From Bacillota bacterium (lineage in GTDB: Bacteria > Bacillota > Sulfobacillia > JAJYWN01), in NCBI GenBank assembly GCA_021791495.1, contig JAJYWN010000068.1:1-64000 (forward strand): a DNA stretch of 64,000 bases, in the 5' to 3' direction. The notes below the pieces were generated by a model. It saw only the letters and a list, made by a program, of their open reading frames with translations, had not been told where the DNA came from and did no database searches. Positions 1-64,000 of the stretch are shown here, piece by piece. Within the stretch, counting starts at the first letter, position 1, and each line of letters begins with the position of its first letter. The translations under genes and the position numbers were made by a program.

Positions 1-30
1 TACCCAGTAGCCGCGGCGCCGGGGTGAGCC

Positions 31-122
31 GGGTGGACGGCTTCCCGCCGGAACAGGTGGACGCTTTCACTCGGAACAGCCGGACGGCTTCCGCCGGAAC
101 GGGTGGACGGATTCAGCGGAAT
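31..122. repeat. ~23-bp degenerate tandem repeat overlapping a gene end
   Basis: Units at 49-71, 72-94 and 95-116 all begin CGGAAC and carry a GGACG core; a partial unit lies at 31-48 and the start of another at 117-122. Because 23 is not a multiple of three, the array changes reading frame from unit to unit. It supplies the last codons and the stop of the acetyltransferase gene on the minus strand, so repeat slippage would alter that protein's tail. Similar short arrays occur at 2926-2991 and 36365-36461. Confidence 0.75.
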
Positions 123-618
123 ACGCATAGATAGCGCAGGGGTTTCCCGCTTCCCAGCCAGGGTAGGGGTCGATGGTCTCAATCAGTAGGAAACCGTTCT
201 TCTCATAGAACCCGCGGGTCCTCTCATAGGGCTTATAGTCTACCTTGGCCGAAAGAGTCTTCACTAGGAGGATGCGTACACCGCCGACCGACAGGTCTGT
301 GGAGGCCTGACGAAGCAAGGACGACCCGATCCCTTGTCGGTGTAGGTCCGGGCGCACGGCCATCCACAGAATCTCGCCCACAGCCGGGCCTTTCCGGACC
401 AGGGAAAGGAAACCGATGACCTGGTCGGAGGAGACTCTCGTGGCCGTCGCGGTCTCACCCGCGCCGGTGGCGACATAGGTCTCAGCCCGCCGGAGGTCGG
501 ACTCCATATCCGCAAGGCCCTGGGGCGTGAAGTGCTGAGGAAGGGCCCGGGCGATGAACAGGCAGGCCTCCAGCCACTCAACTGGCGCCTGCCCCCCGGC
601 AAGTCTCTCAATCCTCAT
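67..618 (-). CDS. GNAT family N-acetyltransferase
   Basis: A 183-residue protein with the GNAT fold, expected to move an acetyl group from acetyl-CoA to an amine. The acetyl-CoA-binding motif A reads VRPDLHRQGIGSSLL (R-Q-G-I-G in the Q/R-x-x-G-x-G position), preceded by the usual beta strand and followed by an FYEKNGF segment typical of motif B. The start chosen is the ATG followed by RIERLAGG, where the GNAT domain begins; an in-frame GTG at 672 with a nearby GGGAA is an alternative that adds 18 residues. The C-terminal tail lies in a 23-bp tandem repeat and is probably not conserved. The substrate cannot be told from sequence. Confidence 0.8.
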   Translation of the reverse strand: MRIERLAGGQAPVEWLEACLFIARALPQHFTPQGLADMESDLRRAETYVATGAGETATATRVSSDQVIGFLSLVRKGPAVGEILWMAVRPDLHRQGIGSSLLRQASTDLSVGGVRILLVKTLSAKVDYKPYERTRGFYEKNGFLLIETIDPYPGWEAGNPCAIYAYSAESVHPFRRKPSGCSE

Positions 619-720
619 GTCACCGCGCACTCCACTGCCATGCTTCGGCTCCTTCCTCAGGGAACTGGCCACGAAGTTCCCCGCGTCTAACCCGTCCCAT
701 CAGCCCCCGGCCAGCCTCTC

Positions 721-1452
721 TTACCGCTTCTGAAACACGTAGTGGGGCCGGTCAACCGGCGCCTCACGTCCCGTTATCGACGTGGCGTGGTAGGGCGCCG
801 TGTCTACCAAGGTAAACCCATGCCGCTCCGCCGTCTCTTTCAACTCCTCCGGTGAGTGTTCCCGCTCGGAATGAGTCTCTTGAAACCTCTCCCACAGGTC
901 GCCGCGGCGGATGAACCCCGTCATGTGGAAGTGGATGACCTTGTCCTCTTTCGTGGGTTCGTAGAAGACAGCAAACTTGTCGTTGTTCACGATGATGTTG
1001 TGTTCGATGAACCGTGTGAAGTCGGGGAGCAGGTTGCAGACGAAAAGCCCGCCCGGACGCAACGAAGCGGCCAGATTCGCGAAGAGGGCGTCCAGCTTCT
1101 CAAGGGTGGCCAGGTACACGATGGTATCGAAGGTGATGACGGCGGCGTCGGCGGGGACGGGCGGGGTGTACTCTGTCATGTCCGACTGGATGAAGGAGAG
1201 CCTGGGAAACGCCTCCGCCCGGGCCCTCGCCCGCTCCAGCATTTCCGGGGAAAAGTCCACGCCCGTCAGGCCATAACCGAGCTTGGCCAGGGCTACCGTG
1301 AAGTGACCGGCTCCGCATCCGAAGTCCAGCACCTCGGCGGGCGCGGGGCAACCGTGCTTGGCCAGGAATCCCGCGATATACCTGGCCCAATGGTTGTAGT
1401 CCAGGAACGGGGCCACGATTTCCTCGAACACCTCGGCGTAACGGTTATACAC
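721..1452 (-). CDS. class I SAM-dependent methyltransferase
   Basis: A 243-residue methyltransferase of the Rossmann-like class I fold. Motif I is VLDFGCGAGHF, followed by the acidic loop GVDFSPEMLERAR that contacts the SAM ribose, and a motif IV-like strand around AVITFDTIVY. The start is a GTG (codon at 1450-1452) preceded by AGGAGGG with a 6-nt gap, the best ribosome site in the area; the open frame runs 58 codons further upstream without a comparable site. It is transcribed away from the divergent MFS gene. The 220 bases between the two starts hold no other gene. The methyl acceptor is unknown. Confidence 0.85.
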   Translation of the reverse strand: MYNRYAEVFEEIVAPFLDYNHWARYIAGFLAKHGCPAPAEVLDFGCGAGHFTVALAKLGYGLTGVDFSPEMLERARARAEAFPRLSFIQSDMTEYTPPVPADAAVITFDTIVYLATLEKLDALFANLAASLRPGGLFVCNLLPDFTRFIEHNIIVNNDKFAVFYEPTKEDKVIHFHMTGFIRRGDLWERFQETHSEREHSPEELKETAERHGFTLVDTAPYHATSITGREAPVDRPHYVFQKR

Positions 1453-1672
1453 GTTTTTCCCTCCTGGTTGGGAGCGCGTTCCGACCTTATTCCCCAATTT
1501 TCTGGGCGATTCGCATTTCCTTCCTCGCTTTCGGCCCAGACCCATCATTAGTCGACACGGAAAAGCTCCATGGAGAAAGGAGAAGTGCCCGGAATCCAGA
1601 ATTAGGTAAGGCCAAACCACACGCACGGCCGAGAACGGAGTCCGGAGAACGGCTCGGCGAGGGGGATAGTTC

Positions 1673-2920
1673 TTGAGAGCGCGTAAAGCCGTTCCGTTCT
1701 TCGATCTGCTCCGCGAAAGGGATTACCTGCTTCTCCTGGCCGGTCAGCTTGTCTCCCAACTGGGAGATAGGTTGCACGAGGTGGCCCTGGGAGTCGCCAT
1801 CTATAAGCTCACGGGCTCCCCCGGCGCCGTGGGCAAGTGGACCATCGCCATCATCCTGCCCAACCTCCTCTTCGGGCCGGTGGCCGGCGCTTTCGTCGAC
1901 CGTTGGGATAAACGGCGCAGCATGATCGTGGCCGACCTGTCACGGGCGGTCATCGTAGCCCTTATCCCGTGGGCGCTCCAGGGGTCGCTGGCTTTCGTCT
2001 ACGCCCTCACTTTCCTTGCCACATCGGCCTCACTCTTCTTCCGCCCCGCGCGCACGGCTGTCATCCCGGCCATCTTTCCGAAGGAGAAGTTCATGGCGGC
2101 CAACTCCTTCGCCCTTTCCGTCCAGAACATCACCGACTTCCTCGGGTATCCGCTGGCGGGGGCAGTGGCCATGGTCCTGCCGGTGACGGCCGTATTCTAC
2201 CTCGACTCCGCCAGTTTTCTGGTATCGGCGGCCAGCGTGGCCCTGATGTTGCTGAAGGGCATGGCGGGGACGGAAGGGGCGGTGCGCCGCGCCATTCTGA
2301 GGGAAGTCGCCGATGGGCTGGCCTTCCTACGCCGGACGCCGGCCTTGCTGGCGAACTTCACCGTCTTCACCCTCGGCTTTCTGGTCTGCGGCGGCTGGAA
2401 CGCGCTCATCGTGGTTCTGGCGCTGCAGGTCATGAAGACGTCCTCATTCGGATACGGCCTGCTGAACGGTGCGCATGGGCTAGGCATGGTCCTGGGCGCG
2501 CTGGCACTGGGGGCGCTCCTGAGTGGTGCAGGTTCCCGTGGCGGCACCCGCCCGAAGACTTTCTCCAAGGGCTTCATGGTTGCCGCCGGCTTTGTGGTGG
2601 CGGGGTTCTTCATCGCCTTGCCGGCCGCGCTCCCTTTCCTGCCACTGGGGGTGGTGGCCTTCTTCTTCACCGGCGTCGGGAACGTACTGTTCCTAGTGCC
2701 GTCGCTCAGCCTGATGCAGGAGTTGACTCCGCCCGAATTCATCGGGCGGGTGTCCAGCGTGCGTTTTTCCGCGGCCCAGGTGGCCCTTATGGTTTCCACG
2801 CTGGTGCTGACGCAGTTGGCGGAGACCTATGGCGCGCAGGCCGTGATTCTGATGGACGGTGTGGCTTTGGCGGCGGTGGGCGCGGTGTCGCTTCTCTTCC
2901 CGGTCGTGCGGAAGGCGTGA
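1673..2920 (+). CDS. MFS transporter (MFS_3-like exporter)
   Basis: A 415-residue integral membrane protein with about 12 hydrophobic segments, typical for the major facilitator superfamily. The loop between TM2 and TM3 has the motif-A-like sequence DRWDKRR, and the N-terminal QLVSQLGDRLHEVAL is typical of the EntS/macrolide-efflux-like branch. It probably exports a small hydrophobic molecule by proton antiport; the substrate is not inferable. The start is TTG with a purine-rich GAGGGGGA upstream. The gene ends directly before a 15-bp tandem repeat array. The divergent neighbour is a methyltransferase, an arrangement sometimes seen with resistance genes, but nothing here proves that role. Confidence 0.85.
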   Translation: MRARKAVPFFDLLRERDYLLLLAGQLVSQLGDRLHEVALGVAIYKLTGSPGAVGKWTIAIILPNLLFGPVAGAFVDRWDKRRSMIVADLSRAVIVALIPWALQGSLAFVYALTFLATSASLFFRPARTAVIPAIFPKEKFMAANSFALSVQNITDFLGYPLAGAVAMVLPVTAVFYLDSASFLVSAASVALMLLKGMAGTEGAVRRAILREVADGLAFLRRTPALLANFTVFTLGFLVCGGWNALIVVLALQVMKTSSFGYGLLNGAHGLGMVLGALALGALLSGAGSRGGTRPKTFSKGFMVAAGFVVAGFFIALPAALPFLPLGVVAFFFTGVGNVLFLVPSLSLMQELTPPEFIGRVSSVRFSAAQVALMVSTLVLTQLAETYGAQAVILMDGVALAAVGAVSLLFPVVRKA

Positions 2921-2925
2921 GACGG

Positions 2926-2991
2926 ATCGGGTTGGGCCCGGTGAGAGTCGGGTTGGACGCGGTCGGGTTGGACGCGGTCGGGTTGGACGCG
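2926..2991. repeat. 15-bp tandem repeat after the MFS gene
   Basis: Three exact copies of GTCGGGTTGGACGCG run head to tail at 2947-2961, 2962-2976 and 2977-2991. A diverged copy lies at 2926-2940, separated by six bases. The array starts six bases after the MFS stop codon. A small hairpin (GCCAGGC, 3-base loop, GCCTGGC) follows at 3089-3105, before prfB. Confidence 0.9.
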
Positions 2992-3160
2992 GTGAATTGC
3001 GGCCTTCCGCCAAAAATGCTAGAATCGGGAAGCAGCAGTGTAAGTCTATAGGGGGCGTGGGGGCCGGGGTCCTGTAGCCGCCAGCGAAGCCAGGCTGCGC
3101 CTGGCGGAGCGTTAGGGGCGGCGGAGGGAGCGGCCACCACCAAATCTGGGGGAATCGAAA

Positions 3161-4280
3161 GTGCTCGAGGAAAGCCGGCATCGCTTGGAGCAGATGACTG
3201 AGAAGCTAAGCGGATTGAGGGATTCTCTTTGAAATAGACCGCCTGAAGTCCAAGGCGGCCGAACTAGAGGCGCTCACCGGCGCCCCCGATTTCTGGTCCG
3301 ACGCTGAGAAGGCGCAGAAGATCGCCCAAGAGATGAGCCGCGCCAAGGGGCGCGTCGCTTTCTACGAAAACCTCATGCAAAGGTGCGAGGATGCCTCGGT
3401 CCTGCTGGAGCTGGCCGAGGAAGAGGGCTCCGCCGCGGAGATGGCCTCCGCCACCCAGGAAGTCGAGGAACTGGCGACCGAGGTCGATAAGCTGGAGATC
3501 CAAACCCTCCTTTCCGGGAAATACGATTCCCACGACGCCATCATGACCCTTCACGCCGGCGCCGGCGGCACCGAGTCGCAGGACTGGGTGGAGATGCTGG
3601 CCCGAATGTTCACCCGCTGGGCCGAAACCCGCGGCTTCAAGGTGGAGGTCCTGGATTCGTTGCCGGGCGAAGAAGCCGGGCTGAAAAGCGTGACCATCGC
3701 CGTCAAGGGTGAAAACGCCTACGGCTACCTCACCTCCGAAAAGGGTGTGCACCGCCTCGTCCGTATATCGCCTTTTGATGCGGCCGCGCGCCGCCACACT
3801 TCCTTCGCCTCGGTGGACATCATCCCCGAGATCGAAGACGACGCCGAAGTGGACATTAACCAGAACGACTTGAAGGTGGACACTTACCGGGCCTCCAGCG
3901 CGGGGGGGCAGCACGTGAATAAGACCGACTCGGCCGTGCGCATCACGCACCTGCCCACCGGCATAGTGGTGTCTTGCCAGAACGAGCGGTCGCAGCACAT
4001 GAACCGGGCCACCTGTATGCGCGTTCTCCGCTCCAAGCTGGCCGAACTGAAAGAGCGGGAACGGCAGCAGGAGATGGACGCGCTGCGCGGCGTCCAGACG
4101 GACATCGCCTGGGGCAACCAGATCCGCTCCTACGTGTTCCAGCCGTACACGATGGTGAAAGACCACCGCACCGGTGCTGAGATGGGGAACGTCCAGGGTG
4201 TCATGGACGGAAACCTGGACCCCTTCATCAATGCGTTCCTGCTACACCGCCGGGAGGAGTCGACCGCCAGGGAAGGCTAA
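3161..4280 (+). CDS. prfB: peptide chain release factor 2, with programmed +1 frameshift
   Basis: Release factor 2 recognises UGA and UAA and triggers peptidyl-tRNA hydrolysis. The gene starts at a GTG (3161) with GGGGG 8 nt upstream, runs 23 codons to CTT TGA, and must shift +1 at 3227-3232 to continue as ...SLEIDRLKSKAAELEAL. The joined product is 372 residues, normal for RF2. The RF2-type tripeptide SPF (in VRISPFDAAARRH) and the catalytic GGQ (in SSAGGQHVNKTDSAVR) are both present. In-frame UGA is decoded by RF2 itself, so the shift forms the known autoregulatory loop. The remaining frame is long and intact, so this is not a pseudogene. No secA precedes it, unlike in many Bacillota. Confidence 0.95.
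3218..3232 (+). promoter_or_regulatory. prfB programmed +1 frameshift site
   Basis: The slippery stop is CTT TGA at 3227-3232: the tRNA on CTT slips to TTT and T3230 is skipped. The stimulatory Shine-Dalgarno-like element is only AGGGA starting at 3218, spelling AGG GAT TCT CTT TGA. The usual sequence is AGG GGG TAT/TAC CTT TGA, so this one has a weaker internal Shine-Dalgarno match. Confidence 0.9.
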
Positions 4281-4307
4281 CAGGCACGGGGGGTGCGAGC
4301 CGAGCCA

Positions 4308-5036
4308 ATGCGGGCCCTGTTTTCCGCGGTGATTGTGCTGGCCCTTTTCGTCGTGGCGCTGGCCGTCCTGAGCGAAACCATGCTCCCGGCGGCGGCGGCC
4401 AAGGCGGTGGAACTCGGTTTCTCCGCCCTCGTCGGCCAAGGCGCCGAGACCCACGTCACCTTGAAGGCCGTCCCCGCCGTCAAACTCCTGGGCGGTCGCG
4501 CCGACCGCGCCACGGTGGAAGTGAAGGACCTCCGGGCCGGCGGCCTGACCATCGACCAGACCGTGGCCACCCTTGATGATGTGCAGGTGGACCTGGTGGC
4601 GCTGGTGGCGCGCCGCGAGGTGGCCCTGAACCGGGCCCGGAACCTGGACGTGACCTTCCGTTTGAGTGAGGCCGGCCTGGCCGGCTATTTGGCGGCCAGA
4701 ATACAGGGCATCGGTCATCTCAAGGTCGGCATCACCCAAGGAAAGGCCGTGGCCGGCGGCGACGCGACCATCGCGGGGAGGACGCTCCCCATCACCTTGG
4801 AGGGTGTTTTCGTAGTTCGGGGCCGGTCCAGAGTGGGGCTGGAGGCGACAGGCGCTTCGGTGGCGGGAGTATCCATCCCGAAGGCCCTGATCGACCAGTT
4901 AATAGCTTCGTCGGGCTGGACGGCCGACCTGATCGATTTCGCGGCGCTGCCCGTACCCATGGAAGTGCGTGAAGTCCGGGCGGAGCCCGGTTTCGTTATC
5001 GTCCACGCGGCGGCCGACGAAGTCAAAACCCACTAA
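4308..5036 (+). CDS. DUF2993 (LmeA-like) envelope protein
   Basis: About 242 residues. A hydrophobic N-terminal segment (ALFSAVIVLALFVVALAVL) should anchor or export the protein. The rest matches the DUF2993 pattern: a repeated beta structure with basic and small residues (VKLLGGRADRATVEVKDL) and the closing PVPMEVREVRAEPG. Members of this family are envelope-associated lipid-binding-type proteins. The ATG at 4308 is preferred; an in-frame GTG at 4293 is possible and neither has an ideally placed ribosome site. The gene follows prfB by 27 nt, so co-transcription is likely. Confidence 0.75.
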   Translation: MRALFSAVIVLALFVVALAVLSETMLPAAAAKAVELGFSALVGQGAETHVTLKAVPAVKLLGGRADRATVEVKDLRAGGLTIDQTVATLDDVQVDLVALVARREVALNRARNLDVTFRLSEAGLAGYLAARIQGIGHLKVGITQGKAVAGGDATIAGRTLPITLEGVFVVRGRSRVGLEATGASVAGVSIPKALIDQLIASSGWTADLIDFAALPVPMEVREVRAEPGFVIVHAAADEVKTH

Positions 5037-5186
5037 AGCCTTTGCCCCCAGCTATGTGGGGGCGGGCGGCGAACTTCTTTAGCAGGGACTATGACGACCC
5101 TTGTCCAATTCTGTCACTGGCCTTTCGCGCCGCGTCCGGATGTCGGACGAAGTTCGTACACCCAAGTCTTTGAACGGGGGACTGTC

Positions 5187-5645
5187 GTGAAGAAACTCGC
5201 ACTATCCATTCGCAGCAAACCCTGGCTTTTCGTGGGAGCCGTGTTCTTTGGGCTGTTCCTTCTGGCAGGGGGCTACGCCGCCGGCCAGGCCGCCGCGGCG
5301 GCTGCCACCGCTACACAGAGCCCGCCCGAACCCGGCTCGCACCTTGATCCCCTCATTACGAAGAGCTACTTCGACCAGTGGGTGACCCTGCAAGTGGTCA
5401 CCGTCCCCGCCGGAAAGACCATTATTGGGCAGGGTGGGGCCGAGTTCATCCTCCGCGGCGGGCGCGCCACGGCCATCGCCAGCGCCAGCGGAGGTCTGGC
5501 CGACGTGACGGACGCCCGCGACATCAAGCAGGATGAGAACGTGACCGCCAACCACCTGCTGATTATCCCGCGCACCGACGGGCGGGGGTTCAAGGCGGTG
5601 ACCGATCTTTTCGTGATGGTGCGGGGGGCATACGAGATCAAGTAG
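5187..5645 (+). CDS. membrane-anchored hypothetical protein with DPLITKSYFDQ domain
   Basis: A 152-residue protein of unknown function. An N-terminal membrane helix (PWLFVGAVFFGLFLLAGGYA) is followed by an Ala/Thr/Pro linker and a compact beta-rich domain beginning GSHLDPLITKSYFDQWV, with VPAGKTIIGQGGAEFILRGG and a final HLLIIPRTDGRG. I recall similar domains in many spore-forming Clostridia, with no assigned role. The start is a GTG with GGGGGA 6 nt upstream; an earlier in-frame ATG at 5091 would put about 32 charged residues before the membrane helix and is less likely. It is probably extracytoplasmic. Confidence 0.65.
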   Translation: MKKLALSIRSKPWLFVGAVFFGLFLLAGGYAAGQAAAAAATATQSPPEPGSHLDPLITKSYFDQWVTLQVVTVPAGKTIIGQGGAEFILRGGRATAIASASGGLADVTDARDIKQDENVTANHLLIIPRTDGRGFKAVTDLFVMVRGAYEIK

Positions 5646-5792
5646 CCCGCCCGATATCCATCCCTTCGTGTAGGGAATCCGGTGGGGCGGTAGAATACTA
5701 CGACCGATGCCAAGACCAGAAACGCGTATCGGGGGCAAGCGGGGCTTGAACGGAAAAAGGACGACTTCTCCGGCGTGCGGCCGGATGGAAAA

Positions 5793-5823
5793 GACAACCG
5801 GAGCGGGACGCGCTCCGGTTGTC
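5793..5823 (+). terminator. strong hairpin, probable intrinsic terminator
   Basis: A perfect 13-bp stem (5793-5805 with 5811-5823; inner arm CCGGAGCG / CGCTCCGG) with a 5-base loop. It is followed by CGCCTTGTTT, only moderately T-rich, and preceded by AAAA, so it may act in both directions. It lies between the hypothetical membrane protein and the glycosyltransferase. Confidence 0.6.
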
Positions 5824-5852
5824 GCCTTGTTTCCGGGGCTGGAGCGGAGGGC

Positions 5853-6596
5853 GTGAGCGGAGACCGCTTTTACCTTCTGAGAGTACCGGTGGACCGGGTC
5901 ACCATGGACCAGGCCATGGAGCGGGTGTCTGCGTTCGTGGCCGAGGAACCGCCCCGCGCCCACCTTGTCTTCACGCCTAACCCCGAGATCGTCGACCGCG
6001 CGTCGCGCGACCCCTCGCTCCTCGAAATCCTGCGCCGTGTCGACCTGTCCGTACCCGACAGCGCGCTGGTGGTGATGGCTTCGCGCTGGGTGGGGCGGCC
6101 TGCTCCCGAAAGAGTGCCGGGTATCGACTTGGCCGCCCGCATTCTCCAGGAAGCGGCGAGACGGGGGTGGCCGGTTTACCTTCTGGGCGCCAAGCCGGGC
6201 GTGGCCGAGAAGGCGGCGGCGCGGGCCGCGACTCAGTATCCTGGGCTCAGCGTGTGCGGGACGCATGACGGGTATTTCGGCGCCGAGGCCGGGGGCGAAG
6301 TGGCCCGGGCGATCCGGGAAACGGGGGCCGCGGTGGTTATCGCCGGGATGGGCTCCCCCAAGCAGGAGAAATGGATATCCGAGCACGGCGCGGCCACGGG
6401 CGCGCGTGTCCTCATCGGCGTCGGCGGGTCCCTTGACGTCATGGCCGGCGAGGTCCGGCGTGCCCCGGTATGGATGAGGCGCCTCTACCTTGAGTGGCTG
6501 TACCGCGTGGTCCGCGAGCCGGCGCGCTGGCGGCGCCTGGGCGCCCTTCCGCGGTTCGCCTGGGCGGTCTGGCGGACACGCCGGAATCAGGAATAG
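5853..6596 (+). CDS. tagA: WecB/TagA/CpsF family glycosyltransferase
   Basis: A 247-residue GT26-family enzyme, probably the N-acetylmannosaminyl transferase that builds the linkage unit of wall teichoic acid or a similar secondary wall polymer on undecaprenyl-PP-GlcNAc at the inner membrane face. Family signatures are TPNPEIVDRASRDP near the N terminus, the central AGMGSPKQEKWI, and the C-terminal GGSLDVMAGEVRRAPVW followed by the basic amphipathic tail that attaches TagA to the membrane. The start is a GTG with GGAGCGGAGG just upstream; the 26 codons before it are probably untranslated. No other teichoic acid genes are nearby, so the polymer is uncertain. Confidence 0.85.
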   Translation: MSGDRFYLLRVPVDRVTMDQAMERVSAFVAEEPPRAHLVFTPNPEIVDRASRDPSLLEILRRVDLSVPDSALVVMASRWVGRPAPERVPGIDLAARILQEAARRGWPVYLLGAKPGVAEKAAARAATQYPGLSVCGTHDGYFGAEAGGEVARAIRETGAAVVIAGMGSPKQEKWISEHGAATGARVLIGVGGSLDVMAGEVRRAPVWMRRLYLEWLYRVVREPARWRRLGALPRFAWAVWRTRRNQE

Positions 6597-6691
6597 CGTC
6601 GGCCCCGGTGTACGCCGGCTTGCCGGCGCCGGCGCCGTGCCGTGGGTTTCAGCGGGAGAAAGATTGGAGTGACCTTGGGAGGGATTGGCGC

Positions 6692-7507
6692 ATGCCGACA
6701 CTGACAACCGATCTTCAGCAGAAGGCCAAAGTCCTGCGCCGCCACGTCGTCCGCATGGTGGGCGAGGCCGGCTCCGGACACCCCGGTGGTTCGCTTTCGG
6801 CGGCCGACCTGGTAGCCGCACTCTACTTCCATTTCCTGAACGTCGACCCCGCGCGCCCGGGCTGGCCGGAGCGCGACCGCTTCGTCCTCTCAAAGGGCCA
6901 TGCGGCGCCGGTCCTCTACGCGGCCCTGGCCGAACGGGGTTTCTTCCCTTCGGAAACACTCTGGACCCTGCGTAAGCTGGGTAGCATCCTCCAGGGGCAC
7001 CCGGACATGAGAAAGACTCCGGGCGTGGAAGCGTCCACTGGTTCCCTGGGGCAGGGGCTTTCGGTGGCCGGCGGCATGGCCTTGGCGGGCCGGCTCTCCA
7101 CCCTTGACTACCGGGTCTACGCTCTTCTCGGCGACGGCGAGATGCAGGAAGGCCAGGTCTGGGAGGCGGCCATGTCCGCCGCCCAGTTTAAGCTGGATAA
7201 CCTGACGGCCATCATCGACTTCAACGGCGTCCAGCTGGACGGTCTGGTAGAGAACATCGTCGGGGTGGAACCGGTGGCCGATAAGTGGCGCGCCTTCGGC
7301 TGGGACGTGCAGGAGATCAACGGCCACGACATGGACCAGATCGTCAAGGCGTTGGAGGCGGCCCGCCAGGTGCGGGGGCGGCCCCAGGCCATCGTCGCCC
7401 ACACGGTCAAGGGCAAGGGGGTCTCCTTCATGGAGGGGCTGGCGGCCTGGCACGGCAAGGCGCCGTCGCGCGAGCAGATGGCGCAGGCCCTGGCTGAGCT
7501 GGAGTAG
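6692..7507 (+). CDS. transketolase, N-terminal subunit
   Basis: A 271-residue first half of a split transketolase. It carries the thiamine diphosphate site: GHPGGSLSAADL, the KGHAAPVLYAAL histidine segment and the GDGEMQEGQVWEAAM metal-diphosphate motif. With the next gene it forms the two-subunit enzyme common in Clostridia and Archaea that moves two-carbon units between sugar phosphates in the non-oxidative pentose phosphate pathway. ATG start with GGGAGGG 8 nt upstream. A 9-bp GC hairpin lies in the 77-nt gap before the C-terminal subunit. Confidence 0.93.
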   Translation: MPTLTTDLQQKAKVLRRHVVRMVGEAGSGHPGGSLSAADLVAALYFHFLNVDPARPGWPERDRFVLSKGHAAPVLYAALAERGFFPSETLWTLRKLGSILQGHPDMRKTPGVEASTGSLGQGLSVAGGMALAGRLSTLDYRVYALLGDGEMQEGQVWEAAMSAAQFKLDNLTAIIDFNGVQLDGLVENIVGVEPVADKWRAFGWDVQEINGHDMDQIVKALEAARQVRGRPQAIVAHTVKGKGVSFMEGLAAWHGKAPSREQMAQALAELE

Positions 7508-7517
7508 CGGGGAGGCC

Positions 7518-7544
7518 GGCCGGCCGGACGTCAGTCGGCCGGCC
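7518..7544 (+). other. intra-operon GC hairpin
   Basis: GGCCGGCCG (7518-7526) pairs perfectly with CGGCCGGCC (7536-7544) around a 9-base loop between the two transketolase subunit genes. No T-tract follows, so an RNA-stabilising or attenuating role is more likely than termination. This is inference from structure only. Confidence 0.5.
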
Positions 7545-7584
7545 CGCAGGAGGACCGAGCACACGCTGTAAGGGGGATTGACAT

Positions 7585-8565
7585 ATGAACTACGAACCCG
7601 GCACCAAGGTCGCCACCCGCGACGCCTATGGAGAAACCCTGGCCGAGCTGGGGCGGGAAATGCCCGAGTTGGTGGTCTTAGATGCCGACCTGTCCTCGTC
7701 CACGAAGACGGCGGCTTTCGCCAAGCAGTTTCCGGAGCGGTTCTTCAACATGGGCATCGCCGAGGCCAACATGATCGGGCACGCCGCCGGGCTCGCCGCC
7801 AGCGGCAAGGTGCCCTTCGCCAGCACTTTTGCGGTCTTCGCCACCGGTCGCGTCTATGACCAGCTCCGAACGTCGGTCTGTTATCCGGCCCTCGGTGTCA
7901 AGGTGGCCGCTACCCACGCCGGCCTCACAGTCGGGGAGGACGGCGCCTCGCACCAGGCCAACGAAGACATCGCCTTGGCGCGGGCCCTGCCCAACATGAC
8001 TGTGGTGGTGCCGGCCGACGCCAACGAGACGCGGGATGCCGTCCGGGCTGCCGCCAAACGGCGCGGCCCCTTCTACCTGCGACTGGGCCGCCCAGCGGTG
8101 CCTGTGCTGGCAATTGCCCAGGCTATGGCCGGCGGGGAGGCCGGCGCCCCATTCGAGCTGGGCCGCCTGCGCGTCCTGCGGGAAGGGACGGACGTCGGCA
8201 TCATGGCGTGCGGCTACATGGTCCACGAAGCCTTGAAGGCAGCCGAACTGCTGGCCGCCGGCGGTGTCTCGGCCGGGGTCATCGACGTCCATACCATCAA
8301 ACCCTTGGACAAGGAAGGCGTGACCGCCGCCGCCCGCCGCTATGGGTGCCTGGTCACCGCTGAAGAGCACAGCGTCATCGGGGGCCTGGGGTCCGCCGTC
8401 GCGGAGACCGTAGGCGAGAGCTATCCCGTCCCGGTGATCCGCGTGGGCGTGGCCGACCGTTTCGGTGAATCGGGAACCCCCGATGCCCTGCTAAAGGCTT
8501 ACGGCCTCACGGCAGAGCACATCCGCGACGCGGCGGGGCGGGCCATGGCGGCCAGGAAAGGCTAG
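7585..8565 (+). CDS. transketolase, C-terminal subunit
   Basis: A 326-residue partner of the preceding gene. It has the pyrimidine-binding domain (LVVLDADLSSSTKT near residue 35; RFFNMGIAEANMIGHAAGLA, whose Glu contacts the thiamine aminopyrimidine) and the C-terminal transketolase domain (IMACGYMVHEALKAAELL, and TAEEHSVIGGLGSAVAE). ATG start with AAGGGGGA upstream. Both subunits are needed to form the active sites at the interface, so the pair is almost certainly co-transcribed. Confidence 0.93.
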   Translation: MNYEPGTKVATRDAYGETLAELGREMPELVVLDADLSSSTKTAAFAKQFPERFFNMGIAEANMIGHAAGLAASGKVPFASTFAVFATGRVYDQLRTSVCYPALGVKVAATHAGLTVGEDGASHQANEDIALARALPNMTVVVPADANETRDAVRAAAKRRGPFYLRLGRPAVPVLAIAQAMAGGEAGAPFELGRLRVLREGTDVGIMACGYMVHEALKAAELLAAGGVSAGVIDVHTIKPLDKEGVTAAARRYGCLVTAEEHSVIGGLGSAVAETVGESYPVPVIRVGVADRFGESGTPDALLKAYGLTAEHIRDAAGRAMAARKG

Positions 8566-8678
8566 ACGGCTACTCGCCCCAGCAGGGAACGGCGACTGGC
8601 ATCCGCTATCATGAACCCACCGCCGGCGGGCCATTCTAACCTCGTCCAAAGGCTGGCCGAAAAGGAGGTTAGTTCGAT

Positions 8679-9128
8679 TTGACCGACCTTGTGCGGTGGG
8701 AGCCGTTCAATGACCTCAGGGCTATCAGGGACGAGATGAACCGCTTTCTGGCCGGGCCCTTTGGCTGGCTACAAAATGAGGGCCTGACCAGGGCCGGGAT
8801 GTGGCAGCCGGCCATCGATGTGCACGAGACCGACCAAGACGTTATCGTCACCGCCGACCTCCCCGGTTTCGACCGCGAGGAAATCGAAGTGGCGGTCACC
8901 GGAGACACCTTGACACTATCGGGAGAGCACAAGGAAAGCGAAGACGTCACCGACGAGCGCTACGTCCGGCGCGAGCGGCGCTACGGACGGTTCGTCCGCA
9001 CCGTTCCCCTACCGGTGGAGGTAAACTCCGCGGGGGCGACCGCCGGGTACAAGAACGGCACCCTCCGGGTGACCCTCCCCAAGTCGGAACGGGCACGGCC
9101 GAAGACCATCAAGGTAGACGTTCACTGA
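8679..9128 (+). CDS. Hsp20 small heat-shock protein
   Basis: A 149-residue alpha-crystallin-type chaperone that holds unfolding proteins without ATP. The core spans about residues 40-148: QPAIDVHETDQDVIVTADLP begins it, and the conserved A-x-x-x-N-G-x-L motif appears as AGYKNGTLRVTLP. The start is TTG with a strong AAGGAGGT 8-9 nt upstream. No CIRCE-type inverted repeat is visible upstream, so HrcA control is not indicated. A hairpin 80 nt downstream probably ends transcription. Confidence 0.93.
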   Translation: MTDLVRWEPFNDLRAIRDEMNRFLAGPFGWLQNEGLTRAGMWQPAIDVHETDQDVIVTADLPGFDREEIEVAVTGDTLTLSGEHKESEDVTDERYVRRERRYGRFVRTVPLPVEVNSAGATAGYKNGTLRVTLPKSERARPKTIKVDVH

Positions 9129-9206
9129 CCGTATACTGCGTTTCCGGTGCGCCGCGACGTGACGGAACGCCGGGAGAACGAGAACAAGGCCAGCCGGACA
9201 AGGTGC

Positions 9207-9229
9207 CGGGCCCCTTTCGAAGGAGCCCG
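9207..9229 (+). terminator. hairpin downstream of hsp20
   Basis: CGGGC pairs with GCCCG, with an inner CCTT/AAGG stem around a short loop and one mismatch. No long T-tract follows. Its sequence GCCCCTTTCG...GGAGCC is shared with the larger hairpin at 9244-9282 inside the neighbouring repeated element. Confidence 0.5.
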
Positions 9230-9236
9230 ATACCAG

Positions 9237-9788
9237 GCAGTTGCCAGAGCCCCTTTCGGATTGGAGCCGAAAGGGGCTCTGGCTGTTGACAAGGTCTTCG
9301 CCTCCAGCCCTGGGCCCGAGGAAGGAGAGGACGCCACTTCCGCATTGCCCGACTCTGATTGTGCCATGGAGAACTATAATGTCGTTCCGGGACTCGTTTG
9401 TGCAAAGATGGGTGTGTCTGGAATACCCGTTTGGTTCCAAGGAGGGTGCTTAGCCGAGGTGTGAACGTCGACAGAGACTACACCGAGTGACGACCGGAAA
9501 CGGCCTGGTTTCTTAGGTAATCGTATTATCGCTGGCAGACTGCGGGGTTGTGGTCATCCACGTCAATTGGCGTCGATGCAAACTGACTTCTGAATGTCTT
9601 CTTAGGCCCGGCACAGCATTTCACGTCCCTGAGAAGTACTCTGCCGACACCCCCATCCGGCTGTGGTCGGGTTACATGTGTACTCGTGACACCATCGATC
9701 TGTCGAAATATGGTCTGGAATCAACAGTTTAGTGCCAACCGGCACAATCCTCCGCAAAATTGCTGGGGGCAGACGGTGGAGGCACAAG
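9237..9788 (+). repeat. structured non-coding dispersed element, copy A
   Basis: About 550 nt, matching 44879-45427 with roughly 80-85% identity by eye and one or two single-base gaps. Order: GCAGTTGCCA, a locus-specific 16-bp perfect hairpin (9244-9259 with 9267-9282), GGCT..TTGACA..AGCC, a conserved block with ACTATAATGTCG at 9373-9384, a stem at 9516-9522/9552-9558, a palindrome at 9557-9576, and the best-conserved block near 9641-9700. Compensatory changes against copy B keep at least two base pairs. A shared 60-codon frame (9550-9732) differs more at codon positions 1 and 2 than at 3, so it is not protein-coding. It fits a structured RNA and/or a non-autonomous mobile element; the class is not recognised. 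Confidence 0.8.
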
Positions 9789-10145
9789 AATAGGGTGGGG
9801 AATCTCGGACTGTCCGGACTACTGCTCCACCGCTTCCAGGATGTCCTGCTCACCTTCCCGGACCATGATCTCGCGCAAGGCGCTGACACCGGCGACTAAA
9901 AACATAGATTAATCCACATTATTGAACCTTCGCGTGGCACGTCCAGGCTCCTTGGTCCGGGGTAGGACACATCGGCTAGCTTACCTTTTGTCTCCTCCAG
10001 CTTCCGCCAAAATCTTTACATAATCACCAAACGAGGGAGGATTTTGCGGAAACAACGCCGAACGTAGACGCGCGATTCGGTCCGATTTGACATAACCACG
10101 CAACACGAACGTCTAGCCTCGAACCATGGAGGGTTTGTCGGCACA
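9789..10145. other. gap before ftsE: gene remnant and possible promoter
   Basis: A 28-codon minus-strand frame at 9819-9905 (MFLVAGVSALREIMVREG...) looks like the end of a decayed gene but is too short to identify. A long-range inverted repeat pairs 10003-10013 with 10040-10050 (core AAAATC/GATTTT). TTGACA at 10087-10092 could be the -35 box of the ftsE promoter, but the matching -10 is poor. Nothing else is evident. Confidence 0.35.
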
Positions 10146-10826
10146 TTGATCGAGTTCGTAGATGTCACTAAGGCGTACGAGCAGGGCTCCGCGGCCCTTG
10201 ACGGAGTGAGCTTCCGTGTCGATAAGGGGGAGTTCGTCTTCGTGGTCGGCCCCAGCGGTGCCGGTAAGTCGACTCTGGTCAAGCTGGTCTACCGCGAAGA
10301 GATTCCTTCCGACGGCCACGTCATGGTGAACGGCCGGAACGTCTCCCGTCTGAAACGCTCCGCCGTCCCCTTCCTGCGGCGCGGCATCGGCGTGGTCTTT
10401 CAGGACTTCCGCCTCCTGCCCCGCATGACCGTGGCCGACAACATCGCCTTTGTTCTTGAGGCGGTGGAGACTCCCGTCCGCGAAGTCAAACGCCGGGTAT
10501 CCTGGGCCTTGGAACTAGTGGGACTCCCTCACAAAGCCAACAGCTTTCCGGCCCAGCTTTCCGGGGGAGAGCAGCAACGGGTCGCCGTGGCGCGGGCCGT
10601 GGTGAACAGCCCGGCCATCATCCTGGCGGACGAGCCCACCGGCAATCTGGACCCGGATACAGCCGTGGGTATCTTCAACCTCCTGGCGGAGGTAAACTCC
10701 ATGGGCGCCACGGTGGTTGTGGCCACCCACGCTCATTCCATCGTCAACGCCATGCACCGTCGGACGATCTTCCTTGAGAAGGGGCGTCTGGTCCGCGACG
10801 TGGCGGCGGGGGGTGCTCTCCGCTGA
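10146..10826 (+). CDS. ftsE: cell division ATP-binding protein FtsE
   Basis: A 226-residue ABC ATPase. Walker A is GPSGAGKST (about residues 37-45), the signature is [14 protein letters not shown], and Walker B is [12 protein letters not shown]. With FtsX it forms the cytoplasmic motor that gates peptidoglycan hydrolases at the septum or side wall. The start is TTG, with GGAGGG 12 nt upstream. The next genes are ftsX and a coiled-coil M23 hydrolase, the expected functional partners. Confidence 0.95.
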
Positions 10827-10849
10827 GCGCCAAAGGTTTCGGCTATTCC

Positions 10850-11710
10850 TTGCGTCAGGCTATGCGGAACATCTTTCGGAACGGGCTGATGAGCCTGGCC
10901 TCGGCCACGACCATGGCGGTTTCGCTGATGGTCATGGCGGTCTTGCTCATCGTGGCCATGAACCTGGACAACGTGGCCACGGCCGTGGAGAACCAGGTGG
11001 AGGTCCGCGCCTACCTCGCCGATGGCACCCAGAAGGATGCGGCCCTGGCGATCCGCGACAAGGCGGCGGCTATTCCGGGCGTCGCCAAAGTGACCTATGT
11101 ATCGAAAGAAGACGCCCTGGCCCAGTTGAAGGCCCAGTTCGGTGACAAGCAGGGCCTTCTGGAGGGCGTGGAGGAAGAGGGCGCGCTTCGCGATTCCCTG
11201 GCGATCCAGGCCACGAAACCGGAGTTGGTCGAGGGTCTGGTGGCGCAGGTCCGGAAACTGCCCGGCGTATCCGAAGTAGTGTTTAAGAAGGAACTGGTCA
11301 GCAAGATCTTCCGGGCGACCTCCCTGCTACGCCTGGCCGGCGCGGCTTTGGCCATAACCCTCGGTGTGGCCATGATGCTGATCATCTCGAACACCATCCG
11401 GCTCACCATCATCGCCCGCGGGGCGGAGATAGGCGTCATGAAGATGGTCGGGGCTACCGATTCCTTTGTCAGGAGGCCCTTCATCGTTGAGGGAATGGTC
11501 TTGGGTTTCATTGGATCGGTGGCAGCCGTAGGTTTGGTGGCCGCGGCCTACTCCCGCCTGGTGGGTAGCCTATTGCAGGCCATGCCCTACCTCCCGATCC
11601 TCCCGGCCATGCCTCTCCTGGCGAGTGTTGGTACGCTGGTGGTGGCCCTGGGGGTCCTCATCGGCGCCGCCGGCAGTCTGATATCCATCCACCGGTTCCT
11701 GAAAGTGTAA
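10850..11710 (+). CDS. ftsX: cell division protein FtsX
   Basis: A 286-residue permease-like protein with the FtsX topology: one N-terminal membrane helix (MSLASATTMAVSLMVMAVLL), an extracytoplasmic domain of about 120 residues, then three helices with the FtsX/MacB-type segment ARGAEIGVMKMVGAT. It passes the ATP-driven signal from FtsE to a wall hydrolase outside. No ATG/GTG/TTG exists upstream in frame, but the frame stays open back to a CTG at 10823 that overlaps the ftsE stop and has GGGGGG 9 nt before it. Starting there would add LSAKGFGYS, which resembles FtsX N termini, so translation may really start at CTG. Confidence 0.93.
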   Translation: MRQAMRNIFRNGLMSLASATTMAVSLMVMAVLLIVAMNLDNVATAVENQVEVRAYLADGTQKDAALAIRDKAAAIPGVAKVTYVSKEDALAQLKAQFGDKQGLLEGVEEEGALRDSLAIQATKPELVEGLVAQVRKLPGVSEVVFKKELVSKIFRATSLLRLAGAALAITLGVAMMLIISNTIRLTIIARGAEIGVMKMVGATDSFVRRPFIVEGMVLGFIGSVAAVGLVAAAYSRLVGSLLQAMPYLPILPAMPLLASVGTLVVALGVLIGAAGSLISIHRFLKV

Positions 11711-11726
11711 GAATGGGGGCAAGGCC

Positions 11727-12896
11727 GTGAACATCCAAGGACGGAAAAAGAAGCAGCTCCACCGGACGCTATGGAAAGCGGTAGCGGTAGTCTCCGTCGT
11801 CCTCATGGTGCTGGGTCAGGCCGTGGTGACCTTCGGCGCCAGCGCCACAGACCTCCAGCGCCAGTTGGATCAGCTCAATGACCAGATCAACCGGACCCGC
11901 TCGAACCTAAACCAAATCGAACGCGACCGGAAGAACATCGAGGCCAAGCTCCGGGAGTACGAGGCGGAGGTAAACCGCACGCAGAGCAAGCTGAACACCC
12001 TGGATTCGCAACTGGCGGCGGGTGAGCGCGAACTGGCCCAGGCGGCCGCTGATCTGAAGAAGGCCGAAGAGAAACAGACCGTGCGCCAAGACCTCTTGCG
12101 CCGCCGGGTGCGCGCCATCTCCGAGTACGGCAACGTTTCCTACCTTGAAGTGCTGTTCGCGTCGACCAGTTTCGCCGACTTCCTGGACCGCTTCGAGACA
12201 CTCCAGCAGATCGTCGCCAGGGACTCGGCCTTGCTCCAAGAAGCCGCCGCTCAGAAGCGTGAAGTCGCCGTCCGCAAGGCGGCCTGGGAGCAAAAGGTGA
12301 AGGAGACGAACGACCTGCGCCAGCAGACCCAGGTGGTGCAGGCAAGCTACCAAGACCTACAGGAGAGCCACGAGCAGAAGCTCACCGCACTGGTGCAGGA
12401 CAAGCGCCAGATGGAAGCCATGCTGGACCAGGAACTGGCGGACGCCGACCGGCTGACCGCCGAGATCCAGCGGCTCCAGGGGAATTCGACCTCCTCGCGC
12501 AAACTGGTCATGACTTGGCCGACCCCCGGGTACGGTTGGATCACCTCGCCCTTCGGGGTCAGGACCGATCCTTTCCTTGGGACGAAGCGGATGCACACGG
12601 GCGTCGACATCGGGGCGCCCTACGGCGCGAAGATCGTGGCCGCCGAATCGGGCACGGTCCTCCTGGCCCAATGGTACGGCGCCTACGGCAACGCCATCGT
12701 CATCGACCACGGCAACAAAATAAGCACCCTGTACGGCCACTCGTCAAAGATCCTCGTGAAGGCCGGCCAGGAAGTCGTGCGCGGCCAGACCATCGCTTAC
12801 GTCGGCAGCACGGGCTTGTCTACCGGACCACACCTCCATTTCGAAGTGCGGCAGAACGGGTCACCGACAAACCCCCTGGAGTGGGTCAGCCCCTAA
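11727..12896 (+). CDS. PcsB/EnvC-like coiled-coil M23 peptidase
   Basis: A 389-residue secreted wall hydrolase or hydrolase activator. It has an N-terminal signal or anchor (AVAVVSVVLMVLGQAVVTFG), two long coiled coils (about 40-125 and 165-260) and a C-terminal LytM/M23 domain. Zinc ligands are visible in HTGVDIG (H-x3-D) and GPHLHFEV (H-x-H), so the domain appears catalytically intact rather than degenerate. In Streptococcus and E. coli the coiled coil docks to FtsX, which switches the hydrolase on. Position 16 nt after ftsX makes it the likely effector of this FtsEX. GTG start. An intrinsic terminator follows. Confidence 0.9.
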   Translation: MNIQGRKKKQLHRTLWKAVAVVSVVLMVLGQAVVTFGASATDLQRQLDQLNDQINRTRSNLNQIERDRKNIEAKLREYEAEVNRTQSKLNTLDSQLAAGERELAQAAADLKKAEEKQTVRQDLLRRRVRAISEYGNVSYLEVLFASTSFADFLDRFETLQQIVARDSALLQEAAAQKREVAVRKAAWEQKVKETNDLRQQTQVVQASYQDLQESHEQKLTALVQDKRQMEAMLDQELADADRLTAEIQRLQGNSTSSRKLVMTWPTPGYGWITSPFGVRTDPFLGTKRMHTGVDIGAPYGAKIVAAESGTVLLAQWYGAYGNAIVIDHGNKISTLYGHSSKILVKAGQEVVRGQTIAYVGSTGLSTGPHLHFEVRQNGSPTNPLEWVSP

Positions 12897-12923
12897 CCGG
12901 TCAAACTATTGCCAACCACTGCA

Positions 12924-12958
12924 GGCAGGGACTTTCTATAGTCGCTGCCTTTTCTTTG
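12924..12958 (+). terminator. intrinsic terminator after the ftsEX operon
   Basis: GGCAG-G-GACT pairs with AGTC-G-CTGCC (12924-12933 with 12940-12949) with one internal mismatch and a 6-base loop, followed by TTTTCTTTG. This is a classical rho-independent arrangement. It separates ftsE-ftsX-M23 from the processing protease. Confidence 0.8.
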
Positions 12959-13108
12959 TGTTACACTCTTATCTAGCTGAGAAGGATTTCCCCACTAACT
13001 GATGTTGCTAGCGACATTTGACGTTCGATCGCGCTTTCTACGCTGCTTTCCTGCATATATTCGTTATCGTGCCGGCCACCCCGGCGGCCATCCAGGGAGA
13101 GTGAGTGA

Positions 13109-14329
13109 ATGAAACGGCGCACCTACATCATTTGGCTGATCGTCCTCCTCTTGGTCACGAACGCTCTGACCTATGGATTGGTCACCGGCCAGGTGCCGTT
13201 CTTGTCCGCGTACATCCAGCCGAAGGTGGGCCTGGGCTCACTGGGCTCCGCCGACGCCGACAAGCTGTCCCGCGTCCTGCGCCTCCTCCAGCAGTACTAC
13301 GTGGACAAAGTCGACGTAAACCAGTTGATGGAAGGCGCCGTGGCGGGCATGGTGAAGTCGTTGAACGACCCACCTTCCTACTACATGACCAAGTCCGACT
13401 GGGATGAGTTCATGATCCACACTTCGGGCCAGTACGCCGGAGTCGGCATGCAGATCCAGGAGCAGAAGGTTGGCAACACCTCCTACGTGACGGTGGTCCG
13501 CGTCTACCCGGGGACCCCGGCGGAGAAGGCCGGCCTCGTCAAGAACGACCGGATCATGAAGGTCGACGGCAAGGACGTGGTTGGGCAGTCGTCAGAGCAG
13601 GTGGCGCAGGTAGTCCGCGGTGCAGAAGGGTCCAGTGTGGAGCTGGAGATTTACCGCGACGGCTGGGACGCGAACAAGAGTTTCAAAATGACCCGCGCCC
13701 AGATCGTCATCCCCACGGTCTCGTATAAGAAGCTGGAGAACGATACCATCGGCTACCTGCAACTATCTGGCTTCGACCAGCACAGCGCGGCCGACATGGC
13801 GAAGGCCATGGACCAGCTGAAGGGCATCAAGGGCTTGGTCCTCGACCTCCGCGATAACCCGGGCGGGCTGTTGGACGCCGCGGTGGAGATCGCCAAGAAC
13901 TTCGTTCCCACCGGCCCGGTGGTCAGCGTGGTGGACCGCGACGGGAACAAGAAGACTACCACCATAACGTCGGACGGCATCAAGATTCCCATGGTGGTGT
14001 TGGTAAACGAGTATTCGGCCAGCGCCTCGGAGATCCTGGCGGGCGCCATTCAGGATGCCGGCACGGGCGTCCTGGTCGGGACTAAGACTTACGGCAAGGG
14101 GTCGGTGCAGCGGCTCTTCCCGCTGCCGGGCGGTACCGGAGTGAAGTTCACCACCGAGCGTTGGCTGACGCGGAACGGGCGGCAGATCGACCACAAGAGC
14201 CTGATGCCGGACATTGAGTCCGTCCTACCGGAACTGAAACCCGGTGAGAAACCCCTGGAGCTGGACGATTCGAAGAACCCGCAGCTCATCAAGGCCATCG
14301 AAGTCCTCAAGGGGTTGATGAAGAAGTAG
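13109..14329 (+). CDS. C-terminal processing peptidase, S41 family (CtpA/CtpB-like)
   Basis: A 406-residue secreted serine protease. It has an N-terminal membrane anchor (IIWLIVLLLVTNALTYGLV), a PDZ domain (about 100-185, beginning GVGMQIQEQKVGNTSYVTVV) that recognises substrate C termini, and the S41 catalytic domain. The nucleophile is in NEYSASASEILAGAIQD and the general-base lysine in GTKTYGKGSVQ. In B. subtilis CtpB sits in the same gene order and cleaves a sporulation signalling protein. Whether this enzyme acts in sporulation or general envelope turnover is not decidable here. ATG start with GGGAGAGTGAG upstream. The stop overlaps the start of the next gene. Confidence 0.92.
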   Translation: MKRRTYIIWLIVLLLVTNALTYGLVTGQVPFLSAYIQPKVGLGSLGSADADKLSRVLRLLQQYYVDKVDVNQLMEGAVAGMVKSLNDPPSYYMTKSDWDEFMIHTSGQYAGVGMQIQEQKVGNTSYVTVVRVYPGTPAEKAGLVKNDRIMKVDGKDVVGQSSEQVAQVVRGAEGSSVELEIYRDGWDANKSFKMTRAQIVIPTVSYKKLENDTIGYLQLSGFDQHSAADMAKAMDQLKGIKGLVLDLRDNPGGLLDAAVEIAKNFVPTGPVVSVVDRDGNKKTTTITSDGIKIPMVVLVNEYSASASEILAGAIQDAGTGVLVGTKTYGKGSVQRLFPLPGGTGVKFTTERWLTRNGRQIDHKSLMPDIESVLPELKPGEKPLELDDSKNPQLIKAIEVLKGLMKK

Positions 14330-15657
14330 TGTTTCCCTTCGCCGAGATTTCGCGGGCGATCCTGCGGCAGATTCCCCGGGCCCTTTTCGACCCGGGGAAC
14401 TTCTTCGTTTTCTGGCTGGCGGTCCTCATCGTCTTCTGGCAGTACCGGAGGGTGGCCGAGACCGAGCGGCGGCTGTTCGGAGTGGTGAAGAACGACCCCG
14501 GCCGCCAGATGGTCCGCGCCATCCTGGAAGGCCTGGTAGGAGGTCTGGTGGGCAGCTTCGTCCTGGTCTTCATCGGAGTGTCGCTGTCCAACGCCGGCAT
14601 CAACTACGTAGTGGTCATCGCCCTCCTTCTGATGATCGTCAGCCCCAGGCTGGTGTGCTTCTCCTACGCCGGCGGCATCGTGTCCATCTTCAGCTTGATC
14701 GTGGGGTGGCCGAAGATCGATATTCCAGGGTTGATGGGCCTGGTGGCCATCCTCCACATCACCGAGAGTCTGCTCATCCGGCTTTTCGGTACGGGAGCGG
14801 CTACTCCGGTCTACGCCCGGAGGCGTCAGGGGGACCTGGTGGGTGGGTACATGTTGCAGCGTTTTTGGCCCATCCCCATCGTCATTCTGCTCCTGGTCTT
14901 CCTGCAGCGGCCGGCGCCGACCGGGCTGATTTCCATGCCCGATTGGTGGCCACTGATCCGCCCCATGGGGCAAGTGGCCGACAACCCGAACTTCATCTAC
15001 ACTCTCTTGCCCGTGGTGGCTATCCTAGGCTACGGTGATCTGGCCGTGACCTCGACGCCCGCCGCCCGGACCCGAAAGACCTCCGGCGCGTTGTTGATCT
15101 ACAGTCTGGTGTTACTCGCCATCTCCATCGCCGCCTCGCGCGTCCAGCCCTTGGTCTGGCTGGCGGCCTTCTTCGCACCCTTCGGCCATGAACTGGTGGT
15201 CCGGTGGGGTAGCCGGCAGGAACAGGAGGGCGCGCCGGTGTTCGTCACCCAGCCGGGGATGGGGGCGGGGGTCCTGGACGTGGTGCCGGGGAGCCCCGCG
15301 GCGCGGGCCGGCTTGCGGGCCGGTGACGTGGTGGTGGACTTGGGCGGGGCAACGGTGGCCAACCGCGACGACTTGTTCCAGGCCTTGGAGGTGCTGGCCG
15401 GGGGAGACCCGGCCAGGTTGCACGGCATGGCCATCACGGTGCGACGCGGCGGGAACGACGGGCGCGGGGCGGGCGGCGGCGCGACGGTGGGCGGCGGCAC
15501 TCTGCACGAATTCCGAGCGCCCAGCCGGTGGAACCCGGGTGAGATGTTCGGGCTCATCCTCATGCCGGACGAAAACGACTCCGAGCACATCGAGATGCGC
15601 CCGCGCGACCGGTGGGCCAGGGTCTTCGAATGGCTGAAGAGGACCTTCAGGTTCTAA
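14329..15657 (+). CDS. polytopic PDZ-domain membrane protein, MinJ-like
   Basis: A 442-residue protein with eight or so membrane segments in the first ~280 residues and a C-terminal PDZ domain (GMGAGVLDVVPGSPAARAGL, then GDVVVDLGGATVANRDDL). GTG start at 14329 overlaps the ctp stop by one base, so the two are translationally coupled. In B. subtilis the gene between ctpB/swrA and uvrB is minJ, whose membrane-plus-PDZ protein links MinD to DivIVA at the pole. The matching architecture and gene order support a MinJ-like role; sequence alone does not prove it, and no divIVA or minD is in the window. A Gly/Arg-rich insertion (RRGGNDGRGAGGGATVGGG) lies in the PDZ domain. Confidence 0.65.
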   Translation: MFPFAEISRAILRQIPRALFDPGNFFVFWLAVLIVFWQYRRVAETERRLFGVVKNDPGRQMVRAILEGLVGGLVGSFVLVFIGVSLSNAGINYVVVIALLLMIVSPRLVCFSYAGGIVSIFSLIVGWPKIDIPGLMGLVAILHITESLLIRLFGTGAATPVYARRRQGDLVGGYMLQRFWPIPIVILLLVFLQRPAPTGLISMPDWWPLIRPMGQVADNPNFIYTLLPVVAILGYGDLAVTSTPAARTRKTSGALLIYSLVLLAISIAASRVQPLVWLAAFFAPFGHELVVRWGSRQEQEGAPVFVTQPGMGAGVLDVVPGSPAARAGLRAGDVVVDLGGATVANRDDLFQALEVLAGGDPARLHGMAITVRRGGNDGRGAGGGATVGGGTLHEFRAPSRWNPGEMFGLILMPDENDSEHIEMRPRDRWARVFEWLKRTFRF

Positions 15658-15702
15658 CTGGAACCTTCCGGCCCCGGGCAGCGCGTTTCGCGCGCTCCGG
15701 GC

Positions 15703-16809
15703 CTATGCCGCCGGCAGCGCCAACTGGGTCTCGCCGTCGAACAAATGGATCCTTTCCACTTCGACCGCGGCCGGCAGGGCCCGGCCAATCTCAGCCCGGA
15801 AGTCGCCGGGCGCTTTGGCGGTGAGGGCATGAGTCCCCACTTTCAGGTGCACGAACACCTCTGACCCCATGGGTTCGGTGACCACCACGGTGGCGTCCAG
15901 GCGGGCCCCGGGATGGGTATCGACGAAGGCCGGGTCGAGGCGGACGTGTTCGGGACGGATCCCGCCGAAAACGGTGCGGCCCTGGTGAGCGGACAAGTCC
16001 TTGAACAGCCGCCGCGGGAATTCCACCACCATCCCGTCGCCGGTCAGGCGGGCACGGTCGCCCTCCAGGGACAAGCGGCCCGAGAAGGAGTTCATGGGCG
16101 GCGAACCGATGAACCCGGCGACGAAGAGGTTGGCCGGGTTTTCATAGAGCTCGTTCGGGGCGGCCACTTGCTGGATCAAGCCGTCCTTCATCACCACGAT
16201 GCGCGTCCCCATGGTCATGGCCTCGATCTGGTCGTGGGTCACGTAGATGACCGTGGTCCGCAGACGCGCGTGCAGTTTGATAAGCTCGGCGCGCATCTGG
16301 ACGCGGAGTTTGGCGTCGAGGTTCGACAGGGGCTCGTCCATCAGGAAGACCTTGGGCTCTCGGACGATGGCCCGGCCCAAGGCTACGCGCTGGCGCTGCC
16401 CGCCGGATAGTTCGCCGGGGCGGCGTTTCAACAGATCCACGATGTCGAGGGTGGCGGCGGCTTCCTTCACGCGGCGGTCGATCTCCGGCTTCGGAACGTG
16501 GCGCAACTGAAGGCCGAAAGCCATGTTTCCGTAGACGTTCATGTGGGGATAGAGCGCGTAGTTTTGGAAAACCATGGCGATGTCGCGGTTTTTCGGAGGA
16601 AGGTCGTTCACCAAGGTGTCGCCAATATAGATGTCGCCCGACTCCAACTCTTCCAGGCCGGCCACCAGCCGGAGGGTGGTGGATTTGCCGCAACCGGAGG
16701 GGCCAACGAGGACCAGGAATTCCTTATCGGCGATGTCAAGGGAGAAGTCCTTCACCGCCGCCACGTCGCCGAAGTACTTGCTTACATTCACGAGCTTTAC
16801 GCCTGCCAC
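15703..16809 (-). CDS. sugar ABC transporter ATPase, MsmX/MalK/UgpC type
   Basis: A 368-residue ABC ATPase with Walker A GPSGCGKST, signature LSGGQRQRVALGRA, Walker B VFLMDEPLSNLD and a C-terminal TOBE/OB regulatory region (from about residue 240, PPMNSFSGRL). Such proteins energise carbohydrate importers. No permease or binding protein is adjacent, so it is probably a shared multi-transporter ATPase like B. subtilis MsmX. The start is a GTG with GGGGAGGTG upstream; the longer open frame has no ribosome site. It faces the minJ-like gene and is divergent from uvrB. Confidence 0.9.
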   Translation of the reverse strand: MAGVKLVNVSKYFGDVAAVKDFSLDIADKEFLVLVGPSGCGKSTTLRLVAGLEELESGDIYIGDTLVNDLPPKNRDIAMVFQNYALYPHMNVYGNMAFGLQLRHVPKPEIDRRVKEAAATLDIVDLLKRRPGELSGGQRQRVALGRAIVREPKVFLMDEPLSNLDAKLRVQMRAELIKLHARLRTTVIYVTHDQIEAMTMGTRIVVMKDGLIQQVAAPNELYENPANLFVAGFIGSPPMNSFSGRLSLEGDRARLTGDGMVVEFPRRLFKDLSAHQGRTVFGGIRPEHVRLDPAFVDTHPGARLDATVVVTEPMGSEVFVHLKVGTHALTAKAPGDFRAEIGRALPAAVEVERIHLFDGETQLALPAA

Positions 16810-16947
16810 AGAGGCACCTCCCCACGGACCACCCAATTCGACAAAAGCGGCTTCAATCCCTTGCCGTTCCCGCCACTTCGACCAGACGGTGGAGAAGGAA
16901 ACATCAGAGCAGCTAGCACGGGCCATTGGCAATATGAGTGGCAGCCC

Positions 16948-16977
16948 TTGCCAAACATATGTTCGTCATTTTATAAT
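16948..16977 (+). promoter_or_regulatory. uvrB promoter with LexA (DinR) box
   Basis: TTGCCA (16948-16953), an 18-base spacer and TATAAT (16972-16977) form a good sigma-A promoter. In the spacer lies CAAACATATGTTCG (16952-16965), which matches the Gram-positive LexA consensus CGAACRNRYGTTCG at 13 of 14 positions. LexA bound there would block RNA polymerase, so uvrB-uvrA-uvrC should be induced by DNA damage. Degenerate ~14-bp GGCCGC repeats (about 16990-17040) fill the leader up to the ribosome site. Confidence 0.85.
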
Positions 16978-17051
16978 GGGATAGTCGGGCGGCCTCACGC
17001 TCAGGCCGCACGCCTAGGCCGCACCATCCGGCCGCGTCACGGGAGGAAGAA

Positions 17052-19055
<2,004 letters not shown>

Positions 19056-19061
19056 CCCTTC

Positions 19062-21944
19062 ATGGATAAGGACCGCATCGTCGTGCGCGGAGCGCGCGAG
19101 CACAACCTGAAAAACATCGACGTAACCATCCCCCGGTCCAAGTTCGTGGTGATCACCGGGTTGTCGGGGTCGGGCAAGTCGTCGTTGGCCTTTGACACCA
19201 TCTTCGCCGAGGGACAGCGGCGGTACGTGGAGTCCTTGTCGGCCTATGCTCGCCAGTTCCTGGGCCAGATGGACAAGCCCGACGTGGACTACATCGAAGG
19301 CCTATCGCCGGCCATTTCCATCGATCAGAAGACTACCAGCCGGAACCCGCGGTCCACCGTGGGAACGGTTACGGAGATCTACGACTACTTGCGTCTTCTG
19401 TACGCCCGCGTGGGGCACCCTCACTGCCCGCAGTGCGGCAAGCCCATCACCCAGCAGACCATCGAGCAGATGGTGGACCAAGTGCTGACCTTGCCGGCCG
19501 AGACGCGGATCCAGGTCCTGGCGCCGCTGGTCCGCGGGAAAAAGGGCGAGCACGAGAAGGTCTTCGAGGAGATCCGGCGGGCAGGCTTCGTGCGCATGCG
19601 CGTGAACGGCGAACTGCACGAGGTCACCGACCAGATCAAACTGGAGAAGAACAAGAAGCACTCCATTGAGGCCGTGGTGGACCGCCTGGTGGTCCGCCCG
19701 GAAGTGAAGAAACGCCTGGCCGACTCGCTGGAGACCGCTGTGAACCTATCGGGCGGGTTGGTGGTCATCGACGTCATCGGGAAAGAGGAGATCCTCTTTT
19801 CGCGAAACTTCGCCTGCCCCGACTGCGGCATCAGCATCAGCGAGCTGCAGCCGCGGATGTTCTCTTTCAATAATCCCTACGGAGCGTGCCCGGCCTGCGA
19901 TGGCCTGGGCAGTAACATGGAGATCGACCCCGACCGGGTCATCCCCGACAGGCGCAAGTCCATCGCCGACGGGGCGGTGGTACCGTGGAATGGTAGCACA
20001 GGTTTCTACCAGGCCATCTTGGACGCCGTGGCCAGCCACTTCGGTTTTCCCACCGACGTGCCCGTCGACGACCTGGGCCAGGAGTGGATCGATCTCATTC
20101 TCTACGGAAGAAAGGGCGAGAAGATCCGGTTCCGCTTCGAGGATTACGACGGGAAGATGCGGACCAGGGAGACGGAGTACGAAGGGGTCATCCCGAACCT
20201 GACCCGCCGCTATAAAGAGACCCAGAGCGATTACATCCGCGCCGAGATCGAGGAGTACATGAGCAGCCGCCCCTGCCCGGTCTGCAAGGGCGCCCGCCTG
20301 CGGCCGGAGAGCCTGGCCGTGACCGTAGGCGACGTCAATATCGCCGACCTGACCCATAGGTCGGTGGCGGACGCCCTGGAGTTCTTCAACCGGCTGAGAC
20401 TCACCGACCGCGAGGACCTCATCGCCCACCAGATCCTGAAGGAAATCCGGGAGCGTCTGGGGTTCCTGGCGAACGTGGGCCTGGACTACCTGACCATGGA
20501 CCGGGCCGCCGGCACCCTTGCCGGCGGCGAAGCCCAGCGTATCCGGCTGGCTACGCAGATCGGGTCCAGCCTGGTCGGCGTGCTTTACATTCTCGACGAG
20601 CCCAGCATCGGGCTGCACCAGCGGGATAACCAGAAACTGCTGGCCACGCTGAAGCGACTGCGGGACCTGGGGAACACCCTCATCGTGGTAGAGCACGACG
20701 AAGAGACGATGTGGGCGGCCGACCACATCATCGACATGGGCCCCGGGGCCGGCGCCGACGGCGGGTACATCGTCGCCCAGGGCACTATCGACGACATCAT
20801 GGCCTGCCGGGAGTCGGCCACCGGCCAGTACCTCAGCGGGAGGAAGGCCATCCCTATCCCCCGGGCGCGCCGCCGGCCGAACGGCAAAGCGGTCGAGGTC
20901 GTCAGGGCCCGGGAGAATAACCTGAAGAACCTGTCGGTCTCCATACCCTTGGGCCTCTTCGTCTGCGTCACGGGTGTGTCGGGCTCGGGGAAGAGCACCC
21001 TGGTGAACGAGGTCCTCTATAAGCGGCTGGCCATGGAACTATCGGGGGCCAAGTCTAAACCCGGGGAACACGACGACGTGAAGGGCATGGATTACCTTGA
21101 CAAGGTGATCATGATCGACCAGTCGCCCATCGGCCGGACGCCGCGGTCCAACCCGGCGACCTACACGGGCGTCTTCGACGCCATCCGGGAGCTTTTCTCG
21201 CACACCACGGAAGCGCGGATGCGCGGCTACCGTCCGGGGCGGTTTTCCTTTAACGTGCGCGGCGGGCGGTGCGAGGCCTGCAAAGGCGATGGGATCATCA
21301 AGATCGAGATGCACTTCCTCCCCGACGTTTACGTGCCCTGTGAGGTGTGCAAAGGGCGCCGCTACAACCGGGAGACCCTCGAAGTCAAGTACAAGGGGAA
21401 GAGCATCTCCGACGTCCTGGACATGCCGGTGGACGAGGCGGTGGAGTTCTTCCGGAACATCCCAAAGATCCAGCGGAAGGTCCAGACCCTGCAGGACGTG
21501 GGACTGGGCTACATGAAGCTGGGCCAGCCGGCCACGACCCTGTCTGGCGGCGAGGCCCAACGCGTCAAGCTGGCCACGGAGTTGTCGCGGCGCAGTAACG
21601 GAAAGACCATCTACATCCTGGACGAGCCCACTACAGGCCTGCACATCGCCGATATCCACAAGCTCCTGGAGGTGCTGGGGCGCCTGGTGGAGGCCGGGGA
21701 TACGGTTGTGGTCATCGAACATAACCTTGACGTCATCAAGACCGCCGACTACATCATCGATCTCGGCCCGGAGGGCGGGGAGCGCGGCGGCTCGGTGGTG
21801 GCCACCGGCACGCCGGAGCAGATCTCGAAGCATCCCAGCAGCTACACAGGGAAGTTCCTGAAGATGATCCTGGAGCGGGACATAGCTAAGCGCGCGGGGG
21901 CGGGTCTGGAGGAAGCTGCCGCGGCAGCCACCGCCGGCAAGTAG
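19062..21944 (+). CDS. uvrA: excinuclease ABC subunit A
   Basis: A 960-residue UvrA with two ABC modules: Walker [10 protein letters not shown] and GVSGSGKST, signatures LAGGEAQRI and LSGGEAQRV, and Walker B strands ending LDEPSIGLH and LDEPTTGLH. Zinc-binding cysteine pairs are visible at [25 protein letters not shown] and CEACKG/CEVCKG. The UvrA dimer scans DNA for distortions and loads UvrB. ATG start, six bases after uvrB, so translation is coupled and shares the LexA-controlled promoter. The C-terminal tail is Ala/Gly-rich. Confidence 0.97.
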
Positions 21945-21950
21945 CGACAG

Positions 21951-23909
21951 ATGAGCATGGTCACGGACGAGATAAGGACCCAACTGGAGCTACTGCCGGA
22001 CGGCCCCGGATGCTATCTCTACCGGAGCGCCGCCGGAGAGGTTCTGTACGTGGGCAAGGCTAAGTCCTTGCGCCACCGCGTCCGCTCCTATTTCCAGCCC
22101 TCGCGGAACCTGGAAGCCAGAATCCTCAGCATGATCAACCAGGTCCGGAAGATCGAGCACATTTCGACGGGCTCCGAAGTGGAAGCCCTGATCCTCGAAT
22201 CGAACCTGATCAAGCAGCACCGTCCCAGGTACAACATCCTCCTCCGGGACGACAAGCACTATCCCTACGTGCGTGTCGACCTGAACGAGGCTCATCCGCG
22301 ACCGGTCATCGTCCGGTCGATCAAGAAGGACGGAGCCCGGTATTTCGGTCCTTATACCGACGCCGATGCCATCCGCGACACCTTGCGCACGGTCCGGCGG
22401 ATCTTCCCTTTCCGGAGTTGCACCGACTACAAGCTGCGCACGGTGGCCAGACCCTGCCTGGACTACCACGTCAAGCGGTGTCTTGGGCCGTGCCGTCTGC
22501 TATTGGCCGAAGCGGCCGAAGCGGGTCAAGAGCCCCTGTCCATGGACTCCGGGGAGAAGGCCGAGGCCCTGGCCGAGTACCAGGCGATGATGCGGGAGTT
22601 CTGCTTGTTTCTGGAGGGTCGGCAGGACGACGTGGTGGAGCGACTGCGGGGGCGTATGGAGCAGGCGGCGGAGAACCTGGATTTCGAAAAAGCCGCCGAG
22701 TTAAGGGATCAGATCGCCGCGGCGACCAAGATCACCGAAAAGCAGCGTATGATCTCGGCCGGCCTGGAAGACCGCGATGTGGTCGGTCTGGCCCGCGACT
22801 ACAACGAGGCCTACGCTCAGGTGTTCAACATCCGGTCTGGAAAAGTGGTGGGGCGCGAGTACTTCGTCCTGACCGGAGTGGCCGGGGAGCCGGATGAAAG
22901 CGTCCTGGAAGCCTTCCTCCAGCAGTACTACTCTGTAGCCGCCGCCATCCCGCCGGCGGTCCTTCTACCAGTGGAGCCCGAAGGGGCCGAGATCCTGGCC
23001 GATTACGTCTCGGGCCTGCGCGGCGCCCGCATCCGTTTGGAGGTCCCCCGCCGTGGTGACCGGAAAGCCTTGGTAGAACTAGCCCAGAAGAATGCGGCGG
23101 AGTCCCGCGACGAGCATATCGCCGCGCGCAACCGGGAGCTGGAAGCGACAGGGGAGGCCGTGGCCGACCTGGCCGAGCGGTTAGGCCTTGCCACGCTGCC
23201 GAACCGGATCGAGTGTTACGATATCAGCAACATCCAGGGGCAGGAAGCCGTGGGATCCATGGTGGTCTTCGAGTACGGGAAGCCCAAGACCAGCGACTAC
23301 CGCCGCTTCAGGATCAAGGAGGTGGAGGGCGCCAACGACTTCGCCATGATGCGGGAGGTCTTGCGCCGCCGATTTCGCCGGCGCGCCCAGGCGGCGGCCA
23401 CGGGAGAAACGGGCAACACGTCCGCCGCACCCACCACCGATGCCGCGCCCGCCGCACCCGCTGAGGGTTTCGGCGCTACTCCCGATCTGCTCATCGTCGA
23501 CGGAGGCAAGGGGCAAGTGAACGCCGCCGCCGAAGTCTTGGCGCAATATGGCATGTCGGAACTACCGTTGTACGGACTGGCTAAGGAGTTCGAACACCTC
23601 TTCGCACCGCATGCCGGAGACCCCATCGTTCTACCCCGGGACTCGAAGGCCATCCACCTCCTGCAGCATATCCGCGACGAGGCCCACCGCTTCGCCGTGG
23701 GATATCACCGCAACCTACGGTCCAAGCGGACCTTCAAGTCGGCTCTGGACGACATCCCGGGCATTGGCCCGGCCCGCCGGACGGCGCTCCTGCGGGAGTT
23801 CGGCTCCGTGGCCAGGATAAGAGGCGCCAGCGTGGATGAGTTGGCACAGGTCCCCGGCATCCACCGAGCCCTGGCGGAGAAGATTCTGCAGCACCTCAAG
23901 CCATCATAG
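21951..23909 (+). CDS. uvrC: excinuclease ABC subunit C
   Basis: A 652-residue nuclease that makes both incisions around a lesion. The N-terminal GIY-YIG domain (GCYLYRSAAGEVLYVGKAKS) makes the 3' cut, a UVR domain (LDFEKAAELRDQIAAATKI) contacts UvrB, and the central RNase H-like domain plus C-terminal helix-hairpin-helix (IPGIGPARRTALLREFG) make the 5' cut. A low-complexity Ala/Thr/Pro insertion (about residues 480-505) splits the RNase H-like domain between the segment ending FRRR and DLLIVDGGKG; it is probably a surface loop. Placing uvrC next to uvrBA gives a complete excision-repair operon. Confidence 0.96.
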   Translation: MSMVTDEIRTQLELLPDGPGCYLYRSAAGEVLYVGKAKSLRHRVRSYFQPSRNLEARILSMINQVRKIEHISTGSEVEALILESNLIKQHRPRYNILLRDDKHYPYVRVDLNEAHPRPVIVRSIKKDGARYFGPYTDADAIRDTLRTVRRIFPFRSCTDYKLRTVARPCLDYHVKRCLGPCRLLLAEAAEAGQEPLSMDSGEKAEALAEYQAMMREFCLFLEGRQDDVVERLRGRMEQAAENLDFEKAAELRDQIAAATKITEKQRMISAGLEDRDVVGLARDYNEAYAQVFNIRSGKVVGREYFVLTGVAGEPDESVLEAFLQQYYSVAAAIPPAVLLPVEPEGAEILADYVSGLRGARIRLEVPRRGDRKALVELAQKNAAESRDEHIAARNRELEATGEAVADLAERLGLATLPNRIECYDISNIQGQEAVGSMVVFEYGKPKTSDYRRFRIKEVEGANDFAMMREVLRRRFRRRAQAAATGETGNTSAAPTTDAAPAAPAEGFGATPDLLIVDGGKGQVNAAAEVLAQYGMSELPLYGLAKEFEHLFAPHAGDPIVLPRDSKAIHLLQHIRDEAHRFAVGYHRNLRSKRTFKSALDDIPGIGPARRTALLREFGSVARIRGASVDELAQVPGIHRALAEKILQHLKPS

Positions 23910-23931
23910 ACGGAGAGAAGGGCAAAAGACC

Positions 23932-24537
23932 ATGCAGAAAGCAGTGATCCAGACTTCCCTCGGGTGGGTCGCCGCCGCCGCCACTAGCGACGGCATCTAC
24001 TGCACCACGCTTCCTCAACTCACCGAGGTTCAGGCGTGGGACCATCTGGACGAGGAACTGAAACTAAGGAGTCGGCGGCCCGGAAAGGGCCGTCATGGCG
24101 CGACCGCCGGCGGTGCCTCCATCACCGGCACCGTGGCACCCGTGGACGACGCCGCCCCGAACGGCGACACCGCCGCCAAGGCGCATCTGGACGGCTATCG
24201 AGCGGCTTTGGCCGCCTATTCCGCCGGCGCCGCCGGCAGGTTGGCCGAGATCCCCCTGGACCTCACCGGACTTCCGGAATTCCACTTGAGAGTCATGCAG
24301 GCGTGCCGTCGCATTCCGGCCGGGGAAACACGGAGCTACGCCTGGCTGGCTCGGGCGGCAGGAAGCCCGGACGCCTGCCGTGCCGCCGGTAATGCCATGG
24401 CCAGGAACCCGGTACCCCTGCTGGTCCCCTGCCACCGCGTGTTGCGTACTGGCGGAGGGTTGGGTGGATTCGGCGGCGGCCTGCCCCAGAAACGGGCCCT
24501 GCTGGCCCATGAGGGGTGGAAGGACCAGCAAGATTGA
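23932..24537 (+). CDS. ogt: methylated-DNA-protein-cysteine methyltransferase (Ogt/MGMT)
   Basis: A 201-residue suicide repair protein that removes the alkyl group from O6-alkylguanine to its own cysteine. The active site is PCHRV in VPLLVPCHRVLRTGG. The helix-turn-helix DNA-binding part (FHLRVMQACRRIPAGETRSY) precedes it, and GGFGGGLPQKRALLAHEG closes the domain. The N-terminal domain carries a Gly/Ala-rich insertion and is weakly conserved. ATG start at 23932 with GGAGAGAAGGG upstream, 22 nt after uvrC, so it may belong to the same damage-inducible transcript. Confidence 0.92.
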   Translation: MQKAVIQTSLGWVAAAATSDGIYCTTLPQLTEVQAWDHLDEELKLRSRRPGKGRHGATAGGASITGTVAPVDDAAPNGDTAAKAHLDGYRAALAAYSAGAAGRLAEIPLDLTGLPEFHLRVMQACRRIPAGETRSYAWLARAAGSPDACRAAGNAMARNPVPLLVPCHRVLRTGGGLGGFGGGLPQKRALLAHEGWKDQQD

Positions 24538-24620
24538 GAACGGTTGCGCTACGGGAAAAATAGCCTTCGGCAGCGAGGCCTCCGCGGGATTCGGGCGTTA
24601 TCGGGCCTAAAGAGGGATTC

Positions 24621-24678
24621 TTTCCGCGACGGCGAAAGCAGTTTTCCCGCCGACGAAACTGAATTTCGCTCGGGGAAA
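24621..24678. promoter_or_regulatory. three phased operator-like palindromes before the iclR-type gene
   Basis: Three related inverted repeats of the form TTTC(S)-n-(S)GAAA lie at 24621-24637 (TTTCCGCGACGGCGAAA), 24643-24658 (TTTCCCGCCGACGAAA) and 24664-24678 (TTTCGCTCGGGGAAA). Their centres are about 21 bp apart, two helical turns, so bound dimers would sit on the same DNA face. They end 33 bp before the regulator's ATG, as expected for autoregulation. Role inferred. Confidence 0.6.
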
Positions 24679-24711
24679 CTATGGGCCCGCTCGCCCAAAG
24701 GAAGGTCGACC

Positions 24712-25542
24712 ATGAACCGTCCCTATCTCCGCGGATCCGCCCGATTCGAGAGCGCCAGGGAAAAGGAGGACAAGCACCGTCTCCAGACGGTTGATCGCGC
24801 CTTGCAGGTCTTGGAGCAGTTCACGGCGACCCGCCCGGACTGGACCCTGACCGAACTATCCCGTGCCCTTGCGCTCCATAAGACGGTGGTGTTCCGCATC
24901 CTGGGCAGCCTGGAGGCCCGCGGATTTCTGGTACACGACCCTCTGACCAAGCGTTACCGCCTTGGTACCAAAATCCTTGAGCTCGGCGGAGCGGCCATGG
25001 CCACCATCGATATCCGGCGGGTGGCCCAGCCCGTCCTCGACGCTCTGGCCCGCGAAACTCACGAGACGGTGATCCTCGCCGTCCGGCGCGGGGATGAGGC
25101 CGTGTGCGTCGACAAGGTCGATAGCCCGGAAGGCGTGAAGCTCGTTTTCCATATCGGAGAGCGCACCACCCTCCACCAAGGCCCTGTAGGAAAGCTGTTC
25201 CTGGCGGACCTGCCAGAAGCGCAAGTGGGGGAGTACTTGGCGCGCACGAACTACCGCGGCTCTGGGGCCCCCGCCTCGCCGACCCTCACAGACGAGATAG
25301 AGAAGATCCGGCGGGATGGTTATGCCTACACCGAGGGTGAGGTGATCGCCGGCGGTGCCGCCCTGGCCGCCCCCATCTACGACCATCGGGGCGGCGTAGT
25401 AGCCGGGCTCGTGGTGGCCGGGCCACGGGGTCGCCTAGTGGAGAACCGTGACCGGTTGTTGGAGCAACTCAAGGCGGCGACCGGTAAAGTGTCGGCTTTG
25501 ATGGGCTACACGGGTGCCCATCGAAGCGGGGGCGCAGAGTAG
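24712..25542 (+). CDS. IclR family transcriptional regulator
   Basis: A 276-residue regulator. The N-terminal winged helix spans about residues 22-85 (RLQTVDRALQVLEQFT, then TLTELSRALALHKTVVFRIL), and the C-terminal IclR effector domain about 100-265 (ARETHETVILAVRRGDEAVCVDKVDS; TLHQGPVGKLFLA; YTEGEVIAGGAALAAPIYD). Effectors in this family are small carbon metabolites. ATG start with AAAGGAAGG 8 nt upstream. The gene is convergent with the SCIFF maturase gene, so the regulon is not obvious from context; the three palindromes upstream suggest it controls itself. Confidence 0.92.
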   Translation: MNRPYLRGSARFESAREKEDKHRLQTVDRALQVLEQFTATRPDWTLTELSRALALHKTVVFRILGSLEARGFLVHDPLTKRYRLGTKILELGGAAMATIDIRRVAQPVLDALARETHETVILAVRRGDEAVCVDKVDSPEGVKLVFHIGERTTLHQGPVGKLFLADLPEAQVGEYLARTNYRGSGAPASPTLTDEIEKIRRDGYAYTEGEVIAGGAALAAPIYDHRGGVVAGLVVAGPRGRLVENRDRLLEQLKAATGKVSALMGYTGAHRSGGAE

Positions 25543-25559
25543 GGGATTAGGGGGCGAAA

Positions 25560-26954
25560 CTAGAGCCCCAGGCTCCACGCGGCCCTAGCCCAAAGCGCCC
25601 ATTCCCAACGCAAACGAGACAACTGGCACCCAAGCTCGTAGGGCTTATCTAGAGAGCCGTGGAATTGGTCGGCGTTCGCGTGGCAGCCGCCGCCGCAGAG
25701 GTAGCGGGCCCAACAAGCGCGACAGGCCGCCTTGTTCCCGGCGTGGTTCCGGCGGAAGGCCATGGACAGCCCCGCCGAAGGTCCCTCTCCATTCAGACTA
25801 CCCATGAGGTAGGGCGGGCGTCCCACGAACTGGTGGCAGGGGAACAAGTCGCCCTCAGGGGTAAGCGCCAGGTATTGATAGCCGGCGCCGCAGCCGGTCA
25901 GACGTTTCTCCAGGCAAGGCCCGGAATGGTCGTCCATCTCAAAATGATAGAAGGTGAAGGGGCGGCCTTCTCGGTGGCGGCGGACATACAGCTGCGCCAG
26001 CTCTTCATAGGAACGGCCGATCTCCTCCAGATGGTCCGCGGTCAAGGCCAGAGGCCCCCCCGAGAGCACCACCGGCTCCATGGAGATTTCGGTGAACCCT
26101 TCGTCCAAAAGGTATTCCACGTCGTGGTGGAAATCCAGGTTGGCGGCCGTGAACGTACCACGGATATAATGCCCGGGCCCGCGTTCGGAACGGTAAGGCT
26201 GGAGGGCCTCCACCATCCGTTTGGCGTTGGCCAGGCACTGGGCATGGGTCGGCGTGCCCCGGGCCTTGCGCATGCGGTCGTGCACCTCGGGCCGTCCGTC
26301 CAGCGAGAGCACGATGTTGTCCATATTCCTGGCCAGGAAGGAGACCATGTCCCCGTTCAGGGCGTAGGCGTTCGTGGTCACCGTGAAACGGAACTGCCGG
26401 CCTTCCTCCGCCCCGCGTCGCCGGGCGTAGTCCACCGTGCCCACCAGCACATCCCAGTCCAAAGTGGGTTCGCCGCCAAAGAAATCGACAGCCAGGTAGG
26501 GATAGCCTCTTGAACTCCGCAGCAGGAAATCGACGCCGGCCCGCGCCACCTCTAGGGACATCAGGGAGCGCGGCCCCTTGAGAGCTCCGGAAGCCGCGAA
26601 GCAGTATCGGCAGGAGAGGTTGCAGTCGTGTGCCAGGTGCAGGCAAAGGGCGCGGACCCCCAAGTCGGCCACTTCACGCGGGGCGGCCGCCGGCGCGGCA
26701 AAAAGCTCGCCTCGAGAAACAAGCTCCTGAAGCTCCCTTCCGGCGATGATCCGCGGGTCTAGGCTATCGGAGGGCGCAGCAGTAGTTCCCGCCGGCGGCG
26801 GGCCACCCCGGAAGGTCCACTCCCGCAAGACGGCCGTGGCCGCCTCATCCAGAGCATGGAGCGACCCACTGTGCACATCGTAGGCAAGACTTAAGCCGCG
26901 GGCCCCGAACAGGTGCACCCGCGGCTCAAGATTAGAGATCGGATGGAAATCCAA
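25560..26954 (-). CDS. SCIFF peptide maturase, radical SAM/SPASM protein (CteB/ScfB type)
   Basis: A 464-residue radical SAM enzyme that installs Cys-to-Thr thioether cross-links in the SCIFF peptide encoded just upstream. An N-terminal precursor-recognition region comes first; the [4Fe-4S]-SAM cluster motif CNLSCRYC (Cys111, Cys115, Cys118) opens the TIM-barrel; and the C-terminal SPASM region holds further cluster cysteines (CGAGYQYL, FPCHQF, CRACWARYLCGGGC, ELGC). The first domain begins VHLFGARGLSLAYDVHSGSLH, characteristic of this subfamily. It is 27 nt downstream of the precursor gene on the same strand. Confidence 0.93.
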   Translation of the reverse strand: MDFHPISNLEPRVHLFGARGLSLAYDVHSGSLHALDEAATAVLREWTFRGGPPPAGTTAAPSDSLDPRIIAGRELQELVSRGELFAAPAAAPREVADLGVRALCLHLAHDCNLSCRYCFAASGALKGPRSLMSLEVARAGVDFLLRSSRGYPYLAVDFFGGEPTLDWDVLVGTVDYARRRGAEEGRQFRFTVTTNAYALNGDMVSFLARNMDNIVLSLDGRPEVHDRMRKARGTPTHAQCLANAKRMVEALQPYRSERGPGHYIRGTFTAANLDFHHDVEYLLDEGFTEISMEPVVLSGGPLALTADHLEEIGRSYEELAQLYVRRHREGRPFTFYHFEMDDHSGPCLEKRLTGCGAGYQYLALTPEGDLFPCHQFVGRPPYLMGSLNGEGPSAGLSMAFRRNHAGNKAACRACWARYLCGGGCHANADQFHGSLDKPYELGCQLSRLRWEWALWARAAWSLGL

Positions 26955-26981
26955 GGCAGGTCTGACGGGCCGACCGCTCGG

Positions 26982-27128
26982 CTACTTCTTGACCGGGCAG
27001 GGCTGGTTGCCGACCGTGCAGGAGGTCTTGCAGGCCGACTGGCAGGAGACCTGACACTTGTCGCAATCGGCCGTCTCAAGCGGCTTGGACAACGTTCCGG
27101 CAAGGATGGTCTTGACGTGGGTGGACAT
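26982..27128 (-). CDS. SCIFF ranthipeptide precursor
   Basis: A 48-residue peptide with six cysteines in its last 27 residues (Cys22, 25, 29, 33, 37 and 44), matching the 'six cysteines in forty-five residues' family found almost throughout Clostridia. It begins MSTHVKTILAGTLSKPLE and has the core CDKCQVSCQSACKTSC. The neighbouring radical SAM enzyme is expected to cross-link it. ATG start with GGAGGT 7 nt upstream. The near-universal conservation of SCIFF suggests a regulatory role rather than an antibiotic. No exporter or protease lies next to this pair. Confidence 0.96.
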   Translation of the reverse strand: MSTHVKTILAGTLSKPLETADCDKCQVSCQSACKTSCTVGNQPCPVKK

Positions 27129-27455
27129 CTTCCGCACCTCCAGATCGAGTTTCCGCGGCCCGCGGCCGGATGCTCACTCCCCAGCCTATTTGGGCCGTTC
27201 TCAGTATAGCACAGGGCAACAGGGCCGTACAGCAGGCCTCTCTTCTCGGTGGTCGCCGCGCGGCGGCCCCGTACCTTTGACGCGGTTCGGGCCCGCCTTA
27301 AGAAAGTTAAGGTTCAGATTAAATAATCTGACCCCAGCCCATTGACAGCCTCGCCCGTCTCCCTTAGAATCAAAGTCAGGTAGAGGTTAAACCTATTAAG
27401 GTCTCCCTCAGAGAAACGAAGAGGCATCTTGAAAATGTCAGGGGGAACGATTAAG
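27129..27455. other. divergent intergenic region between SCIFF and the DUF2089 cluster
   Basis: This gap holds two promoters facing apart. Leftward, an extended -10 TGCTATACT (plus-strand 27203-27211) could drive the SCIFF genes; its -35 is weak. Rightward, the strong promoter at 27342-27370 drives the next operon. Palindromes lie at 27315-27330 (CAGATT-4-AATCTG, just before the rightward -35) and 27384-27394 (AGGTTAAACCT, just after its -10), both well placed to be operators. No gene is seen. Confidence 0.6.
27342..27370 (+). promoter_or_regulatory. sigma-A promoter of the DUF2089/DUF4097 operon
   Basis: TTGACA (27342-27347), a 17-base spacer and TAGAAT (27365-27370): six of six and five of six consensus matches at ideal spacing. 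The AGGTTAAACCT palindrome at 27384-27394 overlaps the expected transcription start. Confidence 0.85.
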
Positions 27456-27704
27456 ATGAAGGAAACCATAGAAGTCCGGTATAGCGGCGAGATTCCCAGC
27501 GGTGTGCGGAGTTTCCTGGACAGGGACAGCACGGTGAAAGTCACTTCGCTGCGCCCCCTGGTGATCCACCAGAACGGCGACGAGAGTTTCCTGGACCGCT
27601 TGCTTCAGGTCTCTGGCTGCGAAGGCTTCCGGATCGACCTCGTGAAGGTCCGGCGGGACCACCGGTCCAACGAGACACTCAGCACCGCCGCGTGCCTGGC
27701 CTAA
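27456..27704 (+). CDS. small protein of unknown function
   Basis: An 82-residue soluble protein starting MKETIEVRYSGEIPSGVR. I do not recognise a family. It is charged, with beta-strand-like segments (TVKVTSLRPLVIHQ) and a single cysteine (QVSGCEGFRID). The ATG at 27456 has GGGGGAA 9 nt upstream; an ATG at 27435 is possible. It is the first gene after the strong promoter and lies 42 nt before the DUF2089 gene, so it is probably part of the same envelope-related operon. Confidence 0.6.
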   Translation: MKETIEVRYSGEIPSGVRSFLDRDSTVKVTSLRPLVIHQNGDESFLDRLLQVSGCEGFRIDLVKVRRDHRSNETLSTAACLA

Positions 27705-27746
27705 TCCCTGGGTCGCTACCCGGCCCACGAAGGAGTGAGTTACGCA

Positions 27747-28127
27747 GTGGCGAGGAGAAAGATGCCCAGTCGTTGCCCGGTGTGCTTCGAGAAGCTGGAC
27801 GTTGTGAAGCTGCACTGCCCCACGTGCGACACCACCATCGAGGGTTCCTTCGAGACCTGCAAGTTCTGCCAGCTCACCAACGAGCAGCGAGACTTCATGG
27901 AGACCTTCATCCGGTGCCGCGGGAACATCAAAGAAGTCGAGCGGGAGCTTGGCATTTCCTACCCGACGGTTCGCGGCCGGCTGGACTCGCTGATCACTGC
28001 CCTCGGTTACCGAGTGGACACTGAGGAGCAGGAAGTGGATGCCTCCCGCCGCCGCGAGATCCTGGAGTCCTTGAATAAGGGTGAGATTTCTGCCGAGGAC
28101 GCCCTGAAGGCCCTCAAGCAGGTCTAA
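27747..28127 (+). CDS. DUF2089 zinc-ribbon/HTH-like regulator
   Basis: About 126 residues. The N-terminal half has paired cysteines typical of DUF2089 zinc ribbons (CPVC, CPTC, CKFC), followed by a helix-turn-helix-like part (IKEVERELGISYPTVRGRLDSL) that suggests DNA binding. The C terminus (SRRREILESLNKGEISAEDA) is the same short helical module that starts the next three genes. The GTG at 27747 is chosen because GAAGGAG lies 11 nt upstream and overlaps the earlier GTG at 27735. It is a plausible regulator of the DUF4097/PspC-like genes that follow. Confidence 0.8.
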   Translation: MARRKMPSRCPVCFEKLDVVKLHCPTCDTTIEGSFETCKFCQLTNEQRDFMETFIRCRGNIKEVERELGISYPTVRGRLDSLITALGYRVDTEEQEVDASRRREILESLNKGEISAEDALKALKQV

Positions 28128-28140
28128 GGAGGCCAGCATC

Positions 28141-29526
28141 GTGACGCCGGAAGAAAGACACCAGGAAGACGAACGTTTGCTTGTCCTGAACATGTTGAAG
28201 GAAGGCAAGCTTACGCCCGATGAGGCGGATGAGCTTTTGGTCGCCATCGATGCGGCCGAGGTGGCGGAGTCCGGGACTGCCCCAACGGGGCCGGACTCCG
28301 GCTCCGCCGCCACCGCCCCTTCCGCCCCCTTCACCCCGCCTACGGTGCCCGTCCCGCCCAGCGCGCCCAGTTCGCCCAGTCCGTCCAGTCCACCCACGCC
28401 ACCCATTCCACCCGTCTCTCCCGACCAAACCGCGGACCCCACTGGCAGCGGCAGGCGGTTCGGGTTCTCCTTTGGAGATCTCGATGGAGTTCAGGACGAC
28501 GTCGGCGGCGCTATACGCGATGCCTTGGCCGAAGCGCGCGATGCCATTAACGAAGGGCTGACCGCCGCAGGCGACCTGGCTAGGAGTACGGTCCGCGAGA
28601 ACCGGGCCGCCGTCCGGGACGCCATCCGGCAATCGGTCCGCCAAGCCGCTTTCGAAGCCAGGAACGCGGCCCGCGCGGCGCGGATCGAAGCCAGACGGGC
28701 CATGCAGCAAGCCCGGGTCGAAGCCCGCCGGGCCGCCGGGAGCATCCGCATGCACGGAGGGTTCTTCGGAAGCGATATTTCGTCGCAGATGGTCTTGAGC
28801 GGTGACCTCAAACCCGGCGGAAACCTGGTCGTTCAGGTACCGCAAGGCGACATCCAGGTGACGGGCACCAGCGGGAACAAGGTTGAGGTCGAGGCCCAGA
28901 TCAAGGTCAGGGCCCGTGACGGAGCCGAAGCCCACCGCCTTCTAAGTGGTACCCACGTCGCCCTTAGCGACTCGGGCAAGGACCTTCTTCTCACCGCCGC
29001 CGCTCCCGCCGCCCTGGGAGCCCTGGGATCGAAGCTCTGGGTTGATTTGGAGATCCAGTTGCCGCGCGGGGCGGGCTTGGTCATCTCCACCTCCCACGGT
29101 GACATTGGAGTGGACGGTACCGAGGGGACCCATCGGATCCAGGTGGTCCGCGGAGACATAGAAGTCTCCGGCGCCTCCGGCCACTTTGACATCAGTGCGA
29201 AAGAGGGCGACATTGAGTTGGACCGCTGCACGGCCCAGACTCTCAAGCTGGAAGGGGATCACGGAGATATCGAGTCCCGGTTCACCCCGGCGGGGGATGG
29301 CCCCTTCACCATTCAAACGGTTTATGGAGATTGCGAAGTCACCCTCCCCCCCGGCTCGGCCTATGATCTGGAGGTCTCCGCCGTGGGAGGCGACGTGGAA
29401 GTGAAACTGGGGGGCCAGTGCCGACCGTCCTCGGTCACCTCCCACAGCTGGCAAGGCAAGGTCAACGGAGGGGGTCCGGCCATTAAAGTGTCCTCCATCC
29501 GCGGAGATATCGAGGTCCGATCCTAG
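28141..29526 (+). CDS. DUF4097 beta-repeat protein with SHOCT-like N-terminal module (YvlB-like)
   Basis: 461 residues. The N-terminal helical module (ERLLVLNMLKEGKLTPDEAD) is followed by a Pro/Ser/Thr linker (about 45-100), an Ala/Arg-rich helical segment (about 120-200) and a C-terminal DUF4097 domain (about 215-461) made of short beta-helix-like repeats such as HGDIGVDG and RGDIEVSG. No signal peptide or membrane helix is seen, so it is probably cytoplasmic or attached through partners. B. subtilis YvlB, in the yvlABCD envelope-stress operon, has the same architecture. GTG start, 13 nt after the DUF2089 gene. A paralogue follows. Confidence 0.8.
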   Translation: MTPEERHQEDERLLVLNMLKEGKLTPDEADELLVAIDAAEVAESGTAPTGPDSGSAATAPSAPFTPPTVPVPPSAPSSPSPSSPPTPPIPPVSPDQTADPTGSGRRFGFSFGDLDGVQDDVGGAIRDALAEARDAINEGLTAAGDLARSTVRENRAAVRDAIRQSVRQAAFEARNAARAARIEARRAMQQARVEARRAAGSIRMHGGFFGSDISSQMVLSGDLKPGGNLVVQVPQGDIQVTGTSGNKVEVEAQIKVRARDGAEAHRLLSGTHVALSDSGKDLLLTAAAPAALGALGSKLWVDLEIQLPRGAGLVISTSHGDIGVDGTEGTHRIQVVRGDIEVSGASGHFDISAKEGDIELDRCTAQTLKLEGDHGDIESRFTPAGDGPFTIQTVYGDCEVTLPPGSAYDLEVSAVGGDVEVKLGGQCRPSSVTSHSWQGKVNGGGPAIKVSSIRGDIEVRS

Positions 29527-29552
29527 GACAGCTCAGAAGGGAGCGGCCCGCC

Positions 29553-30734
29553 ATGACTCAAGAAGAGCGTATGCTCATCCTAAAAATGATTCAGGAAGGC
29601 AAGATCACGGCCACGGAGGGAGCGGAACTCCTACGGGCTTTGGGTTCCGACCGGCCGGCCCCGCCGCCCGTCCCGCCGACCGCGCCGCCAAACTTTATGG
29701 GCGTGGAGGCGGCCAGGCCTGTCGCTCCGGCCGCCCCGGTTACCCCCGGAGCCCCAGCTACCCCGGCAGCTCCCGCCGCGCCAGCCGCACCGGCGGCCCC
29801 CGCCGGCCCGAGCGGTCCCACCGGGCCTGGTTTCTCCTCGGCGATGTCCGGCGCCTTCGAAACCACCCGCGACACCCTGAACGACATTTTCTCGAACTTC
29901 GATTTCAGTTCCATCGGTAACATCTTCGGATGGGGCGATGTCTTCAAGTTCGAAGAGAACTATGAAGGAGAATTCGACCCCTCCGCCGCCGAAGTGGTCT
30001 TGAACCTGCGCTCCTTCAATGGGCGCATCGACCTCATCGGCTGGGACCGCCCCGGTTACCGCCTCACCGTGACTCGGAGTATTCGGGGCCGCGACGAGGA
30101 GCACGCCCGCGAACGGTCCAGGCAGATGGGCCGGCTCATCACCTCGCCCACCGGTCTGACCCTGGAAGTCCCGCGAATGAGAATGGGTGAAGGGGGCCTG
30201 TCCCTGGAAGCCTACCTTCCGAAAAGCGCCAGGTACCGTCTCCTGGCTCATACCGCCAACGGACGCGTGCAGGTCCGGGGTCTGAATTGCAGCCAGTGCG
30301 ATGTCCACACCGCCAACGGCCGGGTGGGCATCGAAGGCGTCACCGCCGAAAAGATAGACGCCCGGACGGCCAACGGTCGGGTGGAAGTAGAAGCCGTGGC
30401 TCCGGACCTCCTCTGCCGGACCGCCAACGGCAGCATCGTCCTGAACGCCAACGGCGGAATAGATAAGGAGACCTTCCACGGCCGCTACGACCTGGGAACC
30501 TCCAACGGCAGCATCCACGTGCGCCTTCCCGATCACGGTATCGGGAACGCCGTGGAAGCCCACACCACCTTCGGTAACATCCACATGGAAATCCCGGATT
30601 TCATCTGCGAAATCCGCGAGAAGGAAGTGGCCCGCAGGTACGTGAAAGGTAAGACGCCCGGCTACGACGGCGCCAAACGCGTCATTGACGTAACGGCTCA
30701 TACCACCAACGGTTCCATCACGGTCGGTCGCTAG
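29553..30734 (+). CDS. second DUF4097 protein with SHOCT-like module and TANG repeats
   Basis: 393 residues, paralogous in design to the gene before it. It starts with the helical module (ERMLILKMIQEGKITATEGA), then a Pro/Ala-rich linker (about 33-90) and a DUF4097 domain. That domain has a conspicuous repeat in which T-A-N-G recurs about every 17 residues (HTANGRVQV, HTANGRVGI, RTANGRVEV, RTANGSIVL, then TSNGSIHV and TTNGSITV), the expected rungs of a right-handed beta-helix. ATG start. It is in one operon with the neighbours; function unknown beyond the family's envelope-stress association. Confidence 0.8.
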   Translation: MTQEERMLILKMIQEGKITATEGAELLRALGSDRPAPPPVPPTAPPNFMGVEAARPVAPAAPVTPGAPATPAAPAAPAAPAAPAGPSGPTGPGFSSAMSGAFETTRDTLNDIFSNFDFSSIGNIFGWGDVFKFEENYEGEFDPSAAEVVLNLRSFNGRIDLIGWDRPGYRLTVTRSIRGRDEEHARERSRQMGRLITSPTGLTLEVPRMRMGEGGLSLEAYLPKSARYRLLAHTANGRVQVRGLNCSQCDVHTANGRVGIEGVTAEKIDARTANGRVEVEAVAPDLLCRTANGSIVLNANGGIDKETFHGRYDLGTSNGSIHVRLPDHGIGNAVEAHTTFGNIHMEIPDFICEIREKEVARRYVKGKTPGYDGAKRVIDVTAHTTNGSITVGR

Positions 30735-30752
30735 AAGGGGGAGGGGACTACC

Positions 30753-31124
30753 ATGAACGAAGAGCGCGTGCAAATCCTAAAAATGCTTGAACAGGGCAAG
30801 GTCAACGCCGCCGACGCCGCCAAGCTGCTCGAGGCGGTCGACGCCACCGAGGCGGCCAAGCCCGTCCAGGTCGCCAGATTCCTGCGGGTGCGGGTGTACG
30901 ACGAAAAGACCGGGAAGAACAAGGTCAACGTCAACCTCCCGTTCAGCCTGGTCGAAGTGGGCCTCCGAATGGGCCTGAAGTTCATCCCCAAGGATACCGG
31001 CATAGACGTGTCCGGGATCAACATGGAAGAACTGATTAAGGCGGTCAAGGAAGGTGTCACCGGAAAAATTGTCGACGTCACCGACGACGACGAGGGCGTC
31101 CACGTCGAGGTAGTGATTGAGTAG
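30753..31124 (+). CDS. short SHOCT-like module protein
   Basis: 123 residues. The N-terminal 30 residues are again the shared helical module (ERVQILKMLEQGKVNAADAA); the rest (LRVRVYDEKTGKNKVNVNLP, then KEGVTGKIVDVTDDDEG) is a small alpha/beta domain found attached to YvlB-type modules in other Bacillota. ATG start with GGGGGAGGGG upstream, 18 nt after the preceding gene. Possibly a regulator or adaptor for the DUF4097 proteins; this is inferred only from the shared module and operon position. Confidence 0.7.
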   Translation: MNEERVQILKMLEQGKVNAADAAKLLEAVDATEAAKPVQVARFLRVRVYDEKTGKNKVNVNLPFSLVEVGLRMGLKFIPKDTGIDVSGINMEELIKAVKEGVTGKIVDVTDDDEGVHVEVVIE

Positions 31125-31149
31125 GAGCGAAGCCACGCAGCAATTTTGA

Positions 31150-31179
31150 CGGCCCGGTGGTCCAACGGCTGCCGGGCCG
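31150..31179. terminator. GC hairpin after the first YvlB-like gene group
   Basis: CGGCCCGG (31150-31157) pairs with CCGGGCCG (31172-31179) around a 14-base loop. No T-tract follows on the plus strand, so termination would be weak or factor-dependent. A possible ECF-type promoter (TGAAAG at 31241-31246, 17 bases, CGTT at 31264-31267) lies between it and the pspC-like gene; that match is tentative. Confidence 0.4.
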
Positions 31180-31311
31180 CGGCGTGTCCCGCAGGATTCG
31201 GCGGCCTCGCCGGTTAATCCCCATCCCAAGTGCCCGTTCGTGAAAGTACATTGAAGCAAATATCGTTGTTACATATGGGAATCACTTTTCACGAAAGGCA
31301 GGACTGAAGAG

Positions 31312-31491
31312 ATGAAGCGTCTATACCGTTCCAAGACCAGCCGTATGCTGGGAGGAGTTTGTGGCGGACTGGGTGAGTATCTCTCGGTCGACCCGACGGT
31401 GATCCGCTTGGCCTGGGTCGTCTTCGGTCTGACGGGTGCGGGACTAGTGGCCTATATCTTGGCCTGGATCATCATCCCGGAAGGGGCATGA
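31312..31491 (+). CDS. pspC: small PspC-domain protein (YvlC-like)
   Basis: A 59-residue membrane protein that is essentially only the PspC domain: MKRLYRSKTSRMLGGVCGGL with the conserved G-G-V-C-G-G-L-G-E-Y, then one membrane helix (LAWVVFGLTGAGLVAYILAW) ending IIIPEG. It is the size of B. subtilis YvlC. PspC-type proteins respond to envelope stress. ATG start; its stop is 8 nt before the yvlD-like start, so the two are coupled. A second, larger PspC protein lies at 34994. Confidence 0.93.
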   Translation: MKRLYRSKTSRMLGGVCGGLGEYLSVDPTVIRLAWVVFGLTGAGLVAYILAWIIIPEGA

Positions 31492-31498
31492 GGAGAGA

Positions 31499-31843
31499 AT
31501 GAACGGCTTGCTCGTGCGCTGGTTGGTCAACGCGCTGGCCCTTTTCCTGACGGCCCAGCTGCTGGGACCGGCCTTCCGTGTGACCGGCTTCGGCGCCGCG
31601 CTGGTAGCGGCCGCGGTCTTGGGCATCGTCAACGCGGTGATCCGCCCGGTACTGCTCATCTTGACGTTGCCCTTGAACATCGTGACTCTCGGGCTTTTCA
31701 CCTTTGTCATCAACGCCGTCATGCTCCTGCTGGTCTCCCACGTGATTGTCGGGTTCCAGGTCCAGGGCTTTGGGACGGCACTGCTCGGTTCGGTCATACT
31801 GAGTTTCATCAGCATGATCCTGAGTGCCCTGGTCCGGCGGTAG
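31499..31843 (+). CDS. yvlD: phage-holin-family-4 membrane protein (YvlD-like)
   Basis: A 114-residue protein with four hydrophobic helices and the family pattern ALVAAAVLGIVNAVIRPVLL, then LPLNIVTLGLFTFVINAVML. Despite the name it is a standard chromosomal gene paired with PspC and DUF4097 proteins in Bacillota; it is not evidence of a prophage. ATG start with AGGAGAG immediately upstream. Confidence 0.92.
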   Translation: MNGLLVRWLVNALALFLTAQLLGPAFRVTGFGAALVAAAVLGIVNAVIRPVLLILTLPLNIVTLGLFTFVINAVMLLLVSHVIVGFQVQGFGTALLGSVILSFISMILSALVRR

Positions 31844-31885
31844 AGCTACGCGCCGGTCGCGCGGGACCGGGAAGGGGGGACGTAG

Positions 31886-32482
31886 GTGGACGAAACATAC
31901 GTGGAACGGGCTCCTCAGAGCAAATGGACCCCGCTCATCCTGGGCTTTTGGGGTGTCCTGGCGGTCTACTTCTTGTTCACCGAAATGTGGGTCTGGCTTC
32001 TCATCGTGGCCGTGAACCTCGGTACCGAGATCTACAACACGCGGGCCAGGTCGCGGGTGTCCTATGCCGCGACCGAAGACGCCCTGGAGATCCGGACACG
32101 CGGGAAAACCGAAGTGGAAATCCCCTATGGGGACATCCTGGCACTCCGCAAGTACGTCAGTGGCAAGAAGACCCGCGCCATCCTTTCGCATTTCGACGTC
32201 TACCGCCAGCCGAAGACCTATCCGGCAGCCGGGTTCGGAACCGTGCGGTGGCTCGTGCTCTACCGGGACCAGACGGACGGACGCGATCTGCCCATCTTCT
32301 TCGAACCCTCGCGAAAACTGCGGGACCTCCTGCGCCAGCGGATCTATGAGGCCATTGAGGAAAGCCCTGAGCCGGAGGAGGAACTGGAGGAGGAACTGGA
32401 GGAGAAGGGGCCGGACGGAGCCGCGCCCGCGAGCCCGGACGAGCCAGGGACGATCGTCCCGGACGGAGGAGGCCGGCGCTAA
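31886..32482 (+). CDS. membrane protein with PH-like domain, unknown function
   Basis: 198 residues. Two closely spaced hydrophobic helices (about 17-50) are followed by a beta-rich segment (YAATEDALEIRTRGKTEVEI, then YGDILALRKY) resembling bacterial PH-like domains, and an acidic Glu/Pro-rich tail. GTG start with GGGGGG upstream. It probably sits in the membrane with its beta domain in the cytoplasm. No specific role can be given. It follows yvlD by 42 nt and runs up to the glycerate kinase gene. Confidence 0.6.
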   Translation: MDETYVERAPQSKWTPLILGFWGVLAVYFLFTEMWVWLLIVAVNLGTEIYNTRARSRVSYAATEDALEIRTRGKTEVEIPYGDILALRKYVSGKKTRAILSHFDVYRQPKTYPAAGFGTVRWLVLYRDQTDGRDLPIFFEPSRKLRDLLRQRIYEAIEESPEPEEELEEELEEKGPDGAAPASPDEPGTIVPDGGGRR

Positions 32483-32484
32483 CG

Positions 32485-33663
32485 GTGCCGCCGGCCGAGC
32501 CTTTGGTCGTTCTGGTCGCTCCGAACCCCTTCAAGGGTAGCCTGTCCGCCCCTGAAGCCGCACGCCAGATGGCGGACGGAATGGCGGAAGCTCTCCCCGG
32601 GGCCCAGTTTCGCCTGGTGCCGCTGGCGGACGGGGGCGAAGGGACCGTGGACTGCTTTCTGGCCTCTTTGGGCGGGGAAAGAGTCACCCGGCGTGTGCGG
32701 GGCCCCCTGGGCGAGGATGTCGACGCCGCCTATGCCATTCTGCCGGATGGGTCGGCGGTGGTGGAGATCGCCGCCGCCTCGGGTCTTCCCTTGGTCCCTC
32801 CCGGCCGGCGTGACCCCATGCGGACTACATCCTTCGGCACCGGCCAGCTGATCCGCGACGCTTTGGACCGGGGCGCCCGGCGGTTCATCCTAGGCCTGGG
32901 AGGGAGCGCCACCGTGGATGGGGGCATCGGCCTGGCCATGGCCCTGGGAGCAAGATTCCTGGACCTGGGCGGCTGGGAAGTGCCACCAAACGGCCACGGC
33001 CTCTTGCAGGTAGACAGGCTGGACCTGAGCGGTTGGGATGCGCGGCTGCGCGAAGCGACGTTTACCGTCGCCAGTGACGTGGATAACCCACTCCTGGGAC
33101 CGCAGGGCGCGGCCGCCGTCTTCGGGCCTCAGAAGGGAGCCGGGCCAGAGCAGGTGACCCTGCTGGACGAAGGGCTGGCGCGTTGGGCCGGCGCCGTGCG
33201 GGCGGCCATAGGGGTGGACGTTTCGGGGAAGCCCGGCGCGGGTGCGGCCGGCGGTGTGGGAGCGGCCGCCATGGCCCTCTTTCAGGCCACCATGCGCCCC
33301 GGCGTGGAACTGGTGATGGAAGCGGCCCGGTTCGAGGAGCACCTGCAACAGGCGGGCTTGGTCCTCACCGGTGAGGGTCGGATGGACTCCCAGACCGCGC
33401 ATGGCAAGGGACCCGTGGGCGTTGCCCGGCGGTGCCGGGCCGCCAAGGTGCCCGTGGTAGCTTTCGCCGGATCCGTGGCGGGGAAAGACGAAGACTTCCG
33501 CGAGATGGGGTTTGACCTGGTGGTGCCGGTGGTATCCGGCCCGCAGACGGTGGAGGAAGCGATGGCCGGGGCGGCGGCAAACGTACGGGATGCGGCACGC
33601 CGGATGGGACGGGCCTTGGCCCTCGGAAAGCTCGTCCTGGCGGAGTCAGGGGAGGGGAAATGA
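32485..33663 (+). CDS. glxK: glycerate kinase (GlxK/GarK family)
   Basis: A 392-residue kinase, normal for glycerate kinase type 1, that phosphorylates D-glycerate. Family hallmarks are the N-terminal VLVAPNPFKGSLSAPEAA, PLADGGEGTVD, GLGGSATVDGGIG and the late TGEGRMDSQTAHGKGP. GTG start two nt after the previous stop, within GGAGGAGG-rich sequence. Its presence between envelope genes is probably chance clustering; no other glyoxylate or serine-cycle gene is nearby. The product feeds glycolysis. Confidence 0.94.
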   Translation: MPPAEPLVVLVAPNPFKGSLSAPEAARQMADGMAEALPGAQFRLVPLADGGEGTVDCFLASLGGERVTRRVRGPLGEDVDAAYAILPDGSAVVEIAAASGLPLVPPGRRDPMRTTSFGTGQLIRDALDRGARRFILGLGGSATVDGGIGLAMALGARFLDLGGWEVPPNGHGLLQVDRLDLSGWDARLREATFTVASDVDNPLLGPQGAAAVFGPQKGAGPEQVTLLDEGLARWAGAVRAAIGVDVSGKPGAGAAGGVGAAAMALFQATMRPGVELVMEAARFEEHLQQAGLVLTGEGRMDSQTAHGKGPVGVARRCRAAKVPVVAFAGSVAGKDEDFREMGFDLVVPVVSGPQTVEEAMAGAAANVRDAARRMGRALALGKLVLAESGEGK

Positions 33664-33710
33664 GCCGCACCGAGATGGGCGCCGGCGAGGCGGTCGCGGT
33701 CGTTGCGCCG

Positions 33711-34631
33711 CTACCCGGTCACCTTGAAGAATCCCACTACGTACAGGATCTCGAGAGTGGCGTTCAGCAAGAATAGGAACAGGACTACCCTGGCCGGCCA
33801 ACGGCTGAAAGTAAGCCGGAGTTGCTCCTTCACCGCGGCGCCCGTGCCCGCGCCAGCTCCCGCGGGCCGTCCCGCGGACCCGGACCGTCCGGCCAGCCAA
33901 AGGCAGGCGGCCAAGAGCGCCAGCGCGCCCACACTGGTCAGAAACAGCGAACCCAGTTCCTTCAGAGTGACGACCGCTTCGGCACTTTCGCCCAAAACAT
34001 AGCCGGTGACCAGCGCGGTGGTGTTGTTGGCGAAATGGGCGGCTACAGCGGCCCAGAGCGAGTTGAAGCGGAAAGACAGCCACCCGGCGATCAGCCCCGA
34101 GAACAAGGCCGGGATGAAGCTCAAGGCCGACGGGTGGAAGAAGGCAAAGAACAGGGCCGTCAGGACTACGGCGGCAGGACCGCCGGCCGGCTCGTAGGCA
34201 CGATAGAGGAAACCGCGGAAGAGAGACTCCTCCGCGAAAGCCACCAGGGCGCCGACTACCAGCAGGGATTTTACTAGGTCCACCGGGGTGGCCAGAGGCG
34301 GAAGCTGAGTGGGAGGCATCCGTCCGCCCAGGGAATAGAGGTAGGCCACGGCGCTGGCCATGGTCGTGGCGGGTACCCACATGGCCGCTCCCGCCACGGC
34401 GGAGACGGCCAACCCCCAAACGGGGACCGGGTGCAGGCGCAGTGCGATCCGCAGGTCGGCCCGCTCGGCACGGAGGAAGATGAGCACCGGCAAGAGGACC
34501 GCCAAGGTCTCGCCTACCAGAGCCGCCCAAATGGTGGATTCGGCCACTCCCGGCAGCACGGTTAGCAGCAACATGCAGAGCATGAGCAGCATGGTACCTT
34601 CAAAAACGCTGGGCCTGCGGTCCGTCGGCAA
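33711..34631 (-). CDS. CPBP family intramembrane metalloprotease
   Basis: A 306-residue polytopic protein. The CPBP/Rce1 active-site motifs are intact: EESLFRGFLYRAYE (EExxxR), FFAFFHP and AAHFANNTTA. The family includes prenyl-protein endopeptidases and bacteriocin self-immunity proteins; no substrate is indicated here. TTG start with GGAGGA 6 nt upstream. It is convergent with glycerate kinase and divergent from the pspC/liaF-like pair. Confidence 0.88.
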   Translation of the reverse strand: MPTDRRPSVFEGTMLLMLCMLLLTVLPGVAESTIWAALVGETLAVLLPVLIFLRAERADLRIALRLHPVPVWGLAVSAVAGAAMWVPATTMASAVAYLYSLGGRMPPTQLPPLATPVDLVKSLLVVGALVAFAEESLFRGFLYRAYEPAGGPAAVVLTALFFAFFHPSALSFIPALFSGLIAGWLSFRFNSLWAAVAAHFANNTTALVTGYVLGESAEAVVTLKELGSLFLTSVGALALLAACLWLAGRSGSAGRPAGAGAGTGAAVKEQLRLTFSRWPARVVLFLFLLNATLEILYVVGFFKVTG

Positions 34632-34993
34632 TCCGGTTCCTCCTTGACGCGCGAGATTGATCCTGGCGCCGTCCCCCAGCGGTGGCGCGCGCCTCGAAAC
34701 GGACTTCTCTTCGGCGGAACCGCCGGGGCTTCCTTTTCGTATTAAGGTCTTAAGGTGCGCGGGTGAGGCCGGCGGCGATGGCGACGACCACCGGTCCGAG
34801 TAGGCTGAAAAAGCTTTCGATCTGGAGAGTATGGTGAAAGAAGAGGACTTCCGCCTACGTTAATCATATGGTGTCCAGATAGCGGAGCCCTTCCCGGCGA
34901 GGCCGTCCGACCGCGGCACCTTATAGGCGCAAGTGTACAAGACGCGGAGGGCGGAGAACCGGCAGGGCGGGGCGACCAGAGGGGGAGAGGGAT
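34632..34993. other. gap upstream of the second PspC gene
   Basis: This 362-nt stretch holds no gene I can support. A minus-strand frame ending near 34755 encodes a hydrophobic tail (SFFSLLGPVVVAIAAGLTRA) but has no start codon, so it may be a decayed gene end. No convincing promoter was found for the 34994 gene. Confidence 0.4.
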
Positions 34994-35473
34994 TTGAAGA
35001 AACTGTACCGTTCGCGCGACCACCGGGTTATCGCCGGTGTGGCCGGAGGGCTGGCCGAATACTTCGCCATCGACGTAGCCCTGGTCCGCTTGGTCTGGCT
35101 CTTGCTGCTGTTCGCCGGTGGAGCCGGCTTCTTCGCCTACATCGTGGGGGCCATCATCATCCCGGAGGAGCCCGTGGGCGGTGCCCGCTATTCCGATGGA
35201 ACGGTCATTGACGCTACGGCAACGCCTTCGTCATCGGAGACGCCGTCGCCGTCGGCGGCGGGCGGGCCGGACACCGGTGAGGCCACTCCCAACGACGTCA
35301 AGGTCCGACGTCTGCACGGCGACGGGCCATCGGTGGGCGGGTGGATTCTGGTGGGTCTGGGCCTGTACTTCCTGGCACGTGAGTTCGTACCGTGGTTCGC
35401 CCTGGGCAAGTTTTGGCCACTGATCCTGATCGTCGCCGGCGCGGCCGTGCTGGCGGGCGCATTTCGGAGGTAG
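34994..35473 (+). CDS. PspC-domain envelope stress protein
   Basis: A 159-residue membrane protein. The N-terminal PspC domain (KKLYRSRDHRVIAGVAGGLA, then one membrane helix to AIIIPEEP) is joined by a Ser/Pro/Thr linker to two further helices (GGWILVGLGLYFLAREFVP; LGKFWPLILIVAGAAVLAG) of the LiaI/LiaF type. TTG start with GGGGGAGAGGGA upstream. It is 7 nt before a LiaF-like gene; the two probably form one envelope-stress module. Confidence 0.88.
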   Translation: MKKLYRSRDHRVIAGVAGGLAEYFAIDVALVRLVWLLLLFAGGAGFFAYIVGAIIIPEEPVGGARYSDGTVIDATATPSSSETPSPSAAGGPDTGEATPNDVKVRRLHGDGPSVGGWILVGLGLYFLAREFVPWFALGKFWPLILIVAGAAVLAGAFRR

Positions 35474-35480
35474 CAGGAAC

Positions 35481-36380
35481 ATGGACGGAGGACGTTTTTT
35501 CAACGGGCTGCTCTTGATAGCCATCGGCCTGGTCTTCCTGGGTGTGAACCTGGGCTACTTCGACTGGGGAATTCTCGGAAACCTGTGGCGGTATTGGCCG
35601 GTGCTCCTCATCCTCTTGGGCGCCAGCGTTATCTTCCGCCGAAGTTTCTCCTGGCTGGTGATGGTTATCGTCATCGCCGCCCTGGTCATGGCCTTTTGGG
35701 GCGGAACCACTGGCAACAAGGAGATCACCGAGACCTTCGTGCGCGACCTGCCCGCGGGCGCGACTTCCGGCCAGGTTGACCTGAAATTCGGGGCGGGCCG
35801 GCTGACTGTGGGCGGAACCACCATGGCTTTGGCGGAGGGGACTTTCGTTTCGGGCGCCTTCTCCAAGCCCTCGGTGGACTTCTCTGGGTCGTCCGGCAAG
35901 GTCGCCCTGACCGTCAGCCAGAAGACCGGTTCTTTCGGCAATTGGAACTTGGGCGGTCGCCTCACCAACCAGTGGAACCTGAAATTCACGCCGCAGATCC
36001 CGCTGGACTTCGACATCGACGCGGGTGCCTGCGAGGCGGATCTCGACTTCTCCGCCTACAAGGTGGGTCGGGTCAAGGCGGATTTGGGAGCGTCATCGCT
36101 GGCCATGACCTTCGGGACCTTGTCACCTTCGACCACCGCCGAGATCAGTGCCGGCGCCTCGGACATTACGGTCCGGGTACCGTCGGCGGCGGGGGTGCGC
36201 GTCACCCTTGACGGCGGTCTTTCCAGTAATAACCTGGACAGTCTGGGCTGGGTGAAGCAGGGAAAGACGTGGACATCGCTCGACTACGAGACGGCTGCGA
36301 CGAAGATCACTATCGAGGTCAAGGCCGGCGCCTCGAACCTACGGGTCATCAAGGTGGGGACGGCCGGCACCACGTTCTAG
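35481..36380 (+). CDS. LiaF-like protein (toastrack domain)
   Basis: 299 residues. Three or four membrane helices (FNGLLLIAIGLVFLGVNLGY; YWPVLLILLGASVIF; WLVMVIVIAALVMAF) precede a beta-helical C-terminal domain of the DUF2154/LiaF 'toastrack' type (VDLKFGAGRLTVGG; ADLGASSLAMTFG; GASNLRVIKVG). LiaF proteins inhibit the LiaRS antibiotic-stress system, but no two-component system is adjacent here. ATG start with GGAGG nearby. The last codons lie in a 20-bp tandem repeat that continues to the NatA-like ribosome site. Confidence 0.85.
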   Translation: MDGGRFFNGLLLIAIGLVFLGVNLGYFDWGILGNLWRYWPVLLILLGASVIFRRSFSWLVMVIVIAALVMAFWGGTTGNKEITETFVRDLPAGATSGQVDLKFGAGRLTVGGTTMALAEGTFVSGAFSKPSVDFSGSSGKVALTVSQKTGSFGNWNLGGRLTNQWNLKFTPQIPLDFDIDAGACEADLDFSAYKVGRVKADLGASSLAMTFGTLSPSTTAEISAGASDITVRVPSAAGVRVTLDGGLSSNNLDSLGWVKQGKTWTSLDYETAATKITIEVKAGASNLRVIKVGTAGTTF

Positions 36381-36461
36381 TGCGCGGCACTACGTTCTAA
36401 CGCGCGACACCACGGCCCGGCGGGCGGACCACGCTACAGTGGGCGGACCACATTCTACCGG
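36365..36461. repeat. ~20-bp degenerate tandem repeat between the LiaF- and NatA-like genes
   Basis: Five head-to-tail units: 36365-36384, 36385-36404, 36405-36424, 36425-36443 and 36444-36461. Each has CGGCACCACG or a variant (CGGCACTACG, CGACACCACG, CGGACCACGC, CGGACCACAT). The array starts inside the last codons of the LiaF-like gene and stops at the GGAAGG ribosome site of the next gene. Confidence 0.85.
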
Positions 36462-36471
36462 AAGGTGCGAG

Positions 36472-37191
36472 ATGGTCGAAGTAAAAGAGCTTACCAAACG
36501 GTTCGGTGAAATCCGGGCGGTGGATGGGGTCTCCTTCGAATGCCGCCCCGGCGAAATCCTGGGCCTCCTTGGAGAGAACGGGGCAGGAAAGACCACCACG
36601 CTCAGGATACTTTCCACTCTGCTGGCCCCCACTTCGGGGACGGCGGTGGTAAACGGGCATTCAGTTACGGAAGATCCGGCGGCGGTGAGGCGTTCCATCG
36701 GCCTCATCGCCGCCGACAGCGGTCTTTACGACCGGCTCACCCCGCGGGAGATCATCCGCTATTTCGGGCGGCTGAACGATCTGGACGAGGGGACCATACG
36801 GACGCGGACGGACGAGATTTTCGACCTCCTGGACATGCGCGAGTACGCCGACCGGCGCACCGGCAAGTTCTCCAAGGGCATGAAACAGAAGGTCTCCATC
36901 GCCCGCACCCTTGTCCACGACCCGCCTGTCCTCTTCTTGGACGAGCCCACCGCCGGGCTGGACGTTTCGGCGGTGAAAGTGGTGGACGACTTCATCCTGC
37001 GCGCGAAGGGACGTGGCAAGACCATCGTCTTCTCCAGTCACATCATGAGTGAAGTCGAGAAGCTGTGCGACCGCGTCGCCATCATCCATAAGGGGCGTAT
37101 CGTCGCCACCGGGACCATCGCCGAGTTGATGAAAGACGATGTGCGGGCGCGCTTCGAGGACGTCTTCCTGCGATTGGTGGGTGAGCGCTAA
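36472..37191 (+). CDS. ABC transporter ATP-binding protein, NatA-like
   Basis: A 239-residue ABC ATPase with Walker A GENGAGKTT, an unusual signature FSKGMKQKVSIART and Walker B VLFLDEPTAGLD. The F-S-K-G-M-K-Q-K signature is characteristic of the NatA/YxlF branch. It pairs with the permease that overlaps its stop codon (TAATG). NatAB exporters of B. subtilis extrude Na+; the real substrate here is unknown. ATG start with GGAAGG 7 nt upstream. Confidence 0.9.
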   Translation: MVEVKELTKRFGEIRAVDGVSFECRPGEILGLLGENGAGKTTTLRILSTLLAPTSGTAVVNGHSVTEDPAAVRRSIGLIAADSGLYDRLTPREIIRYFGRLNDLDEGTIRTRTDEIFDLLDMREYADRRTGKFSKGMKQKVSIARTLVHDPPVLFLDEPTAGLDVSAVKVVDDFILRAKGRGKTIVFSSHIMSEVEKLCDRVAIIHKGRIVATGTIAELMKDDVRARFEDVFLRLVGER

Positions 37192-38504
37192 TGAGGACGT
37201 GGCTCAGGGCCGGTCAAGGGGCGAGGGCCGGTGGCGGCGAGGGGCCTGGGGAACGGCCTGAACGGCGCGGCGAACGGCTGAACCTCCGTCACGTTGGCAT
37301 CGTTTTCGTGAAGGAGCTTATCGACACCACTCGCGACCGCCGGACGTGGATGGCCATGGTGGTCATCCCTTTGTTGGTGATGCCCCTACTGATGCTGGTG
37401 GGGCCAAGCTCGGTCCAGAAGCAGATGGAGAAGTACCAGCAACAGAAAGCGGCCGTGGGCGTGTTCGTGCAGGCGGGCGGGGTCGTGACTCCGCAGACCG
37501 CGGCGCCCAGCCTCCTGGCGGCCTTGAAGGCCGGTGGAGGATTCGACGTACGTTCGGTAGCCGACCCGGCTGCCGATATCATGAACGGCAAGGTCAAAGC
37601 CGTCATCGTCGTCTCGCCTTCTTTCGAGGAAGACTTGACCGCCGGACGGCCCACCCCCATTTCCGTGAACTTTGATGCCTCGGATCAGAACTCATCCATC
37701 GTATCAGACAGGGTCAATGGCGTCGTGCAGTCCCTTGGGGCGGCGGTGGCGGCGGCCCGCCTGTCCAAACGGGGCCTCGATCCGTCGCTAGTCACCCCTT
37801 TTACCGTCAGCACTAACAACGTCGCGCCCAAAGAAAAGGTGGGGTCAACCTTCATGGCTATGATCCTGCCCATGCTCTTCGGCGTATGGGCGGCCCTGGG
37901 CGGCATGTACGCGGCCATCGACGCGGCGGCCGGAGAGAAGGAACGCGGCACGTTGGAACCCTTGTTGGCGTCGCCGCCGTCGCGGCTGTCGCTGGTGATG
38001 GGTAAGTACCTGGTGGTGGTGGCCACCTCGGTCTTCGCGGCCTTCATTTCCCTGATCGGGCTCTATGTCGCCTTCAAGATCAAACCCGAGGCTCTTTCCA
38101 TGACCGGTGACGGCGGCCCGGCCACCTTCGCCCTGCCGTGGAACATCATGGGGCTCATGTTGCTAGTGGCCATTTCCTTGGCGGCCATCTTCTCCGCCCT
38201 GCAGCTGGCGGTCAGCGTCTTCGCCCGGAGTTTCCGCGAGGCCCAGACTTACCTGTCGCCGCTCACATTCCTCATCGTCGTCCCCGGCATCATGACCGAG
38301 TTCGTCCCGCCCAGCGAGGTGTCGGCGTCCATGTTCTACATCCCGGTGCTGAACTCGCTGTTCGTCCTGAAGGAGCTGATCATGGGCGTGGTCAACTGGT
38401 CGCACCTGGGGGTGACACTGGGGACGGGGCTCATCTGGACCATCGTGTCCCTGCGCCTGGCGACCAGCCTGTTCTCGCGGGAGAGCGTGCTGTTCCGGAC
38501 GTAG
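37191..38504 (+). CDS. ABC-2 type permease, NatB-like
   Basis: A 437-residue membrane protein with one helix near residue 60 (AMVVIPLLVMPLLMLVG), a large extracytoplasmic domain (about 80-215) and five or so C-terminal helices, the ABC2_membrane_3 pattern of NatB. EKERGTLEPLLASPPSR is the conserved cytoplasmic coupling segment. The first 30 residues are Gly/Arg-rich and encoded by imprecise repeats (37215-37285), so the real start may be later than the ATG at 37191. Translation is coupled to the ATPase through the TAATG overlap. Confidence 0.88.
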   Translation: MRTWLRAGQGARAGGGEGPGERPERRGERLNLRHVGIVFVKELIDTTRDRRTWMAMVVIPLLVMPLLMLVGPSSVQKQMEKYQQQKAAVGVFVQAGGVVTPQTAAPSLLAALKAGGGFDVRSVADPAADIMNGKVKAVIVVSPSFEEDLTAGRPTPISVNFDASDQNSSIVSDRVNGVVQSLGAAVAAARLSKRGLDPSLVTPFTVSTNNVAPKEKVGSTFMAMILPMLFGVWAALGGMYAAIDAAAGEKERGTLEPLLASPPSRLSLVMGKYLVVVATSVFAAFISLIGLYVAFKIKPEALSMTGDGGPATFALPWNIMGLMLLVAISLAAIFSALQLAVSVFARSFREAQTYLSPLTFLIVVPGIMTEFVPPSEVSASMFYIPVLNSLFVLKELIMGVVNWSHLGVTLGTGLIWTIVSLRLATSLFSRESVLFRT

Positions 38505-38796
38505 ACGAATGGGTTCACGGCGAGGGCACGGGAAAGCAGTTACGAATCGGTCCACGGACAAGGATTTCACCTGGAACGCATCAGCCGCGGATGAATCGCT
38601 GAGACCGTGGTCTTGGCTGGGGTCTATCCTGACCATCCAGGAGCAGGCCTGGAACGGCTCTTGCCATTTTGTTATTGGCACGACTACCTTCAGGGGCAGT
38701 GCTCCCACTTGGTCAGAGCTAACAACGACGCAAGGGCGGACCTACTTCATCTCGGCTCCCACTTGCGGGTCAAGATTCACCATCCACACCTGGCCC
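38505..38796. other. gap between natB-like and XRE-ImmA genes
   Basis: 292 nt between convergent genes. Open frames here lack ribosome sites and recognisable content. Base composition is lower in GC than the flanking left side, consistent with the start of an accessory region. No terminator with a T-tract is clear. Confidence 0.4.
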
Positions 38797-39930
38797 CTAC
38801 TTATCTTTGCCATGTGCTGTCTCCGGGTCATCTAGGCCGACATCAAGGGAAGATCGCAACTCAGCGTCCTCGGAGTACTTCTTAACAAGCTCAGAAGAAG
38901 GGGCCTCCAGCTTGAAGACATGCGCAACGCTACCTGCCCCCAGAAGGGTTCTAGCATGCGAAGGGGTCACGAGATTTTCTGCAAGGGCTTGATGCACCAG
39001 CAACTGCAGACGCGCCGGTCGTTCCGTTGCGACAGTGCCAGGCTCCTGAGCGCGCCAACCCTTTAGGCCTAGCCGCTTGAACAAGCCAATATAGGTGCTG
39101 TCATCTATGACACTAAGGTCGTGACCGCGGTGAATCCAAGCTGCCATGCTCAGGCCGTATTCCTCTTTCAGGAGGAGCAGCTCGTCGAAGCTCAGATTGG
39201 TTCGCTTATTTCCCAATTCCCACAGAACGGACTTGGCTGGTGCCAGAAAAGCTCCGGCGAACCGGTTTGCAGCTTTCTCCACATCGGTATCCTCGCCCAC
39301 ATCCATAACCAGATGTCCAAGTTCATGGGCAAGGTCAAAACGTTGGCGGTCTCCAGCCACATTGCTGTTGAAAGCGATCACTGGGATCCGGTCATTTGCC
39401 CAGCAAGAAAAGCCGTCGAACCCTCTGGGCCCATCAATGGGAATAACCCGTACACCCCGATCTTCTAACGTTCCACACAGGTCGTTGATCGGGTCGTCGC
39501 CCAGGCTCCAGGCCTGACGAACCTGACGCGCGGCCTCTTCCGCTTCGGACACTTCGTGCACAGGCAAGTGAGGCAGCTCCATCTGGGGAAAAGAACCATC
39601 AGGAAACAACTCCTCAGCCATGATGTACCTTTCAGCGGTCTCAGTAATGGTCGCCTGCAAAGACTCCCCCAGACGGGTGCCTAGCCTAGAGTGCTTACGG
39701 TACGCAGGGGTAACCTTATCCACTACAGTCTGGCGGAAGAAGAACTCCACCCCTACCGATAACGCCTTAGCCAGGCGCAAGAGTGTGCTCTGACGTGGCG
39801 CAGCTTCATCACGCTCGAACTTCGAGATGGCCATGGCCGACACGCCAACCATAGCCGCTAGATCTCGGGTACTGAGCCTGGCTCGGGTTCGCGCTAGTTT
39901 GATGCGAGGTCCGATGTTCACTTGCCCCAC
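38797..39930 (-). CDS. XRE regulator fused to ImmA/IrrE metallopeptidase (DUF955)
   Basis: 377 residues. The N-terminal helix-turn-helix (about 8-62: IKLARTRARLSTRDLAAMVG, then SAMAISKFERDEAAPRQSTL) is followed by an ImmA/IrrE domain with the zinc motif HELGH at His202-His206. Fused XRE-ImmA proteins are usually repressors that cleave themselves or a partner on stress, often on mobile elements. Possible starts are the GTG at 39930 and a second GTG three codons later. A sigma-A promoter with a perfect inverted repeat lies directly upstream, pointing to autoregulation. No phage or ICE genes are adjacent, so its target is unclear. Confidence 0.9.
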   Translation of the reverse strand: MGQVNIGPRIKLARTRARLSTRDLAAMVGVSAMAISKFERDEAAPRQSTLLRLAKALSVGVEFFFRQTVVDKVTPAYRKHSRLGTRLGESLQATITETAERYIMAEELFPDGSFPQMELPHLPVHEVSEAEEAARQVRQAWSLGDDPINDLCGTLEDRGVRVIPIDGPRGFDGFSCWANDRIPVIAFNSNVAGDRQRFDLAHELGHLVMDVGEDTDVEKAANRFAGAFLAPAKSVLWELGNKRTNLSFDELLLLKEEYGLSMAAWIHRGHDLSVIDDSTYIGLFKRLGLKGWRAQEPGTVATERPARLQLLVHQALAENLVTPSHARTLLGAGSVAHVFKLEAPSSELVKKYSEDAELRSSLDVGLDDPETAHGKDK

Positions 39931-39937
39931 TTCCTTT

Positions 39938-39973
39938 GTTTACATCATACCAAACAGGCCGCATAATGTAAAC
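39938..39973 (-). promoter_or_regulatory. promoter/operator of the XRE-ImmA gene
   Basis: Read on the minus strand: TTTACA (39972-39967), 17 bases, TATGAT (39949-39944). The arms of a perfect inverted repeat GTTTACAT / ATGTAAAC (39938-39945 and 39966-39973) overlap the -35 and the region just after the -10, so a bound dimer would occlude polymerase. Confidence 0.85.
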
Positions 39974-40088
39974 CACACGATTAGATAGATCAGGCTCGCC
40001 CGCCAAGAATGGTCGGTGCACTTCGCAGGGTGGTCTAGAGAAGTGGGAACGGCTCAACCTAGGAGGAGCCGTGTGTAGCGGCTACACC

Positions 40089-42653
40089 CTAGAACGCTTG
40101 ATGCTCCGTGCGGGCGATGATCTCGTCCTGGAGCGCCCGGGAGAGGTCGCAGAAGTAGTCGCTGTACCCGGCCACGCGCACGATGAGGTCTCGGTATTTC
40201 TCGGGCTCGGCCTGGGCCGCTCGCAGCGTCGCGGCGGTGACCACGTTGAACTGGATGTGGTGGCCGTCCAGCCGGAAGTAGGCGCGCACCAGGTGGGCCA
40301 GGTTATCGATGCCGTCCTCGCCCTCCAACAGCTGGGGAGTGAACTTCTGGTTCAGGAGGGTGCCGCCGGTACGGATGTGGTCCATTTTGCTGGCCGACTT
40401 CAGGACGGCGGTGGGGCCGTGGCGGTCGGCGCCCTGGACCGGCGAGATCCCCTCCGACACCGGCTGCCCTGCACGCCGGCCGTCAGGTGTGGCTCCGGTG
40501 ACTGAACCGAAGTAGATATGGCAAGTGGTGGGCAGCATGTCGATACGGTGCACGCCGCCGCGGGTGTTTGGGCGGCCATTGACGGCATCGTAGAAGGCGT
40601 TGAAAGCCCGGACCATGAGGGCGTCGGCCTCATCGTCGTCGTTGCCGTAGCGGGGAGTCTTGTTGGAAAGAAGCAGCCGCACCTTTTCATCCTCAAGGCA
40701 GGAGGAAACCGTGACACCAGGCACCGCGCGTGGCAGTTGGGCGACGCCGGCTCCGCCGAAATTGCGCCCCAGAGCTTCCAGAAGACGCGACATGGTGAGG
40801 TCTTGGTGGTCATAGACGTGCGCCTTGATGGCCGATAGGCAATCGGTCAGAGTGCCGAGGCCAACCCCTTGGATGTAGCTCGTGTTATGGCGGGCGCCGC
40901 CCGTGTTATAGTCCTTCCCCTTGGCGATGCAGTCGTCGATGAGGATGGAGAGGAACGGCGAAGGCATGCGGGTGGCGAAAAGACGCTCGATGACGTTGTT
41001 CCCCCGGATCTTGATGTCGACAAAGTGGCGCAGTTGCTTCTCGAAAGCGACGAAGAGCTCTTCGAAGGAGGCGAAGGCCTGTGGGTCGCGCGGATCCCCC
41101 GTGGGCGGGCCCAGGCGGGCGCCGGTCCGCGGGTCCACCCCGTCGTTCAGGGTGATCTCCAGCACCTTCGGCAGGTTGAAGTAGCCGGTCAGGATGTAGG
41201 CCTCCTTACCGAAGGCGCCGGTCTCCACGCAGCCGCTGGTCCCCCCGGAGCGGGCATCTTCCACCGCCTTGCCTTGACGGAGCAGTTCCTCCACCACCGC
41301 GTCGGCGTTGAAAATGGAGGGCTGTCCCCACCCCTTGCGCACGATGCGCAGGGCCGCCTTCAGGAAGCGGTCGGGGTTCTTCTTGCTCAGTTGGATGTTG
41401 GAGCTGGGCTGAAGGAGGCGCATCTCGTCGATGACCTCAAGGACCAGGTAGGTCAAGTCGTTGACACCGTCGCCGCCATCGGGGCGGAGGCCGCCACTGT
41501 TGATGTTGGCAAAATCGGTGTAGGTGCCGCTCTCGGCGGCGGTGACGCCGACCTTGGGCGGGGCCGGCTGGTTGTTGAACTTCACCCAGAAGCACTCGAG
41601 CAGTTCACGGGCTCCCTCGCGGGTGAGGGTGCCGGCGGCCAGGCCGTCGCGGTAGAAGGGGTAAAGGTGCTGGTCCAGACGCCCCGGATTAAAGGAATCC
41701 CAGGTGTTCAGTTCGGTGATGACGCCAAGGTGGACGAACCAGTAGGCCTGGAGGGCCTCCCAGAAGTCGCGCGGGGGGTGAGCGGGGACATGGCGGCAGA
41801 CTGCAGCGATGCGGGTGAGTTCAGCGATACGATGCTCCAGAGCCCCGGCGCTCCCGTCCAGCGCACCTTCCCCTCGCCGGTCCATCTCCGCCGACTTTTC
41901 TCGCAGCTCACGGGCCATCTCCTCCGCCTTCTCCGCATGACGCTGGGCAAAGAGGATGATGGCGTCGGCGCAGATGGCCATGGCGCGCAGCTCTTCCTGC
42001 TGGTCGTAGGCGGTGGGGTTGTTGACATAATCCAGAGAAGCCAGGCGTCGCTCGATGTCGGCCTTGGCGTCGAGCATCCCGCGGCGGTAGACCTTGTCAT
42101 CCGCCACGGTGTGGCCGGGGGCGCGTTGCTCCATGAACTCGGTGAAGATGCCCGCGTCGTAGCAGGCCTTCCACTCCGGAGTCATGGCGTCGAAGATGGC
42201 ATCGCGTATGGAGCGGCCCTGCCAGAAGGGGATGATCTCCTTCTCGTAGCGGCGGCGGTCGGCGGCGCTAACGGCGAAGGGGATCTTTTCGCGCGAATTC
42301 AGGAGGTCCAGGTCGGCGAGGCTGTGGCAGCAGAGCTCGGGGTAGGTGGGCGTGGCCTTGGGCGCCGGACCGCGCTCGCCGACGATGAGTTCACCGTCGT
42401 TGATGCAGATGGCCTTGTGCTCAAGGAGGTACCGGAAAGCCAAGGCCCGCTGGACGGGCGGGGAAGCGGCGATAGGCGGCGTGGCGCCAACGGGCGAGGC
42501 GGTTGCATCCGCCGGGCCGGCACCCGGGCCACCGAAGGCGCCGCTCACGTAGCCATTCCGGTAGAAGGAGGTCATCAGTTCCGCCCGCTCGGTGGACAGG
42601 GTGGGCTTGACCCTCAGACTTTGCTCTCTCAGTTTCCTCACGCGTTCGTTCAC
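40089..42653 (-). CDS. hypD: glycyl radical enzyme, trans-4-hydroxy-L-proline dehydratase-like
   Basis: 854 residues, full length for a glycyl radical enzyme. The thiyl-radical cysteine and base are in SGCVETGAFGKEAY (Cys475, Glu477), and the glycyl radical loop is RVAGYSDYFCDLS (Gly829) near the C terminus. The GCVE dyad excludes pyruvate formate-lyase, which has Cys-Cys. The context CVETGAFGKEAYILTGY, including a tyrosine 16 residues after the cysteine, matches my recollection of hydroxyproline dehydratase (HypD) better than the diol dehydratase/choline lyase type (GCVEP). HypD makes pyrroline-5-carboxylate, but no proC is adjacent, so the substrate remains unproven. GTG start with GGGAGG upstream; the activase is encoded 14 nt upstream. 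Confidence 0.8.
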   Translation of the reverse strand: MNERVRKLREQSLRVKPTLSTERAELMTSFYRNGYVSGAFGGPGAGPADATASPVGATPPIAASPPVQRALAFRYLLEHKAICINDGELIVGERGPAPKATPTYPELCCHSLADLDLLNSREKIPFAVSAADRRRYEKEIIPFWQGRSIRDAIFDAMTPEWKACYDAGIFTEFMEQRAPGHTVADDKVYRRGMLDAKADIERRLASLDYVNNPTAYDQQEELRAMAICADAIILFAQRHAEKAEEMARELREKSAEMDRRGEGALDGSAGALEHRIAELTRIAAVCRHVPAHPPRDFWEALQAYWFVHLGVITELNTWDSFNPGRLDQHLYPFYRDGLAAGTLTREGARELLECFWVKFNNQPAPPKVGVTAAESGTYTDFANINSGGLRPDGGDGVNDLTYLVLEVIDEMRLLQPSSNIQLSKKNPDRFLKAALRIVRKGWGQPSIFNADAVVEELLRQGKAVEDARSGGTSGCVETGAFGKEAYILTGYFNLPKVLEITLNDGVDPRTGARLGPPTGDPRDPQAFASFEELFVAFEKQLRHFVDIKIRGNNVIERLFATRMPSPFLSILIDDCIAKGKDYNTGGARHNTSYIQGVGLGTLTDCLSAIKAHVYDHQDLTMSRLLEALGRNFGGAGVAQLPRAVPGVTVSSCLEDEKVRLLLSNKTPRYGNDDDEADALMVRAFNAFYDAVNGRPNTRGGVHRIDMLPTTCHIYFGSVTGATPDGRRAGQPVSEGISPVQGADRHGPTAVLKSASKMDHIRTGGTLLNQKFTPQLLEGEDGIDNLAHLVRAYFRLDGHHIQFNVVTAATLRAAQAEPEKYRDLIVRVAGYSDYFCDLSRALQDEIIARTEHQAF

Positions 42654-42667
42654 GGAAGAAGCCTCCC

Positions 42668-43636
42668 TTAGCCCACGCTGGCCGAAAGCCCCATCTTATG
42701 TAACCTGTCTGCCATGTCTTCCAAAGCCTCACGCGCCGGTGGCTCCAGGTCAGCCAAACCATAGCCGCGGCCCAGCCTGCGGTATTTCTCGACTCCCGCT
42801 TTATGGTATGGGAGCAGGATCACCGAGAGGTGCTCCGGAGTTTCCCGACCGGCGAAGAGGGTTCGCGCGCCCGCCTTGGCGGCAGTGAGGAATTCGCCCA
42901 TTTGCGTCAGATTCTCCTCGCTGTCGTTGACCCCGGGGACCACAGGTACCCGGACCACCACGCAAGGGTGATTGGCCGCCAGCCACTGCAGATTGGCCAG
43001 GATCTGGCCGTTGGGGACCCCCGTCCAGCGGCGGTGGAGGGTATCATCCATGACTTTCAGGTCGTACAGGAAGAGGTCGGTCAGCGGGGCGATGGCCTCC
43101 ACCGCGGCGGGCTGGGCATATCCCGAGGTGTCCACGGCAGTGTGGAGTTCCAGGTCCCGGCACCTCTTGAGGAGGGCCTGAAGGAACTGGGGTTGGAGCA
43201 ACGGTTCGCCTCCAGAGAAGGTGACGCCGCCGCCCGATTGGTCGAAGAAGACGGTGTCTTTCTGAATCTCCCGCAGCACCTCGTCGACGGTGACGGTCCG
43301 GCCCGCCACTTCCCGCGCGCCGGAGGGGCAGGTCGCCGCGCATCGTCCGCAATGCTGGCAATCCTGGCGGTGCTCGGGGACGGCGGCGGTCAAGGCCGGG
43401 GGCCCGGCGGGGCCGCGGCGGATGATGAGGGCACGCGGGCAGACACGTGAACACTGGCCGCAGTCGATGCACCGGTCGGCGTGGAAGAGCAGGTCGTCGG
43501 AGACGTTCTGGCTTTCAGGGTTGTGGCACCAGGCACAGCGCAGGGGGCAACCCTTCAGGAAGACGGTGACGCGGATGCCGGCACCGTCTTTGACGGAGTA
43601 CTTCATGATGTTGAAGATGCGGCCCGTCGCCGTCAT
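42668..43636 (-). CDS. glycyl-radical enzyme activating protein (radical SAM)
   Basis: About 322 residues. The activase uses SAM and a [4Fe-4S] cluster (GCPLRCAWCHNPES, C-x3-C-x2-C) to abstract hydrogen from the partner's glycine. It begins GRIFNIMKYSVKDGAGIR, the standard activase opening, and has an inserted ferredoxin domain with two cluster motifs (CIDCGQCSRVCP and CQHCGRCAATCP), typical for activases of non-PFL glycyl radical enzymes. The ATG at 43636 is preferred; a GTG at 43651 adds five residues. Its stop lies 14 nt before the enzyme's start, so the pair is an operon. Confidence 0.93.
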   Translation of the reverse strand: MTATGRIFNIMKYSVKDGAGIRVTVFLKGCPLRCAWCHNPESQNVSDDLLFHADRCIDCGQCSRVCPRALIIRRGPAGPPALTAAVPEHRQDCQHCGRCAATCPSGAREVAGRTVTVDEVLREIQKDTVFFDQSGGGVTFSGGEPLLQPQFLQALLKRCRDLELHTAVDTSGYAQPAAVEAIAPLTDLFLYDLKVMDDTLHRRWTGVPNGQILANLQWLAANHPCVVVRVPVVPGVNDSEENLTQMGEFLTAAKAGARTLFAGRETPEHLSVILLPYHKAGVEKYRRLGRGYGLADLEPPAREALEDMADRLHKMGLSASVG

Positions 43637-43710
43637 CGTTTCCGCTAACACGGCCTGACGTCAGATCCTTTCCGAATACGGGTCTCACGCTCCCAAGCAC
43701 AGCCGTCCGC

Positions 43711-44832
43711 CTACACCACCCGGATGGCGAATTCCGGGCAGGCCGAGGTGCAATACCCGCAGGTGAGACACCGCGCGTCGTCGATGAGCGCCCGACCCGT
43801 GGACTCCCGGACGGTGATGGCCCCGTTGGGGCAAGCGCCTTCGCAGGCGCCGCATCCCTTGCACAGGTCGGCGAAGACCTGAAAGCGCTTGTTCCAGATG
43901 CGCATGTTGGGAGCGGCAAGGCTGCTGGTGCCCCCGGCACCTCCGCTACCCAGGCCACCCTCGCCACCCTCGCCACCCACGCCACCATCACCTGTGACGA
44001 TGCCCGCACCTGTGCCCAGGGCCGCGCCCGCCGTCCGCACCGGGCGGCTGAAGTAGTCTACATTGAAGGCCACCTCGGCCGGGCTCACCATGCCGATGGC
44101 GATGGAGTGATGCCCTTTCACCCCGCGGGCAAAGTCCACGGCGGCGGCGTAGTCATCGACCAGGTTGCCACCTGCCAGCACCTTCATGAGGTAAACACCC
44201 TTGCCGGCCGCCGCGCACTCTTCGATAGCGGCTAGCATATCCGCCAGCTTCCCGCCCAGGACACCCATGCCGGCCTTGTTTACCAGGGGAAATACCACAT
44301 CAAGGTCGTCGCGCCCTGCCGCCAGGCGCACAACGCGCGTGTCGTGGGTGGACAGGCCGGTGGCCTTGATCAGCCCCTGCTTCTTTCGGTCGGCCAGGCA
44401 TCGCAAGGCGCCGGCCCGTACTTCGAAAACCTCGGGGCCGATGCGCGGGGCGTGCAGGAGGAAAACGTCTACGTAGTCCAAGTCCATCTGGCCCAGAGCA
44501 TCATCGACGGCCGCGGCCATGCCGTCATAATCGGCGACGGCGGACTTCCCGGTGATGACCGGACGTGTGGAGGTGGACCAGAAGGTGGCGGCGCCGTGAG
44601 CCTTGGCGCCGTGAGCCTTGGCGACGTGGATCCCCTCCCTGACGGCCGGGTAAGTGCGGTACATCTGCGCCGTGTCGATGAAGTTGATGCCGGCTGCCAG
44701 AGCGGCCGCCACCACTTCCACCTGCGCATCGAAGGGCATGTTCTTCTGTAGCGGGCCCATGGGGAGAGCGCCAAAACACAGTTCGGTCACCTTGATACCC
44801 GTGGAACCCAAGATATTCCGTGTCAACCCCAT
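43711..44832 (-). CDS. aldo/keto reductase with C-terminal ferredoxin domain
   Basis: About 373 residues. The N-terminal (beta/alpha)8 aldo/keto reductase has the tetrad in FIDTAQMY (Asp, Tyr), VITGKSAV (Lys) and DVFLLHAPR (His). A Gly-rich linker of near-repeats (GDGGVGGEGGEGGLGSGG) leads to a two-[4Fe-4S] ferredoxin domain (CKGCGACEGACP, CLTCGYCTSACP). Such fusions can pass electrons from ferredoxin to a carbonyl. A perfect 15-bp duplication (44591-44620) inserts an extra AKAHG before the lysine strand. The start ATG at 44832 is where homology begins; the open frame runs on into the repeated element. Being first in this minus-strand group, it may reduce the glycyl-radical product. Confidence 0.85.
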   Translation of the reverse strand: MGLTRNILGSTGIKVTELCFGALPMGPLQKNMPFDAQVEVVAAALAAGINFIDTAQMYRTYPAVREGIHVAKAHGAKAHGAATFWSTSTRPVITGKSAVADYDGMAAAVDDALGQMDLDYVDVFLLHAPRIGPEVFEVRAGALRCLADRKKQGLIKATGLSTHDTRVVRLAAGRDDLDVVFPLVNKAGMGVLGGKLADMLAAIEECAAAGKGVYLMKVLAGGNLVDDYAAAVDFARGVKGHHSIAIGMVSPAEVAFNVDYFSRPVRTAGAALGTGAGIVTGDGGVGGEGGEGGLGSGGAGGTSSLAAPNMRIWNKRFQVFADLCKGCGACEGACPNGAITVRESTGRALIDDARCLTCGYCTSACPEFAIRVV

Positions 44833-44878
44833 GGAAACAGACCTATGACCAAGAACGTCGTTATCCTGCTGGGAGTCT

Positions 44879-45427
44879 GCAGTTGCCAATACAAGACCCC
44901 GGGGAACACCGGGGTCTTCGGGCTATTGACAAAGTCTTCGCCTCTAGCCCTGAGCGTTAGGAAGGAGAGGACGCCGGTTCCGCATTGCCCGACCCCGTTT
45001 GTGCCATGGAGAACTATAATGTCGTTCCGGGACACGTTTCCGCAAGGACGGGTGTGTCTGGAATACCCGTTTGGCTCTAAGGAGGGTGCTGGACCGTGGT
45101 GTGAGCGGCGTCAGAGACTACGCTACTGGCGAGCGGAAATCGACTTGTTTGTTAGATAGCCGCATTATCGCTGGTAGACTGCGGGGTTATGGCTATCCAC
45201 GCCGATCGGCGTGGATGCGCGCTGACTTGTGGATGTCTTCTCAAGCCCGGCACCGCACTTCATATCTCTGAGAGGTGCTCTGCCGACACCCCCATCCGGC
45301 TGTGGTCGGGTTACATGTGTATTCGTGACACCATCGATCGCTCGGAATATGGTCAGGAATCGACAGTTTAGTGCCAACCGGAACAATCCTCCGCAGATAT
45401 GATGGGGCAGCCCGTGGGAGCACGAGA
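44879..45427 (+). repeat. structured non-coding dispersed element, copy B
   Basis: Second copy of the element at 9237-9788. It carries GCAGTTGCCA (44879-44888), a locus-specific 10-bp hairpin (44893-44902 with 44909-44918), TTGACA (44926-44931), ACTATAATGTCG (45013-45024), a 7-bp stem GATAGCC/GGCTATC (45155-45161/45191-45197) and a perfect 20-bp palindrome (45196-45215). The hairpin UUCCGGG-ACAC with GUGUCUGGAA (about 45025-45065) encloses a GCAA tetraloop. The 45285-45360 block is nearly identical to copy A. Here the element is bounded on the right by a hairpin (45425-45449) almost identical to its own 5' hairpin. It lies upstream of the aldo/keto reductase operon and downstream of the M20 gene. 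No protein is encoded. Confidence 0.8.
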
Positions 45428-45449
45428 CCCCGGGAACACCCCGGGGTCT
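45425..45449. terminator. hairpin after the M20 gene, near-duplicate of the element B 5' hairpin
   Basis: AGACCCCGGG pairs perfectly with CCCGGGGTCT around AACAC. It lies 30 nt beyond the M20 stop on the minus strand and could terminate that gene, although no T-tract follows in that direction. The hairpin at 44893-44918 has nearly the same sequence, so element B sits between two copies. Confidence 0.55.
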
Positions 45450-45479
45450 TCAAGCATTTCGCTTGTCTTTCTATCTACT

Positions 45480-46910
45480 CTAGGCGAACTGGTGGAAGGC
45501 CGGCTTCTGCTCCGGCGGCATGGCCGACTTGTACTTTCGGCCACCCGTCAGTTCGTTGAAGTCCGCCTTGGCCTTGGCCAGGAGCTCGGGCGTGGTCACC
45601 AGCTCGAAAGCTGCCTCGGCCATAACCTTGGCCGCCGCGATCATGCCGGCGTGCCCGATGCCCATGCCGGCCTGGGCGCAATACTGCCAGGAATGGCCCG
45701 GCGTGCCGATGGCGTTGCAGGTGGTGTTGAACTCTACCGTCGGGGTGCACCAGCTGACGTCTCCCACGTCGGTGGACCCGCTGGGTTCCTTAGCCGTCAC
45801 CGGCGGTCGGACGATGGTGGTGTTCAGGACCTGTTCCTTGACGACTTTCAAGTCTTCCCGCGAGAGCTGGGCCTTCTCCACCGAGGACTCGATCAGCTTG
45901 GGGCCGATGGACTTCTGGATCTCCTTGGCGAACTCCAGGTCGGCCGCGGTGAACTGCGGGGGTCCGACCCGGTCCAGGCACTCGTCCACTAGGTGCTCGA
46001 GGGTCGGGTTCGGCAGCACGTTCCAGATGGCCTTCAGAAGTTCGATCTCGTAGGTGGTGTCGGTCATGATGGCGGCGCCCTCGGCGCACTTCAGGACCCG
46101 CTCGTACAGCTCATCGACCTGATGCCGCTGCGGCGCCCGCACCAAGTACCACACCTTGGCGATGGCCGGCACCACGTTCGGCTGGTCCCCGCCGTTGGTG
46201 ATTACATAATGCACCCTCGCCTTCGGGGGCATGTGCTCCCTCAAAAACTCCACGCCCAGGTTCATGAGCTGCACGGCGTCCAGGGCGCTGCGGCCGTTAT
46301 ACGGGTCGCCGGCGGCGTGGGCGGACTTGCCGCGGAAGGTGATGTTCATGGCGTTATTGGCCAGGGACGACCCGCCCGCCACCCGGTTCAACTGCCCCGC
46401 GTGCCACGTCAGGCAGGCGTCGACGCCGTCGAAAACGCCGTCCCGCGCCATGAAGGCCTTGCCGCTGAGGTTCTCCTCGGCCGGGCAGCCGAAGTACTTC
46501 ACCGTCCCGGACAGCCCGCGCGCCTCCATCTCCTTCTTCAGGGCGATGGCCGCGGCGTAAGACCCGGTGCCAAGGAGGTTATGTCCGCAACCGTGGCCGG
46601 GAGCGCCCTCGACCCGCGGTTCCCGCGTGGGCTGCACCTTCTGCGATACCCCAGATAGGGCGTCGTATTCGCCCAGAAAGCCGAGGACCGGTTTCCCCGA
46701 CCCCCAGGTTCCCACGAAGGCGGTGGGCATGCCGCCGACGCCGACCTCGACCCTGAAACCTTCGGCCTCCAAGGCCTTCTCCAGCGCCACGGCCGACCTG
46801 TCCTCGTGCAGCGCCAGTTCGGCGTAGTCCCAGATCTCGTCGGCCAGAGCCGTCAGGTAGCTACGTTTTTCGTCAATGTACTTCAGCGCGGTAGTTGCTT
46901 TTGCCGTCAT
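45480..46910 (-). CDS. M20 family amidohydrolase, AbgB-like
   Basis: A 476-residue metallopeptidase-fold enzyme, close in length and sequence style to p-aminobenzoyl-glutamate hydrolase subunit B. Metal-binding signatures are GHGCGHNLLGTGSY and CPAEENLSGKA; the dimerisation segment contains GKSAHAAGDPYNGRSALDAV, and TPGHSWQYCAQAGMGIGHAG closes the catalytic domain. It probably hydrolyses an amide such as p-aminobenzoyl-glutamate or an N-acyl amino acid. No subunit A or transporter is adjacent. ATG start with GGAGGCGAGAG upstream. Confidence 0.88.
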   Translation of the reverse strand: MTAKATTALKYIDEKRSYLTALADEIWDYAELALHEDRSAVALEKALEAEGFRVEVGVGGMPTAFVGTWGSGKPVLGFLGEYDALSGVSQKVQPTREPRVEGAPGHGCGHNLLGTGSYAAAIALKKEMEARGLSGTVKYFGCPAEENLSGKAFMARDGVFDGVDACLTWHAGQLNRVAGGSSLANNAMNITFRGKSAHAAGDPYNGRSALDAVQLMNLGVEFLREHMPPKARVHYVITNGGDQPNVVPAIAKVWYLVRAPQRHQVDELYERVLKCAEGAAIMTDTTYEIELLKAIWNVLPNPTLEHLVDECLDRVGPPQFTAADLEFAKEIQKSIGPKLIESSVEKAQLSREDLKVVKEQVLNTTIVRPPVTAKEPSGSTDVGDVSWCTPTVEFNTTCNAIGTPGHSWQYCAQAGMGIGHAGMIAAAKVMAEAAFELVTTPELLAKAKADFNELTGGRKYKSAMPPEQKPAFHQFA

Positions 46911-47063
46911 TTTTTCTCTCGCCTCCGTCTTACCTACTGCTTCCCGGGGCAGGTATCTTGGGTTAGTTGTGGCTGCGCCCGAGTCTCCTCAGAATGGCGT
47001 TCTTCCCATACTGGGCAGTCTCCTTCTGGCTCCGAAACATACAGGGTTGCGGGGTTCCGTCCG

Positions 47064-47672
47064 CTATGCCGTCAACACGAAGAAGCTTATGGCCACTGGA
47101 GTGTTAACCAAGACGTGAACGGCGGCAGTAGTCCAATACGCATCCCAGAAGTTACCTCGTTGGCGCCAATGGACAAAGGTGAACGCTAACACCAGTCCCC
47201 CGGGCAGGGCGAGAAGGAAATCAGTCCACTGTCCGGACCCAACGGTATGTAGACAAGCGCTCCACAGAGCTGCCAGACAGACACCTGCCGTCGGCGCCGT
47301 AATCCCAAACCTGCGAAGGATACTGACTGGAGCACTTTGAAGGATCAACGTCTCAACCAGTGGAGCGAACCCAACAAGGGCTACGAGGAATAGCCACCGA
47401 GACGCCAGCGCGATGGGCGCTTCTCCCTTGCCCAGCACGTCCCGGAGTGCTTGACTAACTGACGGGCTACCTTCGTAATTAGTCAAGAAAGGGTTAAGCA
47501 TAAACACAATCAAGGCACCCAGAATGTAATAAAACATCCATGCAGTCAGGGCAAACCATGGTTTCGACAGCGTCTGTAACTTACTGAGAACCTTTGTCGA
47601 AAGCATTTCCTCAACATACACCTCCTGAGTATAATGACTGTGCCGGCATGAATCCGTATTCGTTTCTTCCAT
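47064..47672 (-). CDS. CPBP-like membrane protein with variant motif
   Basis: Up to 202 residues with four to six membrane helices. The first motif is APLVETLILQ instead of the usual EExxxR, a variant seen in some short CPBP-like proteins; possible metal ligands are His in ACLHTVGS and HVLVNTPVA. It may be a protease or a non-catalytic relative. The start is uncertain: ATG at 47672, or ATG at 47606 after an AGGAGG-containing leader. The surrounding DNA is less GC-rich than the rest of the window. It is divergent from the secreted cysteine-rich protein gene, so the two could be a functional pair, perhaps immunity and effector. That is speculation. Confidence 0.6.
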   Translation of the reverse strand: MEETNTDSCRHSHYTQEVYVEEMLSTKVLSKLQTLSKPWFALTAWMFYYILGALIVFMLNPFLTNYEGSPSVSQALRDVLGKGEAPIALASRWLFLVALVGFAPLVETLILQSAPVSILRRFGITAPTAGVCLAALWSACLHTVGSGQWTDFLLALPGGLVLAFTFVHWRQRGNFWDAYWTTAAVHVLVNTPVAISFFVLTA

Positions 47673-47709
47673 TTCCCATCCTGCAGCCTAAGAGAGGGTG
47701 TAGTGTCGA

Positions 47710-48363
47710 GTGCGTCGATGGTACAGGAATCTGATTGCTTCTTTCCTGATATCTATTCTGTTTACAGCAAGCGGCCTCGCTCCCGTTACCGTGAATGCTG
47801 CGGATGCAAATTCGATAGGGCACCAGGACAAGTACACAATTCTGCAGGGGAGAGCCATTGACAAGTTCCTGGAAGACCTTCCAGCTTCAGTCCGGAACCG
47901 CATCTCACAGCAGTTCAACGAAGCTCTGGCCCGTGTTAGCGGGGATACTAGTAAGGTTGCCCTGGCCGTCTGGGCGACACAGGATTTCAAGGAGTATGTA
48001 AAGGGGCTGGAGAGGACTGACCCCAAAGCCGCGCGAGAAGTTGCATCAGACTCAGTTGAATACGGCCCTCAGACGGTACAAGTGGTGTATGAGATCTACT
48101 GTACGATCTGCGAGACGATCGTTTGGGCCTCCAGAAACGCCGAACTCCTGGGTTGGTGGTACAACGTGGGCTCCCTGGCAATTGAATATGTGGCTAAATA
48201 CATTCACGACGGGCATATAGGTGACACGCGCGGAGGGGTCAAATACGAGGTGTGCCCGATCTGCCAATCGGCCCCAGAGATGTATCTCCCCGGCTCTGAG
48301 TGTAGCCTGTTGGTGTGTCACCCTTGCGGGGACTACGAATTTTGGTCCTATAACACGTACTAG
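47710..48363 (+). CDS. secreted cysteine-pair protein of unknown function
   Basis: 217 residues. The N terminus is a signal peptide (RRWYRNLIASFLISILFTAS, then a likely cleavage after VNAADA). The middle is helical and charged. The C terminus has CxxC pairs (CTIC; CPICQSAPEMYLPGSEC; CHPC), which could bind zinc or form disulfides outside the cell. I do not recognise the family. GTG start; codon use and base composition are less GC-rich than in the neighbours, suggesting recent acquisition. A strong terminator follows. The divergent neighbour is a CPBP-like membrane protein. Confidence 0.6.
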   Translation: MRRWYRNLIASFLISILFTASGLAPVTVNAADANSIGHQDKYTILQGRAIDKFLEDLPASVRNRISQQFNEALARVSGDTSKVALAVWATQDFKEYVKGLERTDPKAAREVASDSVEYGPQTVQVVYEIYCTICETIVWASRNAELLGWWYNVGSLAIEYVAKYIHDGHIGDTRGGVKYEVCPICQSAPEMYLPGSECSLLVCHPCGDYEFWSYNTY

Positions 48364-48432
48364 TGACTCAAGCCTTGTTCCACCGGTTGAGAGATTAGGC
48401 TAGACCTAGGCAAGTGGGTGTCCCATAGACTG

Positions 48433-48470
48433 CGGACGTAGCGCCTCCAATCATGGAGGGGCTACGTCCG
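48433..48470 (+). terminator. intrinsic terminator after the secreted protein gene
   Basis: CGGACGTAGC-G-CCTCC (48433-48448... with one mismatch) pairs with GGAGG-G-GCTACGTCCG (48455-48470) around a 6-base loop, followed by TCTTCATACTTGTG. Stem strength and position support termination. The rest of the 48364-48641 gap holds no gene I can see. Confidence 0.7.
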
Positions 48471-48641
48471 TCTTCATACTTGTGTTACTTACTTGCGTTA
48501 CTTGCTAACAGGAGGATACCTCGCAACCTCCTCGGGGAAAGCCAAAGCAGGTTAGAGCCCATTTTGATTAGTGGGGGCAAGGTCTAAAGGGTCTTGGGCG
48601 AGGAACACTGAAGTGGTACCACCGAACACAGAGGTGAAAGC

Positions 48642-49874
48642 ATGCGCGTCGTTCTCTACACCGGAAAAGGTGGAGTAGGCAAGACCAGCGTCGCCGCGGC
48701 CACGGCCATCCGTTGCGCCGAACGCGGCTATCGTACGCTGTGTGTGAGCACCGATGCCGCTCACAGCCTTGGCGACTCTCTCGATTTCGAACTGGGTCCC
48801 GAGCCGCGCCCAGTGTCCGAGAACCTCTGGGCGCAGGAAGTGGACGCCCTCCACGAGATGGAGGAGAACTGGCTGCGGGTCCAGGACTACCTGCAGACCC
48901 TTCTGACCTGGCAGAAGCTGGACAGCATCTCCGTCGAGGAACTGACCATGTTCCCCGGCATGGAAGAGATGTTCAACCTCCTGGAAATCTGGCGCCACAG
49001 GCAATCCGAGCAGTATGACGTGGTAGTGGTGGATGCCGCGCCCACGGGCGAGACCTTGCGCCTCCTCTCTTACCCCAGCATCGTGCAATGGTGGATGGAG
49101 CGGGTCTTCCCCATCCAGCGCCGGTTCATCGGCATCGTCAGGTCCGTGGCGCAGCCCTTGATACCCTTCCCCTTACCCGGTCAGGAAGTCTTCGACTCGG
49201 TGGAAAACATCTTCCACCAGCTCTTCGACATGCAAAGGCTCTTGACCGACCCGGAGCAGACCTCGGTGCGCCTGGTCATAAACCCCGAGAAGATGGTCAT
49301 CCGCGAGGCGCAACGCAGCTTCACTTACCTGAACCTATTCGGTTTCCACGTTGACGCCGTGGTGGTGAACCGCCTCATCCCGCCCGGGAGCAGCGATGAC
49401 TACTTCCGCGTCTGGCGGGAGAACCAGGAGAAGTACTATTCGACGATCCAGGAAGCCTTCGACCCGATCCCCATCTTCAAGGTCCCCCTTTTCGAGCAGG
49501 AGGTGGTGGGTCACGACCGGTTGACGCGGCTGGCGGAGGCCGCCTTCACCGACACCGACCCGTCGCGCCTGCTCTACCAAGGGAAGGCGCAGACGTTGAC
49601 CAAGGAAGGGGACCGTTACGTCCTGTCGATACCTTTGCCGTTCACCGAAAAGCGGGACGTGTCGCTTTCTCAGAAGGGTGAAGAGCTCATCGTCCGTGTG
49701 GGCTGGTACAAGCGAAATGTCATTCTGCCGCGACACTTGGCCGGGAGCGCGGCCGTGGGGGCGTCCCTCGATGAAGGAACGCTAAAGATCAGGCTGGACC
49801 CGGGCAAGGCGCGGGAGCCAGTGGGTGCCCCGAGCACCCCAGGCCGGCCTGGGATACCCGGCAGGCGTTCATAG
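48642..49874 (+). CDS. ArsA/GET3-family ATPase with C-terminal Hsp20-like domain
   Basis: A 410-residue deviant-Walker ATPase: P-loop GKGGVGKTS at residues 8-16, switch I STDAAHSLGDSLD, switch II VVVVDAAPTGETLRLLSYP. The last ~90 residues (LSIPLPFTEKRDVSLSQKGE, then LIVRVGWYKRNVILPRHLAG) form the Hsp20-like domain often attached to bacterial ArsA homologues. No arsenite pump, arsR or other ars gene is near, so an arsenical role is doubtful; a chaperone or membrane-protein-targeting role like GET3 is as likely. ATG start with GAGGTGA upstream. A small helical protein follows in the same operon. Confidence 0.88.
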   Translation: MRVVLYTGKGGVGKTSVAAATAIRCAERGYRTLCVSTDAAHSLGDSLDFELGPEPRPVSENLWAQEVDALHEMEENWLRVQDYLQTLLTWQKLDSISVEELTMFPGMEEMFNLLEIWRHRQSEQYDVVVVDAAPTGETLRLLSYPSIVQWWMERVFPIQRRFIGIVRSVAQPLIPFPLPGQEVFDSVENIFHQLFDMQRLLTDPEQTSVRLVINPEKMVIREAQRSFTYLNLFGFHVDAVVVNRLIPPGSSDDYFRVWRENQEKYYSTIQEAFDPIPIFKVPLFEQEVVGHDRLTRLAEAAFTDTDPSRLLYQGKAQTLTKEGDRYVLSIPLPFTEKRDVSLSQKGEELIVRVGWYKRNVILPRHLAGSAAVGASLDEGTLKIRLDPGKAREPVGAPSTPGRPGIPGRRS

Positions 49875-49888
49875 GAGGACGTTCATAG

Positions 49889-50278
49889 ATGGCGTTTGTA
49901 GGGAGGGACTCATCCATGGAAGAACCTGAAAAGGCCGGCGCCAAGGAGACGGAACAAGACGTGGAAGGCAAAGAAGCCCCCACGGCGGCCTCTGCGGTGA
50001 CGGCAGCCTCCGAGAAGGTCTCGGAAGAGCTCCGGGAATGCGTTTCCCGTATGGGCGCTGTGGAGATGGAACTGATGTCACGCCTGGCCGACATGATTCC
50101 GGGGGACTTCGTGGAGCATCTGTTGAACGCCAGGCGGGAGGCGCTCTTGGCCTTTCGGAACCTTATCGATGCGGCCCTGGAAAAGACTGAAGACCGGCGC
50201 GGGACCTGGGAGCGAATCGTCGCGAAAAGGGGCGCCGCCCCGGATGAGGCGACGCCCCGCAAGGTGCCGCTGGAATAG
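49889..50278 (+). CDS. small helical protein downstream of the ArsA-like gene
   Basis: 129 residues, no recognised family. An acidic, Ala/Glu-rich N terminus (about 1-45) is followed by an amphipathic helical region (LRECVSRMGAVEMELMSRLA; FVEHLLNARREALLAFRNLI). It starts 15 nt after the ATPase, with AGGAGG about 9 nt before the ATG; a second ATG at 49916 is possible. It could be a partner or accessory of the ATPase, which is inferred only from position. It is convergent with the ABC permease genes. Confidence 0.6.
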   Translation: MAFVGRDSSMEEPEKAGAKETEQDVEGKEAPTAASAVTAASEKVSEELRECVSRMGAVEMELMSRLADMIPGDFVEHLLNARREALLAFRNLIDAALEKTEDRRGTWERIVAKRGAAPDEATPRKVPLE

Positions 50279-50282
50279 GAGG

Positions 50283-51467
50283 CTACTCGAACCGCACCCG
50301 GCTGACGCCGAAAGCCAGCAGGACCACGGAGATCCCGCCCAAGACCAGCAGCGGCGTCTTCAGGGCGGCGAAATCGCTGCCACGGGCCAATAGCTCGGTG
50401 TAGCCGCGCATGGCCCAGTACTGGGGCGTCATCTTCCCAAGAGTCTGCATGAAGCTGGGCATTAGCTCCACCGGCCAGTAGATCCCCGCCACCATACTGG
50501 AAACCACACCGCCGATGTTCGCCACCACCATCTGCTGCTGGTGGGACTTAACCAGTCCCGCCACCGACAGGCCGATGGCCGTGGCCGCCGTGAGATAGAC
50601 CGTCGTCAGGACCACCAGCCCCACCGGGTCCCCCCAGCTAAGCCCGAACAGGAAGTGCGTGGCGAGGATGAGGATGGCCATCTGGATCCAGCCCGTCACG
50701 ACGAAGCCGATGAGGTAACCCAGGATGATCTGGCCTTTCCGGATCGGTGAGGCGAGAATGCGCTGCCAGGTGCCGGTGGTCCGCTCCTCCAGGATGGCTC
50801 CCGCCGACATCATCACCGAGATGAGCACGAAGAAAATGCAGAATCCGATGCCCATGGTATCGCCCACGCGGACCTTGTTGCCGGTGGTCGGCTTGGTGAC
50901 GGCCGTGACGACGTTATCGTGTTCACCCCGACTCCAACGGGCCAGAGCGCGGTCGAAGGCCGCCGACCAGGCCCCGCCGGACCGGTCGGGAGAGGCCAGA
51001 TCGGCCATGATCACGGCACTGGCCAGCCGCTCCGCCGCCCGTTCCACCTCCGAGCGGGCGGCCATGTAGGAATTGCTCTGCTCCTGGTGAGCCACGATGA
51101 TTTCGGGGTGGCCCCCAGCCAGGAGGGACTTCTCGAACCCCTCGGGGACGATGACTCCCGCCACCACCCGCCCGCGGCGGACCAAGTCACGGCTCTTCTC
51201 CTCCGACAGGTCCTGAATACTCAGGGACGGCGTGGCGACCAGTTGCTCCCTAAACTTCCGCGCCAAGAGCGTATCTTCGCGCGTCGTAAAGGCCACCGCC
51301 ACCCTGGGTTGGGTCCCCTTGTCGACACCCAACCCTCCAACCAACAGCACGGAGAAGATGAAAGTGAACGCCAGTGGCAACGCCAGCATGGGTATGGCCG
51401 TCTTGGGTTCGCCGTAGAAGGACTTGACCAGGCGGCGGGCGATAGCTAGTACTCCGTTCATGTTCAT
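50283..51467 (-). CDS. ABC-2 type permease (second subunit)
   Basis: About 394 residues. One N-terminal helix (MLALPLAFTFIFSVLLVGGL) is followed by a ~150-residue external domain and five C-terminal helices around EERTTGTWQRILASP, the typical cytoplasmic coupling loop of ABC-2 exporters. The ATG at 51467 overlaps the upstream permease stop (ATGA), so translation is coupled. The two permeases plus the ATPase form one exporter, probably for a drug, lipid or peptide. Confidence 0.85.
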   Translation of the reverse strand: MNMNGVLAIARRLVKSFYGEPKTAIPMLALPLAFTFIFSVLLVGGLGVDKGTQPRVAVAFTTREDTLLARKFREQLVATPSLSIQDLSEEKSRDLVRRGRVVAGVIVPEGFEKSLLAGGHPEIIVAHQEQSNSYMAARSEVERAAERLASAVIMADLASPDRSGGAWSAAFDRALARWSRGEHDNVVTAVTKPTTGNKVRVGDTMGIGFCIFFVLISVMMSAGAILEERTTGTWQRILASPIRKGQIILGYLIGFVVTGWIQMAILILATHFLFGLSWGDPVGLVVLTTVYLTAATAIGLSVAGLVKSHQQQMVVANIGGVVSSMVAGIYWPVELMPSFMQTLGKMTPQYWAMRGYTELLARGSDFAALKTPLLVLGGISVVLLAFGVSRVRFE

Positions 51468-52744
51468 CACCCTCTCCTTTCCTGGTCTCGGGCCAGGCGC
51501 CAGGCGCCGGCGGCCAGGCTCAACGCGCCGATGGCGAAGAGCCCCAAGATGGTCGGCATCAGATGGGCCAGCGTCTCACCGGACACCAAGTCGAAGAACC
51601 CCATGGTGGCCCAGTAGTTTGGCAGCACGGAAGCGATTCGCGTCATGCTCTTGGGGAGCTGAGAGATGGGCACCATGCCTCCACCCAGCGCCGTGATGAC
51701 CTGGATGACCAGCATCCAGACCGTCACCGCCGCCTTCACGTTCGAGGTGGTGGCGGACACCAGTGTAGCCAGGCCGCTCATAGTGATGGCGTAGGCCGCG
51801 GCCAGGAGGAACAGACCGGTCCAGTTGGAGCCCCAGTCCACCCGGTAGATGAAGTGGGTGCCCACCATGAGGACGATGAATTGGCTTGCGGCGATAAAGA
51901 GGACGCCCAGGAACTTGCCGGCGACGAACTCCAGCCGGCTGCCGGGTGCCGCCAAGATGCGCCCCATGGTACGCTGGTCCTTTTCCTGAATGATAGACTG
52001 CAGTCCGGTCATGCCGGCGAAGCCGAGGAACATGACAGTCATGGTGATGGCGTAGTACTGGGTCGCGTTGACCACACCGGAACTCTTGGCCGTCTCTTCA
52101 CGGATGCGGGGTGACATGGCCTGGAGCTTGGCGCTGATCTGCTGCCCCAGTTCCGCCGCACGCCGCGCCATTTCCGCGGCCAGTTGTTGTTCCGGCGCGG
52201 GAACCGCCTGAGCCTGAGCCTGAGCCTGAGTCTGAGCCTGAACCTGAGCCTGGGCCTCCTGCATCGCGAACTGAACCGCCAGCACCGTGTCGTTGTACCC
52301 TTGAGCGACGGCCTTCAAAATGGTGGTCTTCAGGTACGAGGCGCCCGGGTCGAACAGCACCTCCAAACTGGCCGGCTGCCCCGACATGATCTTCGCCGCA
52401 TAGTCTTTCGGGAAGACGACGGCCCCGGCCAGCTTGCCGGCCCGCATCGCGGACTCCGCCTCGTCGCGTGACATGGTGAATGGGTTCAGCAGGTCTTTCA
52501 GCGACGGTTGGCTCAGGACTTCGCGGAAACTGGAGACCACCGCCGCGCTGCCTCCGGCGCCGCTCTCATCCACCACGCCCACGTCGAACCGCCCGATGCT
52601 GGGCGCCTTGTCCGAAACCATGTTGCTTAGCGCCGACCCCAGGACGAGGATCAGCAGCAGGGGCATGATGATGTTCATCATCAGACCGGTCCGGTCGCGG
52701 GAGAACACCTTCAGGTCTTTTCCACCTATGATCAAGGCTTTCAT
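51467..52744 (-). CDS. ABC-2 type permease (first subunit)
   Basis: 425 residues with the same topology as its neighbour: one N-terminal helix (MMNIIMPLLLILVLGSALSN), an external domain, five or six C-terminal helices and a coupling loop EKDQRTMGRILAAPGSRLEF. The external domain contains a Gln/Ala run (about residues 160-183) encoded by a hexanucleotide repeat at 52207-52254. ATG start with AGGAGAGG upstream. It lies 16 nt after the ATPase gene. Confidence 0.87.
   Translation of the reverse strand: MKALIIGGKDLKVFSRDRTGLMMNIIMPLLLILVLGSALSNMVSDKAPSIGRFDVGVVDESGAGGSAAVVSSFREVLSQPSLKDLLNPFTMSRDEAESAMRAGKLAGAVVFPKDYAAKIMSGQPASLEVLFDPGASYLKTTILKAVAQGYNDTVLAVQFAMQEAQAQVQAQTQAQAQAQAVPAPEQQLAAEMARRAAELGQQISAKLQAMSPRIREETAKSSGVVNATQYYAITMTVMFLGFAGMTGLQSIIQEKDQRTMGRILAAPGSRLEFVAGKFLGVLFIAASQFIVLMVGTHFIYRVDWGSNWTGLFLLAAAYAITMSGLATLVSATTSNVKAAVTVWMLVIQVITALGGGMVPISQLPKSMTRIASVLPNYWATMGFFDLVSGETLAHLMPTILGLFAIGALSLAAGAWRLARDQERRG
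52207..52254. repeat. hexanucleotide repeat (CCTGAG)n inside a permease gene
   Basis: Eight consecutive six-base units, CCTGAG or one-base variants (TCTGAG, CCTGAA, CCTGGG). Read on the minus strand they encode alternating Gln-Ala with occasional Thr or Val. Unit length keeps the frame, so copy-number changes would only alter loop length. Confidence 0.9.
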
Positions 52745-52760
52745 CGTGGCCTCTCCTCGC

Positions 52761-53687
52761 TCAGTCGCGCAAGGCGCGGCCGGTCAGGTGCAGGAAGACC
52801 GCCTCAAGGTTCGGTTCTTCCAGGGCGACGCTCTGGATGCGGGCGTTTTCCGTACACTCCGCCGTAACCGCCGGCAATACGCCGGCCGGGTTCGCCGTGG
52901 TGATGACGATCTCGCCTGCGGCTTCCTCGACCTTCTCCACTTCCTTGATGGCTCGCAGGCGCTCCAGGACACGGTGGCCGTTCGAGGAAAGGCGGAGGCG
53001 GATACGCGACCGGTGGCCGATGATGCGACGGAGTTCATCAAGGGTACCTTCGGCGATGATCTTGCCGTGGTCGATGATGCCTACCCGCGTGCAGAGGAAC
53101 TCGACTTCTTCCATGTAGTGGCTGGTGTAGATGATGGTCATGCCGCGCGCGTTAAGCCCCTTGACCGTCTCAAGGATGTGGTTGCGAGACTGCGGATCGA
53201 TGCCCACCGTGGGCTCATCCATAATGAGCAACTTCGGCTCATGGAGAAGGGCGGCGGCGATGTTGATGCGGCGCTTCATCCCGCCCGAATAGGTCTCGAT
53301 CCGCTCTTTCGCCCGGTCGGCCAGGCCGACGGTCTCCAGCGCCCGCGCGATGCTCTGGTGGAGCCGCTCTCCGCCCAGGCCGTACATGCGACCCCAGAAG
53401 ACCAGGTTCTCGCGGGCCGAAAGCGAAGGGTACAAGGCGATCTCCTGTGGGACGAAACCCACCATCCGCTTTACGGCCGCCGAGTTCCTGGATAGGTCCT
53501 GTCCCCCCACGGTCACTGTGCCGCCGTCCATTCCCAGGAGCCCGAGGACGAGGTTAATGGTGGTGGACTTTCCGGCGCCGTTGGGGCCCAGGAGTCCATA
53601 GGCCTCGCCCTCGGCGACCTGGAAAGAAACCCCCGCGACGGCGTGGTTAGTACCGAAGGACTTGGCCAAGTCCTTGACGACGATCAT
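52761..53687 (-). CDS. ABC exporter ATP-binding protein
   Basis: A 308-residue ATPase with Walker A GPNGAGKST, signature YSGGMKRRINIAAAL and Walker B LLIMDEPTVGID, plus the ~85-residue C-terminal extension (RIRLRLSSNGHRVLERLRAI) of DrrA/CcmA-type exporters. First gene of the three-gene minus-strand operon with two ABC-2 permeases. The ATG at 53687 starts right before the domain; the ten codons upstream lack a better ribosome site. An inverted repeat TAGGTG-GAG-CACCTA at 53801-53815 lies about 115 bp upstream and may be an operator. Confidence 0.9.
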   Translation of the reverse strand: MIVVKDLAKSFGTNHAVAGVSFQVAEGEAYGLLGPNGAGKSTTINLVLGLLGMDGGTVTVGGQDLSRNSAAVKRMVGFVPQEIALYPSLSARENLVFWGRMYGLGGERLHQSIARALETVGLADRAKERIETYSGGMKRRINIAAALLHEPKLLIMDEPTVGIDPQSRNHILETVKGLNARGMTIIYTSHYMEEVEFLCTRVGIIDHGKIIAEGTLDELRRIIGHRSRIRLRLSSNGHRVLERLRAIKEVEKVEEAAGEIVITTANPAGVLPAVTAECTENARIQSVALEEPNLEAVFLHLTGRALRD

Positions 53688-53800
53688 AGACAAGAAAGGT
53701 CCCCCCTCAGGCTGCATCAGAACAACGATGTCGCAACGGTCCGCAGCCCTAAAACTACGGCGTGTAAAACGCCCGAGTCAAGAGAAAGTTTCACGGGGAC

Positions 53801-53815
53801 TAGGTGGAGCACCTA
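53801..53815. promoter_or_regulatory. inverted repeat upstream of the ABC exporter
   Basis: TAGGTG and CACCTA form a perfect 6-bp inverted repeat with a 3-base centre. It lies between the divergent exporter and the end of the SASP gene. On the exporter strand a TTGACT (53783-53778) follows; the -10 is weak. Operator function is only a possibility. Confidence 0.4.
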
Positions 53816-53856
53816 ATAGGAAATATTCGTTCTATGAGGGCGAGGAGCAAAATGGC

Positions 53857-53880
53857 GGGGAGAGCCTTTCGGCCCTCCCC
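53857..53880 (-). terminator. terminator of the SASP gene
   Basis: On the minus strand GGGGAGGGCC pairs with GGCTCTCCCC around GAAA with one mismatch, then GCCATTTTGC. It starts about 45 nt past the SASP stop. Confidence 0.7.
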
Positions 53881-53923
53881 TGACCTGCCAATCTTCGGGT
53901 TGACTTTTGCAAACCAGGTTCAA

Positions 53924-54262
53924 CTACCGAGTGGTAGTGGTGCCGGTCGTGCCACCGGTGCGGGTGAACCCACCGGTCGTACGAGCGCCACCGACGCCAC
54001 CGACTCCGCCTGCCGCGCCGGCTCCGCCAGCGAACTGCGGCAGGGTGCCGCCCTGAGCCAAGTTCTGCTCAGCGAGGGCAATCATCCGACGCACCATGTG
54101 TCCACCAACCGCGCCGTTCTGACGGGAGGGGATGTCACCCCAGTACCCATCCTGCGGCGGGTTGATGCCGATGTCCCGGGCCACCTCATACTTCAAGGTG
54201 TCGAGGGCCCTTTCCGATCCCTGAACGAGCGCACGATTCGTAGTGCTGCTTCCTCTTGCCAT
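53924..54262 (-). CDS. alpha/beta-type small acid-soluble spore protein
   Basis: A 112-residue spore DNA-binding protein. The conserved region contains LKYEVARDIG, where the germination protease GPR normally cuts (after E in the YE-V context), and the second signature NGAVGGHMVRRMIALAEQNL. These proteins coat spore DNA and protect it from UV and heat. Unlike typical 60-90-residue members, this one ends in a Gly/Thr-rich tail of about 40 residues (GGAGAAGGVGGVGGARTTGG, then a run of Thr). ATG start with GGAGGTGAGACA directly upstream. Direct evidence that the organism makes endospores. Confidence 0.94.
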   Translation of the reverse strand: MARGSSTTNRALVQGSERALDTLKYEVARDIGINPPQDGYWGDIPSRQNGAVGGHMVRRMIALAEQNLAQGGTLPQFAGGAGAAGGVGGVGGARTTGGFTRTGGTTGTTTTR

Positions 54263-54667
54263 TGTCTCACCTCCTCGCTGGCTAGGTTTTCTCCTGCAAA
54301 ACCCCATATGCAGGGACTTTTTCCCTCTCGAGCACCTCCTTTCCGAAAAGCCTGCACCTTCTTGCCAGGTTTGGGTCAGAGTACCATAGGGACTGAAAGC
54401 GCGGCGGTGCGGGTGGCAGCGGCAGAATGCAGGCGCCGTGCGGGTTCGGCAAGTACAGGGGTTCACATTCTTCAGTCCAAGGGCATGAAACGATTGGCAG
54501 GATGCTTTCCAGGATTCACCGGGGCTTAAGGACGTTAGGACCGACGCCGGACCCGGAGACACCGGCACGAGGCGACCCTCCGGGCGGTGGCGGGTGGCAA
54601 GAGGGAACCCCTCGTTTCGACTCGAACCTTGTTAGGATTGCAGTTTGAAACACGGGAGGCGGCGCCA
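54263..54667. other. gap between the SASP and namZ; possible sigma-G promoter
   Basis: On the minus strand GCATA (54311-54307), 17 bases and AAACCTA (54289-54283) partly match the forespore sigma-G consensus (GHATR, then CATNNTA) at the right distance from the SASP gene. Toward namZ the sequence up to the GGGAGG ribosome site (54654-54659) shows no clear promoter. No gene is seen. Confidence 0.4.
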
Positions 54668-55930
54668 TTGGCGGCCATGTCGGAAAACCGGCCGGTTGCA
54701 AGGAAAAAAGCCGTGCGAGTGGGCCTCGAGGTTCTATTGGACGCGGGGTCGGACGTGGTGCGGGGGCGCCGCATCGGCCTCATCACCAACCACACGGGGG
54801 TCACCAGAGAATTGGTTCACGGAATCGACGTCTTGCGGCGCCAAGGGGAATGCCGCTTGGAGGCTCTTCTCGGCCCCGAACACGGTGTGCGCGGCGACGC
54901 GGCCGCCGGCCAGACGGTGGACAATCAGGTGGACCCAGAAACGGGTTTGCCGGTTTTCAGCCTCTACGGGGCGCAGCGCAGACCCACCCCCGAAATGCTG
55001 AAGGGCCTGGACACCCTGGTGTTCGACCTGCAGGACATCGGCGCGCGCTACTACACCTACATGGCCACCCTGGGGCTGGCGCTGGATGCGGCCGGGGAGG
55101 CGGGCATCGACTTCGTGGTGTTGGACCGGCCCAATCCTCTCGGCGGGGTGACCATGGACGGGAACGTCTTGGACCCGGCCTTCGCCTCTTTCGTGGGCCC
55201 CTATCCGGTGCCGGTGCGGCACGGGCTTACGGCCGGAGAACTCGCCCGCCTCTATCAGGGCGAGTTCGGGGCGGGCCGCGGGTGCCACCTGACGGTGGTG
55301 CCCATGGACGGCTGGCGGCGAAGCATGTGGTATGACCAGACGGGATGGCCCTGGGTGCCGCCCACGCCCAACAGCACCAGTCTGGAAATGGCCGCGCTAT
55401 ACCCCGGCACCTGCTTGATCGAGGGGACCAACGCCAGCGAAGGCCGGGGGACCACCAAGCCCTTCGAGTGCCTGGGCGCACCCTGGGTGGACGCTGCCCG
55501 GCTGGCCGGGGACCTGACGGACAAGGGGTTGCCCGGTGTCTTTTTCCGGCCGGCTCACTTCACTCCTACCGTCTCCAAACATGCGGGCCAGCTCTGTCAT
55601 GGCGTGCAGGTGCATCTCGTGGACCGCGAGGCCGGGCGTGCGGTGCGGCTGGGGCTCGAACTGGTGGAGAGTCTGCGGCGCCTCTTTCCGAATGATTTTG
55701 GGTGGCGGGAAGCCAGGCGGGAAGACCACGCGGCCGGCAAGGAGGCGGGTGGCAAGGCGGGCGGCGCGCTGCCCGACGGCGCAGCGCGACGCCCCTTCGA
55801 CCTCCTGGCGGGGACCGACCGCTGGCGATTAGAAATGGAGGGCGGGCGTGGGCCCGCCGATATCGAGGCAGACTGGCAGGCGGAGTTGGCGGCTTTCGAC
55901 AGCCGGCGGCGGCCGTACCTGCTGTATTAG
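54668..55930 (+). CDS. namZ: exo-beta-N-acetylmuramidase NamZ (DUF1343)
   Basis: About 420 residues. DUF1343 proteins such as B. subtilis NamZ (YbbC) release MurNAc from the non-reducing end of wall fragments. Family segments present: GRRIGLITNHTGVTR, LLGPEHGVRGDAAAG, DTLVFDLQDIGARYYTYMAT, VVLDRPNPLGG and EGTNASEGRGTTKPFE. No signal peptide is evident, although the B. subtilis enzyme is secreted. TTG at 54668 is chosen because GGGAGG lies 8 nt upstream; ATG at 54677 is the alternative. An Ala/Gly-rich insertion (about residues 355-378) sits near the C terminus. First gene of the wall-recycling operon. Confidence 0.9.
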   Translation: MAAMSENRPVARKKAVRVGLEVLLDAGSDVVRGRRIGLITNHTGVTRELVHGIDVLRRQGECRLEALLGPEHGVRGDAAAGQTVDNQVDPETGLPVFSLYGAQRRPTPEMLKGLDTLVFDLQDIGARYYTYMATLGLALDAAGEAGIDFVVLDRPNPLGGVTMDGNVLDPAFASFVGPYPVPVRHGLTAGELARLYQGEFGAGRGCHLTVVPMDGWRRSMWYDQTGWPWVPPTPNSTSLEMAALYPGTCLIEGTNASEGRGTTKPFECLGAPWVDAARLAGDLTDKGLPGVFFRPAHFTPTVSKHAGQLCHGVQVHLVDREAGRAVRLGLELVESLRRLFPNDFGWREARREDHAAGKEAGGKAGGALPDGAARRPFDLLAGTDRWRLEMEGGRGPADIEADWQAELAAFDSRRRPYLLY

Positions 55931-55950
55931 CCACTGGAGGGACTGTCGCA

Positions 55951-57057
55951 ATGACCGGGGGTCGCGAAGTCGGCGGCAAGCACCAGAACGGGAAGGGCGC
56001 TCGGCGTTTCGTTCTGGGCGTGGACGGCGGGGGCACCAAGACCCTGTGCGTGGCCCTGGCCGAGGACGGGACCCTGCTGGGACGCGGTGAGGGTGGGCCG
56101 GCCAACCCCTATTCCTATGGGATGGAGCGGGCCTTCGCGTCGATCACCGCGTCGGTGGAGGGCGCTCTGGCACAGGCGGCCGGTGTCGGCGGGGGCGCCG
56201 GGGCCGCGGAAAGCGTGGCCAGTGTCATTTATCTGGGGATTTCCGGCGTGGACCGCCCCCTGGATGTGGAGGAAGTCGGCGCGCGGGTGGCGGCGGCGAG
56301 TTGGGCCCGGCAGATGGTCGTCTGTAACGACGCCGTTATCGCCTTGGCCGCCGGCCTGCGAGGGCGGGGCGGACCGGGAGTGGTGGTCATCTCGGGGACC
56401 GGCTCTGTCGTCTATGGTGTGGACGCCGGCGGGCGGATCGGGCGGGCCGGGGGCTGGGGGCCTTTCCTAGGGGACGAGGGCAGCGGGTACGATATCGGTC
56501 GGCGCGCGCTGATCGCGGTGGTGCGGGCCCACGATGGCCGCGACCGGTCGACGGCGATAACCCCCCTGGCCCGCCATGAACTGGGTTTCGAACGGCCGGA
56601 AGACCTGATCGGAATGGTCTACGGTCATGGGAGCCAGCCTCCCATGGAGAAGCATGCCGTCGCCCGCCTGACGGGCATCGTCGCGCTGGCGGCGGCCGAA
56701 GGTGACCCTGTGGCCGTGGGCATCTTGGAGGATGCCGCCGCGCAACTGACCCGGGGGGTGGCTGCCGTGGCCAGGCAGTTGGGATTCGGCGACCGGAGCA
56801 CGGGAAGACCGGGTGAGCCGCGCGCGCCATTGCCGGTGGTGGTGACCGGAGGCGTGTTCCGGGCGGGTGGAGAGGTATTTACCAGCGCTTTTGAAAGGGA
56901 GTTGACTGTCCTGGAGACCACAGCGAGCGTGGTGGCGCAAGTGGTATGGCCGTCGGTGTCGCCGGCGGTCGGGGCCGCCTTGATGGCGCTGGGGGCCCTT
57001 GGTGTCGATCTGGACCGGCTGTCTCTGGACCCCCGGCTGAAAGGGCGGGATCTCTAA
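55951..57057 (+). CDS. BadF/BcrA-family sugar kinase, MurK-like (MurNAc/GlcNAc kinase)
   Basis: 368 residues of the ASKHA fold: phosphate-1 motif FVLGVDGGGTKTLCVAL, the catalytic segment CNDAVIALAAG, phosphate-2 VVVISGTGSVVYGVD and an adenosine motif around VVVTGGVFRAGG. The segment GRAGGWGPFLGDEGSGYDIG is typical of N-acetylglucosamine/MurNAc kinases of this family, such as Clostridium MurK. It would phosphorylate MurNAc released by NamZ, giving MurNAc-6-P for the MurQ domain encoded next. ATG start with GGAGGG upstream; only 4 nt separate it from murQ. No MurNAc phosphotransferase (MurP) is seen, consistent with uptake of free sugar and a kinase route. Confidence 0.85.
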   Translation: MTGGREVGGKHQNGKGARRFVLGVDGGGTKTLCVALAEDGTLLGRGEGGPANPYSYGMERAFASITASVEGALAQAAGVGGGAGAAESVASVIYLGISGVDRPLDVEEVGARVAAASWARQMVVCNDAVIALAAGLRGRGGPGVVVISGTGSVVYGVDAGGRIGRAGGWGPFLGDEGSGYDIGRRALIAVVRAHDGRDRSTAITPLARHELGFERPEDLIGMVYGHGSQPPMEKHAVARLTGIVALAAAEGDPVAVGILEDAAAQLTRGVAAVARQLGFGDRSTGRPGEPRAPLPVVVTGGVFRAGGEVFTSAFERELTVLETTASVVAQVVWPSVSPAVGAALMALGALGVDLDRLSLDPRLKGRDL

Positions 57058-57061
57058 AACC

Positions 57062-59191
57062 ATGCAACAGACCAATGTGAAGACCGAGGAGCGTAACCCG
57101 CGGACGGTGGACATCGATCTTTTGGAGGCCGGCCAGATCGTGCGGCTCATCCAGAGTGAGGACTTCCGAGTCCCTCCAAGGCTGGCCGACTGCGGTGTCA
57201 GCGACGCCGTGGCCAGGGCGGCGGCGGTGGTGGCGCATCAGCTCAAGGCCGGCGGACGGCTCATCTACGCCGGCGCCGGCACCAGCGGACGCCTGGCCAT
57301 GTTGGACGCGGCCGAGATCCCGCCGACCTATGGTTTTCCGGCGGACCGGATCGCGGTATGCCTGGCCGGCGGCCCCGGCGCCTTCATGCAATCCAAGGAA
57401 GGCGCGGAGGACGACCGCGCGGCGGGCAAGGCCGCCGTTTCCGACCTGGGTGTGGGCGCGGGCGATGTTCTAATCGGGGTAGCCGCCAGCGGCCGGACCC
57501 CCTACACCATCGGAGCGGTGGAGGAGGCGCGGACTCGCGGGGCGGCCACCGTGGCCATCACTTCAAACCCCGGGTCGGAGTTGGGTGCGGTGGCGGCCGT
57601 GGCCATCGAGGTGGATACCGGCCCGGAAGTCATCGCCGGGTCGACCCGTATGAAGGCCGGAACAGCCCAGAAGCTCATCCTGAACACCGTCAGCACCACG
57701 GCCATGATTTTGGGCGGGCGGGTTTATTCGAATCTCATGGCCGGAGTCAAGCCGGCCAACGCCAAGCTGCGCCAGAGGGCCGCCGGTATCGTGGCGCAGG
57801 CTACCGGGCGCGATGGTGAAGAGGTGCGGGAAGCCCTCCGGGAGTCCGGGTGGGACCTGATCCTGGCCATTCTGATGCTTAAGAAGATGGTCTGCCTGGC
57901 GGAAGCGTGCCGCCTGCTGGAGGCTGCCGGGGGGGACCTCCGAACGGCTCTGGGTGAACGGGAACGGCTCTCGGGTGATCAGCTTGGCGGCGGGAGGCCG
58001 GGCGCGGCCCGGCGGGCCCCGGCCTGGGGCGGTGTACCGGGCATCACGGGCGCCGCAGGACTAGACCCGGTTCAACTCAATTTTATGCGCCAGCTTCTGG
58101 ACCAGGCCGTGGTCGAAGGGGACATACCCGGCGCCGTGGCGGCGGTGGGTACTATCGGGGGAGTAGAGTTCCTGCATGTTACCGGACACGCCTCTCTCCG
58201 TCCGACGGTCGAACCCATGCGGGAGGACACCCTGTTCGATTTGGCCTCGTTGACCAAGGTGGTGGCGACCACGCCGGTAGCCATGGTCTTTCTGGAGCGC
58301 GGCCTCTTCCGCCTGGATGACCCGGTGGCCATGTTCTTGCCCGACTTCGCCGGCGACGGAGGCGAAGGCGAATCCCAGCCCGCCGGGGTGCCAGAGCAGC
58401 GGCGGAAGGTCCGTATCCGTCACCTTCTGACCCACACCTCGGGGCTGCCGGCCTTCGAGCGGTACTATAAAGAAGGCCTGGACCGCGAGGCGATCCTGCG
58501 CCGGGCGCGCACGGCGCCGCTGGTTTTCGAGCCCGGAACGCAGGTCCTCTACAGCGATCTGGGGTTCATGGTCCTTGAGCAGATTCTGGAGAAGATCGGC
58601 GTCGGCCGCCTCGACCAACTGGCCCATGACCTGGTCTTTGGCCCACTGGGGATGAAGGACACCGGGTTCTGTCCGGGGCCGGATAGAGCGGGGAGGGCGG
58701 CCGCCACAGAGTATCGCGCGGACCTGGGGCGTTACATGAAAGGTGAGGTCCACGACGAAAACGCTCTGGCCATGGGTGGGGTGTCCGGTCACGCCGGCCT
58801 CTTCTCCACCTGCGCCGACCTGGTGCTCTACGCGCGGACGCTCCTTTCGGACCTGCGCGGGTGGCCGGTCCTGCCCAGCCTCCTCAGCCCCGCCACAGTG
58901 CGGGCCATGATCCGGCCGCAGACACCGGGCCCGAACGATGCACGCGGCCTGGGCTGGGCGGCGCGGGGAACCGAACTGTCCTCGGGCGGGGACTTGCTGT
59001 CATCTAGCGCGTTCGGGCACACCGGGTTCACCGGGACAAGTCTCTGGATCGACCCGGAGACCGGCATCTTCGCCGTCCTGCTGACCAACCGGGTCCATCT
59101 GGGACGCGAGAACGAACGCATCTTGAGGCTGCGCCCCCGTTTCCACAATGCCATCGCGGCCGCGGCGCGCCGGTCCCGGAGCACCCCATGA
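57062..59191 (+). CDS. murQ: MurQ etherase fused to AmiE-like serine hydrolase
   Basis: A 709-residue two-domain protein. Residues 1 to about 300 are a SIS-fold MurNAc-6-phosphate etherase (TEERNPRTVDIDLLEAGQIV; GAGTSGRLAMLDAAEIPPTY; STRMKAGTAQKLILNTVSTT) that removes lactate to give GlcNAc-6-P. After a ~35-residue Gly/Ala/Arg linker, residues ~335-709 are a class C beta-lactamase/AmiE-type hydrolase with SLTK (about 394-397), YSD (about 497) and HTG (about 653) in the SxxK, YxN and KTG positions. In B. subtilis murQ and amiE (ybbE) are separate neighbours of nagZ and namZ. The frame is continuous with no stop, so this reads as a true fusion joining peptide removal to lactate removal. Confidence 0.9.
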   Translation: MQQTNVKTEERNPRTVDIDLLEAGQIVRLIQSEDFRVPPRLADCGVSDAVARAAAVVAHQLKAGGRLIYAGAGTSGRLAMLDAAEIPPTYGFPADRIAVCLAGGPGAFMQSKEGAEDDRAAGKAAVSDLGVGAGDVLIGVAASGRTPYTIGAVEEARTRGAATVAITSNPGSELGAVAAVAIEVDTGPEVIAGSTRMKAGTAQKLILNTVSTTAMILGGRVYSNLMAGVKPANAKLRQRAAGIVAQATGRDGEEVREALRESGWDLILAILMLKKMVCLAEACRLLEAAGGDLRTALGERERLSGDQLGGGRPGAARRAPAWGGVPGITGAAGLDPVQLNFMRQLLDQAVVEGDIPGAVAAVGTIGGVEFLHVTGHASLRPTVEPMREDTLFDLASLTKVVATTPVAMVFLERGLFRLDDPVAMFLPDFAGDGGEGESQPAGVPEQRRKVRIRHLLTHTSGLPAFERYYKEGLDREAILRRARTAPLVFEPGTQVLYSDLGFMVLEQILEKIGVGRLDQLAHDLVFGPLGMKDTGFCPGPDRAGRAAATEYRADLGRYMKGEVHDENALAMGGVSGHAGLFSTCADLVLYARTLLSDLRGWPVLPSLLSPATVRAMIRPQTPGPNDARGLGWAARGTELSSGGDLLSSSAFGHTGFTGTSLWIDPETGIFAVLLTNRVHLGRENERILRLRPRFHNAIAAAARRSRSTP

Positions 59192-60978
59192 GTCTGCCGG
59201 GGGCCGACAGCGCCCGCGCCGCGTCCGGGGCCAATAGAGCCGCCCCGAGGGGACCCTGGCCCGATCCTCCTGGAATGACCCCGGCGGAACTGGCGGGTCA
59301 GATGGTGGCGGCCGGGTTTTCCGGCACCGTCCCGTCTCCCGGTATTCTGGACCTCATCAAGAACCGCGGTCTGGGCGGAGTGATCTTCTTCAGCCGCAAT
59401 GTCACCGCCCTCGACCAGCTCCGCCGCCTGTCCGGCCAGTTGCGGGAGGCGGCCTCGGCCTCTTCGACCGGCCTTCCCTTGCTAATCTCCGTCGATCAGG
59501 AAGGCGGCACCGTCGCCCGCTTGACGGAAGCCGAAGGGGCGACGGTCTTCCCTGGTAACATGCTCCTCGGCGCCACCGGCTCGCCCGATCTGGCCTACGC
59601 CGCCGCCCGCGCGACCGCCGCCGAACTGCGTGCCGTCGGGGTGAATTGGAATTACGCCCCAGTGGTGGACGTCCTGAACAACCCGGCCAACCCCGTCATC
59701 TCCGTCCGTTCCTATGGGGAGGACCCGGACCTGGTGGCCCGGTTGGGCGCCGCGGCGGTCCGGGGCTATCAAGATGGGGGCGTGCTGGCCACGGCGAAGC
59801 ATTTCCCGGGCCACGGCGACACCGACAAGGATTCGCACCTCCTCCTCCCGACCATTCCCCACAGCCGGCAACGGCTGGACCAGGTCGAACTGGTGCCATT
59901 CCGCGCGGCCATCGCCGCCGGCGTGGGGGCCATCATGACCGCCCACATCACTTTCCCCGCCCTGGAGGCCCGCCCCGGCCACCCCGCCACCTTATCCCGC
60001 GCAGTCCTGACAGGGCTGCTCCGGGAGGAGCTGGGTTTCAGGGGGCTGGTGGTGACGGACTGCATGGAGATGCAGGCCATCACGCGGCACTTCGGGGCGG
60101 CGGTCGCCGCCGTGGAAGCTGTCAAGGCCGGAGCCGACATGGTGCTGGTTTCCCACACTTTCGAACGACAGGTGGCCTCCCTCGATGCCATCGCCGCGGC
60201 CATTACCGGCGGAGAGATCCCGCGGCGGCGGGCCGAGGACGCGGTGGGCCGCGTGCTGGCGGCTAAGGCCCGATTCGCCGGCCGTAGCTTGTCAGGGACG
60301 ACTTCGGAGGCTGCATGGAATTTGGTGGCGGATACCGGGACCGACCCGGCGGAATCCGCCGGGCCGCACCGCCGGCTGGCGGACGAGATCGCCGCCCAAG
60401 GGGTGACCTTGGTAGCGAACGACGGTTCCTCGGTGCCGGCCGGTGACCGGTTCCGCCGGCCCTTGGTGGTGGCCTGCCGCCCCGCCGTGGTCAGCCTGGT
60501 GGAGAGCCGGCACAGCCATTCCACTCCTTTGCTTGAGGAAGTGCGCCGTTTCCGCCCCGGGGCTAACGGTCTCGAGGTGGGGCTGGACCCCTCGGACGAG
60601 GAAATCGCAGGGGTGATCGGGGCGGCAGGGGCTGTCGAGGGTGCGGGACCGCCGGTCGGCGGGGCCGACCTGGTCATTTTCGCTTCCACCGAGATGCGTG
60701 CCCACCCTACCCAGGTGGCGCTCGCCGCCGCCCTCCAGCGTACGGGCTGCCCTCTGGTGGTCGTGGCCACGCGCAGTCCTTTCGACGCTCTAGCCTTGGC
60801 GGGCGGTGTCCCCGGAGGCGGAGCCATCCGGGCAGGAGCTTTCCTGGCGGCCTACGAATACCGCCTTGCGGCCATGCGCGCGGTGGCCGAGATCCTTTTC
60901 GGAGCGCGGCGCCCCGCCGGCCGTCTGCCGGTGACATTACCCGGCCTTTATCCGGCGGGCCATGGGGTGACAAACTAA
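59188..60978 (+). CDS. nagZ: beta-N-acetylglucosaminidase NagZ (GH3)
   Basis: 596 residues, a two-domain glycoside hydrolase family 3 enzyme like B. subtilis NagZ (YbbD). It has [13 protein letters not shown], the substrate loop [14 protein letters not shown] carrying the His/Asp acid-base dyad, and [10 protein letters not shown] with the catalytic Asp. The C-terminal domain (from about residue 390) is the GH3 C-terminal fold. It removes terminal GlcNAc from muropeptides, exposing MurNAc-peptide to the AmiE-like domain and NamZ. ATG start overlaps the previous stop (ATGA). The N-terminal 30 residues are Ala/Pro/Arg-rich with no signal peptide, so a cytoplasmic location is possible. Confidence 0.94.
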
Positions 60979-61006
60979 CCCACGTAGGATGCGGAGGAAC
61001 CCAAAC

Positions 61007-61630
61007 TTGCGCAAACGCCCGGTCTTCATCGGGATCGGCGGCGGGACCGGGTCGGGGAAGACCACGGTGGCCCGCGCCATCTTCCAGCGCCTCAAGGGCG
61101 AGAGTCTGGTCATCATTGAGCAGGACAGCTACTATCGCGACCTGTCACACCTACCTTTCGAAGAACGGGTGAAGGTCAACTTCGACCATCCCCTGGCTTT
61201 CGACACGGAGTTGCTCCTATCCCATCTGGATGCTTTGGCGGCCCGACAGCCCGTCGCCAAACCGGTCTACGATTTCAAGACGCACACGCGGACGGCGGCC
61301 ACCGTGACGGTGGAGCCGCACGATGTCATCATCCTTGAAGGCATTCTGGTCTTAGAGGACGAGCGCATCCGCGAACGGCTGGACATCAAGCTCTATGTGG
61401 ACACCGACGCGGACGTCCGTATCCTGCGACGCCTGATGCGCGACATCAAGGAGCGCGGACGGTCGTTGGAATCGGTCATCGAGCAGTACCTGACGGTGGT
61501 CCGGCCCATGCACTTGCAGTTCGCCGAGCCGTCCAAGAGATACGCCGACATCATCATCCCCGAGGGCGGCGAGAACCAGGTGGCCATCGACATCATCGCC
61601 TCTAAGATCGAATGGATACTGCGTGGTTGA
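61007..61630 (+). CDS. udk: uridine kinase
   Basis: A 207-residue kinase that phosphorylates uridine and cytidine in pyrimidine salvage. P-loop [12 protein letters not shown], Lid/acceptor motifs [33 protein letters not shown] and [11 protein letters not shown] are all present. The TTG at 61007 is chosen because GGAGGA (60993-60998) lies 8 nt upstream and overlaps codons of the earlier in-frame ATG at 60989. It follows nagZ by 28 nt and may share its transcript; its function is not wall-related. Confidence 0.95.
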
Positions 61631-61726
61631 TGCGCCTGTCGGTTGTCCGGTCGGCGGCCTGAACACCTTCAGCGAATCTCTTCGACAGGGTTAAATCAGC
61701 CACTCCCTTTTGGCGCAAGGTACCTT

Positions 61727-61750
61727 GTAGTACATAGTACTATGTGCTAC
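61727..61750. promoter_or_regulatory. PadR operator palindrome
   Basis: A 24-bp near-perfect palindrome (GTAGTACATAGT / ACTATGTGCTAC, one mismatched pair; the inner 14 bp are perfect). It ends 23 bp before the padR ATG and overlaps a candidate promoter (TTGGCG 61710-61715, 17 bases, CATAGT 61733-61738). Size and ATGT/ACAT content fit known PadR boxes, so autorepression is likely. Confidence 0.8.
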
Positions 61751-61773
61751 ACTGTAGCCGTGGGGTGAAACCT

Positions 61774-62115
61774 ATGGATGAATGGAACTCGCAACTGCGC
61801 CGGGGAGTATTGCAGTTAGGCATCCTGGCATTGATCGAGGCCGAGCAGCGATACGGGTACGATATCGTAACCTTACTGGAGAAGACGCCGCAGCTCGCCG
61901 CCGGCGAAGGTACCATCTATCCGCTCCTCCGACGGCTGAAGAAAGACGGGTGGGTGGACACTTTCTGGCGAGAATCGGCGGCGGGGCCACCCCGGCAATA
62001 TTACCGGTTGACCGAGGAGGGCCGGGTCGTCCTGAGCAGCATGCGGTCCGAGTGGACTCAGCTGGTCGCGGCGGTAAATGGTCTTATTGGAGGAGGGAGC
62101 GCCGATCATGTCTGA
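61774..62115 (+). CDS. PadR family transcriptional regulator
   Basis: A 113-residue winged-helix repressor of the short PadR type: LRRGVLQLGILALIEAEQRY, GEGTIYPLLRRLKKDGWVDT and YRLTEEGRVVLSSM. ATG at 61774 with GGGGTGA upstream; upstream in-frame codons overlap the operator. Its stop overlaps the next start (62108), a membrane protein of the DUF1700 family. PadR-DUF1700 pairs are common and the membrane partner is usually co-repressed by PadR. Confidence 0.92.
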   Translation: MDEWNSQLRRGVLQLGILALIEAEQRYGYDIVTLLEKTPQLAAGEGTIYPLLRRLKKDGWVDTFWRESAAGPPRQYYRLTEEGRVVLSSMRSEWTQLVAAVNGLIGGGSADHV

Positions 62116-62671
62116 GCGGAATCCGATGGCGGAACGATACCTGTCCCAGTTTCGGGCAAGCCTGAAGCGACTGCCCGAAGCGGAACGCGGTGAAATAGTG
62201 GACGAGATCAGGAACCACATCGCCGAAGCAATGAACGCCGGCGGGTCTTTGGCTGAAGTGCTGGAACGGCTCGGACCGGCCGATAGGCTGGCCCGAGCTT
62301 ACATGGCGGAGGCTTTGCTTAGCCAAGGTGAGCCAAACCTGAGTCGTTGGTTGAAAGCCGCGGGTGTTTTGGCCGGCTTCAGCTTGTCAAGCCTGTTTGT
62401 TATCCCGGTGCTGGGCGTGTTCGGGCTAGTTCTTCCCTTCGCCAGTGTGTTGGGAGTGATCGCCAACATCGTGCAGTTCATCTATCCTGCCGCTCTCGAT
62501 TTCGGTAGCGGGCGCATAGGCACTTACATACCTGGCGCCGACCCCGTTACCACACTGGTTGTGGGGTTGGCCCTCGACGTATTGCTCTGCTTCATTGGGA
62601 TTGGAGCGTTTCGGCTGCTGAAGGTGTATATCCGGCTATCCATTAAGACGCTCCGGAATGCCTGGTCATGA
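62108..62671 (+). CDS. DUF1700/HAAS-type membrane protein
   Basis: 187 residues. The cytoplasmic N-terminal helical part (ERYLSQFRASLKRLPEAERG, then EIVDEIRNHIAEAMNAGGSL, LERLGPADRLARAYMAE) is the HAAS/DUF1700 signature; three or four membrane helices follow. ATG with GGAGGGAG upstream, overlapping padR. Function is unknown; such proteins act with PadR in envelope stress responses. Confidence 0.88.
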   Translation: MSERNPMAERYLSQFRASLKRLPEAERGEIVDEIRNHIAEAMNAGGSLAEVLERLGPADRLARAYMAEALLSQGEPNLSRWLKAAGVLAGFSLSSLFVIPVLGVFGLVLPFASVLGVIANIVQFIYPAALDFGSGRIGTYIPGADPVTTLVVGLALDVLLCFIGIGAFRLLKVYIRLSIKTLRNAWS

Positions 62672-63915
62672 TGGAAACCCACCTGTTCGTCGGCCTGATG
62701 TCCGGCACCTCCGCCGACGGTGTCGACGCAGCCCTGGTAGAGATAGGCCACGAGGTGGCGGGTCGCCTTGACGAGAGGTCCCTGTCAGCGCGCCTGATCA
62801 CGTTCAGCAAGACGGCCTATCCCGAGCCACTCCGGCGCGCCATCTTCGACCTCTTTCGTCCCGAAAGCGCTGCCGCCAACGTCGCCGCCGTCTCACAGGC
62901 CAATTTCGCCCTGGGTGAGGTTTTCGCTCAGGCAGTTCTCGACCTAGCCAGGGCCGCCGGCGTGAAGCCCGTCGAGATAGCGGCCGTCGGCTCGCACGGT
63001 CAGACCATCTGGCACCAGCCCCGGCCGGCGACGTGGGGAGGGATGGAGGTGACCTCCACCCTTCAGATCGGCGAGCCGGCGGTCATCGCCGAGCGCACCG
63101 GGATCACCGTGGTGGCCGATTTCCGGGTACGGGACATGGCGGCGGGCGGGCAGGGCGCGCCTCTGGTGCCTTACGTCGACTACCTGCTCTTCAAGGACGA
63201 CCGGCTGACGCGCGCCATCCAGAACATCGGTGGTATCGCCAATGTCACTTACCTTCCCGCTGAAGGCGGTGCCGCCACAGGCAGCCCCGACCGTGTCATC
63301 GCCTTCGACACCGGACCGGGCAACATGGTCATCGACGGCGTGGTGAAGGCCTTGTCGGCTGGTCGCGAGACCATGGACCGCGATGGCCGGTGGGCGGCGT
63401 CCGGGAGGGTGCAGGCCGGGTTCCTGGCCGATCTCCTAACACACCCCTATTTCGCCGCCCGCCCCCCTAAGACGACGGGCCGCGAGGAGTTCGGTGAGCA
63501 GTACGCCGCCAAGGTGGTCGCCGAGGCGGCGGCCCGCGGGCTCGGTGCCGGCGATACCGTGGCCACCGTCACCGCCCTCACGGCCCGGACCATCGGCGAC
63601 GCCTATAAGACGTTCCTGCCCGCCCTACCGGACCAGGTGATCCTGGGTGGCGGCGGGGCCCGCAATCCCACGCTGCGGTCCCGCCTTCAGGACGAGCTTC
63701 CGGGGATAGCCGTTACCAGCCACGAAGCCTTCGGTATTCCCGATGAGGCGAAAGAAGCCATGGCCTTCGCCATCCTAGCCGGTGAGTGCTTGGACGGGGA
63801 GCCGAATAACCTGCCTTCGGCCACGGGAGCCCGCCGCCCCGTGGTCATGGGCAAGATCGTTCCAGGCAGGAAGCGCCGGGCATCTGGAGAGATGATGTCG
63901 GAAACTACCTGCTAG
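62668..63915 (+). CDS. anmK: anhydro-N-acetylmuramic acid kinase
   Basis: A 415-residue ASKHA-fold enzyme that opens 1,6-anhydro-MurNAc and phosphorylates it to MurNAc-6-P, the MurQ substrate. Signatures: GLMSGTSADGVDAALVE, GSHGQTIWHQP, NIGGIANVTYLP, FDTGPGNMVID and ILGGGGARNPTL. ATG at 62668 overlaps the DUF1700 stop. Its presence next to a MurQ, a MurK-like kinase and NagZ means both anhydro- and free MurNAc could feed one etherase. A short Lys/Arg-rich tail follows the domain. Confidence 0.95.
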   Translation: MMETHLFVGLMSGTSADGVDAALVEIGHEVAGRLDERSLSARLITFSKTAYPEPLRRAIFDLFRPESAAANVAAVSQANFALGEVFAQAVLDLARAAGVKPVEIAAVGSHGQTIWHQPRPATWGGMEVTSTLQIGEPAVIAERTGITVVADFRVRDMAAGGQGAPLVPYVDYLLFKDDRLTRAIQNIGGIANVTYLPAEGGAATGSPDRVIAFDTGPGNMVIDGVVKALSAGRETMDRDGRWAASGRVQAGFLADLLTHPYFAARPPKTTGREEFGEQYAAKVVAEAAARGLGAGDTVATVTALTARTIGDAYKTFLPALPDQVILGGGGARNPTLRSRLQDELPGIAVTSHEAFGIPDEAKEAMAFAILAGECLDGEPNNLPSATGARRPVVMGKIVPGRKRRASGEMMSETTC

Positions 63916-63957
63916 AAGCCCTCCTTCGACACGTTTCTTGGAAGGAGATGGAAGGAC

Positions 63958-63980
63958 GCGCCCCGAAGCGCTTCGGGCGT
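63958..63980 (+). terminator. hairpin downstream of anmK
   Basis: A perfect 16-bp palindrome CCCGAAGCGCTTCGGG (63962-63977), extended by about three pairs with a one-base bulge. No T-tract follows before the window ends. Confidence 0.35.
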
Positions 63981-64000
63981 GCGCAAGAGGGCAGCTATAG

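Follow-up and report, generated by a model that had tools for sequence, protein, structure and literature searches.

The two diverged copies of a noncoding repeat, A and B, that lie in the 64,000-nt stretch of DNA analysed here (the window) are, with a probability that we would put at roughly 60%, non-autonomous mobile DNA elements that carry a hairpin at each of two inverted ends, depend on movement in trans and follow a plan like that of REPINs and BIMEs. In such a system, a protein encoded elsewhere would recognise the hairpin at either end, probably in a single-stranded or extruded state of the DNA, and would move or copy the unit to other intergenic sites, which for the family of A and B (F1) would lie just past GC-rich terminator-type hairpins.

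The repeat in the window and across the genome

The window is part of contig 22 of a 4.2 Mb genome assembled in 81 contigs. As a whole F1 unit, copy A spans 9285–9780 on the plus strand and consists of a left flank of ~72 nt, a conserved core of 393 nt (9357–9749) and a right flank of ~31 nt, all of them common to the close copies, while copy B spans 44926–45417, also on the plus strand, with a core of 392 nt (44997–45388). A BLAST search of the genome with 9285–9780 aligned A and B at 85% identity over 492–496 nt (E = 1.4e-154), in agreement with the original prediction of two alignable copies. The extent predicted for copy A, 9237–9788, holds for the part common to the copies (9285–9780), but its first ~45 nt (9237–9282) are a 16-bp hairpin whose sequence is private to A. 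The predicted copy number of two was too low, as the genome holds eight full-length copies (one of them a 62–67% relative) and many more distant relatives.

Seven of these eight are close F1 copies (A, B, C61, C77, C68, C64 and C41) with mutual identities of 79–85%, and the eighth F1-type copy, C62, is 62–67% identical to them and adjoins an istA/istB-like gene pair. The core is 392–393 nt long in all eight, and they occupy unrelated intergenic contexts on both strands. Six-frame translations of the eight copies gave no common open frame, none being open throughout all of them on either strand; the remnant of a protein gene was rejected on this ground, in agreement with the expectation that the repeat has no coding frame.

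A profile built on sequence alone from the eight F1-type cores (R1) and run on the same genome recovered further relatives, the clearest full-length ones at E-values of 3e-22 to 2e-11. A second family, F2, has core sequence at eight loci (C46, C50, C54, C28, C62b, C61b, C10 and C4), which are mostly 91–99% identical to one another and ~50% identical to F1; judged from this mutual identity among the eight copies, F2 appears younger than F1. Several F2 copies reach contig ends, as expected of high-copy repeats in assemblies. A third family, F3, has the same paired-end design, with inverted module pairs spanning ~313–334 bp, so that at least three amplified families, diverged from one another, are present in this genome. 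Two weak relatives at L057:2788–3094 (C22) and L119:3987–4179 (C2), whose flanks are alike in inverted orientation, look like a small fourth family. A TPP riboswitch at L053:778–883, ~1.6 kb from the C6 element, is an ordinary neighbour.

The repeat family matches no catalogued repeat or RNA family in the libraries searched, and is restricted to this genome among those searched. Consistent with the prediction of an unrecognised family, the Rfam check of the window gave zero matches at the gathering score and, around copy A, chance-level matches alone at E ≤ 10; none of the Rfam covariance models (OLE, ROOL, GOLLD, HEARO, group II intron and all others) matched any copy tested. A DNA search of 60 relatives found the F1-type element absent, and profiles R1 and R2 (the latter described below) gave nothing convincing when run on 153 further genomes from the class, of which three belong to the same order. 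Exact-pattern scans of GTDB genomes returned none at first and then two matches without the rest of the element, nothing credible; weak matches in class genomes lacked both ends and were treated as chance. Phage and plasmid collections held no element matches, nor did viral contigs by pattern, and an origin from any of these was rejected for want of such matches.

End modules, hairpins and the central motif

Each element is a conserved unit of ~390 nt bounded by two inverted 78-nt end modules, each with one 17-bp hairpin that forms within the same strand. In copy A, the left module (9357–9434, plus strand) holds GATTGTGCC, ACTA and the hairpin in this order and scores 66.2 bits with model R2; the inverted right module (9672–9749, minus strand) scores 63.4 bits. 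The corresponding modules of copy B lie at 44997–45074 (plus strand, 66.1 bits) and 45311–45388 (minus strand, 56.4 bits). The two stretches of copy A named as best kept in the prediction, 9361–9420 and 9641–9720, lie on or overlap these modules. Once right ends are reverse-complemented, both ends of 13 elements (26 in all) align gaplessly over 78 nt, as do the 45 modules of the final alignment. Model R2, built from 22 ends, finds at least one end module at 33 loci of the genome (E ≤ 1), the weakest of which are F3 members backed by an inverted partner module. The module consensus reads GATTGTGCC-N4-GGAACTA-NNN-TGTCGATTCGGGACAC-N16/18-GTGTGTCNNGARTACACAT, in which positions 24–40 pair with 57–73 (50 nt, i.e., a 17-bp stem and a 16-nt loop); in the 45-module alignment, GGAACTA-NNN precedes the stem in F1, F2 and most single elements and is absent in F3.

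Among 44 distinct modules, 76.6% of stem cells are paired (70.8% in shuffles), falling to 24–54% when the register is slid, and 11 of the 17 stem pairs change on both sides, counts that overstate independence because the sequences are related. The covariation score of the hairpin is 0.247 against 0.163 for shuffled alignments, none of 500 shuffles scoring as high. When arms were swapped between modules (from one or two elements per lineage), 0 of 5000 swaps paired as well as the own arms, with 29 of 5000 for left ends alone and 8 of 5000 for right ends alone. Because own arms pair better and the arms covary, the hairpin itself is conserved and not a sequence motif alone. The claim of a structured element thus stands in so far as real structure is present; what is found is one hairpin per end, the two being read on opposite strands, with no known-family match and no end-to-end covariation in most lineages.

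Between the modules lies a central motif, GTATTATCGCTGGCAGAC at 9523–9540 of copy A (plus strand, 167 nt from the left end) and GCATTATCGCTGGTAGAC at 45162–45179 of copy B (plus strand, read directly, following the motif as defined across lineages). Seven lineages have it at a distance of 166–167 nt from their left end (F1, C62, F2, C72, C13, C47, where it is GTATTACCGCAGATAGAC, and C16), across which element length ranges from ~360 to 402 nt and the sequence between left end and motif aligns poorly. This fixed distance means that the elements have polarity, and simple terminal recognition leaves it unexplained. The consensus CCGTATTACCGC of this motif, which is also present in L116 and L120, is presumably the reverse complement of the 16S rRNA 530-loop GCGGTAATACGG, a resemblance that may be chance.

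Quasi-palindromic TGTGT-N7-ACACA sites number 23 in the genome against 0 for a reversed-pattern control and lie nearly all inside elements. Together with the intergenic position of the F1 copies and the fixed spacing from the sites to the central motif, these sites would suit chromosomal targets of a host DNA-binding protein (for nucleoid organisation, gyrase or termination) that were repeated by chance, comparable to the host roles proposed for BIMEs. We consider this very improbable, as families that differ by ~50%, copies that are truncated or deleted, and same-order relatives that lack the elements fit an essential architecture system poorly.

Several of the same features could be read as those of an RNA: in a new class of multi-copy structured RNA, the copies would be transcribed, the hairpins and the central motif would be RNA features, and the products would act in trans or regulate neighbouring transcripts. 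The covarying module hairpins, the nearly fixed core length of the eight F1-type copies and the fixed position of the central motif all agree with this, as do some internal F1 base pairs with changes on both sides and the better folding of most copies relative to shuffles. Conservation is also uneven: private F1 substitutions affect 13 of 95 and 20 of 104 columns in the end modules, about half the frequency in the middle (61 of 197), so that selection may still be acting on individual F1 copies once they have inserted. The case for an RNA or host function rests mainly on the fixed motif, this pattern of private changes and the two-sided internal pairs, none of which the mobile-element reading explains.

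The two ends of an element are less easily read as halves of one transcript. Read inward on the module strand, GU wobbles outnumber AC mismatches at both ends (GU:AC of 23:10 at the left, 19:7 at the right), whereas a single transcript would be expected to show the opposite bias at the right end; although it could in part stem from conservation of the motif sequence, this bias speaks for a pair of equivalent ends that work on opposite strands in the manner of REP/iREP pairs. RNAalifold proposed a rod-like giant RNA, which was rejected as the conserved structure: outside F3, left and right ends show no covariation, and the two ends of an element resemble each other no more than ends taken from different lineages do (own ends 59.9% identical, swapped ends 57.8%, with 829 of 5000 swaps doing as well). 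When F3 is counted in, own ends are more alike (41 of 5000 swaps do as well), which reflects that the F3 ends are, as a group, unlike those of the other elements. Fold z-scores against shuffles are modest and scattered for F1 (−0.6 to −5.7) and often strong for F2 (−1.6 to −7.3), and promoter and terminator scans of the elements gave no convincing frame. Two ends that form hairpins as DNA are thus a better fit than a single long transcript, and, with no Rfam match and with transposon-like ends and a deletion derivative in F2 (see below), a structured RNA appears rather unlikely to us: an RNA function of the elements is possible, not favoured.

Termini, target sites and candidate enzymes

The outer left end of F2 is sharp (CTAGTAGAGCGGTTCCTAAATGGCTTGGTGG) and common to nine copies with unrelated flanks, and the right end, TATTAAGGAATCGCTCTACT, has a short inverted match to it. 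One F2 derivative of ~145 nt (C65) has its core deleted internally, and five F2 copies (C50, C28, C54, C62b and C4) are truncated on one side. These outer F2 ends lie outside the module pair, which indicates that the modules are not simply transposon termini.

Directly upstream of copy A stands a GC-rich hairpin (9244–9282, no strand assigned; read directly and from the alignments), and hairpins of different sequence occur at the same distance upstream in six of the seven F1 copies. The hairpin at copy A is probably terminator-type target DNA. B and C68 have a similar hairpin on their other side too, nearly a copy of the first (Smith–Waterman scores of 42 and 47, vs. at most 27 for mismatched pairs): at copy B, AAGACCCCGG..CCGGGGTCTT at 44893–44918 on the left and a second hairpin at 45424–45451 on the right, 3′ of a minus-strand peptidase gene (neither assigned a strand), and at C68 a second copy some way outside the element. 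These pairs, seen at two of the eight copies only, could be long target duplications formed by insertion at a terminator; short clean target duplications at the element copies were looked for and not found. The upstream hairpin had also raised the idea of a group IIC intron, which was discarded as no intron model matched and neither a GTGYG start nor a domain V was seen by eye.

No module pair in the genome, whether sought by end pattern or by end model in this gapped assembly, leaves room for a transposase gene between its two members. Six Y1_Tnp matches were found, at least four of which are copies of one IS605-type element, and no end module of the gapped assembly lies near any of them, so that a RAYT/IS200 partner was rejected. 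The near-identical IS605-type copies at L132, L133, L134 and L135 (C44, C51, C60 and C73) include one with a stop codon inside the Y1 transposase and others that are split or cut by contig ends. Repeated end sites and the istA/istB-like genes beside C62 had suggested IS21, but no module pair flanks such a gene in the scan with the end model. A truncated transposase-like ORF at L047:3176–3746, which we take to be of IS1634 type, abuts the right core end of the F2 copy C50; it is the only copy in the genome, has no Pfam match and no module-like end upstream, and was set aside as a partner.

Such neighbours bear on a more conventional alternative, in which a DDE transposase (its gene lost or in an assembly gap) would move the unit as double-stranded DNA, as it does a classical MITE whose termini are long inverted repeats, the 17-bp palindromes being binding sites and the hairpin a by-product. 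The shared consensus of the long inverted ends, the lack of coding capacity, the short outer inverted repeat of F2, the ORF next to C50 and the gene pair next to C62 are all compatible with it. The paired arm changes across lineages, however, exceed what two inverted binding sites need, and as neither an autonomous copy nor a short clean target duplication was found, we regard it as unlikely.

The original prediction had offered a mobile element spread in trans or a multi-copy structured RNA. The mobile part is supported by the dispersal of the copies, the sharp F2 ends, the deletion derivative and the absence from the relatives searched; a large structured RNA was not demonstrated. Non-autonomous, trans-moved DNA is also favoured by the 33 module-bearing loci, the gapless modules and the covarying hairpins. 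Against it stand the lack of a transposase-bearing element with such ends and the few plausible target duplications, as do F2 outer ends beyond the modules, one-side-truncated F2 copies, rarer private F1 changes at the ends and the fixed central motif. More tentatively, the elements may form a distinct class of hairpin-ended mobile DNA, recognised by their 78-nt inverted modules and by a central motif that is polar and keeps a distance of 166 nt; this class would have diversified into several families in one lineage and would depend on a transposition enzyme.

Comparison with known repeats

REPINs and BIMEs consist of REP hairpins that stand in inverted pairs and are mobilised by RAYT/TnpAREP (PMC3116915, PMC8266576). 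The elements described here resemble them as inverted hairpin pairs that are mostly extragenic, noncoding and present in many copies per genome, with putative movement in trans, a spacer less conserved than the ends, and compensatory changes. They differ in size, with 78-nt modules and a 17-bp stem where REPs have 20–50 nt, and a pair span of ~290–400 nt, as opposed to GI REPINs, in which 71 bp separate the 16-mers. The GTAG/CGTC tag of REPs is absent from the 45-module alignment, in which ACTA precedes the hairpin instead (except in F3), and REPINs have a linked RAYT, whereas none was found linked to these elements in the gapped assembly; the elements also carry an oriented central motif. They would work like REPINs and BIMEs but are no member of that group, from which tag, size and RAYT association set them apart.

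Other palindromic repeats show partial likenesses. CGTC-tagged repeats have no dedicated transposase nearby, some REP dimers are inserted within palindromes, and TIRtrons are RAYT-like genes flanked by long inverted repeats (PMC3733652). The lack of a nearby transposase is shared with the CGTC repeats, and their palindrome-inserted dimers are comparable to the F1 copies beside hairpins; their stem is 8–9 bp with a CGTC tag, in contrast to 17 bp, no CGTC and a larger unit here. No RAYT-like gene flanked by element ends, as in TIRtrons, was found. Among bacterial MITEs, RUP and Correia/NEMIS are examples of a kind described as <200 bp and A+T-rich, mostly with TA ends and target duplications (PMC2229807). 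Inverted terminal repeats, the lack of an ORF and multiple copies are found in the elements as in MITEs in general, and with RUP and Correia/NEMIS in particular they share short noncoding dispersed units that have inverted ends, contain conserved sites and occur in variants of different size, yet at ~390–750 nt they are not A+T-rich, lack TA ends, have a hairpin within each end and yielded no IS partner. Ends common to an autonomous IS were found nowhere in the genome and without convincing matches class-wide, which places the elements, as far as can be tested, outside the known IS-linked MITE families. With OLE, ROOL, GOLLD, HEARO and group II intron domains they have only the size range and the lack of an ORF in common, the covariance models giving no match. 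To our knowledge, the symmetry of two equivalent ends is no feature of any of these RNAs.

Repeats of the REPIN type illustrate the ways in which very small selfish DNAs hold on in bacterial genomes, and we know of a dedicated enzyme for the GTAG-tagged kind only. Another design, in which the covarying hairpins are larger, an internal motif is fixed and the copies stand beside terminator-type hairpins, would, if true, provide an independent system in which to ask which enzyme moves hairpin-ended DNA, and would also bear on why copies stay constrained. For RNA discovery, the elements advise caution, as covarying hairpins in multi-copy intergenic DNA are not necessarily RNA.
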